Assembly (NCBI GenBank): GCA_014879675.1
Contig: JACSRQ010000134.1
Span: 1-56,662, forward strand
Origin: Ignavibacteria bacterium
GTDB taxonomy: Bacteria; Bacteroidota; Ignavibacteria; Tepidaquicellales; OLB5
DNA: 56,662 bases
Direction: 5' to 3'
Translations under genes and position numbers: made by a program
The notes under the pieces: model-generated
What the model saw: only the letters and a program-made list of their open reading frames with translations
The model's database searches: none
Told to the model about the DNA's origin: nothing
Shown here: positions 1 to 56,662 of the stretch, piece by piece
How positions within the stretch are numbered: the stretch's first letter is position 1
Layout of the letters: the number at the start of each line of letters is the position of its first letter

Positions 1-1
1 T

Positions 2-1348
2 GCTGTTTTTAATTTTTCAAATTCTCAGATCATAATGCAGCCTTACCTGATGGGCGTTCAGCCAAACAGCGTTTGGGTTCTGATGGAGTGCAGCACCACA
101 GATACAGTTACTGTTGATTACGGCTTAACAGCTTCATATGGAAGCACTTCCAGAACAGCCGTAATTAGCACAACCACAAACAATACTTATGTTCATAAGG
201 TTTATCTAAATGGCTTAGATGATAATTCAACATATTACTACCGTGCGAGACAGAATGCATCAACTTCAAGTGGCTACAATTTTGTTACAGCCCCAGCTTC
301 ACAGGTAGATTTCAGGTTCGTATGGATCGGGGATTACAGAACAGGCACTGCAGTTCATGACCAAATTTGCCAATTGATTCCGCAATACAATCCAAGGTTC
401 TATCTTAATGGAGGGGATGTGGCCAACACAGGTTCATACAACGACTTCAAGAATGAGTTTTTCAGGCAGGGCGAACTGAACCTGCTTTCTAAATACCCGT
501 TTTTTCTTGCCACGGGCAATCATGAAAGCTGGTCAACGAACACAAAGGCATTCACCAAAGGTATAACAGTGCAAAGCGGCACTGAAGATTATTATTCATT
601 TGACTATGGGAACATGCACGTATTGGTACTAAATAATCTTGTCAGTTATTCAGTTGGCAGCAATCAGTATAATTTCGCCATGGCAGATCTTGGTTCTACA
701 AATAAAACATGGAAGATAGTAATATCTCATTACCCCGGTTACTGTTCGGGAGGTCATGGAGAAGATGCAGGTATGAAAACATTATCAACTAATATTTTCG
801 TGCCTAAAGGAGTAGATATGGTTATTTCGGGCCACTCACACTTCTATCAGCACAATAGAGTTAGCGGTATTGAGCATATGGTGCTTGGTGGCGGGGGAGC
901 TCCTTTATATAATCCAACTAATGCATCATACACAATAAAATCAGTACGTGATTATAATTTCGGTATTGGTGAAGTAACAAGCAACTCTTTTACTCTTAGA
1001 ATTTACAACAATCTGAATACCCTGCTTGATACAGTGAAGCTCACTAAAAACCCAACAGGAATTTTAGAAAACGAAAGCGTTATTACAGATTTTTCGTTAA
1101 ATGAGATTTACCCAAATCCTTCAAATCCGCAATTCACAATCAGCTACGATATACTTAAAGAAGATACTTACAGGCTGGAGCTCTTTGATATAAGCGGCAG
1201 AAGTCTGAACATAGTTAGCAGCGGAAACCTGAAGCCCGGTCATTATGAAAAACAGTTTAGTTCAACAGACTTATCAAGCGGAGCTTACTTCATTATGCTA
1301 TCCGGAAGCAACAACTTCATTTCCAAAAAAATAGCTGTTATTAAATAG
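2..1348 (+). CDS. Secreted purple-acid-phosphatase-like metallophosphoesterase with T9SS sorting domain, 5' partial
   Basis: The reading frame is open to the left edge, so the true start and signal peptide lie outside the window; the first in-frame ATG at 35 is internal. Numbering from that ATG, the order is a fibronectin-III-like N-terminal domain (about 1-85), a calcineurin-like phosphoesterase domain (about 88-330) and a T9SS type A sorting domain (about 350-437). Metal-binding motifs are visible: WIGD with D100, GGD with D128, GNHE with H163, an ISH histidine near 230 and GHSH with H267/H269. The FN3 plus phosphoesterase order matches purple acid phosphatases, which hydrolyse phosphate esters with a two-metal centre. 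The C-terminus ends in YPNPSNP followed by a beta-rich tail ending IAVIK, so the protein is probably exported across the outer membrane by T9SS. Substrate unknown. Confidence 0.88.
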   Translation, partial: AVFNFSNSQIIMQPYLMGVQPNSVWVLMECSTTDTVTVDYGLTASYGSTSRTAVISTTTNNTYVHKVYLNGLDDNSTYYYRARQNASTSSGYNFVTAPASQVDFRFVWIGDYRTGTAVHDQICQLIPQYNPRFYLNGGDVANTGSYNDFKNEFFRQGELNLLSKYPFFLATGNHESWSTNTKAFTKGITVQSGTEDYYSFDYGNMHVLVLNNLVSYSVGSNQYNFAMADLGSTNKTWKIVISHYPGYCSGGHGEDAGMKTLSTNIFVPKGVDMVISGHSHFYQHNRVSGIEHMVLGGGGAPLYNPTNASYTIKSVRDYNFGIGEVTSNSFTLRIYNNLNTLLDTVKLTKNPTGILENESVITDFSLNEIYPNPSNPQFTISYDILKEDTYRLELFDISGRSLNIVSSGNLKPGHYEKQFSSTDLSSGAYFIMLSGSNNFISKKIAVIK

Positions 1349-1362
1349 AACCGGTATCGCAA

Positions 1363-2004
1363 TTGCTCAATAATACTTATTATGTTATCAGCGCTGTAAC
1401 CATTGCAGCGCTGGTTTATTCTGTGTTGCGCTATAATGTATTCGGCGGTGTTCCATGGGAGCAATTGCCGCTCTATATTGTAAACAAAGCTGTTTCTTTT
1501 TCAGGGATAATTCTGCTTACTTTGAGTATAATACTGAACAAAAGAAGTGAATCCGGTTCTAAGCTTTTAGCTATACTAAAGGATTCAAAGAGTGCTTTTG
1601 CGGGCATCGGCTTCCTTTACATTTTTGTACATGTATTATTAAGCCTCATTTTGCTGAACCCTCTAAATTACATAAAGCTCTATGATGCAGCCGGGATGTT
1701 CAATCTGGCGGGCGGAATCAGCCTGACGGCCGGCGCATTAACATTTGCAGCATTTGCAGAAATTTTTTATTCTATAGAATCAGAATCCTGCCGGCGCGCC
1801 GGACTGAGGGCTTTTGTATTTTCGATGCCGGTGAAGGCGGCTGTAACTCTATTGCTGCTTACTCATTTATTTTGCATGGGATTCCAGGGCTGGCTGGCAC
1901 CGGATAAGTGGCCGGGCGGTTTGCCTCCTATAACACTCATTTCATTCGTAATCTATTTGACAGGTGTAATTGTTAACTTGAAACTGAATAGAAATAGATT
2001 GTAA
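1363..2004 (+). CDS. Small multi-pass membrane protein, possibly ferric-reductase-like
   Basis: A 213-residue protein with about six hydrophobic helices, starting with TTG 14 bases after the phosphoesterase stop; the next in-frame methionine is too far downstream to be the start. Two histidines sit inside helices (FVHV near residue 89 and LTHLF near 168), and the overall layout recalls the ferric-reductase-like transmembrane domain, where paired histidines hold heme. That is only an inference: I see no clear family signature. The helix after the second histidine contains MGFQGWLAPDKWPGG, which looks like an exposed loop. Co-transcription with the secreted phosphoesterase is plausible from the spacing. 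The call as a membrane protein is secure; the redox role is not. Confidence 0.6.
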   Translation: MLNNTYYVISAVTIAALVYSVLRYNVFGGVPWEQLPLYIVNKAVSFSGIILLTLSIILNKRSESGSKLLAILKDSKSAFAGIGFLYIFVHVLLSLILLNPLNYIKLYDAAGMFNLAGGISLTAGALTFAAFAEIFYSIESESCRRAGLRAFVFSMPVKAAVTLLLLTHLFCMGFQGWLAPDKWPGGLPPITLISFVIYLTGVIVNLKLNRNRL

Positions 2005-2036
2005 ATACAAAAATATAGAGATTATCAGTTTTACCG

Positions 2037-2528
2037 TTATTGGTTTAATCCATACCAGGGACCGGAGTTGAGGTCACCCATAACAATTTTCTTATCTTCA
2101 GCGTCTGCAATTTTTTCGATCGATTGAAGACATTCAATATATCTCTCACGCGCTTCACTAAGCCTTTCATTAAGCGCTAATGCCCGAGCATACTGCATCA
2201 GCATAAACGAAACATCAAAATCTTCTACTTCTCCCTGTTTTTCGGTTACCATTTCGAAATTTTTCCGTGCATAATAAAGTGAACCTTCTTTCCTCCCTGC
2301 GTAAGCAAGTGCAGTTGCTATCATATTTATACCACGGACTTTGTTGGCATATTTGCAGCCGCTGAACTCAGACCAATGTATTGTTGAAGCAAATGCCATT
2401 TGAATCATCTTTTCTGTTTCTTCATCAGTCCTGTCAGTTTTTTCGAGCAGCGGGAAAATCCCGTTGTTGTAATTAACTCCAAACCATTTGTTCGCCAAAT
2501 CTAAATCAAAATCGGGTTTATTTTCCAT
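2037..2528 (-). CDS. Uncharacterised soluble protein, TPR-like helices
   Basis: I do not recognise a named family. The start at the ATG ending at 2528 is preferred over an upstream in-frame codon at 2570 because a -7 promoter box (TATATTTG on the minus strand, 2550-2557) lies between them, which would put transcription start near 2543. The 163-residue product has no signal peptide. Its second half (about 70-140) has paired amphipathic helices with alanine-rich faces (AGRKEGSLYYARKNFE, YARALALNERLSEARERY) like tetratricopeptide repeats. The N-terminus carries a WFGVNYNNG motif. It is convergent with the membrane protein gene on the plus strand. Role unknown. Confidence 0.6.
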   Translation of the reverse strand: MENKPDFDLDLANKWFGVNYNNGIFPLLEKTDRTDEETEKMIQMAFASTIHWSEFSGCKYANKVRGINMIATALAYAGRKEGSLYYARKNFEMVTEKQGEVEDFDVSFMLMQYARALALNERLSEARERYIECLQSIEKIADAEDKKIVMGDLNSGPWYGLNQ

Positions 2529-2549
2529 TGTAAATTTAAATATTTTGAT

Positions 2550-2557
2550 CAAATATA
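2550..2557 (-). promoter_or_regulatory. -7 type promoter box (TATATTTG) for the 2037-2528 gene
   Basis: TATATTTG on the minus strand matches the TAnnTTTG -7 consensus known from Bacteroidota. It lies 22 bases upstream of the chosen start. A TTTG sits on the same strand 10 bases further upstream (2568-2571), a shorter spacing than the 14 bases seen at the stronger sites in this window. Confidence 0.4.
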
Positions 2558-2650
2558 TTTCTTGCTGCAAAAATAATGCAAAATTCTTATAAGAAAAGGA
2601 AGCAATTAGCCCCTATGAAATCCACAAAAGAACCCGCAATTTTGCCCATA

Positions 2651-2676
2651 AAAAAAGCGGTCTATTGACCGCTTTT
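2651..2676 (-). terminator. Rho-independent terminator after the 2700-3344 lipoprotein gene
   Basis: Perfect 10-base stem AAAAGCGGTC / GACCGCTTTT with a 4-base loop; read on the minus strand it is followed by a run of T. It lies 23 bases past the stop codon of the lipoprotein gene. Confidence 0.85.
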
Positions 2677-2699
2677 CCGGAAACAGAATTCTGCTGGAT

Positions 2700-3344
2700 C
2701 TATTTCAGCTTAGCGCTGTACAATACTTTTTCCATAGTTGCATTGTTCTTTTCGAAGCTTGCAGTGGGTGTGAAAACGTAAAGGATGTAATTACCTTTGC
2801 CCCCGTTTTCAACTGCGCTCATAACATACATCATCATATCTTCGCCGCCAATATTACCTCTGGCTGCGGTAATGTAACCTTCCATATTTCCTTCTGTGTA
2901 AGCAAAAGCTTCGCCATCCGGATCAAAATCGAAATCAGCGAGTGCTAAACCAAGAAGCTCATCAGATGTTATCTGGTCATTTGAGAAGATTACAAATGTA
3001 GTACCCATTGATTTATCTTCGCTCATAGCAGTAAACTTGTTTTCGGTATCCGAAGCTATGGTCCAGTTTGAAGGTGCACTGAAAGTGAATTTGCCGTCTT
3101 TCGAAACAAGCTCAGTCCAGTCGGAAGGAACCTCTGATTTGAGTTCTTTTTTCGGCGCATCAGACTTCTTAAAATCCTTCTTCTTTTTATCACTTTCTTT
3201 CTTATCTGTTGTTTGAGTTTTTGTATCAGTTTTTGTATCTGTTTTTGTTTCGGTTTTGGAATCTTTTTTGCCTCCGCAGCTGCTGAGCGCAAATGCTAAA
3301 ATAATCAAAACTACAGCAAGCGAACTAAAATTGAGTTTTCTCAT
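2700..3344 (-). CDS. Lipoprotein with lysine/threonine-rich linker and PsbP/MOG1-like C-terminal domain
   Basis: Start chosen at the ATG ending at 3344 because AAAGGAG lies just upstream and a lipoprotein signal follows directly (MRKLNFSSL..., lipobox ALSSC, acylated Cys near residue 23). An in-frame upstream start at 3380 would overlap the promoter. After the lipobox comes a low-complexity linker made of KTDTKTDTKT-like repeats and lysine clusters (about 25-70), then a compact domain of about 145 residues (from SDWTELVSKDGKFTFSAPSNW). That opening is typical of small lipoproteins carrying a PsbP-like or similar alpha/beta fold; the precise fold is inferred. Preceded by a full promoter (3378-3403) and followed by a strong terminator, so it is a single-gene unit. 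Function unknown. Confidence 0.85.
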   Translation of the reverse strand: MRKLNFSSLAVVLIILAFALSSCGGKKDSKTETKTDTKTDTKTQTTDKKESDKKKKDFKKSDAPKKELKSEVPSDWTELVSKDGKFTFSAPSNWTIASDTENKFTAMSEDKSMGTTFVIFSNDQITSDELLGLALADFDFDPDGEAFAYTEGNMEGYITAARGNIGGEDMMMYVMSAVENGGKGNYILYVFTPTASFEKNNATMEKVLYSAKLK

Positions 3345-3377
3345 TTTTCTCCTTTGGATTTGGTTAATTAAAGTGAG

Positions 3378-3403
3378 CAAATATAACTCTAAACATCAAC
3401 AAA
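3378..3403 (-). promoter_or_regulatory. Promoter, TTTG-N14-TATATTTG, for the 2700-3344 lipoprotein gene
   Basis: On the minus strand TTTG (3403-3400), exactly 14 bases, then TATATTTG (3385-3378). The -7 box ends 33 bases before the chosen ATG. The same geometry recurs at 3586, 16807 and 34997. Confidence 0.7.
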
Positions 3404-3585
3404 GACAAATATTTGTAGTAATTTTCCCTTGTAAGTTTCATCATTTTAAGCGTTTTTTGGCACACTCAAAAATTCCTACAAGCAATTACCATAACTCAGA
3501 ATATCAAACCATGATAAATATCCCCATTAAATAGCTGTTTTGACTAGCAGTAAAGGTTACTTAATGCTATAAATTGAATACTTAA

Positions 3586-3611
3586 TTTGCATTTCCTCTC
3601 ATATATATTTG
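3586..3611 (+). promoter_or_regulatory. Promoter, TTTG-N14-TATATTTG, for the 3631 lipoprotein gene
   Basis: TTTG at 3586-3589, 14 bases, TATATTTG at 3604-3611. The box ends 19 bases before the ATG, leaving a leader of about 12 bases. Same layout as the divergent promoter at 3378-3403 on the other strand. Confidence 0.7.
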
Positions 3612-3630
3612 GATAAAATCTTAGGGAACA

Positions 3631-3996
3631 ATGAAACACATTCTGGCTTTACTCATTTTGGCTTTTATGGCTGTATTTGTTTATGGGTGCGATAGCGCCA
3701 CAGATAGCAAATCGGTCAGTACAAATCCACCCGGGCTTCTTAAACCATATGAAGGTGACTCCAATGTTTCAAGGGCTGTAACGTTTGAATGGTCTGGCAC
3801 TGCTACCGTTCTCATCATAGATGTAAACCCGACATTTGCAACACCGCTTTACACCTATGATGTAACCGGGAATACATTTACCATGCCTACAGCACTTACG
3901 GCAAATTCAGTTTATTACTGGAAAGCAGGGAATACAGTAGGAGGTACTACATACTGGTCAACCGACTATTTCCGTTTCAAAACCGGCGGGAATTAG
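3631..3996 (+). CDS. Small lipoprotein with one fibronectin-III-like domain
   Basis: A 121-residue product with a lipoprotein signal (MKHILALLILAFMAVFVYGC, Cys20 as the acylation site). The mature part begins with a serine/proline-rich stretch and then a single beta-sandwich domain with the pattern AVTFEWSG ... LIIDVNPTF ... YYWKAGNT ... FRFKT, which is the usual signature of the FN3-like repeats found in cell-surface proteins of this phylum. No catalytic motif is visible. It has its own promoter and terminator. Likely an outer-membrane or surface-exposed binding module; partner unknown. Confidence 0.85.
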   Translation: MKHILALLILAFMAVFVYGCDSATDSKSVSTNPPGLLKPYEGDSNVSRAVTFEWSGTATVLIIDVNPTFATPLYTYDVTGNTFTMPTALTANSVYYWKAGNTVGGTTYWSTDYFRFKTGGN

Positions 3997-4026
3997 GAAC
4001 AACAGAGCTTTGGCAATGACAATAAG

Positions 4027-4060
4027 GCACCTGCAGAATAATGCGGGTGCTTTGTCATTT
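4027..4060 (+). terminator. Terminator after the FN3-like lipoprotein gene
   Basis: Stem GCACCTGC / GCGGGTGC (one G-T pair) with an 8-base loop, followed by a T-rich stretch. It lies 30 bases past the stop. Confidence 0.65.
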
Positions 4061-4088
4061 ACAAATATGTCTGTCATTTATAAATATG
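4054..4088 (+). repeat. Short direct repeat, two 16-base copies
   Basis: GTCATTTACAAATATG at 4054-4069 and GTCATTTATAAATATG at 4073-4088 differ at one base and are spaced 19 bases start to start. They fall in the 246-base gap between the lipoprotein gene and the DUF4405-like gene. No function is evident. Confidence 0.6.
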
Positions 4089-4148
4089 ATTGTTATCCAA
4101 AACATAAAATGTATGTGTTTTTGCGGTGCAATCGCGAAAATTGAATAT

Positions 4149-4156
4149 TATATTTG
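4149..4156 (+). promoter_or_regulatory. Possible -7 box (TATATTTG) upstream of the 4243 gene
   Basis: TATATTTG 86 bases before the ATG; no TTTG at the 14-base spacing, so this is weaker than the two-part sites. Confidence 0.3.
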
Positions 4157-4242
4157 TAATGCAGTTTACTATTGATCATGTAGATACCCACCGCTTAAAG
4201 TAGAATACACAAGTTACGATGAGATTTTGAAAGGAGTATAAA

Positions 4243-4614
4243 ATGTATTTCTTCATAATTCTTTTTTTACTGCTGGCAGCAATCGTAATTCATATAATTG
4301 CAGAGTACAAAAAGAAAGCTATCAGGACAGGTGAAGCTGAACTATCGCTGACCGCCAAAAATATCCTGCCAACTTCAAGGACCTGTAAGTTATCAGCAAT
4401 TTTTACTTTCGTAGCTGTTGTACTAACAGGCGTACTGCTTGCTGCAGAAGGAGGTACAGGAAACTGGAGCGTTCTCAGCCTTACAAGCTCTCAATGGGCA
4501 GAAATTCACCTCGCTATAGTTCTCGTTTTTGCTGCATTATTCGGATTCCATGTTTATGTTCACTGGAAATGGATTAAACATCTTTTCAGCGGTAAAGATA
4601 AACAAACAGCATAA
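4243..4614 (+). CDS. DUF4405-type membrane protein, probable b-type heme protein
   Basis: The 123-residue product has three strong hydrophobic segments (about 2-20, 48-68 and 86-106), with histidines placed as in DUF4405/cytochrome-b-like proteins: VIHIIAEYKKK at the first helix, WAEIHLAIVLV before the third and FHVYVHWKWIKHLF at its end. In that family the histidines are thought to hold heme in the membrane; this is family knowledge, not shown here. A clear ribosome binding site (GAAAGGAG) lies 6-13 bases before the ATG. The gene stands alone between terminators. Possible role in membrane electron transfer. Confidence 0.75.
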   Translation: MYFFIILFLLLAAIVIHIIAEYKKKAIRTGEAELSLTAKNILPTSRTCKLSAIFTFVAVVLTGVLLAAEGGTGNWSVLSLTSSQWAEIHLAIVLVFAALFGFHVYVHWKWIKHLFSGKDKQTA

Positions 4615-4642
4615 AAGAATAAAAATTTCGGATTTGCCGGGT

Positions 4643-4670
4643 AAAAAGTGCATCATCAGATGCACTTTTT
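4643..4670. terminator. Bidirectional terminator between convergent genes
   Basis: A perfect 12-base stem, AAAAAGTGCATC / GATGCACTTTTT, with loop ATCA. It serves the plus-strand gene ending at 4614 and the minus-strand lipoprotein ending at 4722. Confidence 0.9.
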
Positions 4671-4700
4671 CATTTGCAATTGTTATATCAGCGGGGCATC

Positions 4701-4730
4701 TGTAAGTTATGATGCTGTAAGTTATGATGC
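4701..4730. repeat. Tandem 15-base duplication over a stop codon
   Basis: Two identical copies of TGTAAGTTATGATGC (4701-4715, 4716-4730). On the minus strand each copy contains GCA TCA TAA in the frame of the 4722-5249 lipoprotein gene, so the gene has two in-frame stops 15 bases apart. Confidence 0.9.
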
Positions 4731-5249
4731 TATACGTTTGAACATCACTTTGCCGCCTTTTTGGTTATCAAGCACATTTGCTTTCATTTTATCCCAGTTA
4801 GTTATGATCTCGTTCTTATCATTCAGCTCAAATGTAAAAAGCCGGTCGCCTTTTTTATAAAGCTCAAACATGTTATCTTTGCCGTATGAATTGAAAATAA
4901 ACTCCGCACTCTTTGTAGAAGGCTTAACATCAGCATTTATCCTGCTCATAGTTTGAAAGCCATCTACCTGTATTTCAGCAACAAGTGTATTGTCGTCTTT
5001 GGCCTTTATATCAATCACATAATTCCATGACTGCGCACCATCGCCTGTAACATTCTTTGCTGATTCTTCGAACGTGTATTGCCCGATCCATTTTTTTATG
5101 TCAGCAGATTGGTTGACGGATGTTTCGTTGTTGGGCGCGATATTCTGTGTTGAGCTCTGGTTCTGAGTTTCAACTTTCTGATCCTGCTTACCGCATGAAG
5201 AAAACAGGAAGATGAACGCGAGTGAAGATAAAAATATCAGGTTTTTCAT
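4722..5249 (-). CDS. Small lipoprotein of unknown function
   Basis: A 175-residue protein with a lipoprotein signal (MKNLIFLSSLAFIFLFSSC, Cys19). After it comes a glutamine/asparagine/serine-rich linker (about 20-48) and a compact beta-rich domain beginning KKWIGQYTFEESA. The W-x-G-x-Y-x-F/Y-E-E opening followed by strands describing a small barrel (NYVIDIKAKDDNTLVAEIQVDG, KGDRLFTFELND) resembles the DUF5991-type small lipoproteins, but I cannot confirm a family. The stop codon lies inside the 15-base duplication. It lies 71 bases downstream of the gltX stop on the opposite side and is transcribed on the same strand upstream-to-downstream after gltX. Function unknown. Confidence 0.8.
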   Translation of the reverse strand: MKNLIFLSSLAFIFLFSSCGKQDQKVETQNQSSTQNIAPNNETSVNQSADIKKWIGQYTFEESAKNVTGDGAQSWNYVIDIKAKDDNTLVAEIQVDGFQTMSRINADVKPSTKSAEFIFNSYGKDNMFELYKKGDRLFTFELNDKNEIITNWDKMKANVLDNQKGGKVMFKRIAS

Positions 5250-5320
5250 TGAATTAATTTTTTGTTTATCATTGTCAAATTTCTTATTCGCTTCCTTTAT
5301 GTATTTATCACCAGCTTAGA

Positions 5321-6760
5321 TCAATCGAGGGCATCTTTTAATCTTTTAATTACTTCTACCCTGCCCAATACATAGGCTATCATCCCAAGCTCTGGGCCGT
5401 GTTCTTCGCCCGTCAATGCAAGTCTGACAGGCATAAACAGGTTTTTACCTTTCACGCCGGTTTCCTTCTGAACTTCACTTACTACAGTCTTAAAATTATC
5501 AGCGGTGATTTCGGTCATAGCCTCAACCTTTTTACCCAGCAGTTCAAAAACCTGTTTGGATGATTCGCTTTTCACTATCTCAAGGTGAACATCGTTTAAC
5601 TTAACCTCGCTGTAGTAAACTTTTGACTGTTCAACTGATTCATCAAGCTTGTTTAAATAATTCCTGATAGCAATAACAACACGTTTAGTTTTTTCGATAT
5701 CGCTTGTGTCTATTCCGCCTGCATTCAGGTATGGAATAACAAGCTCCGTAAGCTTTCCGGGTTCAGTATGCTTGATATACTCGCCGTTCATCCAGTTCAG
5801 CTTTTCAACGTTAAATACCGCGCCGGCAGAGTTAACTCTTTCAATAGTAAACTTCTCCTCCAGCTCTTTTAAGCTGAAAATTTCTTTCTCCTCGCCTTCA
5901 CCTGGATTCCACCCGAGCAATGCCATGAAATTTATCAGCGCTTCCTTAAGGTATCCCTTTTTCAGATAATCTTCGGTAGCGACATCGCCCTGTCGCTTGC
6001 TGAGCTTGGATTTGTCGGGGTTTAGAATCAGCGGGACATGCGCCATTTGCGGCACTTCCCAGCCAAATGCATTGTAAAGTATGATGTGCTTCGGAACAGA
6101 TGTAAGCCACTCTTCCCCGCGGATGATATGGGTAATCTCCATTAAATGGTCATCAATAACATTCGCAAGATGATATGTTGGGAAGCCATCGCTTTTAAGC
6201 AGCACCTGGTCATCGATCAGATTGGTATCAATGCGCACATTGCCGCGTATGAGGTCATTGAACTTTATCTCCGAATCAAGCGGTACTCTCAGCCTGATAA
6301 CATAAGGCAATCCGGCAGCGATCTTCTCATTATATTCGTTTTCAGAAAGGACTCTTGCCCGCCTGTCGTACATTGTTTGCTTACCCTGAATTTGCTGAAC
6401 TTTGCGCATTTCATCAAGCTCTTCGGCAGTTTCGAATGCATAGTACGCGTGTCCGTTAACAAGCAGCTCATCGCAGTATTTTTTGTAGATATCCAGCCGC
6501 TCTGATTGGTAGTACGGGCCGAAATCACCGCCAACACCCGGACCTTCATCATAGTTCAATCCCATTTCATTCAGAATGTTTATCAGGTTCTCAACAGCCC
6601 CTTCAACCTTGCGTGACTGGTCGGTATCTTCGATCCTCAAAATAAATTTCCCGCCATGATGTTTGGCGAACAGGTAGTTGAACAATGCTGTCCTAAGGCT
6701 GCCTAAGTGAAGATAGCCCGTTGGTGATGGTGCAAATCTAACTCGTACTTCGTTATTCAT
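5321..6760 (-). CDS. gltX: Glutamate--tRNA ligase
   Basis: Charges tRNA-Glu with glutamate using ATP in the cytoplasm. The 479-residue length fits the bacterial class Ic enzyme. The Rossmann domain opens with RVRFAPSPTGYLHLGS, where HLGS at 18-21 is the HIGH-type ATP motif. RIEDTDQSR follows, then YHLANVIDDHLMEITHIIRG with the downstream EEWL, and KLSKRQGD is the KMSKS-type loop. The C-terminal part (about 330-479) is the all-helical anticodon-binding domain. The zinc-binding cysteine cluster seen in some GltX proteins is absent. Whether it also charges tRNA-Gln (non-discriminating form) depends on whether the genome has glnS or gatCAB, which cannot be seen here. Confidence 0.97.
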   Translation of the reverse strand: MNNEVRVRFAPSPTGYLHLGSLRTALFNYLFAKHHGGKFILRIEDTDQSRKVEGAVENLINILNEMGLNYDEGPGVGGDFGPYYQSERLDIYKKYCDELLVNGHAYYAFETAEELDEMRKVQQIQGKQTMYDRRARVLSENEYNEKIAAGLPYVIRLRVPLDSEIKFNDLIRGNVRIDTNLIDDQVLLKSDGFPTYHLANVIDDHLMEITHIIRGEEWLTSVPKHIILYNAFGWEVPQMAHVPLILNPDKSKLSKRQGDVATEDYLKKGYLKEALINFMALLGWNPGEGEEKEIFSLKELEEKFTIERVNSAGAVFNVEKLNWMNGEYIKHTEPGKLTELVIPYLNAGGIDTSDIEKTKRVVIAIRNYLNKLDESVEQSKVYYSEVKLNDVHLEIVKSESSKQVFELLGKKVEAMTEITADNFKTVVSEVQKETGVKGKNLFMPVRLALTGEEHGPELGMIAYVLGRVEVIKRLKDALD

Positions 6761-6913
6761 TAAATTTTTCGATGATTTCTATTAGTTCGGTGAATAATAC
6801 TAAACAACACGCAAATATTGCCTTAAAATGAATAAAATAACAGGAAATTAGCAATAACAAATTGAATTGAAAACCCTAAGTTTCGAAGCTATATTGTAAC
6901 AAATCTTACTATA

Positions 6914-8848
6914 ATGAAAAAAATAACAAAGCTCTTATTCGTTATTTCAATTTTAAGCAGTATTGTAATTGCACAGGAAAACTATAAGCCGTTATTCAGG
7001 ATTTACGAAAACGGTTTATACGGATTCATTGATTCAACAGGACAAGTAATCATTCCACCAAAATACAAAGCTGCGGGCGAATTCTCCGAAGGATTAGCAC
7101 CCGTGAGAGAAAACGGTTATTATGGATACATTGATGAATCAGGGAAATATGTTTTTCCTCCCATTTATGATTTTTGCGAACCCTTTGACCAGGGGCTCGG
7201 CAAAGTTTTCTTAAATGGCAAAGTAAACTTCATCGATAAAGCAGGTGTTAATCTAATGGATTTCATATATAATGACGCAACTAATTTTGAGAACGGAATA
7301 TCAATTGTAAGCCAATCCTATAGAACACAGGGAGCAATTAATAGAACAGGAAAGCTAATTCTTGATACAGTATACGAGAGAATAAAAAGCAGAACCGAAG
7401 GCGTTGTAATCGCATCGCATTATGATAGGGTACAACACTTGGCATTTTACACGGCAGTCGATTCTAACGGAGTGACTATAGTTCCTTTGGGAAAATATAC
7501 ACATATCAAACCATTCGTTAATGGCTTTGCTCATGTCCTTTGGTATATTAATAATATAAACTCCCTACAAAATTATGCCGAAGGTTATATCAACAAACAG
7601 GGTGAGCTGATTTATAAAAAAGAACCTGTTTTAGGATTTGATCTATCCAAAGAAGTATCTGCAGAAAGCACATTTATAGAAGAAAAATATGATTTTGAAC
7701 TTTTTAGCAATGGTGCAATGGCCCAGGGAATAGGTGTAAAGTATCTAAAAAACCTGAAAGGCGAAATCGTTAAGTATCTGGATTCCAATCTTTCATATGA
7801 ATTCGTAAATGGCAAGTATGTGGTTAACGATACCAATGGATTATATAGATACATTGACAATCAAGGGGAGCCATATGGTGCACGCTTTTTCTATTTTCCG
7901 GAGCGGAATAAGTCAATGCCATCTTATACTTCCTTGTACAATTTTAGAGGAGAAACAGATCCAAAAAAGGAGAGGAAATATGGTGTTGTTGATACTACGT
8001 TGAATTTCTTGGTAGAGCCTTTTTTTGAGAATTTTCATTTTAGTGGAATTAAAGACGGCTATTTTCTTTTTGGAAAATATCTAACCGATGAAAATGATAA
8101 TTACATTCCAATTGGGAATGAAACAAACTTGAGCAAGATCGGGATATGCACTATTAACGGAACAATTATTCACGAACCCGCTTTTGAATACGCTGATTAC
8201 CGGGGATATGTGAACGGGTTAATTCTCGTGATAGAAAATGGGAAACCCTCCTACTATAACAAGCAGGGAAAATGTGTGTGGGTTCAGCAAAGTCCTAAAA
8301 AGGATTCTACAAAATTGGATATTGATTACCGTATAGAGTCTTCTGTAAGGAATTCATATTATTCTTATAATCATATTGAAAATAAAATAATTGATGAACT
8401 TGACAAAATTGATTATGATGAGAATGATATTTCGTTAGTATTAACAAACGAAGAGACAGATTATCTAAACAAATACGAAGGTATATCATTGTATCTGATT
8501 AATGACCTGGATTTCCAGGTATCCGCTCCATCAGTGGATGGCGCTTTGTATCTGGTATTACAGGCAAAAGATAATAATGGTATTTGGAGATCAATCGAAA
8601 ATTATCCAAGCAGTTCCTGCGGAATGAGTTACGTAGATACCAAAATAGATCCTATGCAGTATTGGAAATATTCAGTTCCGAAATACTCCGGCGGTGTTAA
8701 AACAAGCATACGGGCCGAACTGCAGATAAAAGGTAAGGGTAATGATCTTATCAAGCTACATAGTAATGAGAGCCCGGGTTATATCAATCCCGCGCAATTT
8801 TGGAGAACGGCATATTACTCTCCGTCAGCTAATCTTTTGGAAAAATAA
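6914..8848 (+). CDS. Secreted WG-repeat protein
   Basis: A 644-residue protein with a signal peptide (MKKITKLLFVISILSSIVIAQ, cleavage after about 20). The N-terminal half is built of WG-type repeats: YGFIDSTGQVIIPPKY, YGYIDESGKYVFPPIY, VNFIDKAG and further degenerate copies (AINRTGKLILDTVYE, YINKQGELIYKKE, YRYIDNQGEPYG, YNKQGKCVWVQQ). These fold as small beta units and are thought to bind ligands or other proteins. The last 150 residues or so (from about 495) have no WG repeats and contain a beta-rich region with SSCGMSYVDTKIDP. No catalytic motif is seen. Exported to the periplasm or surface; function unknown. The methyltransferase gene starts 9 bases after its stop. Confidence 0.85.
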   Translation: MKKITKLLFVISILSSIVIAQENYKPLFRIYENGLYGFIDSTGQVIIPPKYKAAGEFSEGLAPVRENGYYGYIDESGKYVFPPIYDFCEPFDQGLGKVFLNGKVNFIDKAGVNLMDFIYNDATNFENGISIVSQSYRTQGAINRTGKLILDTVYERIKSRTEGVVIASHYDRVQHLAFYTAVDSNGVTIVPLGKYTHIKPFVNGFAHVLWYINNINSLQNYAEGYINKQGELIYKKEPVLGFDLSKEVSAESTFIEEKYDFELFSNGAMAQGIGVKYLKNLKGEIVKYLDSNLSYEFVNGKYVVNDTNGLYRYIDNQGEPYGARFFYFPERNKSMPSYTSLYNFRGETDPKKERKYGVVDTTLNFLVEPFFENFHFSGIKDGYFLFGKYLTDENDNYIPIGNETNLSKIGICTINGTIIHEPAFEYADYRGYVNGLILVIENGKPSYYNKQGKCVWVQQSPKKDSTKLDIDYRIESSVRNSYYSYNHIENKIIDELDKIDYDENDISLVLTNEETDYLNKYEGISLYLINDLDFQVSAPSVDGALYLVLQAKDNNGIWRSIENYPSSSCGMSYVDTKIDPMQYWKYSVPKYSGGVKTSIRAELQIKGKGNDLIKLHSNESPGYINPAQFWRTAYYSPSANLLEK

Positions 8849-8857
8849 CACAACTGA

Positions 8858-9610
8858 ATGTCCAACTCCACCACCCGCTTCACTAACCGAGTTGAAAATT
8901 ACATCAAATACCGTCCGGGGTATCCAATTGAAGTAATTGAATATCTCAAATCAGAAAATATCCTTAAACCTGATTCAATAAGTGCAGATATAGGTTCAGG
9001 TACGGGTATATCAACGGAATTATTTCTAAAGAACGGCAACACTGTATATGCCGTTGAGCCGAATGATGCAATGCGCGAAGCTGCTGAAAAGTTGCTTGCG
9101 GGATATGAGAATTTCAGAAGCATAAATACATCCGCTGAGGATACAACCTTGCCGGATGTGTCAATTGATCTTATCGTTTGCGCGCAGGCATTCCATTGGT
9201 TTGATATTCCAAAAGCAAAGATGGAATTCAATAGAATACTAAAGCCCGCAGGCAGGATATGTTTAATGTGGAATGAAAGAATTCTTGATGCGAATCCTTT
9301 TTTGATTGATTATGAAAATTTGCTGATTAAATACGGAACAGACTATACTACAGTTAGGCATGAAAATGTAGATGAGAACAAGCTGAAAGAACTCTTTGCA
9401 AACGGATACATCACCCGCAGCTTTCCGAATAAGCAGGTGTTCAATCTGGAAGGCGTTACAGGCAGGCTGCTTTCATCTTCTTACACTCCGCAATATGATA
9501 GCCCCTTGTACGAACCAATGCTTGCCGAGCTGAAACGAATATTTGAGCTGCATCAAAAGAATGGAAAGATTGAGTTTTTGTATGAAACGAATGTTTATAC
9601 ATCGATTTAG
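8858..9610 (+). CDS. Class I SAM-dependent methyltransferase
   Basis: A 250-residue protein of the Methyltransf_11/UbiE-like fold. Motif I (ADIGSGTG, residues 43-50) binds S-adenosylmethionine. A second acidic residue is in VYAVEPNDAM, and post-I motifs follow (IDLIVCAQAFHWFD, FNRILKPAGRICLMWNE). The N-terminal pattern FTNRVENYIKYRPGYP is characteristic of the YcgJ/TAM-like group of small-molecule methyltransferases with unassigned substrates. It follows the WG-repeat gene by 9 bases and is probably co-transcribed with it. Substrate not predictable. Downstream it runs directly into repeat-rich intergenic DNA without an obvious terminator. Confidence 0.88.
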   Translation: MSNSTTRFTNRVENYIKYRPGYPIEVIEYLKSENILKPDSISADIGSGTGISTELFLKNGNTVYAVEPNDAMREAAEKLLAGYENFRSINTSAEDTTLPDVSIDLIVCAQAFHWFDIPKAKMEFNRILKPAGRICLMWNERILDANPFLIDYENLLIKYGTDYTTVRHENVDENKLKELFANGYITRSFPNKQVFNLEGVTGRLLSSSYTPQYDSPLYEPMLAELKRIFELHQKNGKIEFLYETNVYTSI

Positions 9611-9850
9611 TCCCCGCGAAGGCGGTTGTTTGTCATTCCCGCGCAGGCGGGAATCTCTTTCTGAAATAGACAGTCATTCTTGCAGATCATATTTGTTCAA
9701 TGGATTGAAATGTTTGTATTTCATCAGTTTTTCTGAATTCTAAAGGAGCTCCCTGCCTTTGCTGGAATGACACATAGCAAGGGAATGATATCAAGCCTGG
9801 AAATTGACGAGGTATGTTAGTTTGAGATTCCCGCTTTCGCGGGAATGGCT
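9611..9850. repeat. REP-like palindromic elements in the 345-base gap 9611-9955
   Basis: Two copies of an inverted repeat with arms ATTCCCGC and GCGGGAAT and 4-base loops (9635-9654, 9827-9846). The first is preceded by a partial copy (CCCCGCGAAGGCGG, 9612-9625) and by TGTC; a reversed fragment (GGAATGACA) occurs near 9764. The arrangement resembles REP/BIME-type intergenic repeats, often spread by REP-associated transposases. No transposase is in the window. The rest of the gap is plain AT-rich DNA plus the promoter at 9893-9918. Confidence 0.7.
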
Positions 9851-9892
9851 TACACAATTATTTACATATAACAACTACTATTATCATAGACT

Positions 9893-9918
9893 TTCGAAAC
9901 CTATTTTGAGTATCTTTG
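9893..9918 (+). promoter_or_regulatory. Probable promoter, TTCG-N14-TATCTTTG, for the 9956 lipoprotein gene
   Basis: TATCTTTG (9911-9918) fits TAnnTTTG. At the 14-base spacing the upstream element is TTCG (9893-9896), three of four bases of TTTG. The -7 box ends 37 bases before the ATG. Confidence 0.5.
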
Positions 9919-9955
9919 TTAAATAAGGTATCTAATACTAACTAAAAAGGAATAT

Positions 9956-10813
9956 ATGTTTAAACGCTTAATTTTACCACTTTTGCTTGTTGTTTCGATC
10001 GTTACGCTTCCGTTTTTCATGAATGCATGCTCGCCCGAAGAAATTATTAATACCGTTACCACTGTTGAAGTGACAGCCGGTGAACGCCTCGTTGCGGCAA
10101 ATGAAGAGGCTGTTGCCGATTACGGCGCAGGAACCCAGCTCGTTTTAATACTCGGAAAAAATGTTAAGGCTAACGGAAAGACCGAGCTATCGGTTATAAA
10201 TTCGATAAATGATCCTTCAACAATAGGCGCATGGCTTTATGTATATAGAGTGCCCAGCGATACTTCGCTCAGGATATATACTCCTAACCCGCTAATCACT
10301 TCAAGCGGTGTCATCGAGCTTACAGCGTTCTTTTCTACTAACCAGCTTGTTAACCTGATACAGGATACTTCCGCAAGGAATATAGTTTCAGGCGCGCTTG
10401 ATGTTATTATAAACGCGGATGTATCGATAACCACTTCGCCCACCAATTTGCTGAACAGTGATGCGTCACTCAGCCTTGCTAACTCAACAAACCCGGTGAT
10501 AAAGTTCAACGAAAACTTCGTACCGGCCTCGAGCTCACTGAACGGGAATACGTTTTTCTCTACCGGAACAAACCAGACGAGAAACATGATACTTATGCCG
10601 GCTGCAGGTACATTGAACCTGCCGGATTTCATCACGAACCTGACAGGTTTCCCTGCTGACCTTTGGATAGTTCAGTATAATAAAACCAACACATCAAATG
10701 TATCAGAAAGCCTTGTGCTTGGCACCGTGGTACAATCAGGACAGATGATGGGTATTCCCAGCATCAGTGTTCAAAGCCAGGTTATAAATCTTTCAAAATA
10801 TGTGAACGAGTAA
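9956..10813 (+). CDS. Lipoprotein of unknown function, all-beta
   Basis: A 285-residue protein with a long lipoprotein signal (lipobox MNAC, Cys25). AAAAGGAA lies just upstream of the ATG as ribosome binding site. The mature protein is rich in serine, threonine and asparagine with alternating hydrophobic residues, suggesting beta strands; there are no cysteines or obvious active-site motifs after the lipobox. I recognise no family. It has its own promoter and a strong terminator, so it is a single-gene unit. Likely an outer-membrane lipoprotein; role unknown. Confidence 0.82.
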   Translation: MFKRLILPLLLVVSIVTLPFFMNACSPEEIINTVTTVEVTAGERLVAANEEAVADYGAGTQLVLILGKNVKANGKTELSVINSINDPSTIGAWLYVYRVPSDTSLRIYTPNPLITSSGVIELTAFFSTNQLVNLIQDTSARNIVSGALDVIINADVSITTSPTNLLNSDASLSLANSTNPVIKFNENFVPASSSLNGNTFFSTGTNQTRNMILMPAAGTLNLPDFITNLTGFPADLWIVQYNKTNTSNVSESLVLGTVVQSGQMMGIPSISVQSQVINLSKYVNE

Positions 10814-10832
10814 CAAACTTTGATAGTTAAAC

Positions 10833-10863
10833 AAAAACCCCCCATTTGAATGGGGGGTTTTTT
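10833..10863. terminator. Strong terminator after the 9956-10813 lipoprotein gene
   Basis: Stem ACCCCCCAT / ATGGGGGGT with a 4-base loop, flanked by A-run and T-run, so it can work in both directions. On the minus strand it also lies past the stop of the 10926-11405 gene. Confidence 0.92.
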
Positions 10864-10925
10864 ACTACACTTAAGTTAACTTTCAAAAATAAAAGTATCT
10901 CCCGGACTTTACACATTCTTAACTT

Positions 10926-11405
10926 TTACTTGTGCTGGCTATCGTCATGCGGCCAATATCTCAATTTGTCTTTTAGTTTGAACAGTCTTTCTGCGAATTC
11001 AGGCAAACATTTTTCAGGCTGTAATAATAACTTTTCGTATCGTTCTTTTGCATCGCTATACGACCCTTCTTTTAGATTCAGTATTTTTTCAGATTCTTCA
11101 AAGTACTTTCTGAAGTTTACCAGTTCTGCGGAATTGCGCTTCCCGACAAGTGCGTATGTGCAGGAGTCACACTCTTTTTTCAGTTTATCCAGATAAACTG
11201 AATTCAACTTAAGCGAGTCAATTTCAAGATCCAGTGACTTTGAACTCTTAATGAGCGACTTCTTCTCGGCTTTTAGAGAATCAAATTCCTTTTGCCATGC
11301 TTCTTCACTGATTGTTCCGGACTCTTTGCTCTTTTGGCTGTGTGTAATTGAACTGAAGCAGAAAAAAAACACAACGATCAATGCAATAGTATAATAATTT
11401 TTCAT
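10926..11405 (-). CDS. Small secreted coiled-coil protein of unknown function
   Basis: A 159-residue protein with a signal peptide (about residues 1-23, ending THSQ). The mature part is highly charged and helical: heptad-like spacing in EEAWQKEFDSLKAEKKSLIK and KSLDLEIDSLKLNSVY suggests a coiled coil from about 33 to 75. Two cysteines close together (CDSC near 79-82) could form a disulfide or bind metal, and a third follows near 133. No known family is recognised. The gene is convergent with the lipoprotein gene at 9956 and shares its terminator. Confidence 0.7.
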   Translation of the reverse strand: MKNYYTIALIVVFFFCFSSITHSQKSKESGTISEEAWQKEFDSLKAEKKSLIKSSKSLDLEIDSLKLNSVYLDKLKKECDSCTYALVGKRNSAELVNFRKYFEESEKILNLKEGSYSDAKERYEKLLLQPEKCLPEFAERLFKLKDKLRYWPHDDSQHK

Positions 11406-11570
11406 GTTGAGATTTCCATTAAATGAAATAAATTATTCTGTTTTTCTAGTATCATGCCTGTTAAAAATTGAATCTGCAGTTTGGTTAAAACAGCAGTTTA
11501 ACTGTATGTAAAATACTATATTGACTCTAAAAAAACAGGTCTATTTTGATATATAATGAATAGCTTGAGC

Positions 11571-13031
11571 TTACTTTACAAGGACAAGCTTTTTCGAATC
11601 AGTAAAATCCATTGCTGCCATCTTACAGAAATAAACGCCGCTTGGCAAATCTACAGCGTCAAATTTCACTTTGTATATACCTGCTTTCATATCCTCATTA
11701 ACCAAAATGGCAATCTCCTTTCCAGTAACATCAAATATAGATAACTTAACGTTTGACGCTTCCGGAACACTGAAGCTTATTGCTGTAACCGGGTTAAAAG
11801 GATTTGGATAGTTCTGTTCAAGCCTAAAGCTCTGCGGAATTTCGCTGCTTACCGGCTGAATACCTATAGTTGAGTAAACTGAATGCAAATACTGCAGCAC
11901 ATCCATCGAAAGCGCATCGATGTAACCGGAGTTATTAAAATTTGCTGAAGTGCCGGAATTTGAGAGTATCACAACTCCTCCTTTGATCCCTGTTACTGAA
12001 TCAGTATAAAAAGTGATAAAGCTGTTGTAACCCGGAGTGCCGCCATCTTTGTATTGTATCCACGGATTGTTGAGCTGGAATTTCAGGCGGTTCGAAGCCC
12101 ATGCCATCCCCTGCCATTGCTGCGTTGGTGCGCCGGGATTTATCCGTTTAATATGCCGGTGCATAGTATCCAATAGCGGGTTAAGGGTTGAGTTTGTCAG
12201 CTTCATCTGGTACTCCAGGTAAGTCGTCATATCTTTGATAGTCGATCGTATCGCCCCCGCGCCGTTAAATGCGGGCCATGTTGATTTATTACTATCGGCA
12301 AGCACCCAAACGTTTGAATTATTCCTCACATATCCTTTTGCCGAGCGCAGTATCATAGAAAGCGTGCGCGTTATTTTTGTATCAGTCATGCCAAGTGAAT
12401 CGGTAATGATCTGCTGAAACATCTGCTCTATAGAGTCACGCCCCGCATGCATAGTAAGCCCGGTGGCAAGTGTCGCAAATCCGATATTTGAATACCGCCA
12501 TATTGAATCCGGCTTCGTAAGCAGATGACATGTATCGAGGTAGCGGAACATATGGTTTATCGTATAAGGATAGTTAATTGCCGGCGGTTCATCTATCAAA
12601 CCAGAAAAATGTGTGACAAGCTCTATCAGATTTATTTTTGTTGTATCACTGCCATTCAGCCAATAAGGCACTCTTAGTGAATCAGGCAGATAACTCTTTA
12701 TCAGGTCATACCTGTTCGCCATATTGTAGCGCAGCATATAAGCCATTACCATTGCGGTAAAAGTTTTGGTTACCGAGCCTATCTGGTAAACAGTAGCACT
12801 ATCAGGTCTTGCATGTGTGGACCTGTCTTTTTCGCCGTGGTAGAAATATCTTTTGATAAATTCATTTGTAACGGGATTTTTGTAAATTACCCCGATCGAA
12901 ACACCCACAGTGGTATCGCTGTAATGCACTCTGAAAAGTGAATCAATTGCGCGTCCGAAAGGATCGTTTTGTGAAAAAGAGACTGAAACAATGATCATAA
13001 ATAAAAACGCTGCTCTAAGTAGAAATTTCAT
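11571..13031 (-). CDS. Secreted serine hydrolase (class C beta-lactamase family) with T9SS sorting domain
   Basis: The ATG ending at 13031 is chosen because a signal peptide (MKFLLRAAFLFMIIVSVSFS) starts there; an upstream in-frame codon would add an unneeded 14 residues. The beta-lactamase/penicillin-binding fold occupies about 20-390. The catalytic SxxK is S86-V-T-K89, the second motif is YSN in WRYSNIGFA, and the third is GGTPGYN where lactamases have KTG/HTG. Such enzymes are usually D-aminopeptidases or esterases rather than antibiotic-degrading enzymes, so I make no resistance call. The C-terminal 85 residues are a T9SS type A sorting domain (QNYPNPFNP, ending KKLVLVK). Secreted to the cell surface. 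Confidence 0.9.
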   Translation of the reverse strand: MKFLLRAAFLFMIIVSVSFSQNDPFGRAIDSLFRVHYSDTTVGVSIGVIYKNPVTNEFIKRYFYHGEKDRSTHARPDSATVYQIGSVTKTFTAMVMAYMLRYNMANRYDLIKSYLPDSLRVPYWLNGSDTTKINLIELVTHFSGLIDEPPAINYPYTINHMFRYLDTCHLLTKPDSIWRYSNIGFATLATGLTMHAGRDSIEQMFQQIITDSLGMTDTKITRTLSMILRSAKGYVRNNSNVWVLADSNKSTWPAFNGAGAIRSTIKDMTTYLEYQMKLTNSTLNPLLDTMHRHIKRINPGAPTQQWQGMAWASNRLKFQLNNPWIQYKDGGTPGYNSFITFYTDSVTGIKGGVVILSNSGTSANFNNSGYIDALSMDVLQYLHSVYSTIGIQPVSSEIPQSFRLEQNYPNPFNPVTAISFSVPEASNVKLSIFDVTGKEIAILVNEDMKAGIYKVKFDAVDLPSGVYFCKMAAMDFTDSKKLVLVK

Positions 13032-13071
13032 ATTTTCCCGGGATAAATGAACGGCAATATCTTTATATAAC

Positions 13072-13108
13072 AAAAAAAAAGCAATCCCTTTGAAGAGATT
13101 GCCTTTTT
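13072..13108 (-). terminator. Terminator on the minus strand after the M14 carboxypeptidase gene
   Basis: Stem GCAATC / GATTGC with an 10-base loop, extended by A/T runs; on the minus strand it is followed by an 8-base or longer T run. It separates the carboxypeptidase gene from the serine hydrolase gene. The composite repeat at 13136 lies between the carboxypeptidase stop and this terminator. Confidence 0.75.
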
Positions 13109-13135
13109 ACAAGAAAGAAGTTACAGTGTGTTTGA

Positions 13136-13234
13136 CCTCACCCCCTAACCCCCTCTCCTAAAAGGAGAGGGGGAATATTGAGAATTTCGAGTTTTATCTC
13201 CCCTCTCCCTTCGGGAGAGGGGCCGGGGGTGAGG
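13136..13234. repeat. Composite 99-base intergenic repeat element with two hairpins
   Basis: Outer inverted repeat CCTCACCCCC (13136-13145) / GGGGGTGAGG (13225-13234) encloses two near-perfect hairpins: an 11-base stem CCCCCTCTCCT (13149-13173, loop AAA) and a 10-base stem CCCCTCTCCC (13200-13222, loop TTC). Both inner hairpins are variants of one another. The GC-rich sequence contrasts with AT-rich surroundings. The layout is that of a non-autonomous intergenic repeat; no coding capacity. Confidence 0.85.
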
Positions 13235-13306
13235 GTAATAAACAAAATTACTGTTCAAGGATTTTACGTCGTTAACTTAGTTATTTACAAACCTGACAAT
13301 ACTAAC

Positions 13307-15742
13307 CTACTTTACAAGAACCATCTTTTTGATCGATGTGAACTCTGCAGCTTCAATTCGGTAGAAATAAACTCCGCTTGGTAGATTTCCGGCATCATAC
13401 TCCATTTCATAACTTCCCGCACTCATATTTTGATAAACCGGGACCGAAATTTCTCTGCCTGCAACATCGTAAACTGAGATCTTAACGAATGTTGAACGCG
13501 CGAGATCAAATTTGATCTTGGTTGCGGGGTTAAACGGATTAGGATAGTTTTGAGATAACCCAAACCTGAGAGGCACTTCATTTCCGCTCTGTGTTATGCC
13601 AACAGGACCATCAGTGTAATTAACTACCCTGAAGTTATCAAAATAGAAGCCATCGCCGGGCAGCCCGTTATCTGATACATAGTTGAAACGAAGCCTTATC
13701 CTCTGGCCGATGTATGGATTCAGGTTAACTCTTTCATAGATCCATGACTGCACTCCGTGATATGAAGGCTGCCCTCCTACGGTTGATGTGAACCTGCCTG
13801 CAAGATTTGTCCAACTGCTGCCAAAATTTGTGCTGACCTGTATCCTGGTATAATCAAAGGTTGTTTCAGTAGCCCATTTTGCCATGAATTCCAGTCTTGG
13901 GTTAACTGCGCCGGTGAGGTTAATGGTATCATTTAATGTGAAAAAATTATTTGTGTTATCCTTTGAATTGCCATACCTTGAATCGGCAAACGAATGTCCT
14001 TCTGACCAATAGCCCACGAATGATGTATCCCATTGTGTTTGATTTCCGCTTTTGGTCCACCTGCCGGTACCGTTTTCAGAGTTATCACTAACCATAACAT
14101 TACCCCTGCCAACTATTACAGAAATAGTATCAAGCGAAGTCTCAACATTATCCTGTTTAGTACTTACAATAAGCTTGATTTCATCCATATATGCAGCAGC
14201 ATTGTTCAGCTTAAATGTAAATGGAGCTGTATTATACTTTATCTGCCTCGCGCTGATGCTGCCGTAACTAATATTTGAGTTAATAGCTGTAATATTTGGA
14301 TAAGAAGTAGTTATACTTACTGTTACACTGTTTGATGGCAGCGAAAGACCTTTGTTCCTGATACCTACCTGCAGCTTAAGAGTATCGTTTCTTTCCACAT
14401 AACCGCTGCCCTGAATTGTATAGTTCTGAAATCTTGCATAGGCGCCGCCAACCCATGAGAGATACTTGTAGCTCGGCAGCATTTTATTCGCCTCCGGTAT
14501 AATTTCATTTTGCAGCGGCCAGAAATCACTTCCGCCAACTTCCGGGGTCCAGCAATAAGTACCGTTAACCCTGTGCATCCAGTCGCGGGTAGTGCCGCTT
14601 GAATAGTATTGCAGCATTTCAATTACTGTGCCGTAAGTAAAATTGTTTTCGCTGGCAAAGTCACCCGAGAAATCGGAATAAATATCATACGAAATCGCCG
14701 AATCATTGTAACTCAAAGTATTCAGATATCTGCCTGCAACTGAATGCACTGAAAATCCAATTTTAGGCAGAATAGAAGCGCACATATTTTTGATAGCCTG
14801 CGTTTCCGGTTCACTTCCTGCCGATGGGCCGCGGTATGTATCGCTGCTCGGTGTACCGCTTGAACCGCTGTTATACCCCCAGCCGTAATCATAGTTGCGG
14901 TTAAGATCCACTCCGTAGCTTCCGCTATTATTCCTGCGGTTTTTCCTCCATGATCCGCCTCCGTTGGGATTAGTGGTCTGATTATAAACATAGCCATCCG
15001 GATTCACCACAGGCACAAAATATATCTCCCGGTTATCCACAAGATATTTTGCTTCAGGATTGGTATTATAGTTATCAAGCAGCCAGTACATGAAGTACAT
15101 TGTGCCTGCCATTGCCTGCGGTTCACGCGCATGATGAAGAGCGTCGAAATAAATTACAGATTCAGATCCCGATTCATTTACATCGGGGTTATCGGATATT
15201 TTCACTGACCAGATAGTTCTTCCTTCGGTTGATGTACCCCTGTTCTGTTTCGCAGTGATCAGGTTGGGATATTGCAGCCTCATTGAATCAAGTTTTTGCA
15301 CAACTTCAGCGTAAGTATAGTAACCGCCCATGCTTCCATAACTGAAACTCATAACATTATCGTTCTGCATGATCTCCGCGCTTTTCATCATTGCATTGGC
15401 ATCCGGTGCCGGCCTGTTATCATAGTAAGTGGTCATATCCGGCACAAGCACCGTATGCGGTATTCCGGTTTGCTTTAGCTTAGCCACCTCATGCTGACTC
15501 ATCACCAAAACAATACCATCCTTCACGCTTCCCTGGTAATGATCGAGGTCGATCTCATTATCCGCTAGAAGTGCAATATCTTCGGCCGAATTAACCATGA
15601 TTCTGACCTTGCTGTAAGTATCAGCCTGGGTGCTGTTTTGCGGGAAAAAAGTAAACTTTGCTGAAAAATAAGCAGAAAAAGCTAATAATATTAATATAAC
15701 TGCAGTTCTTGTTTTCATAATGCTGAATAGAATTTTTTTCAC
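13307..15742 (-). CDS. Secreted M14 zinc carboxypeptidase with T9SS sorting domain
   Basis: An 811-residue protein: signal peptide, M14 peptidase domain (about 115-425), a beta-rich region, a MAM/jelly-roll-like domain (about 550-720) and a T9SS domain (QNYPNPFNP, ending KKMVLVK). Zinc ligands are H204 and E207 in HHAREP with a later His in GFSVHSVAG. NPDGY, RKNRR and VDLNRNYDYGW are substrate-binding landmarks, and the general-base Glu is in CWTPEVGGSDFWP. It removes C-terminal residues from peptides, probably at the cell surface. The start is a GTG at 15742 or the ATG eight codons later; the second gives a tidier signal peptide but lacks a nearby ribosome binding site. Confidence 0.93.
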   Translation of the reverse strand: MKKILFSIMKTRTAVILILLAFSAYFSAKFTFFPQNSTQADTYSKVRIMVNSAEDIALLADNEIDLDHYQGSVKDGIVLVMSQHEVAKLKQTGIPHTVLVPDMTTYYDNRPAPDANAMMKSAEIMQNDNVMSFSYGSMGGYYTYAEVVQKLDSMRLQYPNLITAKQNRGTSTEGRTIWSVKISDNPDVNESGSESVIYFDALHHAREPQAMAGTMYFMYWLLDNYNTNPEAKYLVDNREIYFVPVVNPDGYVYNQTTNPNGGGSWRKNRRNNSGSYGVDLNRNYDYGWGYNSGSSGTPSSDTYRGPSAGSEPETQAIKNMCASILPKIGFSVHSVAGRYLNTLSYNDSAISYDIYSDFSGDFASENNFTYGTVIEMLQYYSSGTTRDWMHRVNGTYCWTPEVGGSDFWPLQNEIIPEANKMLPSYKYLSWVGGAYARFQNYTIQGSGYVERNDTLKLQVGIRNKGLSLPSNSVTVSITTSYPNITAINSNISYGSISARQIKYNTAPFTFKLNNAAAYMDEIKLIVSTKQDNVETSLDTISVIVGRGNVMVSDNSENGTGRWTKSGNQTQWDTSFVGYWSEGHSFADSRYGNSKDNTNNFFTLNDTINLTGAVNPRLEFMAKWATETTFDYTRIQVSTNFGSSWTNLAGRFTSTVGGQPSYHGVQSWIYERVNLNPYIGQRIRLRFNYVSDNGLPGDGFYFDNFRVVNYTDGPVGITQSGNEVPLRFGLSQNYPNPFNPATKIKFDLARSTFVKISVYDVAGREISVPVYQNMSAGSYEMEYDAGNLPSGVYFYRIEAAEFTSIKKMVLVK

Positions 15743-15813
15743 CTTTACGAAATATAATGGAATATCAAATTAAAAAATAAGTAGATATTTTAGTGCTGGA
15801 GGTTTCATATAAT

Positions 15814-16323
15814 ATGAAAGAAAATAAGGCAGATACAAACGGCGAAGCCATCGAGATCAAAGAAAAAGAACTTAAGATCAAGATCAAGAAGGCTAAGAAA
15901 TCAGATTTTGTGAGAATAGTAGAATTAATAAGAGAGCTTGCAGAATTTGAAAGGCTCGATCCCCCTGATCAGAAAGCTGTAAAAAGGCTTTATAAAGATG
16001 CATTCGGGAAGAAGCCATTTATTAAAATGCTTATCGCCAAACAGGAAAAAGAAATTGTTGGTTATGCAATTTACTTTGACGCATACTCTTCATTCCTTGG
16101 AAAAAAAACAATGTTCCTTGAAGATATTTTTGTTACTCAGACTTTACGCAATACCGGTATCGGAAAATTGTTCTTTGAAGAGCTCATTAAGATCGCAAAG
16201 AAAGATAAGTTCGGCAGGGTTGAGTGGAGCGTACTCGATTGGAACATAAACGCGATAGCGTTTTATAACAAGATCGGCGCTAAACCGCTTTCAGAGTGGG
16301 TTTATTACAGGTTAACACTCTGA
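15814..16323 (+). CDS. GNAT-family N-acetyltransferase
   Basis: A 169-residue protein from the ATG at 15814, chosen because GGAGG (15798-15802) sits upstream; a GTG at 15793 would place that site inside the gene. A lysine/glutamate-rich N-terminal stretch (about 1-28) precedes the GNAT domain (from about 29: KIKIKKAKKSDFVRIVELI). The acetyl-CoA loop is VTQTLRNTGIGKLFFEEL, with the signature NTGIGK, preceded by the strand MFLEDIFV; AIAFYNKIGAKPLSEW is the last conserved helix. It resembles the diamine/aminoglycoside-type GNATs of the spermidine acetyltransferase group; the substrate is not certain. The DCC-family gene follows after 14 bases. Confidence 0.88.
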   Translation: MKENKADTNGEAIEIKEKELKIKIKKAKKSDFVRIVELIRELAEFERLDPPDQKAVKRLYKDAFGKKPFIKMLIAKQEKEIVGYAIYFDAYSSFLGKKTMFLEDIFVTQTLRNTGIGKLFFEELIKIAKKDKFGRVEWSVLDWNINAIAFYNKIGAKPLSEWVYYRLTL

Positions 16324-16337
16324 AATAGTTAAGCTAA

Positions 16338-16742
16338 TTGAGTAGCAGCGCTCAAAAAATAATTCTTTTTGACGGAGTCTGCAGTTTCTGCAACTCCTCA
16401 GTAAATTTCATTATGGACCGGGATAAGTATGACTTATTCCGGTTCGCTGCTTTACAATCTGAAGCCGGCATCAGCCTTCAGAAGAAATTAGGCATAGATC
16501 ATAACGACCTGCAATCAATAATTCTAATAGAAGATAACAGGTACTATAAAAAAACTACGGCTGCTCTCAGGATAGCCCGGGATATTGGCTTTCCATACTT
16601 GATGCTGTATCCTCTGATCATTATTCCCCCGTTCATCCGAAACATAGCTTATAATATCATTGCACGATACCGATACAAATGGTTCGGCAAAAAAGAAGCC
16701 TGCCGCATCCCCACACCCGCTGAGAGAGCGAAATTCCTGTAG
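16338..16742 (+). CDS. DCC-family (DUF393) thiol-disulfide oxidoreductase-like protein
   Basis: A 134-residue protein whose N-terminus has the family signature LFDGVCSFCNSSVNFI, with the CxxC pair at C15 and C18, followed by RFAALQSEAG and the Y(R/K)YKWFGKK end. The start is TTG; no ATG upstream of the DGxCxxC motif exists. Members are thioredoxin-like proteins of unproven redox function. It follows the acetyltransferase gene by 14 bases, so co-transcription is likely. No signal peptide. Confidence 0.88.
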   Translation: MSSSAQKIILFDGVCSFCNSSVNFIMDRDKYDLFRFAALQSEAGISLQKKLGIDHNDLQSIILIEDNRYYKKTTAALRIARDIGFPYLMLYPLIIIPPFIRNIAYNIIARYRYKWFGKKEACRIPTPAERAKFL

Positions 16743-16806
16743 GGATTAGCTGCCTGTTTGAAATAATCGCGATATTTGCAGTACAAAACGCCCGTTCATC
16801 CTTTAT

Positions 16807-16832
16807 TTTGCATGCAATTATTAATATATTTG
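16807..16832 (+). promoter_or_regulatory. Promoter, TTTG-N14-TATATTTG, for the 16875 gene
   Basis: TTTG at 16807-16810, exactly 14 bases, TATATTTG at 16825-16832. The -7 box ends 42 bases before the TTG start of the GH2-like gene. Confidence 0.7.
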
Positions 16833-16874
16833 TAAGATTTTTAACAATTTCCCAAAATTTTCCATCAGTCTAAG

Positions 16875-19442
16875 TTGAATCTGAAAACGGCACGATATTT
16901 AAGGCTATTTTTACTGATCTTTATTGCAATTATTGTTGATATTAATGCACAGCCAAAGCTCCTTACACGCAACTCACCGCAGATACCGGAAGCATACCAG
17001 AAAAATCTCAATAATGAATTCAGGAAGCTGATCAATTTAAATGGTCAGTGGAACATTACATCCCAACAAGCTTCAGCATCAACAGTCGAAGTTCCGTTTT
17101 GTTATGATTTCAAAGGTAAAGTAACCGTTACCAGGTCATTTAACACCGGGATAGAGTCACCCGGAGATTACAACTACATTATCTGCTGCGACGGTATAAA
17201 CTACCAGGCCGAAATAATAATAAACGGGAATTTCATCGTAAAGCACGAAGGCGGTTTCACTCCATTCAATTCACCTGTTGCCGAAGGTATCATTAAAGAA
17301 TCAGGAAATGTGATTGAAGTGAAGATCGATAATACTCTTGATGCTTCAAGAACGATTCCTTTGAAATATACAGCAAATTACCCTAAGAATTACGGCGGAA
17401 TTTACAGGGATATATACATACTCGCAGTTCCCAAGCTTTATGTGAAATCATCAAATGTAATTTCAGAAATAGATATCAACCTTAACGCCGATATTAAAAA
17501 TACAGTAACGCTCAGTGCAACTGATATCGAAAGGTATGGATCCGATAAGAAGTTTTCGGTTAAAACAGAACTTGTAGATACATCAGGAGCTGTAAAAGGA
17601 AGTGGTGATGCCGTTGCGTTCTCCATTTCATCAAACTCAACTATACAGGTAATAAACAAGTTTTCGCTTAACGGGCCCGTTTACTGGTCACCGGAATACC
17701 CTAATCTTTACAGGCTGAAAGTTACAGTTATGCAGGGAGACCAGGTTGTAGATACATATGAAACGGATTACGGACTTTACGAGCTGGTAAGGAAATCGGG
17801 CAACCTGATGTTCAACAGCAGCCAGTTCAGCTTTAAAGGCATAAATTATGTTGAAGAATTCGGCGCTTCCGGTATATGCGCAACATATGAAGATATTGAA
17901 CGTGATGTAAAGCTTATAAAAGGACTGGGATGTAACACTATCAAAGTTTATGGCAGGCCCGCTAGCGCATACCTGATAGATCTATGTAACAAAAACGGGC
18001 TCTTACTGATGGAAGAATTGCCGGTTTATACCGTACCCGGCGGAATACTTGAGACAGAAAATTTTCTTCAGCTTGCAGAGAACCAGCTGAATGAAATGAT
18101 AGCGGCACATAAGAACAATCCCTGCATATTTGCCTACGGACTTGGAAACGATTTTGATGTTACGGTACCTGCCGGGCAAACATACGTAAAGCGTATGGTA
18201 AGCGCAGCCCGCAGCCTTGATAACAGGCTGCTATATTACTCCACACGGAATTATTATAATGATAAGTGCCGCGACCTGGTTGATATTACAGGGATAAATT
18301 ATTACGATGGCGATCTGGGCCAGCTGAAAAATGCAATCGCCGATATGAAGCTTAAGAAGGAAAAGGTATTCATATCAAATTACGGCAAGATCATTAATCC
18401 ATCTAATACTTCAGGCTACAGCGACCCAAACTCGCTTGAAGCACAATCAAAGTTCATTGTAGATTTTAACAAGCTCATAAAAGGCTCGGTATTGATGGGC
18501 GGGTTTTTACAATCGTTCACAGACTGGAATTCAGATATTCCAAATTTAAGATACCCTGATCTTACCAATCAATACATGAGGACAACCGGCCTGTTTACTT
18601 TATACAGGGAGCAGCGTCCGCCGGCAATTATACTCAGAAAAATATTTCTAGATGAAGATATCCCGAACCTGAATATTGGTACATTTTCAAAAGAAGCTCC
18701 CCTGCTTTTTGTTTTCACAGGGTTGATAACTTTTATTCTATTCATTTACCTTGCGAACAGCGTACGCCGTTTCCGCGAAAATGTGTGGCGGGCACTCTTC
18801 AGGCCTTTCATTTTTTATACTGATGTAAGAGAGCAGAACCTCATACCAACATTTCATAATATCCTGCTTGGAATAATTATTTCCATCGGCAGCGGCTTGT
18901 TCTTCGCGAACCTTCTTTACTTCTGGAAAGATTCACAGCTAATGGATATCATGCTTTCATTGCTCATATCAAACGATGCTGCGAAGATCTTTGTTGACCA
19001 GAATGTTGTGAATCCGCTTAAGCTAACTGCACTGCTGGCAGGTTTATCATTTGTGAAGATCTTCCTTGTTGCATTCGTGATCTGGCTCTTTAGTCTCACT
19101 ATCAAATACAGAGTTGGCTTTAACAATATATATACTATAACTGTTTGGGGCTTCATGCCGGTTATAGTTTTACTGGCTATTGGCACATTCTACATCAGGA
19201 TACTTCAGGCTAATACTGATTTCGTTATCATAGGGCTTGGCATTGCCGCATTTATCTATATTCTTTCATTTTACCGGATACTTAAAGGTACCTACCTGCT
19301 GTTTGATACATTTTTCCTGAAGGCGTATGCATATGGAATTATCACTATTGTTGTAATTGGAGGCGGTACACTATTGTATCTTAATACCACAAGATATTTC
19401 CTTGATTATTTCAAGCTCATATTGACATTTCTGAAGCTTTAG
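16875..19442 (+). CDS. GH2-like protein with substituted catalytic residues, fused to a C-terminal polytopic membrane domain
   Basis: An 855-residue protein with a TTG start and a signal peptide (residues 1-25, ending DINAQ). Residues about 50-600 follow the beta-glucuronidase/beta-galactosidase order: jelly-roll (NGQWNIT..., YGGIYRDIYIL), immunoglobulin-like domain, then a TIM barrel (FKGINYVEEFG, CNTIKVYGRP). In this family the acid/base is the Glu of a NE motif; here the aligned place reads GLGND, giving N425-D426. The nucleophile Glu of EYG is replaced: ISNYG puts N502 there. The scaffold is intact but retaining hydrolysis looks impossible, so it is probably a carbohydrate-binding pseudoenzyme. 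Residues about 618-855 form five or six transmembrane helices, possibly Yip1-like. Whether the sugar-binding part faces the periplasm is inferred from the signal peptide. Confidence 0.82.
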   Translation: MNLKTARYLRLFLLIFIAIIVDINAQPKLLTRNSPQIPEAYQKNLNNEFRKLINLNGQWNITSQQASASTVEVPFCYDFKGKVTVTRSFNTGIESPGDYNYIICCDGINYQAEIIINGNFIVKHEGGFTPFNSPVAEGIIKESGNVIEVKIDNTLDASRTIPLKYTANYPKNYGGIYRDIYILAVPKLYVKSSNVISEIDINLNADIKNTVTLSATDIERYGSDKKFSVKTELVDTSGAVKGSGDAVAFSISSNSTIQVINKFSLNGPVYWSPEYPNLYRLKVTVMQGDQVVDTYETDYGLYELVRKSGNLMFNSSQFSFKGINYVEEFGASGICATYEDIERDVKLIKGLGCNTIKVYGRPASAYLIDLCNKNGLLLMEELPVYTVPGGILETENFLQLAENQLNEMIAAHKNNPCIFAYGLGNDFDVTVPAGQTYVKRMVSAARSLDNRLLYYSTRNYYNDKCRDLVDITGINYYDGDLGQLKNAIADMKLKKEKVFISNYGKIINPSNTSGYSDPNSLEAQSKFIVDFNKLIKGSVLMGGFLQSFTDWNSDIPNLRYPDLTNQYMRTTGLFTLYREQRPPAIILRKIFLDEDIPNLNIGTFSKEAPLLFVFTGLITFILFIYLANSVRRFRENVWRALFRPFIFYTDVREQNLIPTFHNILLGIIISIGSGLFFANLLYFWKDSQLMDIMLSLLISNDAAKIFVDQNVVNPLKLTALLAGLSFVKIFLVAFVIWLFSLTIKYRVGFNNIYTITVWGFMPVIVLLAIGTFYIRILQANTDFVIIGLGIAAFIYILSFYRILKGTYLLFDTFFLKAYAYGIITIVVIGGGTLLYLNTTRYFLDYFKLILTFLKL

Positions 19443-19492
19443 CTAATATTGGCGACAGTTTAGTTTTAGCGAAATCTTAGCCAATTTTTAAT

Positions 19493-19500
19493 TATATTTG
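19493..19500 (+). promoter_or_regulatory. Possible -7 box (TATATTTG) upstream of smc
   Basis: TATATTTG 78 bases before the TTG start of smc; no TTTG at 14 bases upstream. Confidence 0.3.
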
Positions 19501-19578
19501 TAGTGGTTAATGGCAGCGAATCCAGGGTATTTCTTACTTCGCTCAACATATTGAATTTATTAAGTTAATACTTAACAT

Positions 19579-22500
19579 TTGTATCTAAGTAAGCTCGAAA
19601 TCTTTGGTTTCAAGTCCTTTGCCGATAAGATCGCGGTGGATTTTGATGCCGGAATGACATCTATTGTTGGCCCTAACGGCTGCGGCAAAACAAATATTGT
19701 TGACGCGGTTAGATGGGCTATTGGCGAACAAAAGGCCAGCGTGCTGAGAAGCTCGACAATGGAAAATGTTATTTTCAACGGTACGAAGAACAGGAAGCCG
19801 CTTGGATTTGCAGAAGTATCCCTTACGATCCAGAATACAAAAGGAATATTACCTTCAGAATATACTGAAATAAAGATAACCCGCCGCTGTTTCCGCGATG
19901 GAGCAAGCAACTATATGCTCAATGGCGTAAACTGCAGGCTGAAAGATATTACTGCCCTGTTCATGGATACCGGTATGGGCTCCGATGCTTATTCGGTGAT
20001 AGAGCTAAAGATGGTGAACGAGATACTTTCGCACCGCACACAGGATAGAAGAAAGCTTTTTGAAGAAGCCGCAGGGATAACCCGCTACAAAGAAAGACGC
20101 CGCGAAGCGCTCTACAAGCTTGAAGTTGCAAGAGAGAATATCAATGAAGCTAATATTGAGATCCGCAACCGGCAGCGTACTGTAAATGCATACGAAAGAA
20201 TTGCCCAGAAGCAGCAGGAAGCAAAGGAAGTAAGCGGCAAACTGAAGGATATTGAAATTGAATACCACCAGCGCTCACTTAGCAGGCTCATAGATGAAAC
20301 TAAAAATATTGAAGACAAGCTTAAGTCAAAAGAATCCGAGCGTGAAAACCTGCAGGCAAGCCTTAACAGCAACGAAAACCTGATAGAAAAATATAAATCA
20401 GAGCTTTCAGTAACCGAAGGGCGTTTGAATGAATCGCGTGACAGGCTCAATGCAATAAACCTGAAGATAAATGAGCTGCAAACAGCAATATCAATTGCCG
20501 AACAGCGGATGAAATACCTGCAGGAAAACATTGAAAGATTTTCACGTGAAAAAATTGAAATTGAAGCAGCCATTGAAAAGCTCAGCGCATCTAAGATTAC
20601 CATAGAAGATAAGATCATAGTGCTGAAAAGTACTGCTGACCTTATGGAAGACTCGCGTTCATCCAAAAAATCAGCGCTTGATGAAACTGAAACCCGCGTA
20701 AAAAGCAGCAAGGAAGAGCTTAAAGATCTCACCATAAAACATGCCGCATCATCCAAGGCGCTTGTTGAAAAACAAAATGAGTACGAGATCATTAAAAACA
20801 GGCTTGAAGACCAGATAGCGCGCTGCAGCAGGCTGGCAGATGAGAACATTGTCAATATTAACAAGGTAGCTGCGTTTGATGAAGAGTTAAGACAGGCCGA
20901 AACGGAAATGCAGGCTAACAGGGATAGTCTTTCTAACTTGCAGGCCGAATATGAAGAAAAGAGAAAAGTCAAAGAAAACTTTGCGTCAGAAATAAATAAG
21001 CTTGAAAAGGATATTATCTACCGCAGGCATGAGAGCGAGAAGCTTAAAAATAAAATAGAGTTCCAGACAAACCTGCTTGAAAACTACGATGACTATTCCG
21101 AAGGCATAAAATACCTTGTTAAGGATAAAAATGAAAAAGGCGCTAATGTAGTTATTGATAACCTTGAGGTTGAAGATAAGTTCAAGATCGCGATAGAAAC
21201 CGCTCTTGGTGAAATATCGAATTACCTGATAGTAAATGACCTTGATGCAGCGGAGAATTTCATAAAGATCCTTACAAAAGAACAAAAAGGCAAAGTCACG
21301 TTTATCATCAGAGACCAGCTATATAACACAACTATGAATATCTTCCAGGAAGAGTTCCCGGAAATATTGAATCATGAGGGTGTTTACGGCTGGGCAGATA
21401 TGTTTATTAAGTGTCCAGATGAATACCTGATGCTTTATAAATACCTTCTCGATGAATTCATTATCGTAGAGAACCTTGATATAGCACGCAAGCTTTCAAA
21501 AGATAATTTCATTAAGTTCATTACACTTGATGGCGATATAATCACAAACAGCTTTTTAAGGGCAGGCAGCAAAACCAATATCGAATCGCTTAAGATAGGC
21601 CGCGAAAAGCTGATAGCCGGGCTGCAGTCACAGATCACAGAAATTGAAGCTTCAATTGAACAGGATTCAGTAAAACTAAGAGAACTTAAAACCGGATTTG
21701 CCGCAATAGATATAGAAGGCAGGCAGAACCGTGTGCAGGAAGCAAGGGCTAAGCTGCTGAATTCTGAAAACAGGATACAGCAGGCTAACTACCTTAAATC
21801 TGAAACAAACAAGCTTATTGTACATTATAAAGAAGAAAATGATACACTGAGCGTTTCAAACAAAGAGCTTTCCGAAAAGATGGATAGCCTTATCAATGAA
21901 ATTGAAGCTGCTGAAAATGTGAAATACCAGCGTGAAAAAGAGCTTGAACATTTTACTACTGAGCTTGAAAATCTGGCTGATGAGCTTACAACCAAGCGCG
22001 AAGAGTTTAACTCGTTCAATATAGAAATTACCAAACTGAAAGCTGAGCTCTCGAACCTTGATAACGAGCATATCCGCATCGAAGAGAGCATAAAATCACG
22101 GAAGAACAATATTGAGGCAAGAACGCTTGAGTGTAATGAGTACCAGAATGAGATAATGAAGCTTGGCGCTGAAATTGAATCATACAACCAGGATGGCACA
22201 AGAAACGGGCATAAGCCAAAACTCGCAGTGCTAGAAACAGAAAAAGCAGGTGTTGAGTCAGATTTCAGCCTGATTAGAAGTGAGTATGAAGTAAAAAGAG
22301 GTATCGTCGATAAAGTTGAGCATGAGCAAAAAGAGCTCAGGAATTCACGGGATAGCATTATTGATTTCATCCACAAAAATGAAATGCAGCTTACCAAAGA
22401 CAGGCTTGAGATAAAAGAACACAGGGATAAAATAAAGGAAGAATACGAGATTGATATTGAATACACAGTATTTGAAGATGCTGAAGTATTTGACCTTGTG

Positions 22501-23169
22501 AGAGCGAAGGCAGAAGTTGACCGCCTGCGCAATAAGCTTCGCCAGCTTGGCGGCTCCGGACAGCTTGAGTTGGGGATCTATGAACAGGAAAAAGCTGACC
22601 TCGAAAAGCTTGTTGAAGAAAGAAATGACCTTGCCAAGGCGGAATCAGATCTAATTGGCCTGATTGACGAAATAAATAAAACAGCGCAGAAGAAGTTTAC
22701 AGATACCTTTGAGATGATTAGGCAGAATTTCATGTCTATCTTCAAAGAGCTGTTCCTTGAAGGTGATGAATCGGATCTCAGGCTCGTTATTGATCCTGAA
22801 AATCCCGACCCGCTTGACGCAAAGATCGATATTATCGCAAAACCGAGAGGTAAAAGACCGCAGCTTATTGACCTTCTTTCTGGCGGTGAAAAAACACTAA
22901 CTGCTATTGCCCTGCTATTTGCAATTTACCAGGTGAAACCGTCACCATTCTGTATATTGGATGAGGTTGATGCACCGCTTGATGATGCGAATATTGACAG
23001 GTTCATCAAGATCATCAGGAAGTTTTCGGAGGATACACAGTTCATAATTGTAACCCATAACAAACGTACAATGGAAGCAGCAGACTCCATGTATGGCGTA
23101 ACAATGGCAGAACAGGGAATTTCGACCATTGTAAATGTAAAGTTTAACGATCAAAAAATAGCATCATAG
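19579..23169 (+). CDS. smc: Chromosome segregation protein SMC
   Basis: The 1196-residue ATPase that organises and helps segregate chromosomal DNA, usually with ScpA and ScpB (not in this window). N-terminal head: Walker A GPNGCGKT at 31-38 and the conserved VDAVRWAIGEQKAS. Long coiled coils (about 170-500 and 670-1030) surround a hinge (about 510-660) with NYLIVNDLDAAE and FIRAGS-like sequence. C-terminal head: signature LSGGEKTLTAIALLFAIY near 1100 and Walker B CILDEVDAPLDDANIDRF near 1125. The start is TTG, forced by the conserved N-terminus LSKLEIFGFKSFA. Large frames on the opposite strand here are shadows of the coiled coil. Confidence 0.97.
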   Translation: MYLSKLEIFGFKSFADKIAVDFDAGMTSIVGPNGCGKTNIVDAVRWAIGEQKASVLRSSTMENVIFNGTKNRKPLGFAEVSLTIQNTKGILPSEYTEIKITRRCFRDGASNYMLNGVNCRLKDITALFMDTGMGSDAYSVIELKMVNEILSHRTQDRRKLFEEAAGITRYKERRREALYKLEVARENINEANIEIRNRQRTVNAYERIAQKQQEAKEVSGKLKDIEIEYHQRSLSRLIDETKNIEDKLKSKESERENLQASLNSNENLIEKYKSELSVTEGRLNESRDRLNAINLKINELQTAISIAEQRMKYLQENIERFSREKIEIEAAIEKLSASKITIEDKIIVLKSTADLMEDSRSSKKSALDETETRVKSSKEELKDLTIKHAASSKALVEKQNEYEIIKNRLEDQIARCSRLADENIVNINKVAAFDEELRQAETEMQANRDSLSNLQAEYEEKRKVKENFASEINKLEKDIIYRRHESEKLKNKIEFQTNLLENYDDYSEGIKYLVKDKNEKGANVVIDNLEVEDKFKIAIETALGEISNYLIVNDLDAAENFIKILTKEQKGKVTFIIRDQLYNTTMNIFQEEFPEILNHEGVYGWADMFIKCPDEYLMLYKYLLDEFIIVENLDIARKLSKDNFIKFITLDGDIITNSFLRAGSKTNIESLKIGREKLIAGLQSQITEIEASIEQDSVKLRELKTGFAAIDIEGRQNRVQEARAKLLNSENRIQQANYLKSETNKLIVHYKEENDTLSVSNKELSEKMDSLINEIEAAENVKYQREKELEHFTTELENLADELTTKREEFNSFNIEITKLKAELSNLDNEHIRIEESIKSRKNNIEARTLECNEYQNEIMKLGAEIESYNQDGTRNGHKPKLAVLETEKAGVESDFSLIRSEYEVKRGIVDKVEHEQKELRNSRDSIIDFIHKNEMQLTKDRLEIKEHRDKIKEEYEIDIEYTVFEDAEVFDLVRAKAEVDRLRNKLRQLGGSGQLELGIYEQEKADLEKLVEERNDLAKAESDLIGLIDEINKTAQKKFTDTFEMIRQNFMSIFKELFLEGDESDLRLVIDPENPDPLDAKIDIIAKPRGKRPQLIDLLSGGEKTLTAIALLFAIYQVKPSPFCILDEVDAPLDDANIDRFIKIIRKFSEDTQFIIVTHNKRTMEAADSMYGVTMAEQGISTIVNVKFNDQKIAS

Positions 23170-23253
23170 TCCTCTTAAATTAATATCTTCAATCAATCCG
23201 GCAAATTCCCCTGCAGTAAATGAGGTTTACCGGTAACTTTTAATAACAAAATA

Positions 23254-24303
23254 ATGACTAACGAACAAAAACAATTTCTTGTTAACCTTGTTAACACACC
23301 AGCCCCATCTGGATTTGAAGAGCCCGTACAAAAGATTTGGAAAGAAGAAGTAGAGAAGTTTTGCCCGGATATTTCAAAGGATGTACATGGGAATCTGACT
23401 GCGGTCTTAAACGGCGGCATGGAAAGATCCATAATGATAGTTGGCCACTCCGATGAAGTGGGGCTTATCATAAATTATATAAACGATGACGGCTTTATTT
23501 TTGTAAGACCGATAGGCGGAATTGACCCAACGATACTTGCCTCACACAGGGCTAAGATACTTACCAAAAAGGGCCCGGTTCCGGCTGCAATCGGCAGGAC
23601 ATCACTGCATTTGCTGACTGCCGCACAACGCGATAAAAAGCTTGAGATGCACGATGTTTGGCTTGATATCGGTGCCAAAAACAGGAAAGATGCCGAAAAA
23701 TATGTAAGTATTGGTGATCCTGTTATTTTTGGCGGCGAGTATGAAGAAATGACCAACGGTATGGCTATATCGAGATGCTGGGATAACCGCATTGGTATAT
23801 ATATAGTAGCCGAAACCCTTAGAAAGCTCTCTAAAATTAAAAATCTGAAAAATACTGTTTATGGCGTTTCTTCTGTACAGGAAGAAACCGGCGTTTGGGG
23901 CGCAGGCAACCCGGCTTATAACTTCAAGCCGAATGCCGCCATTGCCATTGATGTTATCCCCAGCTCTGACCAGCCGGAAATTCCGAAGGAACGCTTCGGG
24001 GTTACAAAACTTGGCCTTGGACCGGTGATAACACGCGGAGTAAGAACAAACAATAAACTTGCAGATGAGCTCATCGAGGCATCAAAACGCAAAAAAATGA
24101 AGATACAGATAGATGTGGATTTCGGGCATACATGGACAGATGCAGATCCTATTTCACAATCAAGAGGCGGTGTCGCTATTGGTGTGGTTTCGGTTGCAAC
24201 AAGATACCTGCATTCATCAGTTGAAACATTAAGCCTGAATGATATTGATCTGACCGTTGACCTGCTTGCTGAGTTTGTTTCGAAATCAAAGTTAGAATAC
24301 TAA
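23254..24303 (+). CDS. M42-family aminopeptidase
   Basis: A 349-residue cytoplasmic peptidase of the glutamyl-aminopeptidase/tetrahedral TET family, which trims N-terminal residues from peptides. Two-metal site residues are visible: H65 and D67 in VGHSDEVG, D177 in CWDNRIG, general base/ligand E210-E211 in QEETGVWG, a ligand Asp in IAIDVIPSSD, and H292 in FGHTWTDADP. The PA-like insert after the first motif fits the family. It follows smc by 84 bases and precedes the FKBP lipoprotein gene by 16 bases. Older annotations call such proteins endoglucanase; the sequence fits a peptidase. Confidence 0.93.
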   Translation: MTNEQKQFLVNLVNTPAPSGFEEPVQKIWKEEVEKFCPDISKDVHGNLTAVLNGGMERSIMIVGHSDEVGLIINYINDDGFIFVRPIGGIDPTILASHRAKILTKKGPVPAAIGRTSLHLLTAAQRDKKLEMHDVWLDIGAKNRKDAEKYVSIGDPVIFGGEYEEMTNGMAISRCWDNRIGIYIVAETLRKLSKIKNLKNTVYGVSSVQEETGVWGAGNPAYNFKPNAAIAIDVIPSSDQPEIPKERFGVTKLGLGPVITRGVRTNNKLADELIEASKRKKMKIQIDVDFGHTWTDADPISQSRGGVAIGVVSVATRYLHSSVETLSLNDIDLTVDLLAEFVSKSKLEY

Positions 24304-24319
24304 ATAATCAGTGCAAAAT

Positions 24320-24739
24320 ATGAAAAACATCTTAAGATCCATCTTTTTGATAATTATTATAACAATCATTGGAGGTTGTACAAAAGATATGACAGGCGTT
24401 GAACAAACCACAGCTTCAGGATTAAAATACACGGATGAAAAAGTCGGTGACGGGGTTACCCCAAAATCCGGACAAACAGTAACAGTGCACTATACAGGTA
24501 CTTTGCCCGACGGAAAGAAATTTGACAGCTCAAGAGACCGTAATCAGCCGCTGGTTTTTGTTGTTGGCGTTGGACAGGTAATAAAAGGCTGGGATGAAGG
24601 CATTTTAACTATGAAAGTTGGCGGTAAACGCAAGCTTGTAATACCACCGGAGCTTGGATATGGCTCGCGCGGTGCCGGCGGAGTAATTCCACCAAATGCA
24701 ACATTGCTGTTTGATGTTGAACTGATAGATGTAAAATAA
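24320..24739 (+). CDS. FKBP-type peptidyl-prolyl cis-trans isomerase, lipoprotein
   Basis: A 139-residue protein with a lipoprotein signal (lipobox IIGGC, Cys about 20) from the ATG at 24320; the GTG three codons earlier is less likely. The FKBP domain (about 30-139) shows the classic residues: [54 protein letters not shown] and [12 protein letters not shown]. These enzymes speed proline isomerisation in folding proteins; lipid anchoring places it in the periplasm or outer membrane. A terminator follows directly. Confidence 0.95.
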
Positions 24740-24748
24740 GTTGTTCTA

Positions 24749-24783
24749 AAGGGCAGCTCACTTCAGAACTGCCCTTCTTTTTA
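24749..24783 (+). terminator. Terminator after the FKBP gene
   Basis: Stem AAGGGCAG (24749-24756) / CTGCCCTT (24769-24776), 12-base loop, then T-rich tail. Ten bases past the stop. Confidence 0.85.
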
Positions 24784-24922
24784 TCCCTTAAGAAATAATT
24801 CAATATTTCGCAGTTTTTCAATTGATATATTAAAGCATGGGAAAATGCAACCTTATTGTCCCCTCAGGCGTCAAATTATTATAAGAAAACAACAAAGTTA
24901 AATCAATAAAAGGAAATCCAAA

Positions 24923-25030
24923 ATGCTGCCATTTAAGATCAAAACGATTCAAAAGATAACTACCGGGTTGGTAGTTCTGAATATGGCTGTTTTGGCTGTA
25001 CTATGTTACAACTACTACTTCATATTCTAA
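24923..25030 (+). CDS. Putative 35-residue single-pass membrane protein
   Basis: A tiny frame of 35 codons. It begins MLPFKIKTIQKITTG, a basic amphipathic N-terminus, followed by one strongly hydrophobic segment (LVVLNMAVLAVLCY) and ends with aromatic residues (NYYFIF). AAAAGGAA stands 7-14 bases before the ATG, the same kind of ribosome binding site as at other genes here. A strong terminator follows (25087-25117), so the frame has all parts of a gene and sits alone in a 452-base gap. The positive-inside rule predicts the N-terminus in the cytoplasm. No family recognised; function unknown. Real translation is an inference. Confidence 0.55.
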   Translation: MLPFKIKTIQKITTGLVVLNMAVLAVLCYNYYFIF

Positions 25031-25061
25031 ATCCCACAAGAATTTGCCTCATTAACAGAAG

Positions 25062-25118
25062 TTAAGTGATTACCTCCACTTAATCTAAAAAGGAATAATT
25101 AATTTTATTCCTTTTTTT
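25062..25118 (+). terminator. Terminator (preceded by a small hairpin) after the 35-residue gene
   Basis: AAAAAGGAATAA / TTATTCCTTTTTT with a 6-base loop at 25087-25117, A-run before and T-run after. Just upstream a second hairpin, TTAAGTG (25062-25068) / CACTTAA (25077-25083), has ACCTCC in and beside its loop, which is complementary to a Shine-Dalgarno sequence. Confidence 0.8.
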
Positions 25119-25192
25119 ATTTATGTCAATTCCTGCCTGTTTTATTAATTGTTACCTTGAATTAGCTATGTTTTAAATTTATTTTTACCATA

Positions 25193-25915
25193 TTGCGGCC
25201 TAAACTAAAAATATTCAGTGATTTTGACGGTACGATCTCGTTTTATGATACCTGGATCGAAATGGGCGAGTTCTTTATCAATGATAAGGAAAAATGGGCG
25301 GCAGTAATTAAAGAGTTTGAGGAGCAAAAAATCGGAGCAAGGGAGTGTTTCCTCAGGGAATGCGCCTTAGTTGAGAATTTTGATATTACCGAGTTCAACC
25401 GGATAATTGATGCGCAGCGGCTGGACCCCATGTTCGGGAAATTTGTTGAATTTTGTAATAAAAACCGGCTTCCGCTTACTATATTAAGTGAAGGTATGGA
25501 TTATTACATCGGCAGGATTCTGGGTAATCATGGAATAGACCTGCCATACTTCTCGAATAAGTTGATTATATCAGCAGATGGCAAATCGATTGGTTTGGAA
25601 TTCCCCTATTCGGATTCGGATTGCGCAAAATGCGGCACCAGCAAAAGGAATATTTTGATGAACATGTGCGGAGATGATGACATTTCAGTATTTATAGGCG
25701 ATGGATTTTCAGATGCGTGCGTTGTAAATTATGCTGATGTAGTTTTTGCAAAAAAATCACTGGCTTCATACTGCTGGAAAAACAACATTACCTATTACGA
25801 TTACCAGACTTTTGGTGATGTTATCCGCAAGCTGGAAAAGCTTCTGGATTCCAAATCACTCAAACACAGGCAGGCTGCGAAATTAAAACGCCGCGAAGTT
25901 TTTTTAAGAGGATAA
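25193..25915 (+). CDS. HAD-superfamily IB phosphatase, MtnX/SerB-like
   Basis: A 240-residue cytoplasmic phosphatase. Motif I is FSDFDGTIS with the nucleophile D10 and acid D12; motif II is the serine in TILSEGMDYY; motif III/IV is FIGDGFSDACVV. An all-helical cap lies between about 16 and 85. The overall pattern, including the YYI after motif II and the CAKCGTSKR cysteines before motif III, matches MtnX-like HAD-IB phosphatases. Substrate not certain: phosphoserine or a methionine-salvage intermediate are family precedents. TTG start is needed because the next Met is past motif I. First gene of the seven-gene envelope run. Confidence 0.87.
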   Translation: MRPKLKIFSDFDGTISFYDTWIEMGEFFINDKEKWAAVIKEFEEQKIGARECFLRECALVENFDITEFNRIIDAQRLDPMFGKFVEFCNKNRLPLTILSEGMDYYIGRILGNHGIDLPYFSNKLIISADGKSIGLEFPYSDSDCAKCGTSKRNILMNMCGDDDISVFIGDGFSDACVVNYADVVFAKKSLASYCWKNNITYYDYQTFGDVIRKLEKLLDSKSLKHRQAAKLKRREVFLRG

Positions 25916-25935
25916 AATTAACGTAAATATATCAA

Positions 25936-26520
25936 ATGACTTTAGGTAAATTTCTATTTGAAAACAGGTCTTATACTCCCCTTCCATTCTTAATACCGAT
26001 GCTTCTTTTTGCGCGGCCAACCATCACCACGATGCTTATAGGATTCGTGTTTGTTCTCATTGGCGAGTCATTCAGGTTCTGGGGTGTTTCATACGCAGGA
26101 AGCGAAACCCGAACCACAGGCAAGGTTGGCGCGTCAAACCTTGTTACGCAGGGACCTTTTGCATTCGTAAGGAATCCGCTTTACCTCGGCAACATACTTA
26201 TGTATTTCGGTATCAGCGTAATGTCTAATTCGCTTGTACCCTATTTGCAGATATTGAGCATAGCCTACTTCACATTCCAGTATTACTTTATCATAAAGGA
26301 AGAAGAGGGATTTTTGAAGAAGGAATTCGGCGAAAAATATGAGCACTATTTCAATAATGTGAACAGGTTCCTCCCGAAATTTTCGGCGTATGACGAATCC
26401 AAAAGCTCAAAGCTCAGCATGGATGTCAAAGCTGCGTATGTTTCAGAAAAGAGAACTTTCCAGGCAACATTTGTAAGCATTATAATGATAGTTCTGGTTT
26501 ACCTGCTGATCAATCAGTAA
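25936..26520 (+). CDS. Isoprenylcysteine carboxyl methyltransferase/phospholipid methyltransferase-like membrane protein
   Basis: A 194-residue protein with about four to five membrane helices. The family signature is clear: GPFAFVRNPLYLGNILMYFG, then a later EEEGFLKKEFGEKYEHYFNNVNRFLPKF, which forms the SAM-binding C-terminal core in ICMT/PEMT proteins. Substrates in bacteria are lipids or unidentified small molecules. The last 30 residues add another hydrophobic helix. It starts 20 bases after the phosphatase gene and its stop shares one base with the lpxB start, so they form one transcript. A role in lipid modification fits the neighbours but is inference. Confidence 0.86.
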   Translation: MTLGKFLFENRSYTPLPFLIPMLLFARPTITTMLIGFVFVLIGESFRFWGVSYAGSETRTTGKVGASNLVTQGPFAFVRNPLYLGNILMYFGISVMSNSLVPYLQILSIAYFTFQYYFIIKEEEGFLKKEFGEKYEHYFNNVNRFLPKFSAYDESKSSKLSMDVKAAYVSEKRTFQATFVSIIMIVLVYLLINQ

Positions 26521-27671
26521 TGAAGGAAAAACCCTTTAGCCATAGGGATGTTTCGGTTTTCATCTCTGCCGGTGAGCACTCTGGAGATAATCACGCCTCC
26601 GGGCTGATGCAGCAGCTAAAAGCGCAAATGCCGGGCTATGATGTGAAGTTTTATGGTTTAGGCGGTGATATGATGACAGCCGTTGGAATGGATCCGTTAT
26701 ACCACGTTAGAGATCTTGCCACTGTTGGTTTCACTGATGTAATTAAAAAGTACGGATTCTTCAAAAATGCTATCAAAGAGTCTGCTGAATTCATAAAACA
26801 AAAAAACCCTGACGTAGTTATCCTTGTTGATTATCCCGGCTTCAATATCAGGCTTGCCGAAAGCATCCGGAAGTTCTACACAAAGAAGATCATTTACTAT
26901 ATATCTCCCCAGTTGTGGGCATGGCATGAAAGCCGTGTAAACAAGATCAGGAAATATATCGATCTTATGCTGGTGGTATTTCCATTCGAAGTTGATTTTT
27001 ACGGGAAACATGGCGTGAAGGCTGAGTTTGTTGGCCACCCGCTCGTAAAGAAAATTAAAGAGTTCAGGGAATTAAATCCTAAAATCACCGGGACCGGTGA
27101 AGTTAAAAGAATAACCTTGCTTCCCGGCAGCCGTAAAGACGAGATCAAAAAGCACATGCCGGTGCTGATAGAAGCCATGAAAATTCTGAAAGAGTCAGTC
27201 AATGCCGAAGTAGTCATAAGCATTGCGCCCGGCATGGAAAGCCACTTTGATGAATTTAGGGAATCGATCTCCGGTTTTACGCTCAGCGGTGAATCTTCTT
27301 ACCGTCTCATTTATGATTCAGACCTTGTTTTAACCAAGGCAGGCACTTCAACAATGGAGTGCACCCTGCTGCAGGTGCCGTATTTGATATTCTACAGAAC
27401 GTACTCGCTGAATTACTTTATTCTCAAGCCTATTGTTAGAGTTGATAAACTTGGCATAGCGAATATCCTGCTTGAGAAAAATGCCGTTAAAGAATTTATA
27501 CAGAATGATTTTACTGCCGAAAATCTTGCTGCCGAATCGCTAAAGATCCTCACCGACGATGCTTACAGAACCCGGATGCTGGGTGACCTGCGAAAAATAT
27601 GGGATACACTTGGCAGCAAAGACGCTTCTTCAAATGCTGCAGCATTAATAATAAAGAGGGCGGGGCTATGA
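26520..27671 (+). CDS. lpxB: Lipid-A-disaccharide synthase
   Basis: GT19 enzyme that joins UDP-diacylglucosamine and lipid X into lipid A disaccharide phosphate at the inner membrane. The 383-residue length is normal. Typical segments: VFISAGEHSGDNHASGLM at the N-terminus, GLGGDMMTAVGMDPLYHV, VTILVDYPGFN-like VVILVDYPGFNIRLAESIR, YYISPQLWAWHESRVNKI, FVGHPLV, LLPGSRKDEIKKHMPV and the acceptor/UDP-site LTKAGTSTMECTLLQVPYLI. The ATG overlaps the stop of the previous gene by one base (TAATG), and its stop overlaps the lpxK start (ATGA), so translation is coupled. Confidence 0.97.
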   Translation: MKEKPFSHRDVSVFISAGEHSGDNHASGLMQQLKAQMPGYDVKFYGLGGDMMTAVGMDPLYHVRDLATVGFTDVIKKYGFFKNAIKESAEFIKQKNPDVVILVDYPGFNIRLAESIRKFYTKKIIYYISPQLWAWHESRVNKIRKYIDLMLVVFPFEVDFYGKHGVKAEFVGHPLVKKIKEFRELNPKITGTGEVKRITLLPGSRKDEIKKHMPVLIEAMKILKESVNAEVVISIAPGMESHFDEFRESISGFTLSGESSYRLIYDSDLVLTKAGTSTMECTLLQVPYLIFYRTYSLNYFILKPIVRVDKLGIANILLEKNAVKEFIQNDFTAENLAAESLKILTDDAYRTRMLGDLRKIWDTLGSKDASSNAAALIIKRAGL

Positions 27672-28729
27672 ACATATTGTTATTTCCGCTCAGCTTGTTA
27701 TACAGAATTGGCGTATTTTTCAGAAATGCCCTGTACAATGCCGGAATATTCAAAACAAAAGTGCTTGACCCCAAGGTAATTTCCGTAGGCAATCTTTCGG
27801 CAGGCGGAACGGGTAAAACACCATTTGTTGAGCTGATAACGGAATACCTGCTAAAGAAGAATAAATTCGTAGTAGTGGTAAGCAAAGGTTATAAACGGGA
27901 GTATGATGATATTAAGGTGGTGGAAGTTGGCTTTACAAACACGCTGCATGAGCTTAATACAGAAAACATGGGCGATGAATCGCTGATGATGCTCGAAAAT
28001 CTTTCCCACATTGAAACCGGGCGGGGGCTCCTGGTTGTTGGAGATGATAAAACCAAGGCAGCTAAATTTGCTGCAAGTAAGTTCAAACCTGAGATCATTA
28101 TTGTAGATGACGGATTCCAGCACAGGAAGCTATTCAGGGATCTTGATATTTTGATAATCAACCCTGATTCACCCGGCGGTTTAATACCCGCAGGCAAACT
28201 AAGGGAACCCCGCGGGAATTACAAGCGGGCAGATATCCTGGTTATAAACAATAAGTTTGATAAGATACCTGTAAATGAAAATTATAAGAACAAACCTAAG
28301 ATTATATGCAGTTATGCATATGAAGGATTATTCAATTTTGAAAACAAGTCACCTGAAAATGTTATTGGTGAACATGCAACAGTTTTTTGCGGCATAGGCG
28401 AGCCCGGTTCATTCAAAACCCTGGTCAATGAGATCGGTCTCCAAATAGACGAGTTTATAACATTTCCGGATCATCATAATTTCACGAATGATGACATATT
28501 GAAAATATTGGGTATTTTTAAAACAAAAGGCTCTAAGTATCTTTTAACAACACAAAAAGATTTTGTAAGGCTCAGGTCATCAGAGCTGGTTTTGAATGCG
28601 AAAAGTGAAAATTCGTACAAGAACATATTGTACAATTATCCACTTTATTATGCAAAAATAAAGATGCAAATTGACCAAAATTCCGAATTATTGTTCAAAG
28701 ATATAGATAACTTACTCAGCTCAGAATGA
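27668..28729 (+). CDS. lpxK: Tetraacyldisaccharide 4'-kinase
   Basis: Phosphorylates the 4' position of the lipid A precursor, the step after LpxB. The 353-residue protein starts at 27668, where ATGA overlaps the lpxB stop; a longer in-frame start at 27599 would lie inside lpxB and adds 23 unsupported residues. N-terminal helix (IGVFFRNALYNAGIF) associates with the inner membrane. P-loop is SAGGTGKTP (G46-T51). The VVVSKGYKRE, DDGFQHRKLFRDLDILIIN and PAGKLREPRGNYKRADILVI segments are typical. Directly followed by the glutamine-amidotransferase-like gene with an ATGA overlap. Confidence 0.96.
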   Translation: MNILLFPLSLLYRIGVFFRNALYNAGIFKTKVLDPKVISVGNLSAGGTGKTPFVELITEYLLKKNKFVVVVSKGYKREYDDIKVVEVGFTNTLHELNTENMGDESLMMLENLSHIETGRGLLVVGDDKTKAAKFAASKFKPEIIIVDDGFQHRKLFRDLDILIINPDSPGGLIPAGKLREPRGNYKRADILVINNKFDKIPVNENYKNKPKIICSYAYEGLFNFENKSPENVIGEHATVFCGIGEPGSFKTLVNEIGLQIDEFITFPDHHNFTNDDILKILGIFKTKGSKYLLTTQKDFVRLRSSELVLNAKSENSYKNILYNYPLYYAKIKMQIDQNSELLFKDIDNLLSSE

Positions 28730-29418
28730 ACCGAAAAATCGCTCTGACAAGAAGCGACAGCAAATTCCATAACTATAAAAATTGGGTTGAATCCGGAAAC
28801 ATTCCCTATGAAGTACTGGATTGGGAACAAAACAATTTTGATGATATAAAAAAATGTTCAGCGCTTCTGCTAACCGGCGGCGTAGATATTTTCCCCGAGT
28901 TTTACAACGACTGGGAAGACGGCAAACACCGCGAAGATTATATCCCCGAGCGCGATGGATTCGAATTCCGGCTGCTTGAATACGCGCTTGGCAATAATTT
29001 CCCCGTACTTGGCATTTGCCGCGGGCTTCAGCTAATAAACTGCAAACTTAACGGAAGTTTGATAAGCGATATTGAAACCATAAGGGGCACCAATCACAGG
29101 AAAGTATCACCTGCAGAAGACAGGATGCATGGTATCAAGATCAAAGAAGGCTCACTTTTAAGCCGGCTCGCCTGCAGCAATGAAGCAATTGCCAACAGCT
29201 CGCATCACCAGGCTATTGATAGGCTTGGAGAAGGGCTGGTTGTTACTGCCCGCGCTGATGATGGTATCATTGAAGCTGTGGAATGGCTTGAAAGCGGTGG
29301 CAAACCGTTCTTCCTGGGCATACAGTGGCACCCGGAAAGATTCCCCGAGCCTGAAGATAAACTAAGCAAAGCGATCTTAAACAGATTTAGAGAGGAAACT
29401 AACAACAATCAGAATTAA
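28726..29418 (+). CDS. Class I glutamine-amidotransferase-like hydrolase (C26, PuuD-type)
   Basis: A 230-residue cytoplasmic protein of the gamma-glutamyl hydrolase family. The nucleophile is C98 in VLGICRGLQLI; the His/Glu partners are in GIQWHPERF near 200. LLTGGVDIFPEFY marks the N-terminal oxyanion part. PuuD-type enzymes cleave gamma-glutamyl amides such as gamma-glutamyl-GABA; related ones act on other gamma-glutamyl compounds, so the substrate is open. Located in the lipid A run between lpxK and the DUF4292 lipoprotein, overlapping lpxK by four bases; its connection to the envelope is positional only. Confidence 0.88.
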   Translation: MNRKIALTRSDSKFHNYKNWVESGNIPYEVLDWEQNNFDDIKKCSALLLTGGVDIFPEFYNDWEDGKHREDYIPERDGFEFRLLEYALGNNFPVLGICRGLQLINCKLNGSLISDIETIRGTNHRKVSPAEDRMHGIKIKEGSLLSRLACSNEAIANSSHHQAIDRLGEGLVVTARADDGIIEAVEWLESGGKPFFLGIQWHPERFPEPEDKLSKAILNRFREETNNNQN

Positions 29419-30211
29419 CAAAGCTCTCGTTTACATTTTTTCATGCATGCTCCTGGTGTTGGCAGCATGCACCGGATCCTCAGGCAATAACGACCTTGAA
29501 AGCATCCCCGTGAAGGATATCAAAGAGCGGGTTAACCGTAATTCCGTTGTAATAGAAACAATGGAAGCTTCGGGGAATATTGCGTTCGACTCTCCCGAAC
29601 AATCCGGAACTGGCTGGATTGAAGTAAAGATAAAAAAGCCTGATACGGTTTTCGTAAGGATCGAAGGACCCTTCGGGATTTCCATCGCCAATGCGCTTAT
29701 TACCAGAAATGATTTCATTTATTATAATGCGCAGGAAAATAAGGCAATAACAGGTTCATCCACTCCAATTAACATAGGTGCAATTCTGCGAATCAAAGTA
29801 ACCTTCGATGAGTTGATAAGCGGATTCACAGGCAGCTTTGTGCTGAACAATGAACCTGCTGATTCATCCGGTGCCGGTTCAGAAAACGGGCTTTACCTTG
29901 TTGAGCAATTGATTCAAATTGATGAGAACCAGGGCAAACAAAGATTTTATATTGATCCTTCCTTATTCACGGTCAGCAGATACAACAGCATCGATGGTGC
30001 GAACCTAACGCAGGTCGAGGTGAATTATCTGAACTATTCGGAAGAATCTGCATCCGGCAAAAGCCTGTATTTTCCTTCGAGTATTAAGATAAAGAATCCC
30101 GTTAAGAAGCAATCTGTGTATGTTGATTATGTTAATAAGGAATTTAACAAAACCGATCTTACTTTCCGTATCAAAATTCCTAAATCCGCCAAAGTTTTAA
30201 AATGGGATTAA
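29408..30211 (+). CDS. DUF4292-type (LolA-like) outer-membrane lipoprotein
   Basis: The first ATG in this frame (29447) leaves only MLLVLAAC before the lipobox, too short and uncharged for a signal. Upstream the frame is open and reads IRINKALVYIFSCMLLVLAAC, a normal signal with basic residues, but has no ATG, GTG or TTG. The best candidates are ATC at 29408 (after AGAGAGGAAA) or ATT at 29414, so a rare start codon is inferred. The mature protein has the LolA/LppX-like beta fold of DUF4292: ASGNIAFDSPEQSGTGWIEV, KKPDTVFVRIEGPFGISIA, NALITRNDFIYYN and later FYIDPSLFTVSRYNSIDG. It precedes the EnvC-like gene by 4 bases, a pairing common in related bacteria. Role in lipoprotein or envelope handling is probable, unproven. 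Confidence 0.8.
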   Translation: MRINKALVYIFSCMLLVLAACTGSSGNNDLESIPVKDIKERVNRNSVVIETMEASGNIAFDSPEQSGTGWIEVKIKKPDTVFVRIEGPFGISIANALITRNDFIYYNAQENKAITGSSTPINIGAILRIKVTFDELISGFTGSFVLNNEPADSSGAGSENGLYLVEQLIQIDENQGKQRFYIDPSLFTVSRYNSIDGANLTQVEVNYLNYSEESASGKSLYFPSSIKIKNPVKKQSVYVDYVNKEFNKTDLTFRIKIPKSAKVLKWD

Positions 30212-30215
30212 GCAG

Positions 30216-31391
30216 ATGAGTAAATCCGGACAACTGAAATTTACGGTACTGCTGATCCTTTTGTGCGCTATATGCGGAGCAACGTTCGAAGAAATAATCA
30301 GCGATAAAAGGAAACAGATAGATATTGTTGAGAAGGAAATCCTTGAAAACAAGAACAGGGTATCAGTTATCACAGGGAAAACCACCGCGATCAACCGGCA
30401 GCTTGATTCTGTTGAATCGGCAATAAGCGCAATCAACAGCTTCCTGAAGAATTACGAGAACGAGTCATTCATGACCGCTGACCAGATAGCGATCGAAACG
30501 AATATGATAATTTACCTTGCCGAAGAAGTTGACCGCATCCAGGAGAGCTTCCGGCAGAAGGTTGTGAGCCTTTACAAACACGGCGAAAATTACGAGCTCG
30601 AGCTTTTGCTCAGCTCAAAAACACCCAACGAATATCTCAGGCGGAACCAGTACCTGCAGAAGTTCTCGCAGAACCGCAAGAAAGAACTCCGGGAACTGAA
30701 GTCGAAAAAATTCATACTGGAAGAAAAAAAGAAGATGGTAACACTTTCAACTTCTTCACAGCGGTTTTATGTTGAGTCGAAGCGTAATGAACGTATTGCT
30801 ATGGACATAAGGCTGAAGGAGCTGAAATTGCAGCGCAGCGATTCGGAAAGTGAGTCAAGCCTGCTGGCACAAAATGTTACAAGGTACGAATCGCAGCTAA
30901 ACAGCATCAGGAATTTCATCAGCAATTTTGAGGCGAACCGCGATAATTTTAAGGAAGGCAAAACCAGCAGACTTAGCTATGAATCAACTGACCTTAACGC
31001 TGTTAAAGGTAACCTCAACCTGCCCATTGATATTGGCCTTATTACAACTAACTTTGGGAATATTTCAGACGGAAAAACTCTTGCGATATCATTCAATAAT
31101 GGCGTTGATTTCTCTATAGCGCGGGGTTCAAAAGTTTATTCGGTTGCTGCAGGAGAAGTTACTTTGATTACCGAGCTTCCCTACTATGGTAAAACTATAA
31201 TTATTTCTCACGAGAACGGATACAAATCGGTTTACTCTACCTTAAGCGAAGTAAATGTAGTGGTTGGAGATATTGTTAAGCTCAACCAGGTAATTGCCAG
31301 GTCAGGAGAAACTCTTGACGGCCAGGCGATGCATTTCGAGCTGTGGCAGAATGCCGCACCTGTTAATCCACGAGAATGGCTTAGATTCTGA
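30216..31391 (+). CDS. EnvC-like murein hydrolase activator (degenerate M23/LytM domain)
   Basis: A 391-residue protein: signal-like N-terminal segment, a long coiled coil (about 25-255, heptad-like KRKQIDIVEKEILENKN..., LKELKLQRSDSESESS) and a C-terminal LytM-type domain (about 268-391). Active M23 enzymes need HxxxD and HxH; here the first His is N294 in FNNGVD (D298 is kept) and the first His of HxH is A371 in QAMHFE (H373 kept). So it should not cut peptidoglycan itself but act like EnvC/NlpD, which switch on amidases. No amidase gene is in the window. Last of the seven-gene run starting at the HAD phosphatase gene. Confidence 0.88.
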   Translation: MSKSGQLKFTVLLILLCAICGATFEEIISDKRKQIDIVEKEILENKNRVSVITGKTTAINRQLDSVESAISAINSFLKNYENESFMTADQIAIETNMIIYLAEEVDRIQESFRQKVVSLYKHGENYELELLLSSKTPNEYLRRNQYLQKFSQNRKKELRELKSKKFILEEKKKMVTLSTSSQRFYVESKRNERIAMDIRLKELKLQRSDSESESSLLAQNVTRYESQLNSIRNFISNFEANRDNFKEGKTSRLSYESTDLNAVKGNLNLPIDIGLITTNFGNISDGKTLAISFNNGVDFSIARGSKVYSVAAGEVTLITELPYYGKTIIISHENGYKSVYSTLSEVNVVVGDIVKLNQVIARSGETLDGQAMHFELWQNAAPVNPREWLRF

Positions 31392-31469
31392 CGTGTTTGT
31401 ATCATCCGCGATGTTCACCTCCCAATCCTGGCTTCTAACAATTCTCACTATATAAATTCAAAGTATAGA

Positions 31470-32978
31470 TCACTTCACAAGTATCATTTTCCTGATAACT
31501 GAATAACTTTTTTCTTCACCGTTCAGTGTTATCCTGTAAAAATATATCCCTGAAGAAAGATCCGTACCATCAATTGATACTGAATGAAATCCCGCAGATT
31601 TAGCTCCTGAAGAATATTTCATTTCCTTCCCGGTTATATCAAATAATTGAACGGTGAGTATTCCATCGAATGGCAATTGAATATCAACTTTGCTGTTTGG
31701 ATTCGACGGATTTGGGTAGTTTTGCGATACATCAAATTTCACAGGATTGCTGATCTCAACCGGTGAACTCATGTAATGGTATTCAAAGTTGCCGTTATAA
31801 TCAATTTGTTTTAGCCTGAAGCTGTAATTGCCGGGAAGTGAAAGTTTAACGCTGTGCTCATAATCAACCGGCAGATTTGTAGTGCCTGAACCCTGAACAT
31901 ATCCATTCTTTATCCATTCACCGGTTTCACCGCTTCTTTCCAGCCTTGACTGGATTTCAAATCCGGCATTATTCAATTCCCAATAAGTACTCCATTTTAA
32001 TCTTACCTTGCTTTCATTTACTTCTGAATTAAAATAGCTCATTGCAACCGGCAGCGGCTGATCTGTAGTGCGCAGTATCACACCATTTGCGCCAACTGTA
32101 TACCCTGTTGTATTATTTATAAAGAATACAGAATTCAATGGTGTACTTACTCCGCTGTTCTGTATGCTCCAGTTACTTCCCCCATTAGAAGTCCGGAGTA
32201 CCGTACCGGAAGTCATGACGCCATAGCCGGTGTATGAATCAGCAAAGTGTAAACCAAAAAAAGTAGAAACATACGTGAGGGCCGTCCAGTTAACACCCCT
32301 GTTCGTTGTTTTGTAAATCCCAATTCCGGCTGCATATCCAGTATTTGCGTCTGTGAATGTGATGGCAAATGTCTGGATCTCAAATGGAACAGCTCTTTGA
32401 CCCCAGCTTAAGCCACCATTTACTGTATACAGCAGAGTATAACCGGTTGTAGTGGCGAATACAGTATCAGCGCTCAGTATTCCGACATCGTATAAATAAG
32501 ATGACGTTCCGCTTACCTGCTGCTCCCATGTGGTTCCGGCATTGGTCGTTTTTACAATTAAACCCGGGTTTCCCACAGCATACCCGGTATTGGAATTTGC
32601 GAATTTTATTGATAAAAAATCTCCCCCGGGCTGAGTATGCTGCAAACTCCATTGGGCTCCGCCATTTGTTGTTTTGATTATGTTTCCGGTTCTGGTGCAT
32701 ATATACCCGGTTGAAGAATTTACCATGTATATCTTATGCGGAGTAGATACTCCCGGTGGTATGCTCTGGGATACCCAATTTATCCCTGAATTGGTGGTTT
32801 TAAGTATAACGCCTGAAGGATTTGATTGCCAACCTGTTACCCAGCCCGTTGATGAACTTGTGAAATAGACTGATGTAAGCCCTGTGGTTGTCCCTGAATT
32901 CATTGACGACCATGTTTGGGCAAGTGACATCCTTAACAAACAGATTATGATCAGCAGTAAAATTATTAAGTACTTCAT
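31470..32978 (-). CDS. Secreted YCF48/BNR-repeat protein with T9SS sorting domain
   Basis: A 502-residue protein with a signal peptide (about 1-20, ending SLAQ) preceded by AAGGAAA. The region about 20-310 consists of beta-propeller repeats like those of the photosystem II assembly factor YCF48 and BNR proteins: GVILKTTNSGINWVSQS, IIKTTNGGAQWSLQH, LIVKTTNAGTTWEQQ, LLYTVNGGLSWGQR, GIYKTTNRGVNWTAL, VLRTSNGGSNWSIQN, so at least six blades. An FN3-like segment follows (WSTYWELNNAGFEIQS...), then the T9SS domain with SQNYPNPSNPNSKV, ending IRKMILVK. Probably a secreted or surface ligand-binding protein; no catalytic residues. Confidence 0.9.
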   Translation of the reverse strand: MKYLIILLLIIICLLRMSLAQTWSSMNSGTTTGLTSVYFTSSSTGWVTGWQSNPSGVILKTTNSGINWVSQSIPPGVSTPHKIYMVNSSTGYICTRTGNIIKTTNGGAQWSLQHTQPGGDFLSIKFANSNTGYAVGNPGLIVKTTNAGTTWEQQVSGTSSYLYDVGILSADTVFATTTGYTLLYTVNGGLSWGQRAVPFEIQTFAITFTDANTGYAAGIGIYKTTNRGVNWTALTYVSTFFGLHFADSYTGYGVMTSGTVLRTSNGGSNWSIQNSGVSTPLNSVFFINNTTGYTVGANGVILRTTDQPLPVAMSYFNSEVNESKVRLKWSTYWELNNAGFEIQSRLERSGETGEWIKNGYVQGSGTTNLPVDYEHSVKLSLPGNYSFRLKQIDYNGNFEYHYMSSPVEISNPVKFDVSQNYPNPSNPNSKVDIQLPFDGILTVQLFDITGKEMKYSSGAKSAGFHSVSIDGTDLSSGIYFYRITLNGEEKSYSVIRKMILVK

Positions 32979-33018
32979 TTAAAATTTCCTTCCCCTTTTA
33001 ATGTAATCCGAAGAATAT

Positions 33019-33228
33019 TCAGATAGAGTTCTTTAATATTTTTGAGAGCCTGTCTTCCAGCTTCTGCAGGTCATCTGTGGATCTTTCAACCTGTGTAAAT
33101 GAACCGCTCTTTTTGAACCTGTACTCCAGCTCTGCCGAAGCAGTAATAAATTCAATGGTCTTTCGTTCCAGTTCTCTTACAAGTTCCTTAATTTGTTTGA
33201 TCTTGACTTCAAAATTGCAGTTGTTCAT
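33019..33228 (-). CDS. Small coiled-coil protein of unknown function
   Basis: A 69-residue, highly charged protein without signal peptide or membrane segment. Helical heptads in EVKIKQIKELVRELERKTI and again in DDLQKLEDRLSKILKN suggest two coiled-coil stretches around a short loop (KKSGSFTQVERST). AAAGGGA lies just upstream of the ATG. It sits between the YCF48 protein gene and the divergent 33419 gene. No family recognised; could be a small regulator or structural protein. Moderate certainty that it is expressed. Confidence 0.55.
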   Translation of the reverse strand: MNNCNFEVKIKQIKELVRELERKTIEFITASAELEYRFKKSGSFTQVERSTDDLQKLEDRLSKILKNSI

Positions 33229-33391
33229 TTCTGTTCCCTTTTGATTTGAATCAATTTAATCAACCAGACCAGTATGGGTCAAAAAAACTTTTGCAGGAAA
33301 GTCCCTGCTGAATTAGCTCAAATTCACAATAAAGAAGCGAAATTCTCAAATTTTCGCTATTATTATACTTTTAGAGTCACTGGAATTTTTG

Positions 33392-33399
33392 TATATTTG
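33392..33399 (+). promoter_or_regulatory. -7 box (TATATTTG) for the 33419 gene
   Basis: TATATTTG ends 19 bases before the ATG at 33419, the same distance as at the 3631 gene. No TTTG at 14 bases upstream, so upstream recognition would have to differ. Confidence 0.45.
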
Positions 33400-33418
33400 T
33401 CAAACTACCAATCGACAA

Positions 33419-34861
33419 ATGAGATCAAGCAAGCTTGCGGGGATTCTTTCAGCATTCAGTAAAACTGAATTCATCGAGTTCGGGAAGTTCATACGCTCGC
33501 CATATCACAACCGCTCAGAAAGGGATTTGGAATCTTTCTACAAAGCGATCAAACCATATTACCCCGGATTCAATATCAGCAAGGAAGCACTGTATAGCAG
33601 GCTGTACCCCGGAAAACAGTACAACGAAAAAACCATAAAGAATATGTTCACGGATACATTCAAAATGGCTAAGGATTTTTTGGCCCACAATAATTTTCGT
33701 GAAAGCAGCAGAACTTATAATAACTTCCTTTCAGAGGCTTTACTTTCGAAAAACCTGGAAAGTGAGTACAACAAATCAGCAGAGATATCACTTGATCTGC
33801 TGAATGAAATGCGGCCCGGAAGCGAAGATTATTTCCTAAATCTCCGCAGGTACCACCAGCACAGAATGATCTATTCAAAATCAGTCTATAAGAATAAAAA
33901 TGAATCACTCCATATTCAAAGCTCGATAGAAGCACTGCTAATTTTACTGCTTAAAGATCTATCAAATGTTTTGGTTAATAAAGAGCTCTCGGTTTACCTG
34001 CACGTACAGGATCAGCAAAGCAAGCTGCTTGAATTGTTCTTTCAGAATTTTGATATTGATAAATTCATGCAGGGCTTCAAAGAGCTGAACGACGGGTTCT
34101 ACCCGTTTGTTGCTTTCAGGTACTACCTGTATAAAGATCTCGGCGCGGGAGATGACATCACCTGGTTCTACAGGCTTAAGGAAACAGTTGTTGAGAATTT
34201 CGATAAATTCAGCGCAGAAACGCAGTTTGAAGCCACATGGGCAGTCATAAACAGTTGTGCTATGACCTCCCGCAGGGCAATGCCCGAAATGAGGCGCGAG
34301 AGCTTCGAAATGCTAAAGCTACAGCTAACCAAAGGGCTGCATATAGCACCCGGCAGCAGCTATTACCTTACCCCTGCATTCAACCAGATGCTAACCGAAG
34401 CACTTTACTTCCGTGAGTTTGAATACATAAAAAATGTTATCAGGGATCACTCTGCAGAGCTTGAACCGGGGATCAGGGAAGACATGCAGAACTGGGGATA
34501 CGCTTCCATATATTATGAAAAAGGAGAATACGAAAAAGCTTTAGGTCATGCATCAAAGATAAATTTTAAAGAGTCAAACTTCAAAGTACAGTCCAAATTT
34601 TTGCTCTTCAAGCTGTTTTATGAAATGGAGCTTACCGAGCAGGCGCTTTCAATACTCAACACATCACTGCATGCCTTAAAGCTGGAAGATCTTTCCGCTG
34701 AAGTAAAAGCAAGGTATGAAAAGTCGTTCAGGTTTGCTATCGCACTTATCCGTTTGCGTGATGAACCATCGTTGGAGGAAAAGGAAATGCTAAAGAGAAG
34801 AATAGAGAAGGAAAATTTCATTGGGAAAAAATGGATGCAGAATGAATTGGAATCGATGTGA
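33419..34861 (+). CDS. Uncharacterised 480-residue all-helical protein with FSKTEF...SPYHNR N-terminal motif
   Basis: Start chosen at the ATG at 33419, downstream of the -7 box; an in-frame codon at 33389 would precede the promoter. No signal peptide, no membrane segments. The N-terminus (about 5-70) carries a distinct pattern: LSAFSKTEFIEFGKFIRSPY, then a YSRLYPGKQYNEKTIKNM segment. I believe this pattern recurs in unassigned proteins of Bacteroidota and Ignavibacteria, but that is memory, not a search. The rest is helical with TPR-like stretches near the end (YEKGEYEKALGHASKINF; LFYEMELTEQALSILNTSL). It lies directly upstream of the ATP synthase operon but is separated by a promoter. Confidence 0.75.
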   Translation: MRSSKLAGILSAFSKTEFIEFGKFIRSPYHNRSERDLESFYKAIKPYYPGFNISKEALYSRLYPGKQYNEKTIKNMFTDTFKMAKDFLAHNNFRESSRTYNNFLSEALLSKNLESEYNKSAEISLDLLNEMRPGSEDYFLNLRRYHQHRMIYSKSVYKNKNESLHIQSSIEALLILLLKDLSNVLVNKELSVYLHVQDQQSKLLELFFQNFDIDKFMQGFKELNDGFYPFVAFRYYLYKDLGAGDDITWFYRLKETVVENFDKFSAETQFEATWAVINSCAMTSRRAMPEMRRESFEMLKLQLTKGLHIAPGSSYYLTPAFNQMLTEALYFREFEYIKNVIRDHSAELEPGIREDMQNWGYASIYYEKGEYEKALGHASKINFKESNFKVQSKFLLFKLFYEMELTEQALSILNTSLHALKLEDLSAEVKARYEKSFRFAIALIRLRDEPSLEEKEMLKRRIEKENFIGKKWMQNELESM

Positions 34862-34996
34862 TTCTTCATCGTGAAAAATACAGATCATTGCGCAATCAGA
34901 TGTAAAAATTCCGCACATCTATACGCATTGACTTACCAATTTGCAGCACATAATCGCTAAATTCTTTACCCTTACACACCGAATTCCTAAATTGAT

Positions 34997-35022
34997 TTTG
35001 GATGAAATTCTTGTTATTTTTG
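34997..35022 (+). promoter_or_regulatory. Promoter, TTTG-N14-TATTTTTG, of the ATP synthase operon
   Basis: TTTG at 34997-35000, exactly 14 bases, TATTTTTG at 35015-35022, 27 bases before the first gene of the operon. The 188-base gap between 34861 and 35050 holds nothing else that I can recognise. Confidence 0.75.
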
Positions 35023-35049
35023 TAAATTCACTGAGAAATTTGGCAAAAA

Positions 35050-35325
35050 ATGAAGGAAAATAACGGCATTTCTGATGAAAAAAATGCTGAAAAACCTTCA
35101 GAAATGCAAAAAGTTGCTAAATCGTACAGTTCCGGCTGGCGATATGCCGAATATGCCTTCCAATACGGGGTATCAATTGTTCTTTGCACATTAGGTGGGT
35201 ACTGGCTTGATAACTGGCTAAATACTGGCAATTGGCTCTTGATAATCGGCGTATTGTTCGGTTCAGTTGCCGGATTTGTTAATTTGCTCAGGGGTTTGAA
35301 CTATAAAGGACCAAAGGTTAAATAA
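35050..35325 (+). CDS. AtpZ/AtpI-family protein
   Basis: A 91-residue membrane protein with two hydrophobic helices (about 38-56 and 62-82). The family signature is the pattern YGVSIVLCTLGGYWLDNWL ... NWLLIIGVLFGSVAGFVNLLR, shared with AtpZ/AtpI proteins that sit first in F-type ATPase operons and are thought to help assembly of the c ring or Mg2+/Ca2+ uptake. A polar N-terminal stretch (about 1-28) precedes. Its stop is five bases before the next gene. Confidence 0.9.
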   Translation: MKENNGISDEKNAEKPSEMQKVAKSYSSGWRYAEYAFQYGVSIVLCTLGGYWLDNWLNTGNWLLIIGVLFGSVAGFVNLLRGLNYKGPKVK

Positions 35326-35330
35326 TTCAG

Positions 35331-35750
35331 TTGTCAGCTAAAGGAAATAATGATCTGATTTTTCTGAAATACGCCGCGATAATCAGCTTGATACTGATAG
35401 CTGCCGCCTCCTACCCTGTGTATAAATACGCATCTGAGATCCAGATATATTCATTCGCGGCAGGTTACGGAATCAGCCTGTTGAATGCTCTTATCGGCTA
35501 CAAACTCAACACCATGGCATTCGGCAAGCCCACTAAAAGCTTCATGGTACTGGTTTTCGGCGGAATGGGAATCAGGCTCCTGATAGTAATGCTGATATTG
35601 CTGATAATACTTGTATATTCTTCGCTTGATTCAATGAGCCTTGTTGGCTCGGTCTTTTTCTTCTACACAATTTTTATAATACTTGAAATATATTTCCTGC
35701 AGAAACTACAAGGGCAGGCTAAAAAAGATAATAAGATAACACCGAAATAA
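35331..35750 (+). CDS. ATP synthase I-like membrane protein
   Basis: A 139-residue protein with four hydrophobic helices. Its position (second gene of the ATP synthase operon, ahead of atpB) and topology fit the ATP synthase subunit I/AtpI-like assembly proteins, though the sequence alone is poorly conserved. TTG start, forced because the next in-frame methionine lies past the first two helices. It is separated by 4 bases from atpB. Likely helps assemble the c ring; the role is inferred from family and context. Confidence 0.78.
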   Translation: MSAKGNNDLIFLKYAAIISLILIAAASYPVYKYASEIQIYSFAAGYGISLLNALIGYKLNTMAFGKPTKSFMVLVFGGMGIRLLIVMLILLIILVYSSLDSMSLVGSVFFFYTIFIILEIYFLQKLQGQAKKDNKITPK

Positions 35751-35754
35751 TATA

Positions 35755-36585
35755 ATGACAATACTTACTGCATTCATACAGGAACACGCTCCGGGAGATT
35801 CAACCTTAGTAGAAAAGGTCCAGGAAGATGGTAACTGGATCATGCACCACATATCAGATAAACCCGTACTAACAATACCGCCGATCCACATTGGCGGATT
35901 TACGCTCGATCTTTCTATATCAATGAAGATACTTATGCTTATGGTTGCTGCGGTACTGATGGTTTTCATTTTCAGCTACGCGGCTTCATCAAACAGAAAG
36001 AAAAAACACCCGACAGGTCTTGGTAATTTTATGGAAATGATGATGGTTTTTGTAAGAGATGACATTGTCAAACCATCAATGGGCCACGGTTCAGAAAAGT
36101 TCATGCCGTTCTTCTTCACAATGTTCTTTTTCATACTGTTTGTGAATCTTATCAGCCTTATTCCGGGTATGTCAACCGGGACTAGCAGTATCAGTGTTAC
36201 AGCGGGCCTTGCGCTCATAACTTTTTTTATGACACAGCTTCACGGAATAAAACATAACGGCTTCATTGGATATTTTAAAGGGCTCATTCCACCGGGAGTA
36301 CCTATTTTCGTACTTCCTATTATGATAATTATTGAGTTCCTCGGACTGCTTACAAAACCTTTCGCATTGGCAATTCGTTTGTTTGCCAACATGACAGCGG
36401 GACACATTGTTATCTACGCTTTGATCGGGCTGATATTTATGCTCGGTTACGCGGTCATCCCTGTTTCAATCGGATTTTCACTTTTCATATACGTACTCGA
36501 GATACTGGTAGCAGTACTGCAGGCATACATATTCACAATGCTTTCAGCTTTATTTATCGGCATGGCGGTACACCAGGATCACTAA
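35755..36585 (+). CDS. atpB: F-type ATP synthase subunit a
   Basis: The 276-residue membrane stator subunit that with the c ring carries protons. Typical marks: LVNLISLIPGMS, FLGLLTKPFALAIRLFANMTAGH with the essential arginine in the ALAIRLFANM helix, and the last helix VLEILVAVLQAYIFTMLSALFI. A long N-terminal extension (about 1-40: HAPGDSTLVEKVQEDGNWIMHH) precedes the first helix, as is common in Bacteroidota and Chlorobiota. Subunits: next in the operon are c, b, delta, alpha and gamma. Confidence 0.96.
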   Translation: MTILTAFIQEHAPGDSTLVEKVQEDGNWIMHHISDKPVLTIPPIHIGGFTLDLSISMKILMLMVAAVLMVFIFSYAASSNRKKKHPTGLGNFMEMMMVFVRDDIVKPSMGHGSEKFMPFFFTMFFFILFVNLISLIPGMSTGTSSISVTAGLALITFFMTQLHGIKHNGFIGYFKGLIPPGVPIFVLPIMIIIEFLGLLTKPFALAIRLFANMTAGHIVIYALIGLIFMLGYAVIPVSIGFSLFIYVLEILVAVLQAYIFTMLSALFIGMAVHQDH

Positions 36586-36676
36586 TACAATATAAGTTTG
36601 ATCCACAATACACGGAATAAATATTTTTACAAATAACATACATACTTAATAATCGTTTAAGAAAGGATACATTCAA

Positions 36677-36895
36677 ATGAGCTTAGCAGCATTAGCAGCT
36701 GGAATCGGTGCAGGACTTGCAGTTATAGGCGCAGGCCTTGGTATTGGCAGACTCGCAGCATCAGCAATGGAAGCTATCGGCAGACAGCCGGAAGCGACCG
36801 GCGATGTAAGAACCACAATGATCATCGCAGCAGCTCTGGTAGAGGGTGTTACACTCTTCGCGCTCGTTATCTGCTTTATTTTAGCCGGAAAATAA
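36677..36895 (+). CDS. atpE: F-type ATP synthase subunit c
   Basis: A 72-residue hairpin of two membrane helices joined by the polar loop GRQPEATGD. The ion-binding carboxylate is E56 in ALVEGVTLFALVI. The first helix has no Gln at the place where sodium-type c subunits carry one, and the residues after E56 are GVT, so proton coupling is more likely. Glycine-rich GAGLAVIGAGLGIG gives close helix packing in the ring. AAAGGA stands ahead of the ATG. A stable hairpin follows the gene at 36938-36972. Confidence 0.97.
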   Translation: MSLAALAAGIGAGLAVIGAGLGIGRLAASAMEAIGRQPEATGDVRTTMIIAAALVEGVTLFALVICFILAGK

Positions 36896-36937
36896 TTCCG
36901 CGCTGAAATTTTCATTTAGCTTGGGAAAAATTGAAAA

Positions 36938-36972
36938 GTTAACCGTGCCGGGGATTCCCGCGTGCGGTTAAC
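36938..36972 (+). promoter_or_regulatory. Intercistronic hairpin between atpE and atpF
   Basis: Stem of 8 bases GTTAACCG (36938-36945) / CGGTTAAC (36965-36972) enclosing a second stem CGGG / CCCG with loop GATT. There is no T tract after it, so it does not look like a full terminator. It could protect the 3' end of an atpE transcript or reduce read-through, helping make the many c subunits needed per enzyme. This role is inferred. Confidence 0.6.
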
Positions 36973-37016
36973 ATCGGTTTTCCAATACAAAAAATTTTTA
37001 CTAACAAAGGATAAAA

Positions 37017-37586
37017 ATGACTTTAGCTTATATATTCTTAGCGAAGTTTTATAATATAATTCTGTTCATCAGCAACGATCCGCACGAAAAGAAAGATACA
37101 CTTCTTTCTGTTGAGCCGGGGCTTTTGATATGGACGATCATAATTTTCTTCCTGCTCCTGCTTATTCTGAAAAAATATGCATGGGGTCCCCTGTTGAAAT
37201 CGCTTAACGATAGGGAACAGGGCATCAAGGACTCGGTTGAGAAAGCTGAATACCTGAAACAGGAAGCTGAAAAGATCTTGGCGCAGAACAAAGCAGTGCT
37301 CGCAAAGGCTGATGAAGATTCACGCAGGATAATTACAGAAGGCAAGGAACTGGCTGAAAAGCTCAGGAACGAAATGATGAACAAGACCAACGAAGACACC
37401 ACAAGGATGATCAACCAGGCGAAAAGCGAAATCGAACGCGAAAAGATTGCAGCGCTGAACTCGCTGAAGGATGAGATCGCAAACCTCGCTGTGCAGGCCG
37501 CAGGAAAGATAATTGATGAGAACCTGGACGCGCAGAAGCAGAGAAAGATAATAGACGGATTTATCAACAAGATTCCGCAGAACTAA
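37017..37586 (+). CDS. atpF: F-type ATP synthase subunit b
   Basis: A 189-residue stator protein: one membrane helix (GLLIWTIIIFFLLLLIL, about 36-53) and a long charged coiled coil to the C-terminus (EKAEYLKQEAEKILAQNKA, KIIDENLDAQKQRKIIDGFI) that reaches up to the delta subunit. The first 30 residues form an extra N-terminal segment before the helix. AAAGGA lies just upstream of the ATG. Overlapping opposite-strand frames are shadows. Confidence 0.93.
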   Translation: MTLAYIFLAKFYNIILFISNDPHEKKDTLLSVEPGLLIWTIIIFFLLLLILKKYAWGPLLKSLNDREQGIKDSVEKAEYLKQEAEKILAQNKAVLAKADEDSRRIITEGKELAEKLRNEMMNKTNEDTTRMINQAKSEIEREKIAALNSLKDEIANLAVQAAGKIIDENLDAQKQRKIIDGFINKIPQN

Positions 37587-37602
37587 GGACAGGTACGAAG
37601 TA

Positions 37603-38154
37603 ATGATCAACAGAAAAGTAGCCAGAAAATACAATACAGCACTTTACCTCACAGCGGTTGAGCTTAATTCCGCTGACGCGGTTAAAAAAGATATTATTGA
37701 TATCAGGAAAACCATAGCGGATTCCAAAGAACTTCAGAATTTCATTCTCACACCTGTTGTTAACCCAGAGAAAAAGGCTGCAGTAATGAAAAGCATCTTC
37801 GAAGGAAAGGTTAACGCACTTACACTTAAATTCCTGGATTTCCTCTGTGAAAAACAGCGCATCAACATACTGCCTGATATTACCGAAGATTTCCTTGACC
37901 TTGTGAACGAAAAACAGGGAATTGTAAAAGCTTTAATAAAGACGGCAATTGAAATTACTGAAAGCGAAAAAGTATCGCTTAATGCAAAGCTTAAAGCATA
38001 CACGGGAAAAGAAATTACCGCCACTTACACTGTCGATCCATCTATCAAAGGCGGATTCATTGCCAGGGTAGATGACAGGATCATCGACGCAAGTATCATA
38101 AGGCAGCTTGAGCTTCTGAAAGAAAGATTCTCAATGGGAAGCTTTAACAACTAA
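37603..38154 (+). CDS. atpH: F-type ATP synthase subunit delta
   Basis: A 183-residue peripheral stator subunit that links subunit b to the alpha/beta hexamer. The N-terminal six-helix bundle begins RKVARKYNTALYLTAVE, and the C-terminal part shows FLDFLCEKQRINILPDITEDF and SIKGGFIARVDDRIIDASI, both family hallmarks. It begins 16 bases after atpF and precedes atpA by 60 bases; a TAACTTTG in that gap (38171-38178) resembles a -7 box, so a secondary promoter for atpA is possible but weak. Confidence 0.94.
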   Translation: MINRKVARKYNTALYLTAVELNSADAVKKDIIDIRKTIADSKELQNFILTPVVNPEKKAAVMKSIFEGKVNALTLKFLDFLCEKQRINILPDITEDFLDLVNEKQGIVKALIKTAIEITESEKVSLNAKLKAYTGKEITATYTVDPSIKGGFIARVDDRIIDASIIRQLELLKERFSMGSFNN

Positions 38155-38214
38155 GCGTGCAGTTAACGCTTAACTTTGTAACGAATAATAAATTTAATAT
38201 AAATATATAAAAAG

Positions 38215-39735
38215 ATGGCTGAAGTAAAACCAGATGAAGTATCGGCGATACTTCGAAAACAATTATCAGGTTTCGAAAAAGAGATTGATATTTACGAGGT
38301 TGGAACTGTTGTTCAGATAGGTGATGGTGTTGCGCGTGTTTATGGATTGACCAAATGTATGGCAAGTGAGCTTATTGAGTTTCCCCATGGCGTATTCGGC
38401 ATGGCGCTTAACCTTGAAGAAGATAACGTTGGATGTATTCTGTTCGGTGACTATACACTTGTTAAAGAAGGCGATGAAGCAAAGCGTACAGGCAGGGTTG
38501 CATCAATGCCGGTAGGCGAAGAAATGATAGGCAGGGTTATTAACCCGCTCGGCCAGCCTGTTGACGGCAAGGGCCCTATCACAACCAGCAAATACCTTCC
38601 TATTGAAAGAAAAGCACTTGGCGTTATTGCAAGGCAGCCCGTTAAAGAACCGCTGCAGACAGGTATAAAAGCTATTGACTCCATGATCCCGATCGGAAGA
38701 GGACAAAGAGAGCTTATCATTGGCGACAGGCAGACCGGTAAAACGGCTGTAGCAGTAGATACAGTTATCAACCAGAAGGGTAAAGGAGTTTTTTGTATAT
38801 ATGTTGCTATCGGCCAGAAACAATCAACCGTGGCACAGGTAGTTGCGAAGTTCCAGGAAACAGGAGCTATGGAATACACTACGGTTATTACCGCAGCAGC
38901 TTCCGACCCTGCTCCTATGCAGTTCCTTGCACCTTACTCAGGCGCAACACTGGGTGAGTTCTTCCGTGATTCAAGCAGGCATGCGCTTTGTATTTATGAT
39001 GATCTTTCAAAGCAGGCTGCTGCTTACCGTGAAGTATCACTTCTTCTCAGAAGGCCGCCGGGACGTGAAGCTTACCCCGGTGATGTGTTTTATCTGCATT
39101 CAAGATTACTCGAGAGAGCTTCAAAGCTCAGCGATGAACTTGGCGGCGGAAGCTTAACAGCTTTACCGATCATCGAAACACAGGCTGGCGACGTATCGGC
39201 TTATATCCCCACAAACGTGATCTCTATCACAGATGGTCAGATATACCTCGAGCCGAACCTCTTCAACTCAGGTGTAAGACCCGCTATCAACGTAGGTATT
39301 TCAGTATCACGTGTAGGAAGTGCTGCACAGATCAAAGCTATGAAAAAAGTAGCAGGTTCGCTTCGTTTGGATCTTGCTCAGTACAGGGCGCTTGAAGCGT
39401 TCACAAAGTTCGGCTCAGATCTTGATAAGGCAACACTCCAGCAGCTCACAAGGGGCGCAAGGCTGGTTGAGATCCTTAAGCAGGGTCAATATACCCCCTA
39501 CCCTGTTGAAAAACAGGTTGCTATCATCTTTGCAGGTACTAACGGCTATCTTGATGAGATCCCCGTTCCGCATATCTCAAGGTATGAAAAGGAATTCCTC
39601 GAAACGATGGAGATGAAGCATAGGGATATACTAGATTCAATTGCAGCATCAGGCGAAATAAACGATGAGAATACTTCAAAGTTGAAACAGATCCTTGAAG
39701 ATTTCACTAATAATTTTAAAGTCTCTGTAAAATAA
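38215..39735 (+). CDS. atpA: F-type ATP synthase subunit alpha
   Basis: A 506-residue regulatory/nucleotide-binding subunit of the F1 head. Walker A is GDRQTGKT at 170-177; the signature [17 protein letters not shown] is present in full; YDDLSKQA and [19 protein letters not shown] follow the usual order. The C-terminal helical part (about 380-506) ends in a lysine-rich tail. It is followed by atpG with three bases between. The catalytic beta subunit gene is not in the window. Confidence 0.98.
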
Positions 39736-39738
39736 TAC

Positions 39739-40623
39739 ATGGCAACACTAAGAGAAATACGCGACAGGATAGGCAGTATTAAGAATACTGAGAAGATCAC
39801 CCGTGCTATGAAGATGATAGCATCGGTAAAATTCCGCAAGGCACAGCAGAACGTTGTTGCTGCAAGGCCTTATGCGCGGAAGATAAGTGATATCCTCAGG
39901 CACCTTATCCCAACAATAGAAAGCTTCGATAATGAGCTGCTGAAACAGAGAGAGATAAAGAAAGTTTGCGTTGTTGTGATAGCTGCTGATAGAGGCCTTT
40001 GCGGCTCTTTCAACACTAACCTGCTTAAAGTTGCAAACACTATCATAAACGAAAAGTACGGCGAGTACCTTAAGAGCCACGACCTCACAATTTTCCCTAT
40101 CGGGAAAAAAGCATACGACCATTATTCCAAAAGGAATTATGATCTTTATGCAAGATCAATAAATGTTTTTGATAAGCTCCTGTTTGCAGATGCACAAAAT
40201 ATCGTTAAAGAAATAATCAAAGGTTACATTGAAAAACGTTTTGATAAAGTTGTGATAATTTACAATGAGTTCAAGAACGTTGTGCAGTCAAAAACCGTGG
40301 AAGAGCAGTTCCTGCCGATTCCCCCGTTTGAAGCTGCCGAAGGCGAAAAATCAAAGGTATCGAATTACATCTTTGAGCCTTCCAGTCTGGAAATAGTAAA
40401 CAACCTGCTTCCAAGGCATCTTAACACACAGATATGGCGCATACTGCTTGAATCATTCGCATCAGAGCAGGCTGCACGTATGACTGCGATGGATGCGGCC
40501 ACTACGAACGCAAATGACCTGGTTAAATCTCTTAACCTTTCATACAACCGCGCTCGCCAGGCCAAGATCACAACCGAGATACTTGAGATCGTTGGCGGTG
40601 CAGAAGCATTAAAGGCATCATAG
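39739..40623 (+). CDS. atpG: F-type ATP synthase subunit gamma
   Basis: A 294-residue rotor shaft. The N-terminal helix (TLREIRDRIGSIKNTEKITR) and MKMIASVKFRKAQ match the family, as do ADRGLCGSFNTNLLK and the C-terminal SFASEQAARMTAMDAATTNA ending in YNRARQAKITTEILEIVGGA. A strong terminator follows 18 bases after the stop, so the operon ends here and lacks atpD and atpC, as in many Chlorobiota and Bacteroidota. Confidence 0.97.
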   Translation: MATLREIRDRIGSIKNTEKITRAMKMIASVKFRKAQQNVVAARPYARKISDILRHLIPTIESFDNELLKQREIKKVCVVVIAADRGLCGSFNTNLLKVANTIINEKYGEYLKSHDLTIFPIGKKAYDHYSKRNYDLYARSINVFDKLLFADAQNIVKEIIKGYIEKRFDKVVIIYNEFKNVVQSKTVEEQFLPIPPFEAAEGEKSKVSNYIFEPSSLEIVNNLLPRHLNTQIWRILLESFASEQAARMTAMDAATTNANDLVKSLNLSYNRARQAKITTEILEIVGGAEALKAS

Positions 40624-40641
40624 TTTAATAAAACTGAATTC

Positions 40642-40677
40642 AAAAGGCGTTCAATAGCAATATTGAACGCCTTTTTT
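40642..40677 (+). terminator. Terminator of the ATP synthase operon
   Basis: Stem of about 12 bases (GGCGTTCAAT / ATTGAACGCC core, A-run and T-run flanks), then six T. It lies at the start of the 300-base gap 40624-40923, the remainder of which is repeats. Confidence 0.92.
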
Positions 40678-40699
40678 GTTACGATAAGTGACGATAGAA

Positions 40700-40899
40700 A
40701 GATTCTTCAGTCGCTGCGCTCTTATAGAATGAGTTCCCCTTTGTTGGTGTTATCACCAACAACTTACTTCCCAAACTCTAGAATAAGTAATGAATAGATT
40801 CTTCTGTCGCTGCGCTTTCCCCGTTGTTGGTGTTATCACCAACAACTTACTTCTCAATCTCCGGTGTAATTCATAGATAGATTCTTCAGTCGCTACGCT
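40700..40899. repeat. Composite tandem repeat: three copies of unit A, two of palindromic unit B
   Basis: Unit A, AGATTCTTCAGTCGCTGCGCT and close variants, at 40700-40720, 40796-40816 and 40879-40899. Unit B, an inverted repeat with arms TTGTTGGTG / CACCAACAA and loop TTAT, at 40741-40762 and 40824-40845, both followed by CTTACTTC. Order A-B-A-B-A with 83- and 96-base spacing. It fills the gap between the ATP synthase terminator and the NFACT-R gene. Confidence 0.88.
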
Positions 40900-40912
40900 C
40901 CTTCAGAATTTG

Positions 40913-40920
40913 TATATTTG
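40913..40920 (+). promoter_or_regulatory. -7 box (TATATTTG) immediately before the NFACT-R gene
   Basis: TATATTTG ends three bases before the ATG at 40924. If used, the transcript would start at or inside the start codon, suggesting leaderless translation or an upstream promoter in the repeat region. No TTTG at 14 bases upstream. Confidence 0.35.
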
Positions 40921-40923
40921 TAA

Positions 40924-41310
40924 ATGGAACCTGATAATAACCTGAAATACTTCCGCATCTACCCGCTGGGTGATGGATTTGAAGTCTGGGTGGGCAAACA
41001 CTCCGAAGCCAATGACCTGCTATCCTTCAAATACACAAAACAAAACGACCTGTGGTTTCATGTCCGCGGCACAAGCGGCTCACACACAATATTGAAGATG
41101 CCTGAGGATTTTGACGGAATTATACCGAAAGACCATATAAAAATAGCCGCGGAGATATGCGCATTTTACAGCAAGGCTAAGAATGCAAAAAGTGTCCCGG
41201 TTGCTTATACCGAAGGTAAAAATGTTTCAAAATACAAAGGCGCTAAATCAGGTAGTGTTGTGATAAAGGGCGAAAAAGTTGTTAGAGTGCAGCCTCAAAT
41301 CCCGTCGTAA
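40924..41310 (+). CDS. Stand-alone NFACT RNA-binding (NFACT-R) domain protein
   Basis: A 128-residue protein consisting of just the NFACT-R domain (formerly DUF814). Hallmarks: GFEVWVGKHSEANDLLSFKY, then NDLWFHVRGTSGSHTILKM, then AAEICAFYSKAKNAKSVPVAY and KYKGAKSGSVVI. In the full-length protein RqcH this domain contacts the stalled large ribosomal subunit and its tRNA; a lone copy may bind ribosomes or structured RNA, but its own function is not established. No signal peptide. Convergent with the nucleotidyltransferase gene, only 6 bases between stops. Confidence 0.9.
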   Translation: MEPDNNLKYFRIYPLGDGFEVWVGKHSEANDLLSFKYTKQNDLWFHVRGTSGSHTILKMPEDFDGIIPKDHIKIAAEICAFYSKAKNAKSVPVAYTEGKNVSKYKGAKSGSVVIKGEKVVRVQPQIPS

Positions 41311-41316
41311 ATTTAC

Positions 41317-42111
41317 CTACCGGGCAGAAATTTCATCAAAGTATTTCATAACTCTTTCCTCCGCCTCAGTTCTGAAAGTAATATTATCTCCATACAGATC
41401 TAAACGCAGCTTGCGGTAAAGTGAAACAGACGCATTCAATGCGCTAAGAAGCGATTCCCTATCATAAGCAGGGAGAGTTGCCTTCAGCATTTTTATATCT
41501 TCATCAGCAGATATGAACTCAAGCTTTCTTACACCCCTTGGTTTACTGTTAGATTTCATATGCAGTAACGGACCCAGAACAATACTTCGAAGTGAACCGA
41601 AGAAATCAAATGACTCGAAGTACTCACCCCGCCCAATTTTCAATAGTGCATAGTGTATCCAGATCCAAAAACGGTCTTCGATCCACTGGAAATCCGGCCT
41701 GGGAAATTTTGCTTCGGTTGAATCAATGATCTTCCTCAACTCACCGCCCTTATCAAGCAGAATTACAGGTGATTCAACTCTTTTTCCAAACTCTTCAATT
41801 GTCAGGAATTTTATATCAACATGGAGCAAAGGTTCGTCATACAGGCAGATGAGCACCCTTGGATCGCCAATATGCTCACCTGTGAATGCTGAAAGCAACT
41901 TACCAAACCCGGAAGCGTAAGCCTTCATTTTATCTGCATTGCCGGAAATTTTTTCTTTGGTTACAAGTATAAGGTCGAGGTCTGAAAATTCGTCAATTTC
42001 ATTTGCCAGCCATGAGCCGCCAACTGTTAATCCAATGACCGTGCTATCGGCTTCTAAAATCTCTGTAATACGTTTTGCAAATATAGCCGGAATACTCTCG
42101 TTAGAAGTCAT
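41317..42111 (-). CDS. Nucleotidyltransferase-domain protein (Pol beta superfamily)
   Basis: A 264-residue protein with the minimal nucleotidyltransferase signature: G32-S33 in VGGSWLANEIDEFSDLDLIL, D44 and D46 in SDLDLI, and the third carboxylate D100 in LLHVDIKFL. These bind the metal and nucleotide that are transferred. The C-terminal half is helical (about 140-264), as in proteins that adenylylate small molecules, including aminoglycoside nucleotidyltransferases; the substrate is open and I make no resistance call. Its start overlaps the stop of the TPR gene by 11 bases. Last gene of the eleven-gene minus-strand run. Confidence 0.85.
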   Translation of the reverse strand: MTSNESIPAIFAKRITEILEADSTVIGLTVGGSWLANEIDEFSDLDLILVTKEKISGNADKMKAYASGFGKLLSAFTGEHIGDPRVLICLYDEPLLHVDIKFLTIEEFGKRVESPVILLDKGGELRKIIDSTEAKFPRPDFQWIEDRFWIWIHYALLKIGRGEYFESFDFFGSLRSIVLGPLLHMKSNSKPRGVRKLEFISADEDIKMLKATLPAYDRESLLSALNASVSLYRKLRLDLYGDNITFRTEAEERVMKYFDEISAR

Positions 42112-42856
42112 TAATAAGCTTGTTTATCTGGATCTCAACTTCGCTTATTTTACTTTCCAATACTTCAGTGCGTTCAGGCTTTATTTTTAGCAGGTAAGTG
42201 TATGCTTCCATCGCATCAAAGTAATTCCCCTGCTTGGCAAAAATATCTGCGAGAGTTTCAGTTATAATCTTAACCTCAAATTTATTCTTAAGCCTCTTCT
42301 TTTCGTATGAGGGCTTACCGCCATCCTTCTTGAAGAAGTGCGGCGTTTCGAATATCTTCCGGAAATCGGCGTAATCATTTGATTCTTCTATCTCTTTCAG
42401 ATCAAGCCTGTCGCCGGAAAGTTCTTCAATTTCGTATGAAGGGAAAAGATTATAGTTGAAGTCATAATCATTATACACCGGCGCTTTGAACTCAAGCTTA
42501 GGTATAACATCCTCTTCAAGCCTGCGTGAAACTTCGCTTTTGGTGAGATCGGTTGCTATATCCAGATATTTCTGGGCAATTGCCATCTCGGGATTTTCAG
42601 CAAGCAGCTTTTCGAACAGCTTCTTTGCATCAATAAAATACCTATTGCTTAAATATGCCTTGCCCAGCAATAGCTGCGCAGTAGTATAATTCGGATAGAA
42701 CTTCAGCCCGGCCTGAAGCAGGTCAATAGCTTCGGTAATGCTGCCGTTGATTAGATAATAATTTGCCAGCTTAACGAACTCCGGTGTCAGCGGATTGCTC
42801 CTGATCTTATCTTCGAGCTTCTGGATCAGATATTTTATTATGTCTGTATCTACCAC
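42101..42856 (-). CDS. TPR-repeat protein
   Basis: A 251-residue cytoplasmic protein with a GTG start. Tetratricopeptide-like helices at about 20-95 (PEFVKLANYYLINGSITEAI, GLKFYPNYTTAQLLLGKAYL, NRYFIDAKKLFEKLLAENPE) and again at about 205-245 (TLADIFAKQGNYFDAMEAYT, LLKIKPERTEVLESK). Between them lies an acidic, aromatic-rich linker (about 110-195) with NDYDFNYNLFPSYEIEEL. TPRs mediate protein contacts, perhaps in assembly of the neighbouring envelope machinery; partner unknown. It follows the GT2 gene by 38 bases. Confidence 0.82.
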   Translation of the reverse strand: MVDTDIIKYLIQKLEDKIRSNPLTPEFVKLANYYLINGSITEAIDLLQAGLKFYPNYTTAQLLLGKAYLSNRYFIDAKKLFEKLLAENPEMAIAQKYLDIATDLTKSEVSRRLEEDVIPKLEFKAPVYNDYDFNYNLFPSYEIEELSGDRLDLKEIEESNDYADFRKIFETPHFFKKDGGKPSYEKKRLKNKFEVKIITETLADIFAKQGNYFDAMEAYTYLLKIKPERTEVLESKISEVEIQINKLINDF

Positions 42857-42894
42857 TATTTACTTTTTCGTGTTGAGTTTTAAGCCGGTTATAT

Positions 42895-44373
42895 TTAAGC
42901 TGATTGCTCCGAAACCTTTTTATTTGTATCTATTACGTGTTTGATCGAAAGATACGCCACCAATCCGAATCCAAACGTGTACATAAGCTGGAACGGGATG
43001 GCTGATATCTGCAAAGTTACTGCGGAAACTACCACACATGCAAGGCTGTATAACGCAACAAGCAGCTCAAGCACTACCGAAAACTTTACAAATTTCTTAT
43101 GCACATACTTTTTATCCTGCCACTTATCTTTATCGCCTTCAATGCCGTATTTTGGAGTCCTTACAAACTCTGATTTTTTATTTATCAAAGCTTCAAAAAC
43201 TGCCTTAGTATTATTTATCGCAAATCCCATACTTCCCGCCATGAATACAGGGAAAAGCAAAATCCGCGAGCGCCAATCTTCATAAACATCCTTCTGCGAA
43301 TACAGGTAAAACAGGAATGAAGCAATGAATGCCAACACAAATACTGACATGAACACGAAGTAAATGTCATACAGCCCTGTATTTTTGATCAGAACGATCG
43401 GCATATTCAGCAGGCATGCCAGCAAAATGAACGGGAATACTATATTATTGGTAAGGTGGAATGTACACATTATTTTAGTTTTGAAAGGTATCTTTGACTT
43501 CCAGACCCTGAAGAGCATTTTTTTTGCGGTTTCAATTGCACCTTTTGTCCACCGGAACTGCTGCGATTTCAGCGAGTTTATCTCCGAAGGCACTTCGGAA
43601 GGTGTTGTGAAATCTGTAAGATATCTGAACTTCCATCCTTTAAGCTGCGCGCGGTATGAAAGGTCAAGGTCTTCGGTAAGCGTATCCGCTTCCCAGTTTC
43701 CAGCGTCAAAAATGCATTCTTTTCTCCATATACCGCTTGTACCATTAAAATTAATGAAGTAACCGGCTTTATTCCTTACCTGCTGCTCAAGTACAAAATG
43801 ACCATCCAGCGCAAGCGCCTGTATTTGTGTTACAAGTGAATAAGCTCGGTTGAGATGCTCCCAGCGGGTCTGCACCATGCCAATATTAGGATCTTTAAAG
43901 AACGGTATTACGATACTCAGGAAATTCTTTCTTGGAATAAAGTCAGCATCAAAAATCGCGACAAACTCGCCTTTTGCTGTCTTTAAACCTTCCTTCAATG
44001 CGCCTGCTTTATAACCGGTACGGTCTGTGCGGTGAATATGCTGTATATCAAAACCCCGAAGCTTGTACTCTTTTACAATATTATCAACTATTCCAACCGT
44101 CTCGTCTGTAGAGTCATCCAGCACCTGAATTTCAAGCTTATCAATGGGATAGTCAATTTCGCAGGTTGTTTTGATCAGCCTTTCAATAACATACATCTCG
44201 TTGTATATAGGAAGCTGTATAGTTACTAATGGATAATTTTCAATTGTACCTGAAAAATCATCCCTTTTATGCCTGTGTTTAAGGTAGTAGTAGATCATTA
44301 TGAAGCCATGGGAACCGAACGTAAATAATATCAGCAGCGAGCCGATATATGTAAACAGTATTATTTTTTCCAA
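42895..44373 (-). CDS. GT2-family processive glycosyltransferase (cellulose-synthase-like)
   Basis: A 492-residue membrane enzyme. One N-terminal helix (about 4-28) precedes the cytoplasmic GT2 domain: VTIQLPIYNE, LDDSTDE with the first Asp pair at D86/D87, the DxD motif in AIFDADF, the TED motif in TLTEDLDLS, and the QxxRW-like QQFRWTKG. Four or so membrane helices follow (about 310-475). This order matches beta-1,4-glucan/glucomannan or glucosylceramide-type synthases. The product is unknown; a surface polysaccharide or glycolipid fits the neighbouring lptE. TTG start. Located between lptE and the TPR gene in the minus-strand run. Confidence 0.92.
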   Translation of the reverse strand: MEKIILFTYIGSLLILFTFGSHGFIMIYYYLKHRHKRDDFSGTIENYPLVTIQLPIYNEMYVIERLIKTTCEIDYPIDKLEIQVLDDSTDETVGIVDNIVKEYKLRGFDIQHIHRTDRTGYKAGALKEGLKTAKGEFVAIFDADFIPRKNFLSIVIPFFKDPNIGMVQTRWEHLNRAYSLVTQIQALALDGHFVLEQQVRNKAGYFINFNGTSGIWRKECIFDAGNWEADTLTEDLDLSYRAQLKGWKFRYLTDFTTPSEVPSEINSLKSQQFRWTKGAIETAKKMLFRVWKSKIPFKTKIMCTFHLTNNIVFPFILLACLLNMPIVLIKNTGLYDIYFVFMSVFVLAFIASFLFYLYSQKDVYEDWRSRILLFPVFMAGSMGFAINNTKAVFEALINKKSEFVRTPKYGIEGDKDKWQDKKYVHKKFVKFSVVLELLVALYSLACVVVSAVTLQISAIPFQLMYTFGFGLVAYLSIKHVIDTNKKVSEQSA

Positions 44374-44457
44374 TTTATGTTGTTACCTCTTATCAGTATA
44401 TATTATGCTGCATTATGCTAAAAATCTGTATGCACTGTTCTTTCAATGTAGCTATCG

Positions 44458-44985
44458 TTACCAGTTTGATATTACATCAAGCAGTATATCATCGGTGATC
44501 TTATCTTCCGCTGACTTTACCCCTTCATCTCTTTGAGAAAAACCGCCTGTCGAGCTGTCATACTCGCCCCAGTTCGAAAAATCCTTTTTCCAGATACTCT
44601 TCTGTTGTTTCAGGTTCACAAAATCGACCGAAACAACAATCGTAACCTTACGGCGTGAAACCTGTTCATTTCCGGATACAACCAGCGCTTCATCAGTAAC
44701 GGTTTTAACGTAACACTCTACCATTCCATCAGCCTGGGTTTTTTCAGTGTATTCAAGCGTAGCATCATTAATGAACTTGGTTTTGAGCAGTGTGGTCAAT
44801 TCTTCGCCAAGATTAGGCAAACCGAATCCGCTTTCATCCTTTATATTAGGTATGAATAATGTCTTTATTCCTTCAGGCGGAGCTGCGCCGCGGAAACTGT
44901 AATTGCAGGAAAAAAAACTGCCTGCTGAAATAACCAGTGCAAACAGAGCTAATATGGATATCGGTCTTTTAATTAAGTTTACCAT
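44458..44985 (-). CDS. lptE: LPS-assembly lipoprotein LptE
   Basis: A 175-residue outer-membrane lipoprotein that plugs LptD, the outer-membrane gate for lipopolysaccharide. Lipobox FFSC with the acylated Cys near 27, then the LptE pattern: CNYSFRGAAPPEGIKTLFIP ... ESGFGLPNLGEELTTLLKTKF, and VVSVDFVNLKQQKSIWKKDF. The C-terminal helix has KSAEDKITDDILLDVISNW, also typical. It overlaps the stop of the sigma-54 activator gene by 17 bases; the miaB, activator, lptE order is a known synteny in Bacteroidota. Confidence 0.92.
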   Translation of the reverse strand: MVNLIKRPISILALFALVISAGSFFSCNYSFRGAAPPEGIKTLFIPNIKDESGFGLPNLGEELTTLLKTKFINDATLEYTEKTQADGMVECYVKTVTDEALVVSGNEQVSRRKVTIVVSVDFVNLKQQKSIWKKDFSNWGEYDSSTGGFSQRDEGVKSAEDKITDDILLDVISNW

Positions 44986-46096
44986 TTTTCAATCCATATT
45001 GTTTGAACTTCCTGTACAGTGTGCGGTTACTGATCTTCAGCTTATCGGCTATACGGTTTATATTACCGTTATACTTTGAATAATAATAGGTCAGAAGTTC
45101 CTGCTCAAACTCATCAAATGTAATGTTATCAATTTTATCATCGCTCACATAAAAACCGTTTTCAGGGACTTTAGCTCCCTTAGCTTCAAAGTGTACAAGC
45201 TGATTTTTTATATCCATGATATCTTTTTTCAATTCAAACAGCGCGCCGAACAGAAGCTGCCTTTCATCTTCGCGCTTGAATCCGTTAACTGTAGCCGGAA
45301 GCATCGGTTCATCATACCTGGGAACGCTGAGCTGTTTCAGAACATCTCCCAGTTCGATCCGTCTATCTGCATTCAAAGTAATTATGCTCTCTGTAAAATT
45401 TTTAAGCTCGCGTACATTACCGGGCCAATTGTAATTTGAAATATACGCTAATGCTTCATCGGATATACCTTTGTACTCGATATTGTTTCTGCTGCAGAAC
45501 TGCCCCACAAAGCTATCGAATAACAGCTTGATATCACCTTTACGTTCACGCAGCGGCGGAATTACAATATTGATAGATCTTAAGCGGTAATAAAGGTCTT
45601 CACGGAACGAATCAGCCGCTATGAGCTGTTCGAGATTCTTATTAGTCGCGGCAATTATTCTAACATCAACCTTCTCGGTTTTTGTGCCGCCCACTTTCAT
45701 GTATTCGCCGTTTTCGATGACTCTTAGGAACTTAACCTGGGTCTGCATGGGCAGCTCACCGATCTCATCAAGAAAAATAGTTCCGGTATTTGCAGCCTCA
45801 AAATAGCCTTTGCGGCTATCAACTGCACCGGTAAATGAGCCTTTTATGTGACCGAAAAGCTCGCTCTCGATTATTCCTTCGGGAATTGCACCGCAATTAA
45901 CAGTAACAAACGGTCTATTGGCGCGTCTGCTGTTTAAGTGAATCTCATTTGCAACAACTTCTTTTCCTGAGCCGCTTTCCCCCGTAATGAGAACGGTAAT
46001 ATCGGTTGGAGCTACCTGCTTTATAATTTCCCGAAGCTCAACAATGGGCACTGAATTGCCAAGCAGGCTGCTGGTATTTGAAATGTCTTTGTTCAA
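44969..46096 (-). CDS. Sigma-54-dependent transcriptional activator without receiver domain
   Basis: A 375-residue AAA+ activator of sigma-54 promoters. The protein starts almost directly with the AAA+ domain: Walker A GESGSGKE at 39-46, the sigma-54-contact loop GSFTGA at 86-91 (usual form GAFTGA, so Ala to Ser), Walker B TIFLDEIGE, and arginine fingers in FREDLYYRL. The C-terminus has a Fis-type helix-turn-helix (NINRIADKLKISNRTLYRKF). There is no N-terminal receiver, PAS or GAF domain, so its control must come from level or partner proteins. It overlaps lptE, suggesting envelope-related control. Its targets are unknown. TTG start. Confidence 0.92.
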   Translation of the reverse strand: MNKDISNTSSLLGNSVPIVELREIIKQVAPTDITVLITGESGSGKEVVANEIHLNSRRANRPFVTVNCGAIPEGIIESELFGHIKGSFTGAVDSRKGYFEAANTGTIFLDEIGELPMQTQVKFLRVIENGEYMKVGGTKTEKVDVRIIAATNKNLEQLIAADSFREDLYYRLRSINIVIPPLRERKGDIKLLFDSFVGQFCSRNNIEYKGISDEALAYISNYNWPGNVRELKNFTESIITLNADRRIELGDVLKQLSVPRYDEPMLPATVNGFKREDERQLLFGALFELKKDIMDIKNQLVHFEAKGAKVPENGFYVSDDKIDNITFDEFEQELLTYYYSKYNGNINRIADKLKISNRTLYRKFKQYGLKNGKLN

Positions 46097-46141
46097 CTCT
46101 TTATATAGCTCTTCTTATCCCCTGAAGATGCTTGCGGGTTT

Positions 46142-47527
46142 TTAATTTACAGGAATCGCTTCCCCGAACAGTGTCGCGGAATTAGCCTTTGTAACCTTTA
46201 CCATAACTCTATCACCGGGTTTCGCTCCGTTTACCGGAATGATCACCGTTTTATTGCCGTCAGTTCTGCCAAACAGCATCTTATCCGATTTTTTACTGAT
46301 ACCTTCAATAATTACTTCGTATTCCCTGCCAACCGTTTGCCTGTTTTTTTCTTCGGAAATATCACGCTGCAATTCGACAATTTCCATAAGGCGGCGGGTC
46401 TTGGTTTCTTCATCAACGTCATCTTCCATCTGCCATGCTTTGGTCTTTTCGCGGGGAGAATACTTAAACATATACGCGCCGTCATACTTAACTTCACGCA
46501 TGATATCAAGCGTCATTTTATGATCTTCTTCGGTCTCTGTACAGAAACCCGAAATGATATCAGTTGAAAGTGAAACATCGGGCAGAATACTCTTAATGCT
46601 CTGCATTATGCTCATGTAGTGCTCAACGGTATAGCTGCGTTTCATCAGCTCAAGCACCCGGTCGCTTCCGGATTGCACTGGCAGATGAATATACTTGCAC
46701 AAATTATCGTGCTTTGCTATAGTTTCAATGAGCTTCAATGAAAGATCCTGCGGGTGTGAAGTTGTGAATCTGATCCTCAGCCCCGGCGCCGCTATTGCGC
46801 ATGAGGCCAGCAGATCGGAGAAATCATGACTCTCGCTGCGGTATGAATTTACATTCTGACCCAGCAGAGTTACATCACGGAAACCTTCCTGCTCAAGCTT
46901 AACGATCTCATTCACAACGCCTTCAAGCGGCCTGCTGCGCTCCCTGCCGCGGGTATAAGGTACCACGCAGAAGCTGCAGAACTTATCGCAGCCGCGCATG
47001 ATCGAAAGCCATGCGCTTATGCCTTCCTTTCGGATAGGCAGTATGTCATCATACGTTTCAACCCGTGAGAGCTTTACTGCAATACCTTTTTCGCCGGTAT
47101 CTATAAGATTATCAATCAGCGAGGGCAGCTTCCGGTACTCATCGGGACCCAAAACAAGATCAACTACACCCTTTTTGGTGATAAGATCTCTTTTTAGCCT
47201 TTCAGCCATGCAGCCAATGATACCTACAACAAGCTTAGGATTTTTTTTCTTATACTTTTTGATCTCGGTTAGCCTTTGCAATACTCTTGCCTCGGCCATT
47301 TCACGGATGCTGCAGGTGTTAATTAATATTATGGCAGAGTCATCGATATTTTCTGTAATATCATATCCGTTCTTGCCCATTATGCCGTTAACGATTTCGG
47401 TATCGGCAAAATTCATCTGGCAGCCGTAAGTTTCCACGTACAGTTTCCTGCCGGTTTCTGCTTCCGCAGCCGGTTCGCCTGTGAGGCTTTCCATGGGTAT
47501 GTATTTTTCTAAAACTCTTTCGTCCAA
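46142..47527 (-). CDS. miaB: tRNA-2-methylthio-N6-dimethylallyladenosine synthase
   Basis: A 461-residue radical-SAM methylthiotransferase that adds the 2-methylthio group to i6A37 of tRNAs. The N-terminal UPF0004 cluster cysteines are in YVETYGCQMNFADTE, INTCSIREMAEARV and IIGCMAER; the radical-SAM cluster is CDKFCSFCVVPYTRG in the fixed GRERSRP context; a TRAM domain ends the protein (YEVIIEGISKKSDKMLFGRT ... KVTKANSATLFGEAI). Start is TTG at 47527, or the ATG at 47494 eleven codons later; the second keeps all domains. First of the miaB-activator-lptE trio. Confidence 0.96.
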   Translation of the reverse strand: MDERVLEKYIPMESLTGEPAAEAETGRKLYVETYGCQMNFADTEIVNGIMGKNGYDITENIDDSAIILINTCSIREMAEARVLQRLTEIKKYKKKNPKLVVGIIGCMAERLKRDLITKKGVVDLVLGPDEYRKLPSLIDNLIDTGEKGIAVKLSRVETYDDILPIRKEGISAWLSIMRGCDKFCSFCVVPYTRGRERSRPLEGVVNEIVKLEQEGFRDVTLLGQNVNSYRSESHDFSDLLASCAIAAPGLRIRFTTSHPQDLSLKLIETIAKHDNLCKYIHLPVQSGSDRVLELMKRSYTVEHYMSIMQSIKSILPDVSLSTDIISGFCTETEEDHKMTLDIMREVKYDGAYMFKYSPREKTKAWQMEDDVDEETKTRRLMEIVELQRDISEEKNRQTVGREYEVIIEGISKKSDKMLFGRTDGNKTVIIPVNGAKPGDRVMVKVTKANSATLFGEAIPVN

Positions 47528-47564
47528 ATTATTTGCTGCTCACAATAGCACTTAACATTACAGG

Positions 47565-48047
47565 TTATTTTATTCCGTAGATCTTTAGATCACGTGCGCG
47601 GGTGTACTTGAATTCATTCACGCCGCATACCTGGGGATTCAGATACAGCCTTAACTCAAGCCATAATGTATCTGAATTAAACGCAGACTCAAATGAGTGC
47701 GGCATATTTACATTTTCGTTCGAGGCTGAATAAAGCACATCATTGGTTGATGAATGGGAATTGCTTAGTATTGAGATGGTAGAGTGATCGCTGGTTGAGA
47801 AGCCGTCAAACTCTACACGAAGCTTGCTGTATGCAGAAAGATCAAAAGTATCCTGTAAGAAGTGCCGGAGCGTGTATGCATAACAACCCGTAACAACAGC
47901 ACTATCTACAATGCCCTGATCTTCGTACAGCAGGTCTTCCTGCTGCTGGATGGCTACCAGGCTATCTTCGCCGCATGAATAAAGAGACAACGAACCAAGC
48001 AAAACAAATACCCACAAAAGATACTTAGTATTATTTAAGTTAAGCAT
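47565..48047 (-). CDS. Small lipoprotein of unknown function
   Basis: A 160-residue protein with a lipoprotein signal (MLNLNNTKYLLWVFVLLGS..., lipobox LYSC, Cys25). The mature part reads as beta strands with two further cysteines (TGCYAY near 55 and PQVCGV near 140). It resembles no family I know. It overlaps the dxs stop by eight bases and precedes miaB by 37 bases, so it is transcribed with dxs and miaB. Possibly an outer-membrane lipoprotein; function unknown. Confidence 0.78.
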   Translation of the reverse strand: MLNLNNTKYLLWVFVLLGSLSLYSCGEDSLVAIQQQEDLLYEDQGIVDSAVVTGCYAYTLRHFLQDTFDLSAYSKLRVEFDGFSTSDHSTISILSNSHSSTNDVLYSASNENVNMPHSFESAFNSDTLWLELRLYLNPQVCGVNEFKYTRARDLKIYGIK

Positions 48048-49947
48048 TGACCTTATCCCTGGAATAAAGGAAATCTCTCATTATCTCTGATACACCTTTC
48101 GGATCCATCTTCAGATCCCTGAACAGCTCATCCGGTGTTCCATGTTCTACAAACTTATCTGGCAAACCGTGCATGATGAGGTCAATATCCTTGATCCTGT
48201 TCTGGTTCATGAATTCGAGTATTGCTGAGCCGAAGCCGCCGGTAATAACATTATCTTCAAGTGTAATTACTTTTTTGTGTCTGCTAAAAACATCCTTCAG
48301 CAATTCGCCATCGAGCGGCTTAACAAAACGTGCATTTATGACTTCTATATCAAGCTTCTCATCTGCAAGGATTGCACGAGCTTTCATTGCAATATCAACC
48401 ATGTTTCCGATGGCAATAATCGCAGCATCAGTTCCTTTTGCCACTATTTCACCTTTGCCTATTGGAATCTGACTGAAAGGCTTAATCTCAACACCAAGCG
48501 CATTGCCGCGGGGGTATCTCATTGCAATGGGTCCTTTTTTGTACAATGTGGCGGTATATAACATATCGCGAAGCTCCTGCTCATCTTTTGGAGCCATTAA
48601 AACTGTGTTCTGTATGCAGCGGAAGTAGCTCAAATCAAGCGAGCCGTGATGCGTTGGACCATCAGCGCCGACAATTCCTGCCCTATCCATAACAAATACA
48701 ACAGGCAGCTTCTGTGTTGCGCAATCATGTATTATCTGGTCAAATGCACGTTGCAAAAATGAAGAGTAAATTGCGCATACCGGGGTGAATCCTTCGGTAG
48801 CCATACCTGCGGCAAATGTTACCGCATGCTGCTCTGCAATTCCAACATCGAAGTATTTTTCAGGCATCGCCTTCTGAAGTATATCAAGCCCGGTACCATC
48901 GGGCATAGCCGCTGTTATACCAACAACTTTTTCATTTTCTTTGCATATCTCAACAAGAGCATCGCCGAAAATCTTTGTGTATGCGGGTGAGCCACCGGAT
49001 TTTTTAAATGCTTCGCCGGTTACTTTATCCCACGGCGTTGAAGCATGGAATTTCTGGTAATGATTCTTAGCAGGCTTGTAGCCGTGGCCTTTTTCGGTAA
49101 CAACGTGAACAAGTATTGGTCCGCTGAAATCTTTTATCTCTTCAAATATCTTAACTACATTAACAATATTATGTCCGTTGATGGGGCCAAAGTATCTGAA
49201 GCCAAGAGCTTCAAATAACATTCCGGGGGTTACAACACCTTTTATACCGCCTTCTACTTTAGAGGCAAAATTACGCAGCCTGTCACCGATCTTTTTATCA
49301 AGCTTTCCGGTTGCATCCCAAACATAATTCCTGAACTTATTGTATGACGGATTTGACAGGAACTCGTTGAAATAATTATGAAGCGACCATACGTTCGGTG
49401 CAATTGACATCTTGTTATCATTTAGAACAACGATAATATCTTTCTTAAGCAGGCCGATATTATTCATAGCTTCATAAGCCATACCACCTGTCATAGAGCC
49501 ATCGCCGATAATGCCAACAACCTTGAACTTCTTTTTGAGGAAATCTCTTCCCGCAGCAACACCAAGCGCTGCCGAGAGTGACGTGCTTGCATGGCCTGCG
49601 CCAAATACATCATACTCGCTCTCGCTGCGTTTAAGGAAGCCGCTTATGCCGCCGTACTGGCGTATGGTTTTAAGCTGTTCTTTTCTGCCGGTGAGAATTT
49701 TGTGAATATATCCCTGGTGGCCAACATCCCATATAAGCTTGTCATAGGGAGTATTAAAAACGTAATGTAAGGCAACAGTAAGCTCTGCCACACCAAGCGA
49801 GGCACCCAAATGGCCGCCAATTTTTGAAATGGTGTCAACAAGGTATTCCCTTATTTCATCTACAAGCACTTTCAGCTCGGTCAGGTTCAGCTTTTTAAGA
49901 TCTGCGGGTGAGTTTACTGTATCCAGGTATTTATATTCGGTTTCCAA
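48040..49947 (-). CDS. dxs: 1-deoxy-D-xylulose-5-phosphate synthase
   Basis: Joins pyruvate and glyceraldehyde 3-phosphate, using thiamine diphosphate, in the first step of the non-mevalonate isoprenoid pathway and of thiamine/pyridoxal synthesis. The 635-residue length is normal. Marks: HLGASLGVAELTVALHYVF, WDVGHQGYIHKILTGR, GDGSMTGGMAYEAMNN with the downstream LNDNKMSIAPN (TPP motif), GIAEQHAVTFAAGMA, and DRAGIVGADGPTHHGSLD. TTG start; the next Met is too far in. It supplies isoprenoids used by, for example, the dimethylallyl step that precedes MiaB, though that link is indirect. It follows xseB by 18 bases. Confidence 0.97.
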   Translation of the reverse strand: METEYKYLDTVNSPADLKKLNLTELKVLVDEIREYLVDTISKIGGHLGASLGVAELTVALHYVFNTPYDKLIWDVGHQGYIHKILTGRKEQLKTIRQYGGISGFLKRSESEYDVFGAGHASTSLSAALGVAAGRDFLKKKFKVVGIIGDGSMTGGMAYEAMNNIGLLKKDIIVVLNDNKMSIAPNVWSLHNYFNEFLSNPSYNKFRNYVWDATGKLDKKIGDRLRNFASKVEGGIKGVVTPGMLFEALGFRYFGPINGHNIVNVVKIFEEIKDFSGPILVHVVTEKGHGYKPAKNHYQKFHASTPWDKVTGEAFKKSGGSPAYTKIFGDALVEICKENEKVVGITAAMPDGTGLDILQKAMPEKYFDVGIAEQHAVTFAAGMATEGFTPVCAIYSSFLQRAFDQIIHDCATQKLPVVFVMDRAGIVGADGPTHHGSLDLSYFRCIQNTVLMAPKDEQELRDMLYTATLYKKGPIAMRYPRGNALGVEIKPFSQIPIGKGEIVAKGTDAAIIAIGNMVDIAMKARAILADEKLDIEVINARFVKPLDGELLKDVFSRHKKVITLEDNVITGGFGSAILEFMNQNRIKDIDLIMHGLPDKFVEHGTPDELFRDLKMDPKGVSEIMRDFLYSRDKVNA

Positions 49948-49965
49948 AGTATTTTTTATTATTTT

Positions 49966-50208
49966 CTATTTATGTTCTTTTAACTCAATATCGCCTTTAG
50001 AGTTCCTGCTTATTTCTTTTATACGTAACTCGGCGTTATTAAGCTTATCGTAGCAATAACGGGTGAGAGCAAGTCCCTCCTCGTAGAGCTTTATTGTTTC
50101 TTCAAGCGAACAGTCATCACTCTCGAGTTTCTCCAGTATGCCTTCAAGCCTGCTGTATGAATCTTCGAATGTACTTTCCTGCTTTGCTTTTTTTGAACCT
50201 GATGCCAT
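49966..50208 (-). CDS. xseB: Exonuclease VII small subunit
   Basis: An 80-residue helical protein with the XseB signature: FEDSYSRLEGILEKLESDDC, SLEETIKLYEEGLALTRYCY and DKLNNAELRIKEI. It binds the XseA subunit to form the single-strand-DNA exonuclease that trims DNA ends. The start lies directly against the stop of xseA. Confidence 0.94.
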   Translation of the reverse strand: MASGSKKAKQESTFEDSYSRLEGILEKLESDDCSLEETIKLYEEGLALTRYCYDKLNNAELRIKEISRNSKGDIELKEHK

Positions 50209-51456
50209 CTATTCTATTTTTGCTTTTTTCTTTGAATCATGGAACTGCAGCTCTACTTCTTCATTTTTTCTAAGCTGCGATGCGCGCGTAACGATCTTAT
50301 CAAAATCGAACTGCAGCCGCATTTCATCTATATCAACTCTCTTTTTTACTATCGCATAACCCTTCCTCAGATTTGTTTCAGGGCTTACGTGATGCAAAGT
50401 TTTTCCGTAATTTTTTACCTGGTTCTTAAGCGATGATATTTTTTCATTCGTGCATTTTTCTATTCTGCGCGAAATATCATCAACTGACTGGTAAAAATTG
50501 TAAACCAAATCCTTAGGCCGATTGAAATAATAGCTTTTTTCAATCTCCCTGATGGAATTTCTCAGGTTTACGGTTTTGCTTTGGACAAAACTTCTACTAA
50601 AATACGAAAATTTGTCAAGATTTTCAATTAACTCTTTTGTATCCGGCGTAATGATCTCGGCTGCTGCCGAAGGGGTCGGAGCCCTCAAATCTGAGGCAAA
50701 ATCGCATATTGTGAAGTCAACTTCATGCCCAACTGCGCTTACAATGGGTATTTTGCATGAATTTATGGCTCTTGCCAGCTTTTCATCATTAAATGGCCAA
50801 AGGTCCTCAATAGATCCGCCGCCTCTGGCAATTACTATAATATCGATCTTTGGGAGCTTTCCCCTTTTTGAAGCGGTCTCTGTTTCATGAAGTGCATCTA
50901 TCATAGTCGATGCCGCAGAAATTCCCTGAACATTCACGGGGTATATAAACAGATTCATCATGGGATAGCGGCGTTCTGTGATCCTGATGAAATCATGCAG
51001 CACGGCACCGGTTCCTGAAGTTATTAGTACAACATTTTCGGGAAAGGCAGGTATAGGCTTCTTAATTGATTCATCAAATAGGCCCTCTTCATACAGCCTT
51101 TGCTTGAGCTGTTCAAACCGAAGCTGCAGCTCACCGGCTCCCTGCGGTTTTATTTCCCATACTTCAACCTGGTAATTGCCGCGAGCTGGATAAACGGTTA
51201 CGCGCCCTTTTATAATTACCTGCATGCCGTCTTCGGGTGTGAACAGCAGTGTACTGTTGCGTGATTTCCACATCACGGCGCTTATCTGTGAGCTTTGATC
51301 TTTGATGGTAAAGTAATAGTGTCCGGATTGCACATGCAGCTTGAAGTTAGATATCTCTCCTGCAATGTTTACGACGCGGAAGTTCTCTTCAATGAGCTCT
51401 CTTATCTGCGCATTCAGTTCAGAGACGGTGAGTATTTCGGGAAGTATTCCGTTCAT
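50209..51456 (-). CDS. xseA: Exonuclease VII large subunit
   Basis: A 415-residue catalytic subunit. The N-terminal OB fold (about 10-105: NIAGEISNFKLHVQSGHYYF, GRVTVYPARGNYQVEVWEI) binds single-stranded DNA. The nuclease domain has VVLITSGTGAVLHDFI, IARGGGSIEDLWPFNDEKLA and SAVGHEVDFTICDFASDLRA, all canonical; a coiled-coil region and C-terminal NLRKGYAIV end the protein. The common NPxGAAxxD-like motif reads SGTGAVLHD here. Start overlaps the stop of the Ig-like lipoprotein gene by one base (TAATG). Confidence 0.96.
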   Translation of the reverse strand: MNGILPEILTVSELNAQIRELIEENFRVVNIAGEISNFKLHVQSGHYYFTIKDQSSQISAVMWKSRNSTLLFTPEDGMQVIIKGRVTVYPARGNYQVEVWEIKPQGAGELQLRFEQLKQRLYEEGLFDESIKKPIPAFPENVVLITSGTGAVLHDFIRITERRYPMMNLFIYPVNVQGISAASTMIDALHETETASKRGKLPKIDIIVIARGGGSIEDLWPFNDEKLARAINSCKIPIVSAVGHEVDFTICDFASDLRAPTPSAAAEIITPDTKELIENLDKFSYFSRSFVQSKTVNLRNSIREIEKSYYFNRPKDLVYNFYQSVDDISRRIEKCTNEKISSLKNQVKNYGKTLHHVSPETNLRKGYAIVKKRVDIDEMRLQFDFDKIVTRASQLRKNEEVELQFHDSKKKAKIE

Positions 51457-52895
51457 TACTTCACAAATTTTAAATTCACATTCTCAACTGTCCAGCCGCC
51501 TTTGATGCCAACGGGAGAGGGATAGACATAAAATGGCTCGGAATATTCGAACGGCATGGGATAGCCGTAATCATAAACGCCGTTTGTGTTTTTATCTATG
51601 AACGAAAACAGGGTGTAGTTTGCTTCAAGCAAATTTTGGAATGCGAAAACTGAATCCCTTACATCGAATCCGTATTTAATTACCGGAATTATCTTTTCTG
51701 CCGAGAGCTCTATCCTATAGGGAATATCAACAGGCAGATCGTTGCTGTAGGCAGAGCTTATTCTGCCTTTAAGCTCACCGTATGAATTGGATGTGATGGT
51801 TCTGAACGGCAGGCGGAATGTATAAACGGTATCCCCCCCGGTTTTTATATCAAGCCGCATTTCATACTTCCTGTTCATCGCAAACTTGTTTGCGGAAAAT
51901 ACTTCAACCAGTGAATCATTTTTCCAGTTAAATACCACTCTTTCAGCCGTTCCGTTCTCGTCTGTAATCTTAAGTGTATTCACAATATCATCGCGCTGCG
52001 GCTTGAAGCGGCTGAAGAAAACAAAAATGCTTTGATCAGGCTGCACAAAGTTTGAACCCGGTTCAATTGAAGTATATACAATTGAAGCAGAATCCTTGTA
52101 GTACTTGGTATAATCAAGTTCCGGCAAAACAGATGAAACTGAAATTTGTTTCATATACATATCGATTCCGCCGGTTGTAACCGAATCTATAATATCTACA
52201 TCAAACGGCAGCACGGCGTAACTTTCTCTTTCAGAAGTAAACAGCAGGTTGCGGTCTTCATCAAATATCGAAATTATACGGTACTTTCCGGGCGCCATGT
52301 TGGTGAGCTGGTAAGTGCCATCTGCTGCGGATTCAGTTTGGTAATCGGGAATATTTACTGTAGGATCATAGCTTTGTGATGAACCCAGGTCGTACGCCAG
52401 AATAGAAACATTCTTACTGTTGTTATTAAATACTTTGCCTGAAATTGCACCGAGATCAATTTTACTGCCAGTGGAAAATGCAAAAGTGACCGGAGTTGTA
52501 ATCGCATTTCCGCGAATATCTTTTAGCGATGTACCTATGCTTACCACGAAAGTTTTATTGGCATCTATTTTATCAAGGGCGCGTGGAAATCTAACCTGCA
52601 CATCTTTTGGTCCCCAGTCAAATTCTATTTCCCCTTTTATCTGCGGAGAAGTGCGGAATGCATCCTGAAAGCTGCGCCTATCTACATACTCGCTAAACTC
52701 GAACTCGATGCTCTTACCCCGAAAATTGACAGAATTTGGCTTTGGGCTGATAATTTTAACAGCCGGCGGCACTTTATCTTCCTCACCGCCCCCGGGAGGC
52801 TGCTGGTTAGCACAAGATGAAATTCCAAAAATAATGACAAGCATCCCAAGTATTGGGAGCATTTTAAGGTAAAATATGTAAAAAATAGCCTTCAA
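51456..52895 (-). CDS. Ig-like (Big_5) domain lipoprotein
   Basis: A 479-residue lipoprotein with lipobox GISSC (Cys28), then a glycine/proline-rich linker (NQQPPGGGEEDKVPP). The first domain (about 40-145) is the SbsA/Big_5 Ig-like type: PPAVKIISPKPNSVNFRGKS ... IEFEFSEYVDR ... GNAITTPVTFAFSTG. A second beta domain with GKYRIISIFDEDRN (carboxypeptidase-like repeat) and two more Ig-like regions follow. Start is TTG at 52895, or the ATG at 52862, which would drop all basic residues of the signal; a -7 box ends 5 bases before the TTG. Translation is coupled to xseA. Function unknown. Confidence 0.85.
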   Translation of the reverse strand: MKAIFYIFYLKMLPILGMLVIIFGISSCANQQPPGGGEEDKVPPAVKIISPKPNSVNFRGKSIEFEFSEYVDRRSFQDAFRTSPQIKGEIEFDWGPKDVQVRFPRALDKIDANKTFVVSIGTSLKDIRGNAITTPVTFAFSTGSKIDLGAISGKVFNNNSKNVSILAYDLGSSQSYDPTVNIPDYQTESAADGTYQLTNMAPGKYRIISIFDEDRNLLFTSERESYAVLPFDVDIIDSVTTGGIDMYMKQISVSSVLPELDYTKYYKDSASIVYTSIEPGSNFVQPDQSIFVFFSRFKPQRDDIVNTLKITDENGTAERVVFNWKNDSLVEVFSANKFAMNRKYEMRLDIKTGGDTVYTFRLPFRTITSNSYGELKGRISSAYSNDLPVDIPYRIELSAEKIIPVIKYGFDVRDSVFAFQNLLEANYTLFSFIDKNTNGVYDYGYPMPFEYSEPFYVYPSPVGIKGGWTVENVNLKFVK

Positions 52896-52899
52896 TACT

Positions 52900-52907
52900 C
52901 AAATATA
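52900..52907 (-). promoter_or_regulatory. -7 box (TATATTTG) at the head of the eleven-gene minus-strand run
   Basis: TATATTTG on the minus strand, five bases before the TTG start of the Ig-like lipoprotein gene. TTTG occurs 12 bases upstream (52920-52923). If active, transcription would begin at about the TTG, which favours the ATG at 52862 as start. Confidence 0.4.
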
Positions 52908-53077
52908 CCAATAAAATCGCAAAATTCATAAATACTATCTCACTCTCAGAATATAACGGAAACAGTGTATTGAATTACCCTACGGTTTATCCCATCTTTG
53001 TAGTAGTAAGATTAATGACAATAGTGTATAAATAAACTAAATATCCTACTGCAAAGAAGTTAGAATGTTCAGCTATC

Positions 53078-53707
53078 ATGAAAACCACATTAAAATATAA
53101 AGCCTTCGTATTAACGGTAATGAGCCTGATGCTGATAGCATTCTCAAGTCCCGTTAGAACACAGGATGTGACCAATGACCCCGGTTCAAGCGGAACAAGT
53201 ACTGTACTTACTGAGCTTCAGGGCGGAAATTGGGTTTTAACAGGAGTTGAATCAAAAGCGTACAACGGTGTAAATGTAACAAAGTGGAATACAGTTGGAG
53301 CAGAGTTAACAGGGCTTTGTTCATGGAAAGATGTACTTACGATAGAGCACACAGTTGTTTCATCATTCAAATGGCAGGATCCCCCGAAAACAATGCAGCC
53401 GGGAAGTTACCTGAATCTTGAAGTAGTTTATACAAATGTAGATTACAGCACCACAGCAAATATAAATACAGGCGTAAAAATATTCTTTGAAAGAGTCGGC
53501 GCAAGCTACCTCACGATGGGAACATCATCAGTTGAAGTTCTGAAGCTGAACAAAGATAACAAACAGTACACCAATGAAGTAAAAAAGGGATTTTTCTACG
53601 CTCCCAAAACACTATTTGATGAAACTAAAGATTGCCAGTTAATTGTTGATTGTTATGTAGGTAAAGACCATTACGTTACTACATATACATACTCATATCA
53701 ACCATAA
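53078..53707 (+). CDS. Secreted protein of unknown function
   Basis: A 209-residue protein with a signal peptide (MKTTLKYKAFVLTVMSLMLIAFSSP..., cleavage around 26-29). The mature part is beta-rich with many tyrosines, threonines and tryptophans: LQGGNWVLTGVESKAY, WKDVLTIEHTVVSSFKW, SYLNLEVVYTNVDYS, FFERVGASYLTMG. Two cysteines near 76 and 188 may pair. No T9SS tail and no lipobox, so it is probably periplasmic. I recognise no family. A strong terminator follows. Confidence 0.75.
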   Translation: MKTTLKYKAFVLTVMSLMLIAFSSPVRTQDVTNDPGSSGTSTVLTELQGGNWVLTGVESKAYNGVNVTKWNTVGAELTGLCSWKDVLTIEHTVVSSFKWQDPPKTMQPGSYLNLEVVYTNVDYSTTANINTGVKIFFERVGASYLTMGTSSVEVLKLNKDNKQYTNEVKKGFFYAPKTLFDETKDCQLIVDCYVGKDHYVTTYTYSYQP

Positions 53708-53779
53708 AGTTTAAATTAAGGCTTTTTCTGCTATACCAGCTTAGCTGATAGTATTCCCTACTAATTAGCAGATGAACCG

Positions 53780-53806
53780 GGGCTTACAAATGTAAGCCCT
53801 TTTTTA
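53780..53806 (+). terminator. Terminator after the 53078-53707 gene
   Basis: Perfect 9-base stem GGGCTTACA / TGTAAGCCC with loop AA, followed by six T. Confidence 0.9.
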
Positions 53807-53894
53807 TTGCCCAAAACCCTGATGTACGCCCTATTAAACTTTATTTCGGCAGAATTTGTTATTAATTTAAGTGAACAAATTCAACTTTATTACA

Positions 53895-54938
53895 ATGAGA
53901 TTTACTTCAATACTCATACTGTTTCTGCTGGTTTTAAGCTCTTCTTCCCAGGAACATAGAAGCCTGTTGGGGCACAGAGGAAATGTTAATGCAATCGCAT
54001 TTTCACCTGACTCCAAAACCATCGCCAGCTGTGACGAGAACGGGAACCTTGTTTTCAGAGATACAGAATCGGGCGCATCAATACACAGCCTTGATACCAA
54101 AACCAACATAACAAGCCTTAACTACTCCCCTGCCTCGCTGAATGCAATTGTATTTACCGAGTACAGCGGGTATGTGACTCTGATGAAGGCAGATAGTAAA
54201 GAGATATATAAGAATTTCAGCGTTGAGGGCGATTGTTACTATGCAGTATTTTCAAGTGACGGTAAACAACTTGCTGTAACGTATGTAAAGGAGCCCACAG
54301 AAAAGGAAAAAGGTAAAGGCATAAGGATCAGCTATTATGCTGAAATATATGAAACAGATAAATTCACGAAAATAAAAACCCTCAAGCTTACCAGGGCAAG
54401 TGATAACGACGGCGAGTTATTTGGCAGCGAATTTTTTGAAACATACAGGTTTAATTATTTCAACTGTGATTTCAATCCGGCCGCCACGTACATAGCCGCC
54501 GGCAGTATGGGAAAAAATATCCCGATCTACAGCTTTGAGTACAAAAAGTTCGTTCCGCCTTATAAAGGACACAGCAAACGGGTATTTTCTGTAACTTTTT
54601 CACCTGACGGCACTTACCTTGCCAGCTCAAGCAAAGATGAAACCGTGAAGCTGTGGAATATTGTGAATGCAGGTACTATAATTACGCTTAAGGGACACAG
54701 TGATGATGTGAACAGCGCTGCTTTTTCACCCGATAGCAGGTATTTAGCGACAGCAAGTGATGATGAAACGGTAATTATTTGGGATGTTAAGACTTCCAAA
54801 CTCCTCAAAACACTTTCCGGGTTTGGCGGCGATGTGATGGCTGTAAAATTTTCGCCGGATGGGAGATATCTTGCAGCAGGCGGTGAAAACGCCAGGCTGT
54901 GGATATGGAATGCCGCAGATGTATTGCCCCTCAACTAA
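53895..54938 (+). CDS. Secreted WD40 beta-propeller protein
   Basis: A 347-residue protein with a signal peptide (MRFTSILILFLLVLSSSSQ). The ATG at 53895 is preferred over a GTG eight codons earlier because it gives the normal signal. The rest is a WD40 propeller: LLGHRGNVNAIAFSPDSKTI, GHSKRVFSVTFSPDGTYLAS with DETVKLWNI, LKGHSDDVNSAAFSPDSRYL with DETVIIWDV, LSGFGGDVMAVKFSPDGRYL with ARLWIWNA, plus less regular blades between. WD40 proteins act as docking platforms; an exported one may organise surface proteins or T9SS components. No catalytic residues. Single gene with a shared terminator. Confidence 0.9.
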   Translation: MRFTSILILFLLVLSSSSQEHRSLLGHRGNVNAIAFSPDSKTIASCDENGNLVFRDTESGASIHSLDTKTNITSLNYSPASLNAIVFTEYSGYVTLMKADSKEIYKNFSVEGDCYYAVFSSDGKQLAVTYVKEPTEKEKGKGIRISYYAEIYETDKFTKIKTLKLTRASDNDGELFGSEFFETYRFNYFNCDFNPAATYIAAGSMGKNIPIYSFEYKKFVPPYKGHSKRVFSVTFSPDGTYLASSSKDETVKLWNIVNAGTIITLKGHSDDVNSAAFSPDSRYLATASDDETVIIWDVKTSKLLKTLSGFGGDVMAVKFSPDGRYLAAGGENARLWIWNAADVLPLN

Positions 54939-54970
54939 TTCAAACCACAGTTAGTAGTATATAAAAGTAG

Positions 54971-55002
54971 AAGGGTCCTGTTTGGTCAGGACCCTTCGGT
55001 TA
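54971..55002. terminator. Terminator between the WD40 gene and the convergent T9SS cargo gene
   Basis: Ten-base stem AAGGGTCCTG / CAGGACCCTT with loop TTTGGT. T-rich tails exist on both strands but are imperfect, so it likely serves both convergent genes. Confidence 0.75.
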
Positions 55003-55022
55003 TTTAAGTAAACAGGATATAC

Positions 55023-56468
55023 CTATTTTACAAGAACCATTTTTTTTACTTCTGAATATTCACCCGACTCCAATTTGTAAAAATACACACCACTTGGATT
55101 ATTACTTCCATTCCAATCAACACTATAAGTTCCGGGCTGCAATTCTTTGTTGATAAGTGTTGTAACAACCTTGCCGAGCATATCATAAATGATCAAATTT
55201 ACAAACCCCGTTTTAGGATGTGCAAATTCAATATTAGTGCTCGGATTAAATGGGTTTGGATAGTTTTGAGATAGTGAAAAAGCATTGGGACTCACAGGGT
55301 CGAAATTGATCATTCCAACGATATTTCCGGTTGAATCCTTTTTATAATATACTTCAAGATTTCCATCCCGCTGATCTTGCCAAACAATATGAACAAATGT
55401 TCCCGAAACGGCAGCAGAAGGTAATTCTGAATTAAATGCAGAATTTGTCAGCCGGATATCTGCTCCAAAACCTATACCCCCATCTAAGGAGCGTTTATTG
55501 TATATTTCTGTGTTTCCATCGCGACTATCTTGCCAAACAACATTTACAACAAAGCCAGACACCGAAACTGAAGGCCATTTTGAAGAGGCAGTATTATTTG
55601 TTAGTCGTGTATCCGGTTGCCAGACAGCACCACCATTAGTTGACCTTTTAAAGTATATTTCATCATTAGCATCCCTCGTGTCATACCAAGCTAAAGCTAC
55701 AAGAGAACCAGAGACAGAAATCGAGGGTTTGTATGATCCACCAGGATTATTCGTTATTCTTATATCCGATCCCCATGTTATACCTTGATCAGTAGATTGT
55801 TTATAATATATTTCTATATCACCATTTCTTGCATCAGACCACGCTAAATGTAAAACTGTGCCTGTGGCCGCAATAGCAGGGTCTTCAGAAGATCCCGCTG
55901 CATTAGTCAAACGGGTATCAGCACCAAAATTTATACCACCGTCAGATGAGCGTTTGTAATATATTTCCTCATTCCCATCTCGATTATCTCGCCAAAGTAC
56001 ACTAATTACTGTACCTTCAGCGGCAATTGACGCACTGTATGAAATACTTGAATTATTCGTAAGCCGCTTATCCGCTTCCCATGTCACTCCCCTATCTGTA
56101 GAGCGTTTATAGTATATTTCATAGTTATTACCAAAATGATAGTTTTGCCAGGCAACATGAACATTTGTACCTGATACTGTAATAGTGGCATAATATGATT
56201 CAACTGAATCATTTGTCAACCTCGTATCTGCCCCCCAATATGTACCATTATCAGTTGAGCGTTTGTAAAATATTTCAGCGTTCCCATCACGGGTATCCCA
56301 CCAAACTACATGTACATCATCACCAAATGATGCAACATTTCTTGCATTGTTGTAAGATACATATGAATGAAATGGGTTATTTGTAAGCCGTAAATCAGGC
56401 TGCCATTGGGTAAATGTATTTGCAGTGAATGCCAGTACAGACAAAAACAAGAACAAATGATTTTTCAT
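55023..56468 (-). CDS. Secreted BNR/sialidase-fold repeat protein with T9SS sorting domain
   Basis: A 481-residue protein with a signal peptide (about 1-20). It contains seven tandem copies of a module of about 51-53 residues, each with the pattern RLTN...S...V.V.G..VHVVW.D.RDGN.EIYYKRSTDGG..W..D, as in the first copies HVVWWDTRDGNAEIFYKRST, VHVAWQNYHFGNNYEIYYKR and VISVLWRDNRDGNEEIYYKR. Such Asp-box (S/T-x-D-G/R-G-x-x-W) repeats build propellers of the sialidase superfamily, but no catalytic residues of sialidases are evident. The T9SS domain follows (SQNYPNPFNPST, ending KKMVLVK). Ten bases downstream of the next T9SS cargo gene. Confidence 0.9.
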   Translation of the reverse strand: MKNHLFLFLSVLAFTANTFTQWQPDLRLTNNPFHSYVSYNNARNVASFGDDVHVVWWDTRDGNAEIFYKRSTDNGTYWGADTRLTNDSVESYYATITVSGTNVHVAWQNYHFGNNYEIYYKRSTDRGVTWEADKRLTNNSSISYSASIAAEGTVISVLWRDNRDGNEEIYYKRSSDGGINFGADTRLTNAAGSSEDPAIAATGTVLHLAWSDARNGDIEIYYKQSTDQGITWGSDIRITNNPGGSYKPSISVSGSLVALAWYDTRDANDEIYFKRSTNGGAVWQPDTRLTNNTASSKWPSVSVSGFVVNVVWQDSRDGNTEIYNKRSLDGGIGFGADIRLTNSAFNSELPSAAVSGTFVHIVWQDQRDGNLEVYYKKDSTGNIVGMINFDPVSPNAFSLSQNYPNPFNPSTNIEFAHPKTGFVNLIIYDMLGKVVTTLINKELQPGTYSVDWNGSNNPSGVYFYKLESGEYSEVKKMVLVK

Positions 56469-56478
56469 TTTGGATGTT

Positions 56479-56661
56479 TTATTTTATTAATATCATTTTC
56501 TTCGTTTGAACAAAATCTTCTGTAACAAGTTTATAAAAATAAATGCCGCTTGGGAATACTGAGGCATCCCAATCTGCTTTATATATTCCTGCATTAAGAT
56601 TATCATTAACAATAACCGCAACTTCTTTACCAAGTGCGTCGAAGATTGTCAACTTCACATT
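56479..56661 (-). CDS. C-terminal end of a further T9SS cargo protein, 5' partial
   Basis: The last 60 codons of a gene that continues past the right edge. The translation has the pattern [16 protein letters not shown] ... [12 protein letters not shown] ... PSGIYFYKL ... TKKMILIK, a T9SS type A sorting domain identical in layout to the other cargo tails in the window. Only 10 bases separate its stop from the start of the neighbouring BNR-repeat gene, so the two form a cargo operon. The cargo domain is not visible. Confidence 0.9.
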
Positions 56662-56662
56662 T

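Follow-up and report, generated by a model that had tools for sequence, protein, structure and literature searches.

The Klotho proteins of animals are dead GH1 domains of FGF co-receptors that pass the membrane once, and EnvC and NlpD, the degenerate LytM factors, employ a dead hydrolase fold as regulators of division. Ordinary GH2 glycosidases (here 6xxw, 6ncy and Escherichia coli UidA) are built on a three-domain scaffold whose fold, together with the residues D550, G572 and E381, they have in common with the protein described below. For the Yip1/YIPF proteins (PF04893), a five-helix core with a cytoplasmic N side and an outward C-terminus is described in a YIPF review (PMC6682643), which proposes transporter, channel or receptor roles and notes that none has been reported for prokaryotic members.

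Here, we describe a gene that joins these modules, found in a 56,662-nucleotide stretch of DNA from an Ignavibacteria bacterium (the window). Compared with GH2 glycosidases, its family lacks the catalytic Glu pair, carries a polytopic membrane domain and does not keep the pocket residues; compared with Yip1/YIPF proteins, it has an extra leading helix and a large, putatively periplasmic pseudo-GH2 part, and the window copy itself misses the Pfam model. The likeness to Klotho (membrane proteins that likewise bear a glycosidase fold without catalysis) is one of analogy only, as the latter is GH1 and not GH2, and the same applies to EnvC/NlpD, whose fold and sequence are unrelated to the window protein. 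The literature searched contained no report of a GH2-Yip1 protein or of its association with smc or ftsZ. Both the GH2 fold and the Yip1 domain are known, and what is new is a family of dead-enzyme membrane scaffolds for which we found no description.

The gene starts with TTG and its frame is open over 855 codons (16875-19442, + strand). Its parts, and the partner downstream, are:

16875..19442, + strand: whole gene (signal peptide, pseudo-GH2 and Yip1-like membrane domain), 855 aa plus stop
16875..16949, + strand: signal peptide-like N-terminal helix, residues 1-25 (hydrophobic peak 5-23; model helix 3-19)
16980..17432, + strand: GH2 N-terminal sugar-binding-like sandwich, residues 36-186 (Pfam PF02837 Glyco_hydro_2_N, E 3.5e-7)
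17499..17777, + strand: GH2 immunoglobulin-like domain, residues 209-301 (Pfam PF00703 Glyco_hydro_2, E 2.3e-13)
17793..18641, + strand: GH2 TIM barrel, residues 307-589 (Pfam PF02836 Glyco_hydro_2_C, E 5e-16; whole-model Foldseek)
18150..18152, + strand: D426 codon, position of the acid/base Glu (alignments)
18378..18380, + strand: N502 codon, position of the nucleophile Glu (alignments)
18672..19439, + strand: membrane part, residues 600-855 (Yip1-like by its relatives, not by the window copy alone)
18765..18848, + strand: predicted cytoplasmic loop 1, residues 631-658 (highest conservation among 13 segments compared)
19422..19450, + strand: promoter-like site TTGACA-N16/17-TAATAT/AATATT at the gene's 3' end, ahead of smc (10/12 matches)
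19579..23169, + strand: smc, the conserved downstream partner (same strand in 71/81 loci)

All three GH2 domains of the window protein (jelly-roll, Ig-like and TIM-barrel) pass the curated Pfam cut-offs. The AlphaFold2 model, computed with 53 aligned sequences as input, reached a mean pLDDT of 89 and a pTM of 0.85, and its top Foldseek match was the beta-glucuronidase 6xxw (E 7.5e-39, TM-score on target 0.81). An earlier note on this DNA had proposed a complete three-domain GH2 scaffold, which Pfam, AlphaFold2 and Foldseek bear out, within an exported, membrane-anchored pseudoenzyme, a claim supported by the signal-like helix (with a putative cleavage site), the six predicted membrane helices and the absence of the Glu pair. 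That the gene encodes a non-catalytic GH2-membrane fusion is near certain.

Sequence alignment with 6ncy set D426 beneath the Glu of 'GNE' and N502 beneath the Glu of 'TEFG', and aligning the protein to E. coli UidA and further GH2 enzymes gave the same placements. In a 124-row alignment all 11 ordinary GH2 controls have Glu at both sites, where the window has D and N. The two replacements claimed from the sequence (of the acid/base Glu by D426 and of the nucleophile Glu by N502) are therefore borne out by the 6ncy, UidA and 124-row alignments, and of the checks that had been proposed, alignment to GH2 enzymes upholds them and structure prediction bears out the fold.

The fused rows of this alignment were drawn from 125 loci with a family match, which gave 121 open reading frames of at least 600 aa and, after the removal of repeated copies, 113 long forms (the shorter pieces L054, L055, L057 and L058 were left out, and the truncated rows L012, L017, L024, L046 and L056 were retained). 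None of the 113 carries both Glu residues. Homologues with a catalytic Glu, which had been named as evidence against a pseudoenzyme, gave a mixed picture, with Glu found singly at 502 (26/113) and at 426 (7/113). Eleven residue types occur at 426 and 16 at 502 (one gap each), the two sites rank at the 58th and 23rd conservation percentiles among barrel positions over the 113 members, and the positions aligned to UidA W549, R562, N566 and K568 are variable across the family. Glu is found at neither site in the 19 aligned short forms (see below). D293, N354, G514, S520, Q524, D550 and G572, in contrast, are almost fixed in the fused family. On the question whether D426 and N502 are conserved in homologues, both sites vary across the 113 members, and selection for binding at the former catalytic site is unsupported as stated; that the scaffold is conserved and not decaying holds, its residues being fixed across the fused family. 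The gene is likewise maintained rather than decaying in 12 further genomes from the same genus and family, with 58-77% identity and no stops in the matches.

Judged from these alignments, the entire fused family is non-catalytic as far as the GH2 mechanism goes, and the drift of two sites while scaffold residues stay fixed argues for selection on the scaffold, not on one pocket. Since the protein cannot work by the standard GH2 mechanism, domain matches alone mislead, and such genes should not be named beta-galactosidase or beta-glucuronidase. FastTree split the 113 fused proteins from the 11 GH2 controls by one branch (support 100); on the tree made without the columns of sites 426 and 502, Glu at 502 needs eight changes and Glu at 426 seven, counts that belong to a phylogeny with weak support at 36 of 121 inner branches, with some long rows and with many rows of differing composition.

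Eight barrel positions (327, 344, 381, 470, 517, 522, 530 and 550) are acidic in 70% or more of the 113 members. Within the fused family E381 is acidic in 110/113 and D550 in 106/113 rows, and the acidic fractions at D344 and D470 are 0.99 and 0.96; the GH2 controls have E381 and D550 in 11/11, D470 in 9/11 and an acidic residue at D344 in 6/11. A Glu pair hidden elsewhere in the barrel, which the earlier note had regarded as fatal to its claim, was rejected as a candidate: near-invariant acidic positions are found in the GH2 controls too, and no substitute pair was identified. E381, D550, D470 and D344 look like scaffold residues common with ordinary GH2 enzymes.

The membrane part comprises six hydrophobic helices (at about 608-629, 659-683, 714-740, 761-779, 783-810 and 814-840), on which the model and the hydrophobic peaks agree. 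Of the helices formerly placed at about 618-855, the six membrane helices stand, and the start does not, as the first begins near 608. From the signal peptide and the K/R counts, the GH2 part is predicted to be periplasmic, residues 631-658 cytoplasmic and the C-terminus outside; the predicted five-helix core would then have the orientation given for YIPF proteins in the review (PMC6682643). None of the other 12 segments compared is as conserved as the loop at 631-658 (mean 2.70 bits, versus 1.75 for the TIM barrel).

Taken alone, the membrane part of the window protein lies below every Pfam cut-off and gives no Yip1 match. Among its relatives, Pfam Yip1 is matched at E<=1e-3 by 26 of 64 aligned rows (best 7.8e-8) and at E<=0.1 by 25 of the 53 full-length sequences aligned, and a stand-alone 294-aa frame (L054, genome G052) scores 33.3 bits against a cut-off of 28.6. 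The earlier note, which had recorded the membrane domain and the place before smc, missed this Yip1-like identity as well as the depth of the smc link. Weak, below-cut-off matches to ABC transporters and to DUF4271 were set aside, Yip1 being preferred, and matches to cytochrome oxidase subunit 2 in the PDB (E 0.012-0.7) were taken as chance, as they cover short hydrophobic stretches. Solved structures searched by sequence with the membrane profile yielded no credible related chain.

A first search returned a match in 58 of 59 genomes (including its own), a few of them partial or ordinary GH2. The search of named genomes used a single protein, the alignment having no conserved stretch, and its named matches are close relatives only, i.e. 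Ignavibacteria and Chlorobi/Chlorobiota assemblies (e.g., Chlorobi bacterium OLB5). A profile of the barrel and membrane part was run on 247 genomes of the phylum (61 of the class and 186 others), with 71 unmatched genomes taken as outside the class because rows were ordered by kinship. Among the matches listed, the profile runs colinearly through both modules in 57 of the 61 class genomes (in G118 the copy is cut by the contig end, and in G203 the match was reported with a stop), and a fused colinear relative is present in at least 38 of the 186 others; the GH2-plus-membrane architecture, whose search in relatives had been suggested, is thus widely found. The relatives outside the class comprise 11 long forms (families f20, f23 and f38) and 27 short forms (frames of 503-796 codons, 11 families, 27 genomes). 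The short forms align colinearly with the long form and, by their length and alignment starts, appear to lack both sandwich domains; in G232 and G125 the profile match spans only the second part of the barrel and the membrane part. Pfam, run on four short forms, gave one weak GH2-barrel match (E 0.033), one at chance level and none in two. The fused protein is ancient. One further candidate relative (G066, 1.7e-18) was discarded, as its match covers only the barrel of an 866-aa frame, an ordinary GH2 protein.

The class has four exceptions. G052 retains the membrane part only and is the one case seen of a module missing from an otherwise normal locus (GH2 part gone, membrane module kept); its family mate G257 has smc, and no fused copy was found in it. 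G207 has neither the fused gene nor smc, as is the case in G011 (same genus), and both absences are most simply read as assembly gaps. G095 has a broken frame: in this one-contig genome the fused gene (L215) occurs as separate open pieces in different frames, which is either a broken gene or an assembly error. The Yip1-only relative of G052, without GH2 part (L174, 481-1363), lies immediately upstream of smc.

Gene order was assessed over 81 distinct loci with wider flanks. In 71 of them smc is the next gene downstream and has the same orientation (among the remaining ten, L046 lacked the room for it), so the position before smc, already given for the window, is borne out. The gap between the stop codon of the fused gene and the start of smc has a median of 9.5 bp and is at most 30 bp in 52 of 70 measurable cases (136 bp in the window), and the commonest upstream neighbour recurs in only 19/81 loci. 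A motif check of all 113 loci found smc in 90 and not in 21, with too little room in two. Of the 21, L013 does show smc once its wider stretch (L077) is included, and L056 represents a split copy; the remaining 19 belong to families f7, f14 and f17, plus L041 (f5) and L130 (f15). At four f14 loci (L051, L131, L132 and L137) the fused gene directly precedes, instead of smc, what we take to be hrcA- and dnaJ-like genes (presumably with a grpE-like frame between them in two of the four), a context that speaks for a general housekeeping operon position. Beyond smc (about 25193-26520 and further in the window), presumed HAD-phosphatase-like genes (47/81 loci) and a methyltransferase-like membrane gene (42/81) recur, along with genes we take to be lpxB-like (23/81) and lpxK-like (9/81), in a set where many of the stretches are too short to reach them.

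For the short forms, gene order was covered in 19 of the 27 genomes. Two f28 short forms are also directly upstream of smc (confirmed by NCBIfam), and smc lies elsewhere in all 25 short-form genomes outside f28. In seven of the 19 loci (five f39, one f43 and one f22) the short-form gene comes after a same-strand series of murC, an ftsQ-like frame, ftsA and ftsZ; ftsZ and the short-form gene are 3 to 162 bp apart or overlap in six of them and are separated by 932 bp in one. NCBIfam confirmed FtsZ in four of the seven loci and FtsA and MurC in one, the remainder being assigned by clustering, and its match to FtsQ was weak and below the cut-off. Neither smc nor ftsZ is adjacent in 10 of the 19. 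The ftsZ cases, lying within three families, may represent one ancestral event. Genes that are presumably sugar-transferase-like (convergent), Ttg2D/MlaC-like and TolC-like recur beside short forms at nine of 20 loci (L198, L200, L201, L203, L204, L206, L210, L211 and L213); the one copy of the sugar-transferase-like gene tested had no NCBIfam match.

We reason, tentatively, that the protein is a non-catalytic periplasmic scaffold mounted on a Yip1-like module, with a part in division, segregation or the upkeep of the envelope. The GH2 scaffold, facing the periplasm, would be the surface on which a protein partner (or, in some lineages, a glycan) docks, while five Yip1-like helices and one leading helix would lie in the inner membrane and a strongly conserved, positively charged loop would face the cytoplasm. 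The gene probably shares a transcript with smc (in some lineages, with the ftsZ cluster), and gene order makes a role in cell division, chromosome segregation or the accompanying envelope synthesis the most likely one, similar to that of catalytically dead hydrolase folds acting as regulators elsewhere. It is the occurrence in two separate cell-cycle contexts (smc and ftsZ) that leads us to such a docking scaffold; against a cell-cycle role, gene order can mean shared expression and not shared function. On that latter footing the protein could be a housekeeping envelope component (e.g., for lipid or glycolipid handling) whose position beside smc or ftsZ only secures steady expression, as the presumed hrcA/dnaJ-like context of the four f14 loci and the HAD-phosphatase-, methyltransferase-, lpxB- and lpxK-like genes presumed beyond smc would suggest, but two different cell-cycle contexts in different families speak against it and we consider it unlikely.

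A periplasmic receptor or sensor for sugars or glycans, in which the dead site binds the sugar and the Yip1-like module passes on a signal or solute, draws its support from the window's own order, and a residual pocket may matter there: in this clade of 40 rows N425 and G360 are kept in 40/40 and N475 in 39/40, and position 426 is D, N or E (31, 7 and 2 rows; 79th percentile). Transporter, channel or receptor roles proposed for YIPF proteins in the review (PMC6682643) would fit it as well. Position 502, however, drifts even within the order (N14, S11, G5, Y5, H2 and others; 23rd percentile), the pocket is unconserved family-wide, including the positions aligned to the UidA residues, and the short forms appear to dispense with both sandwich domains and with Glu at either site (19/19). 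The sugar-receptor reading of the earlier note thus keeps weak support within the order and loses it across the family, and appears rather improbable. That the protein is an active enzyme working by another mechanism, through carboxylates other than the GH2 pair, is very unlikely: the conserved E381, D550, D344 and D470 that might serve it recur in the GH2 controls at the frequencies given above. A decaying glycosidase gene, to which the broken frame of G095, the membrane-only copy of G052 and the loss in G257 beside a retained smc could be ascribed, is scarcely credible against fused colinear copies in 57/61 class genomes (among the matches listed) and fixed scaffold residues. The docking scaffold, in turn, admits a bolder version, which we hold to be possible though doubtful, namely an undescribed ancient component of division or segregation, present in several classes, that links the envelope to SMC or FtsZ through its Yip1-like module; the dead glycosidase fold would in that case read either a partner in the periplasm or the septal wall, and if this were true it would give a bacterial Yip1 protein its first tractable role. 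A near-universal class gene before smc or after ftsZ provides a concrete, testable way in.

The gene had been credited with its own promoter, yet a scan of 16600-19700 for sigma-70 sites detected nothing promoter-like on the + strand ahead of the start codon. The scan gave 12 promoter-like sites in total, near chance (shuffled mean 9.1, sd 2.9).

TTG is the start codon of both the fused gene (16875) and smc (19579) in the window. It is also the first start candidate in the 11 same-genus copies of the fused gene listed, and ATG appears among the listed start candidates of only one of these, well inside the protein. On the - strand, the frames at 11571-13073 and 13307-15742, which we take to be beta-lactamase-like and carboxypeptidase-like, have ends that presumably resemble type IX secretion sorting domains. 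The C-terminal stretch of both reads NYPNPFNP ... SGVYF ... KKLVLVK or KKMVLVK.
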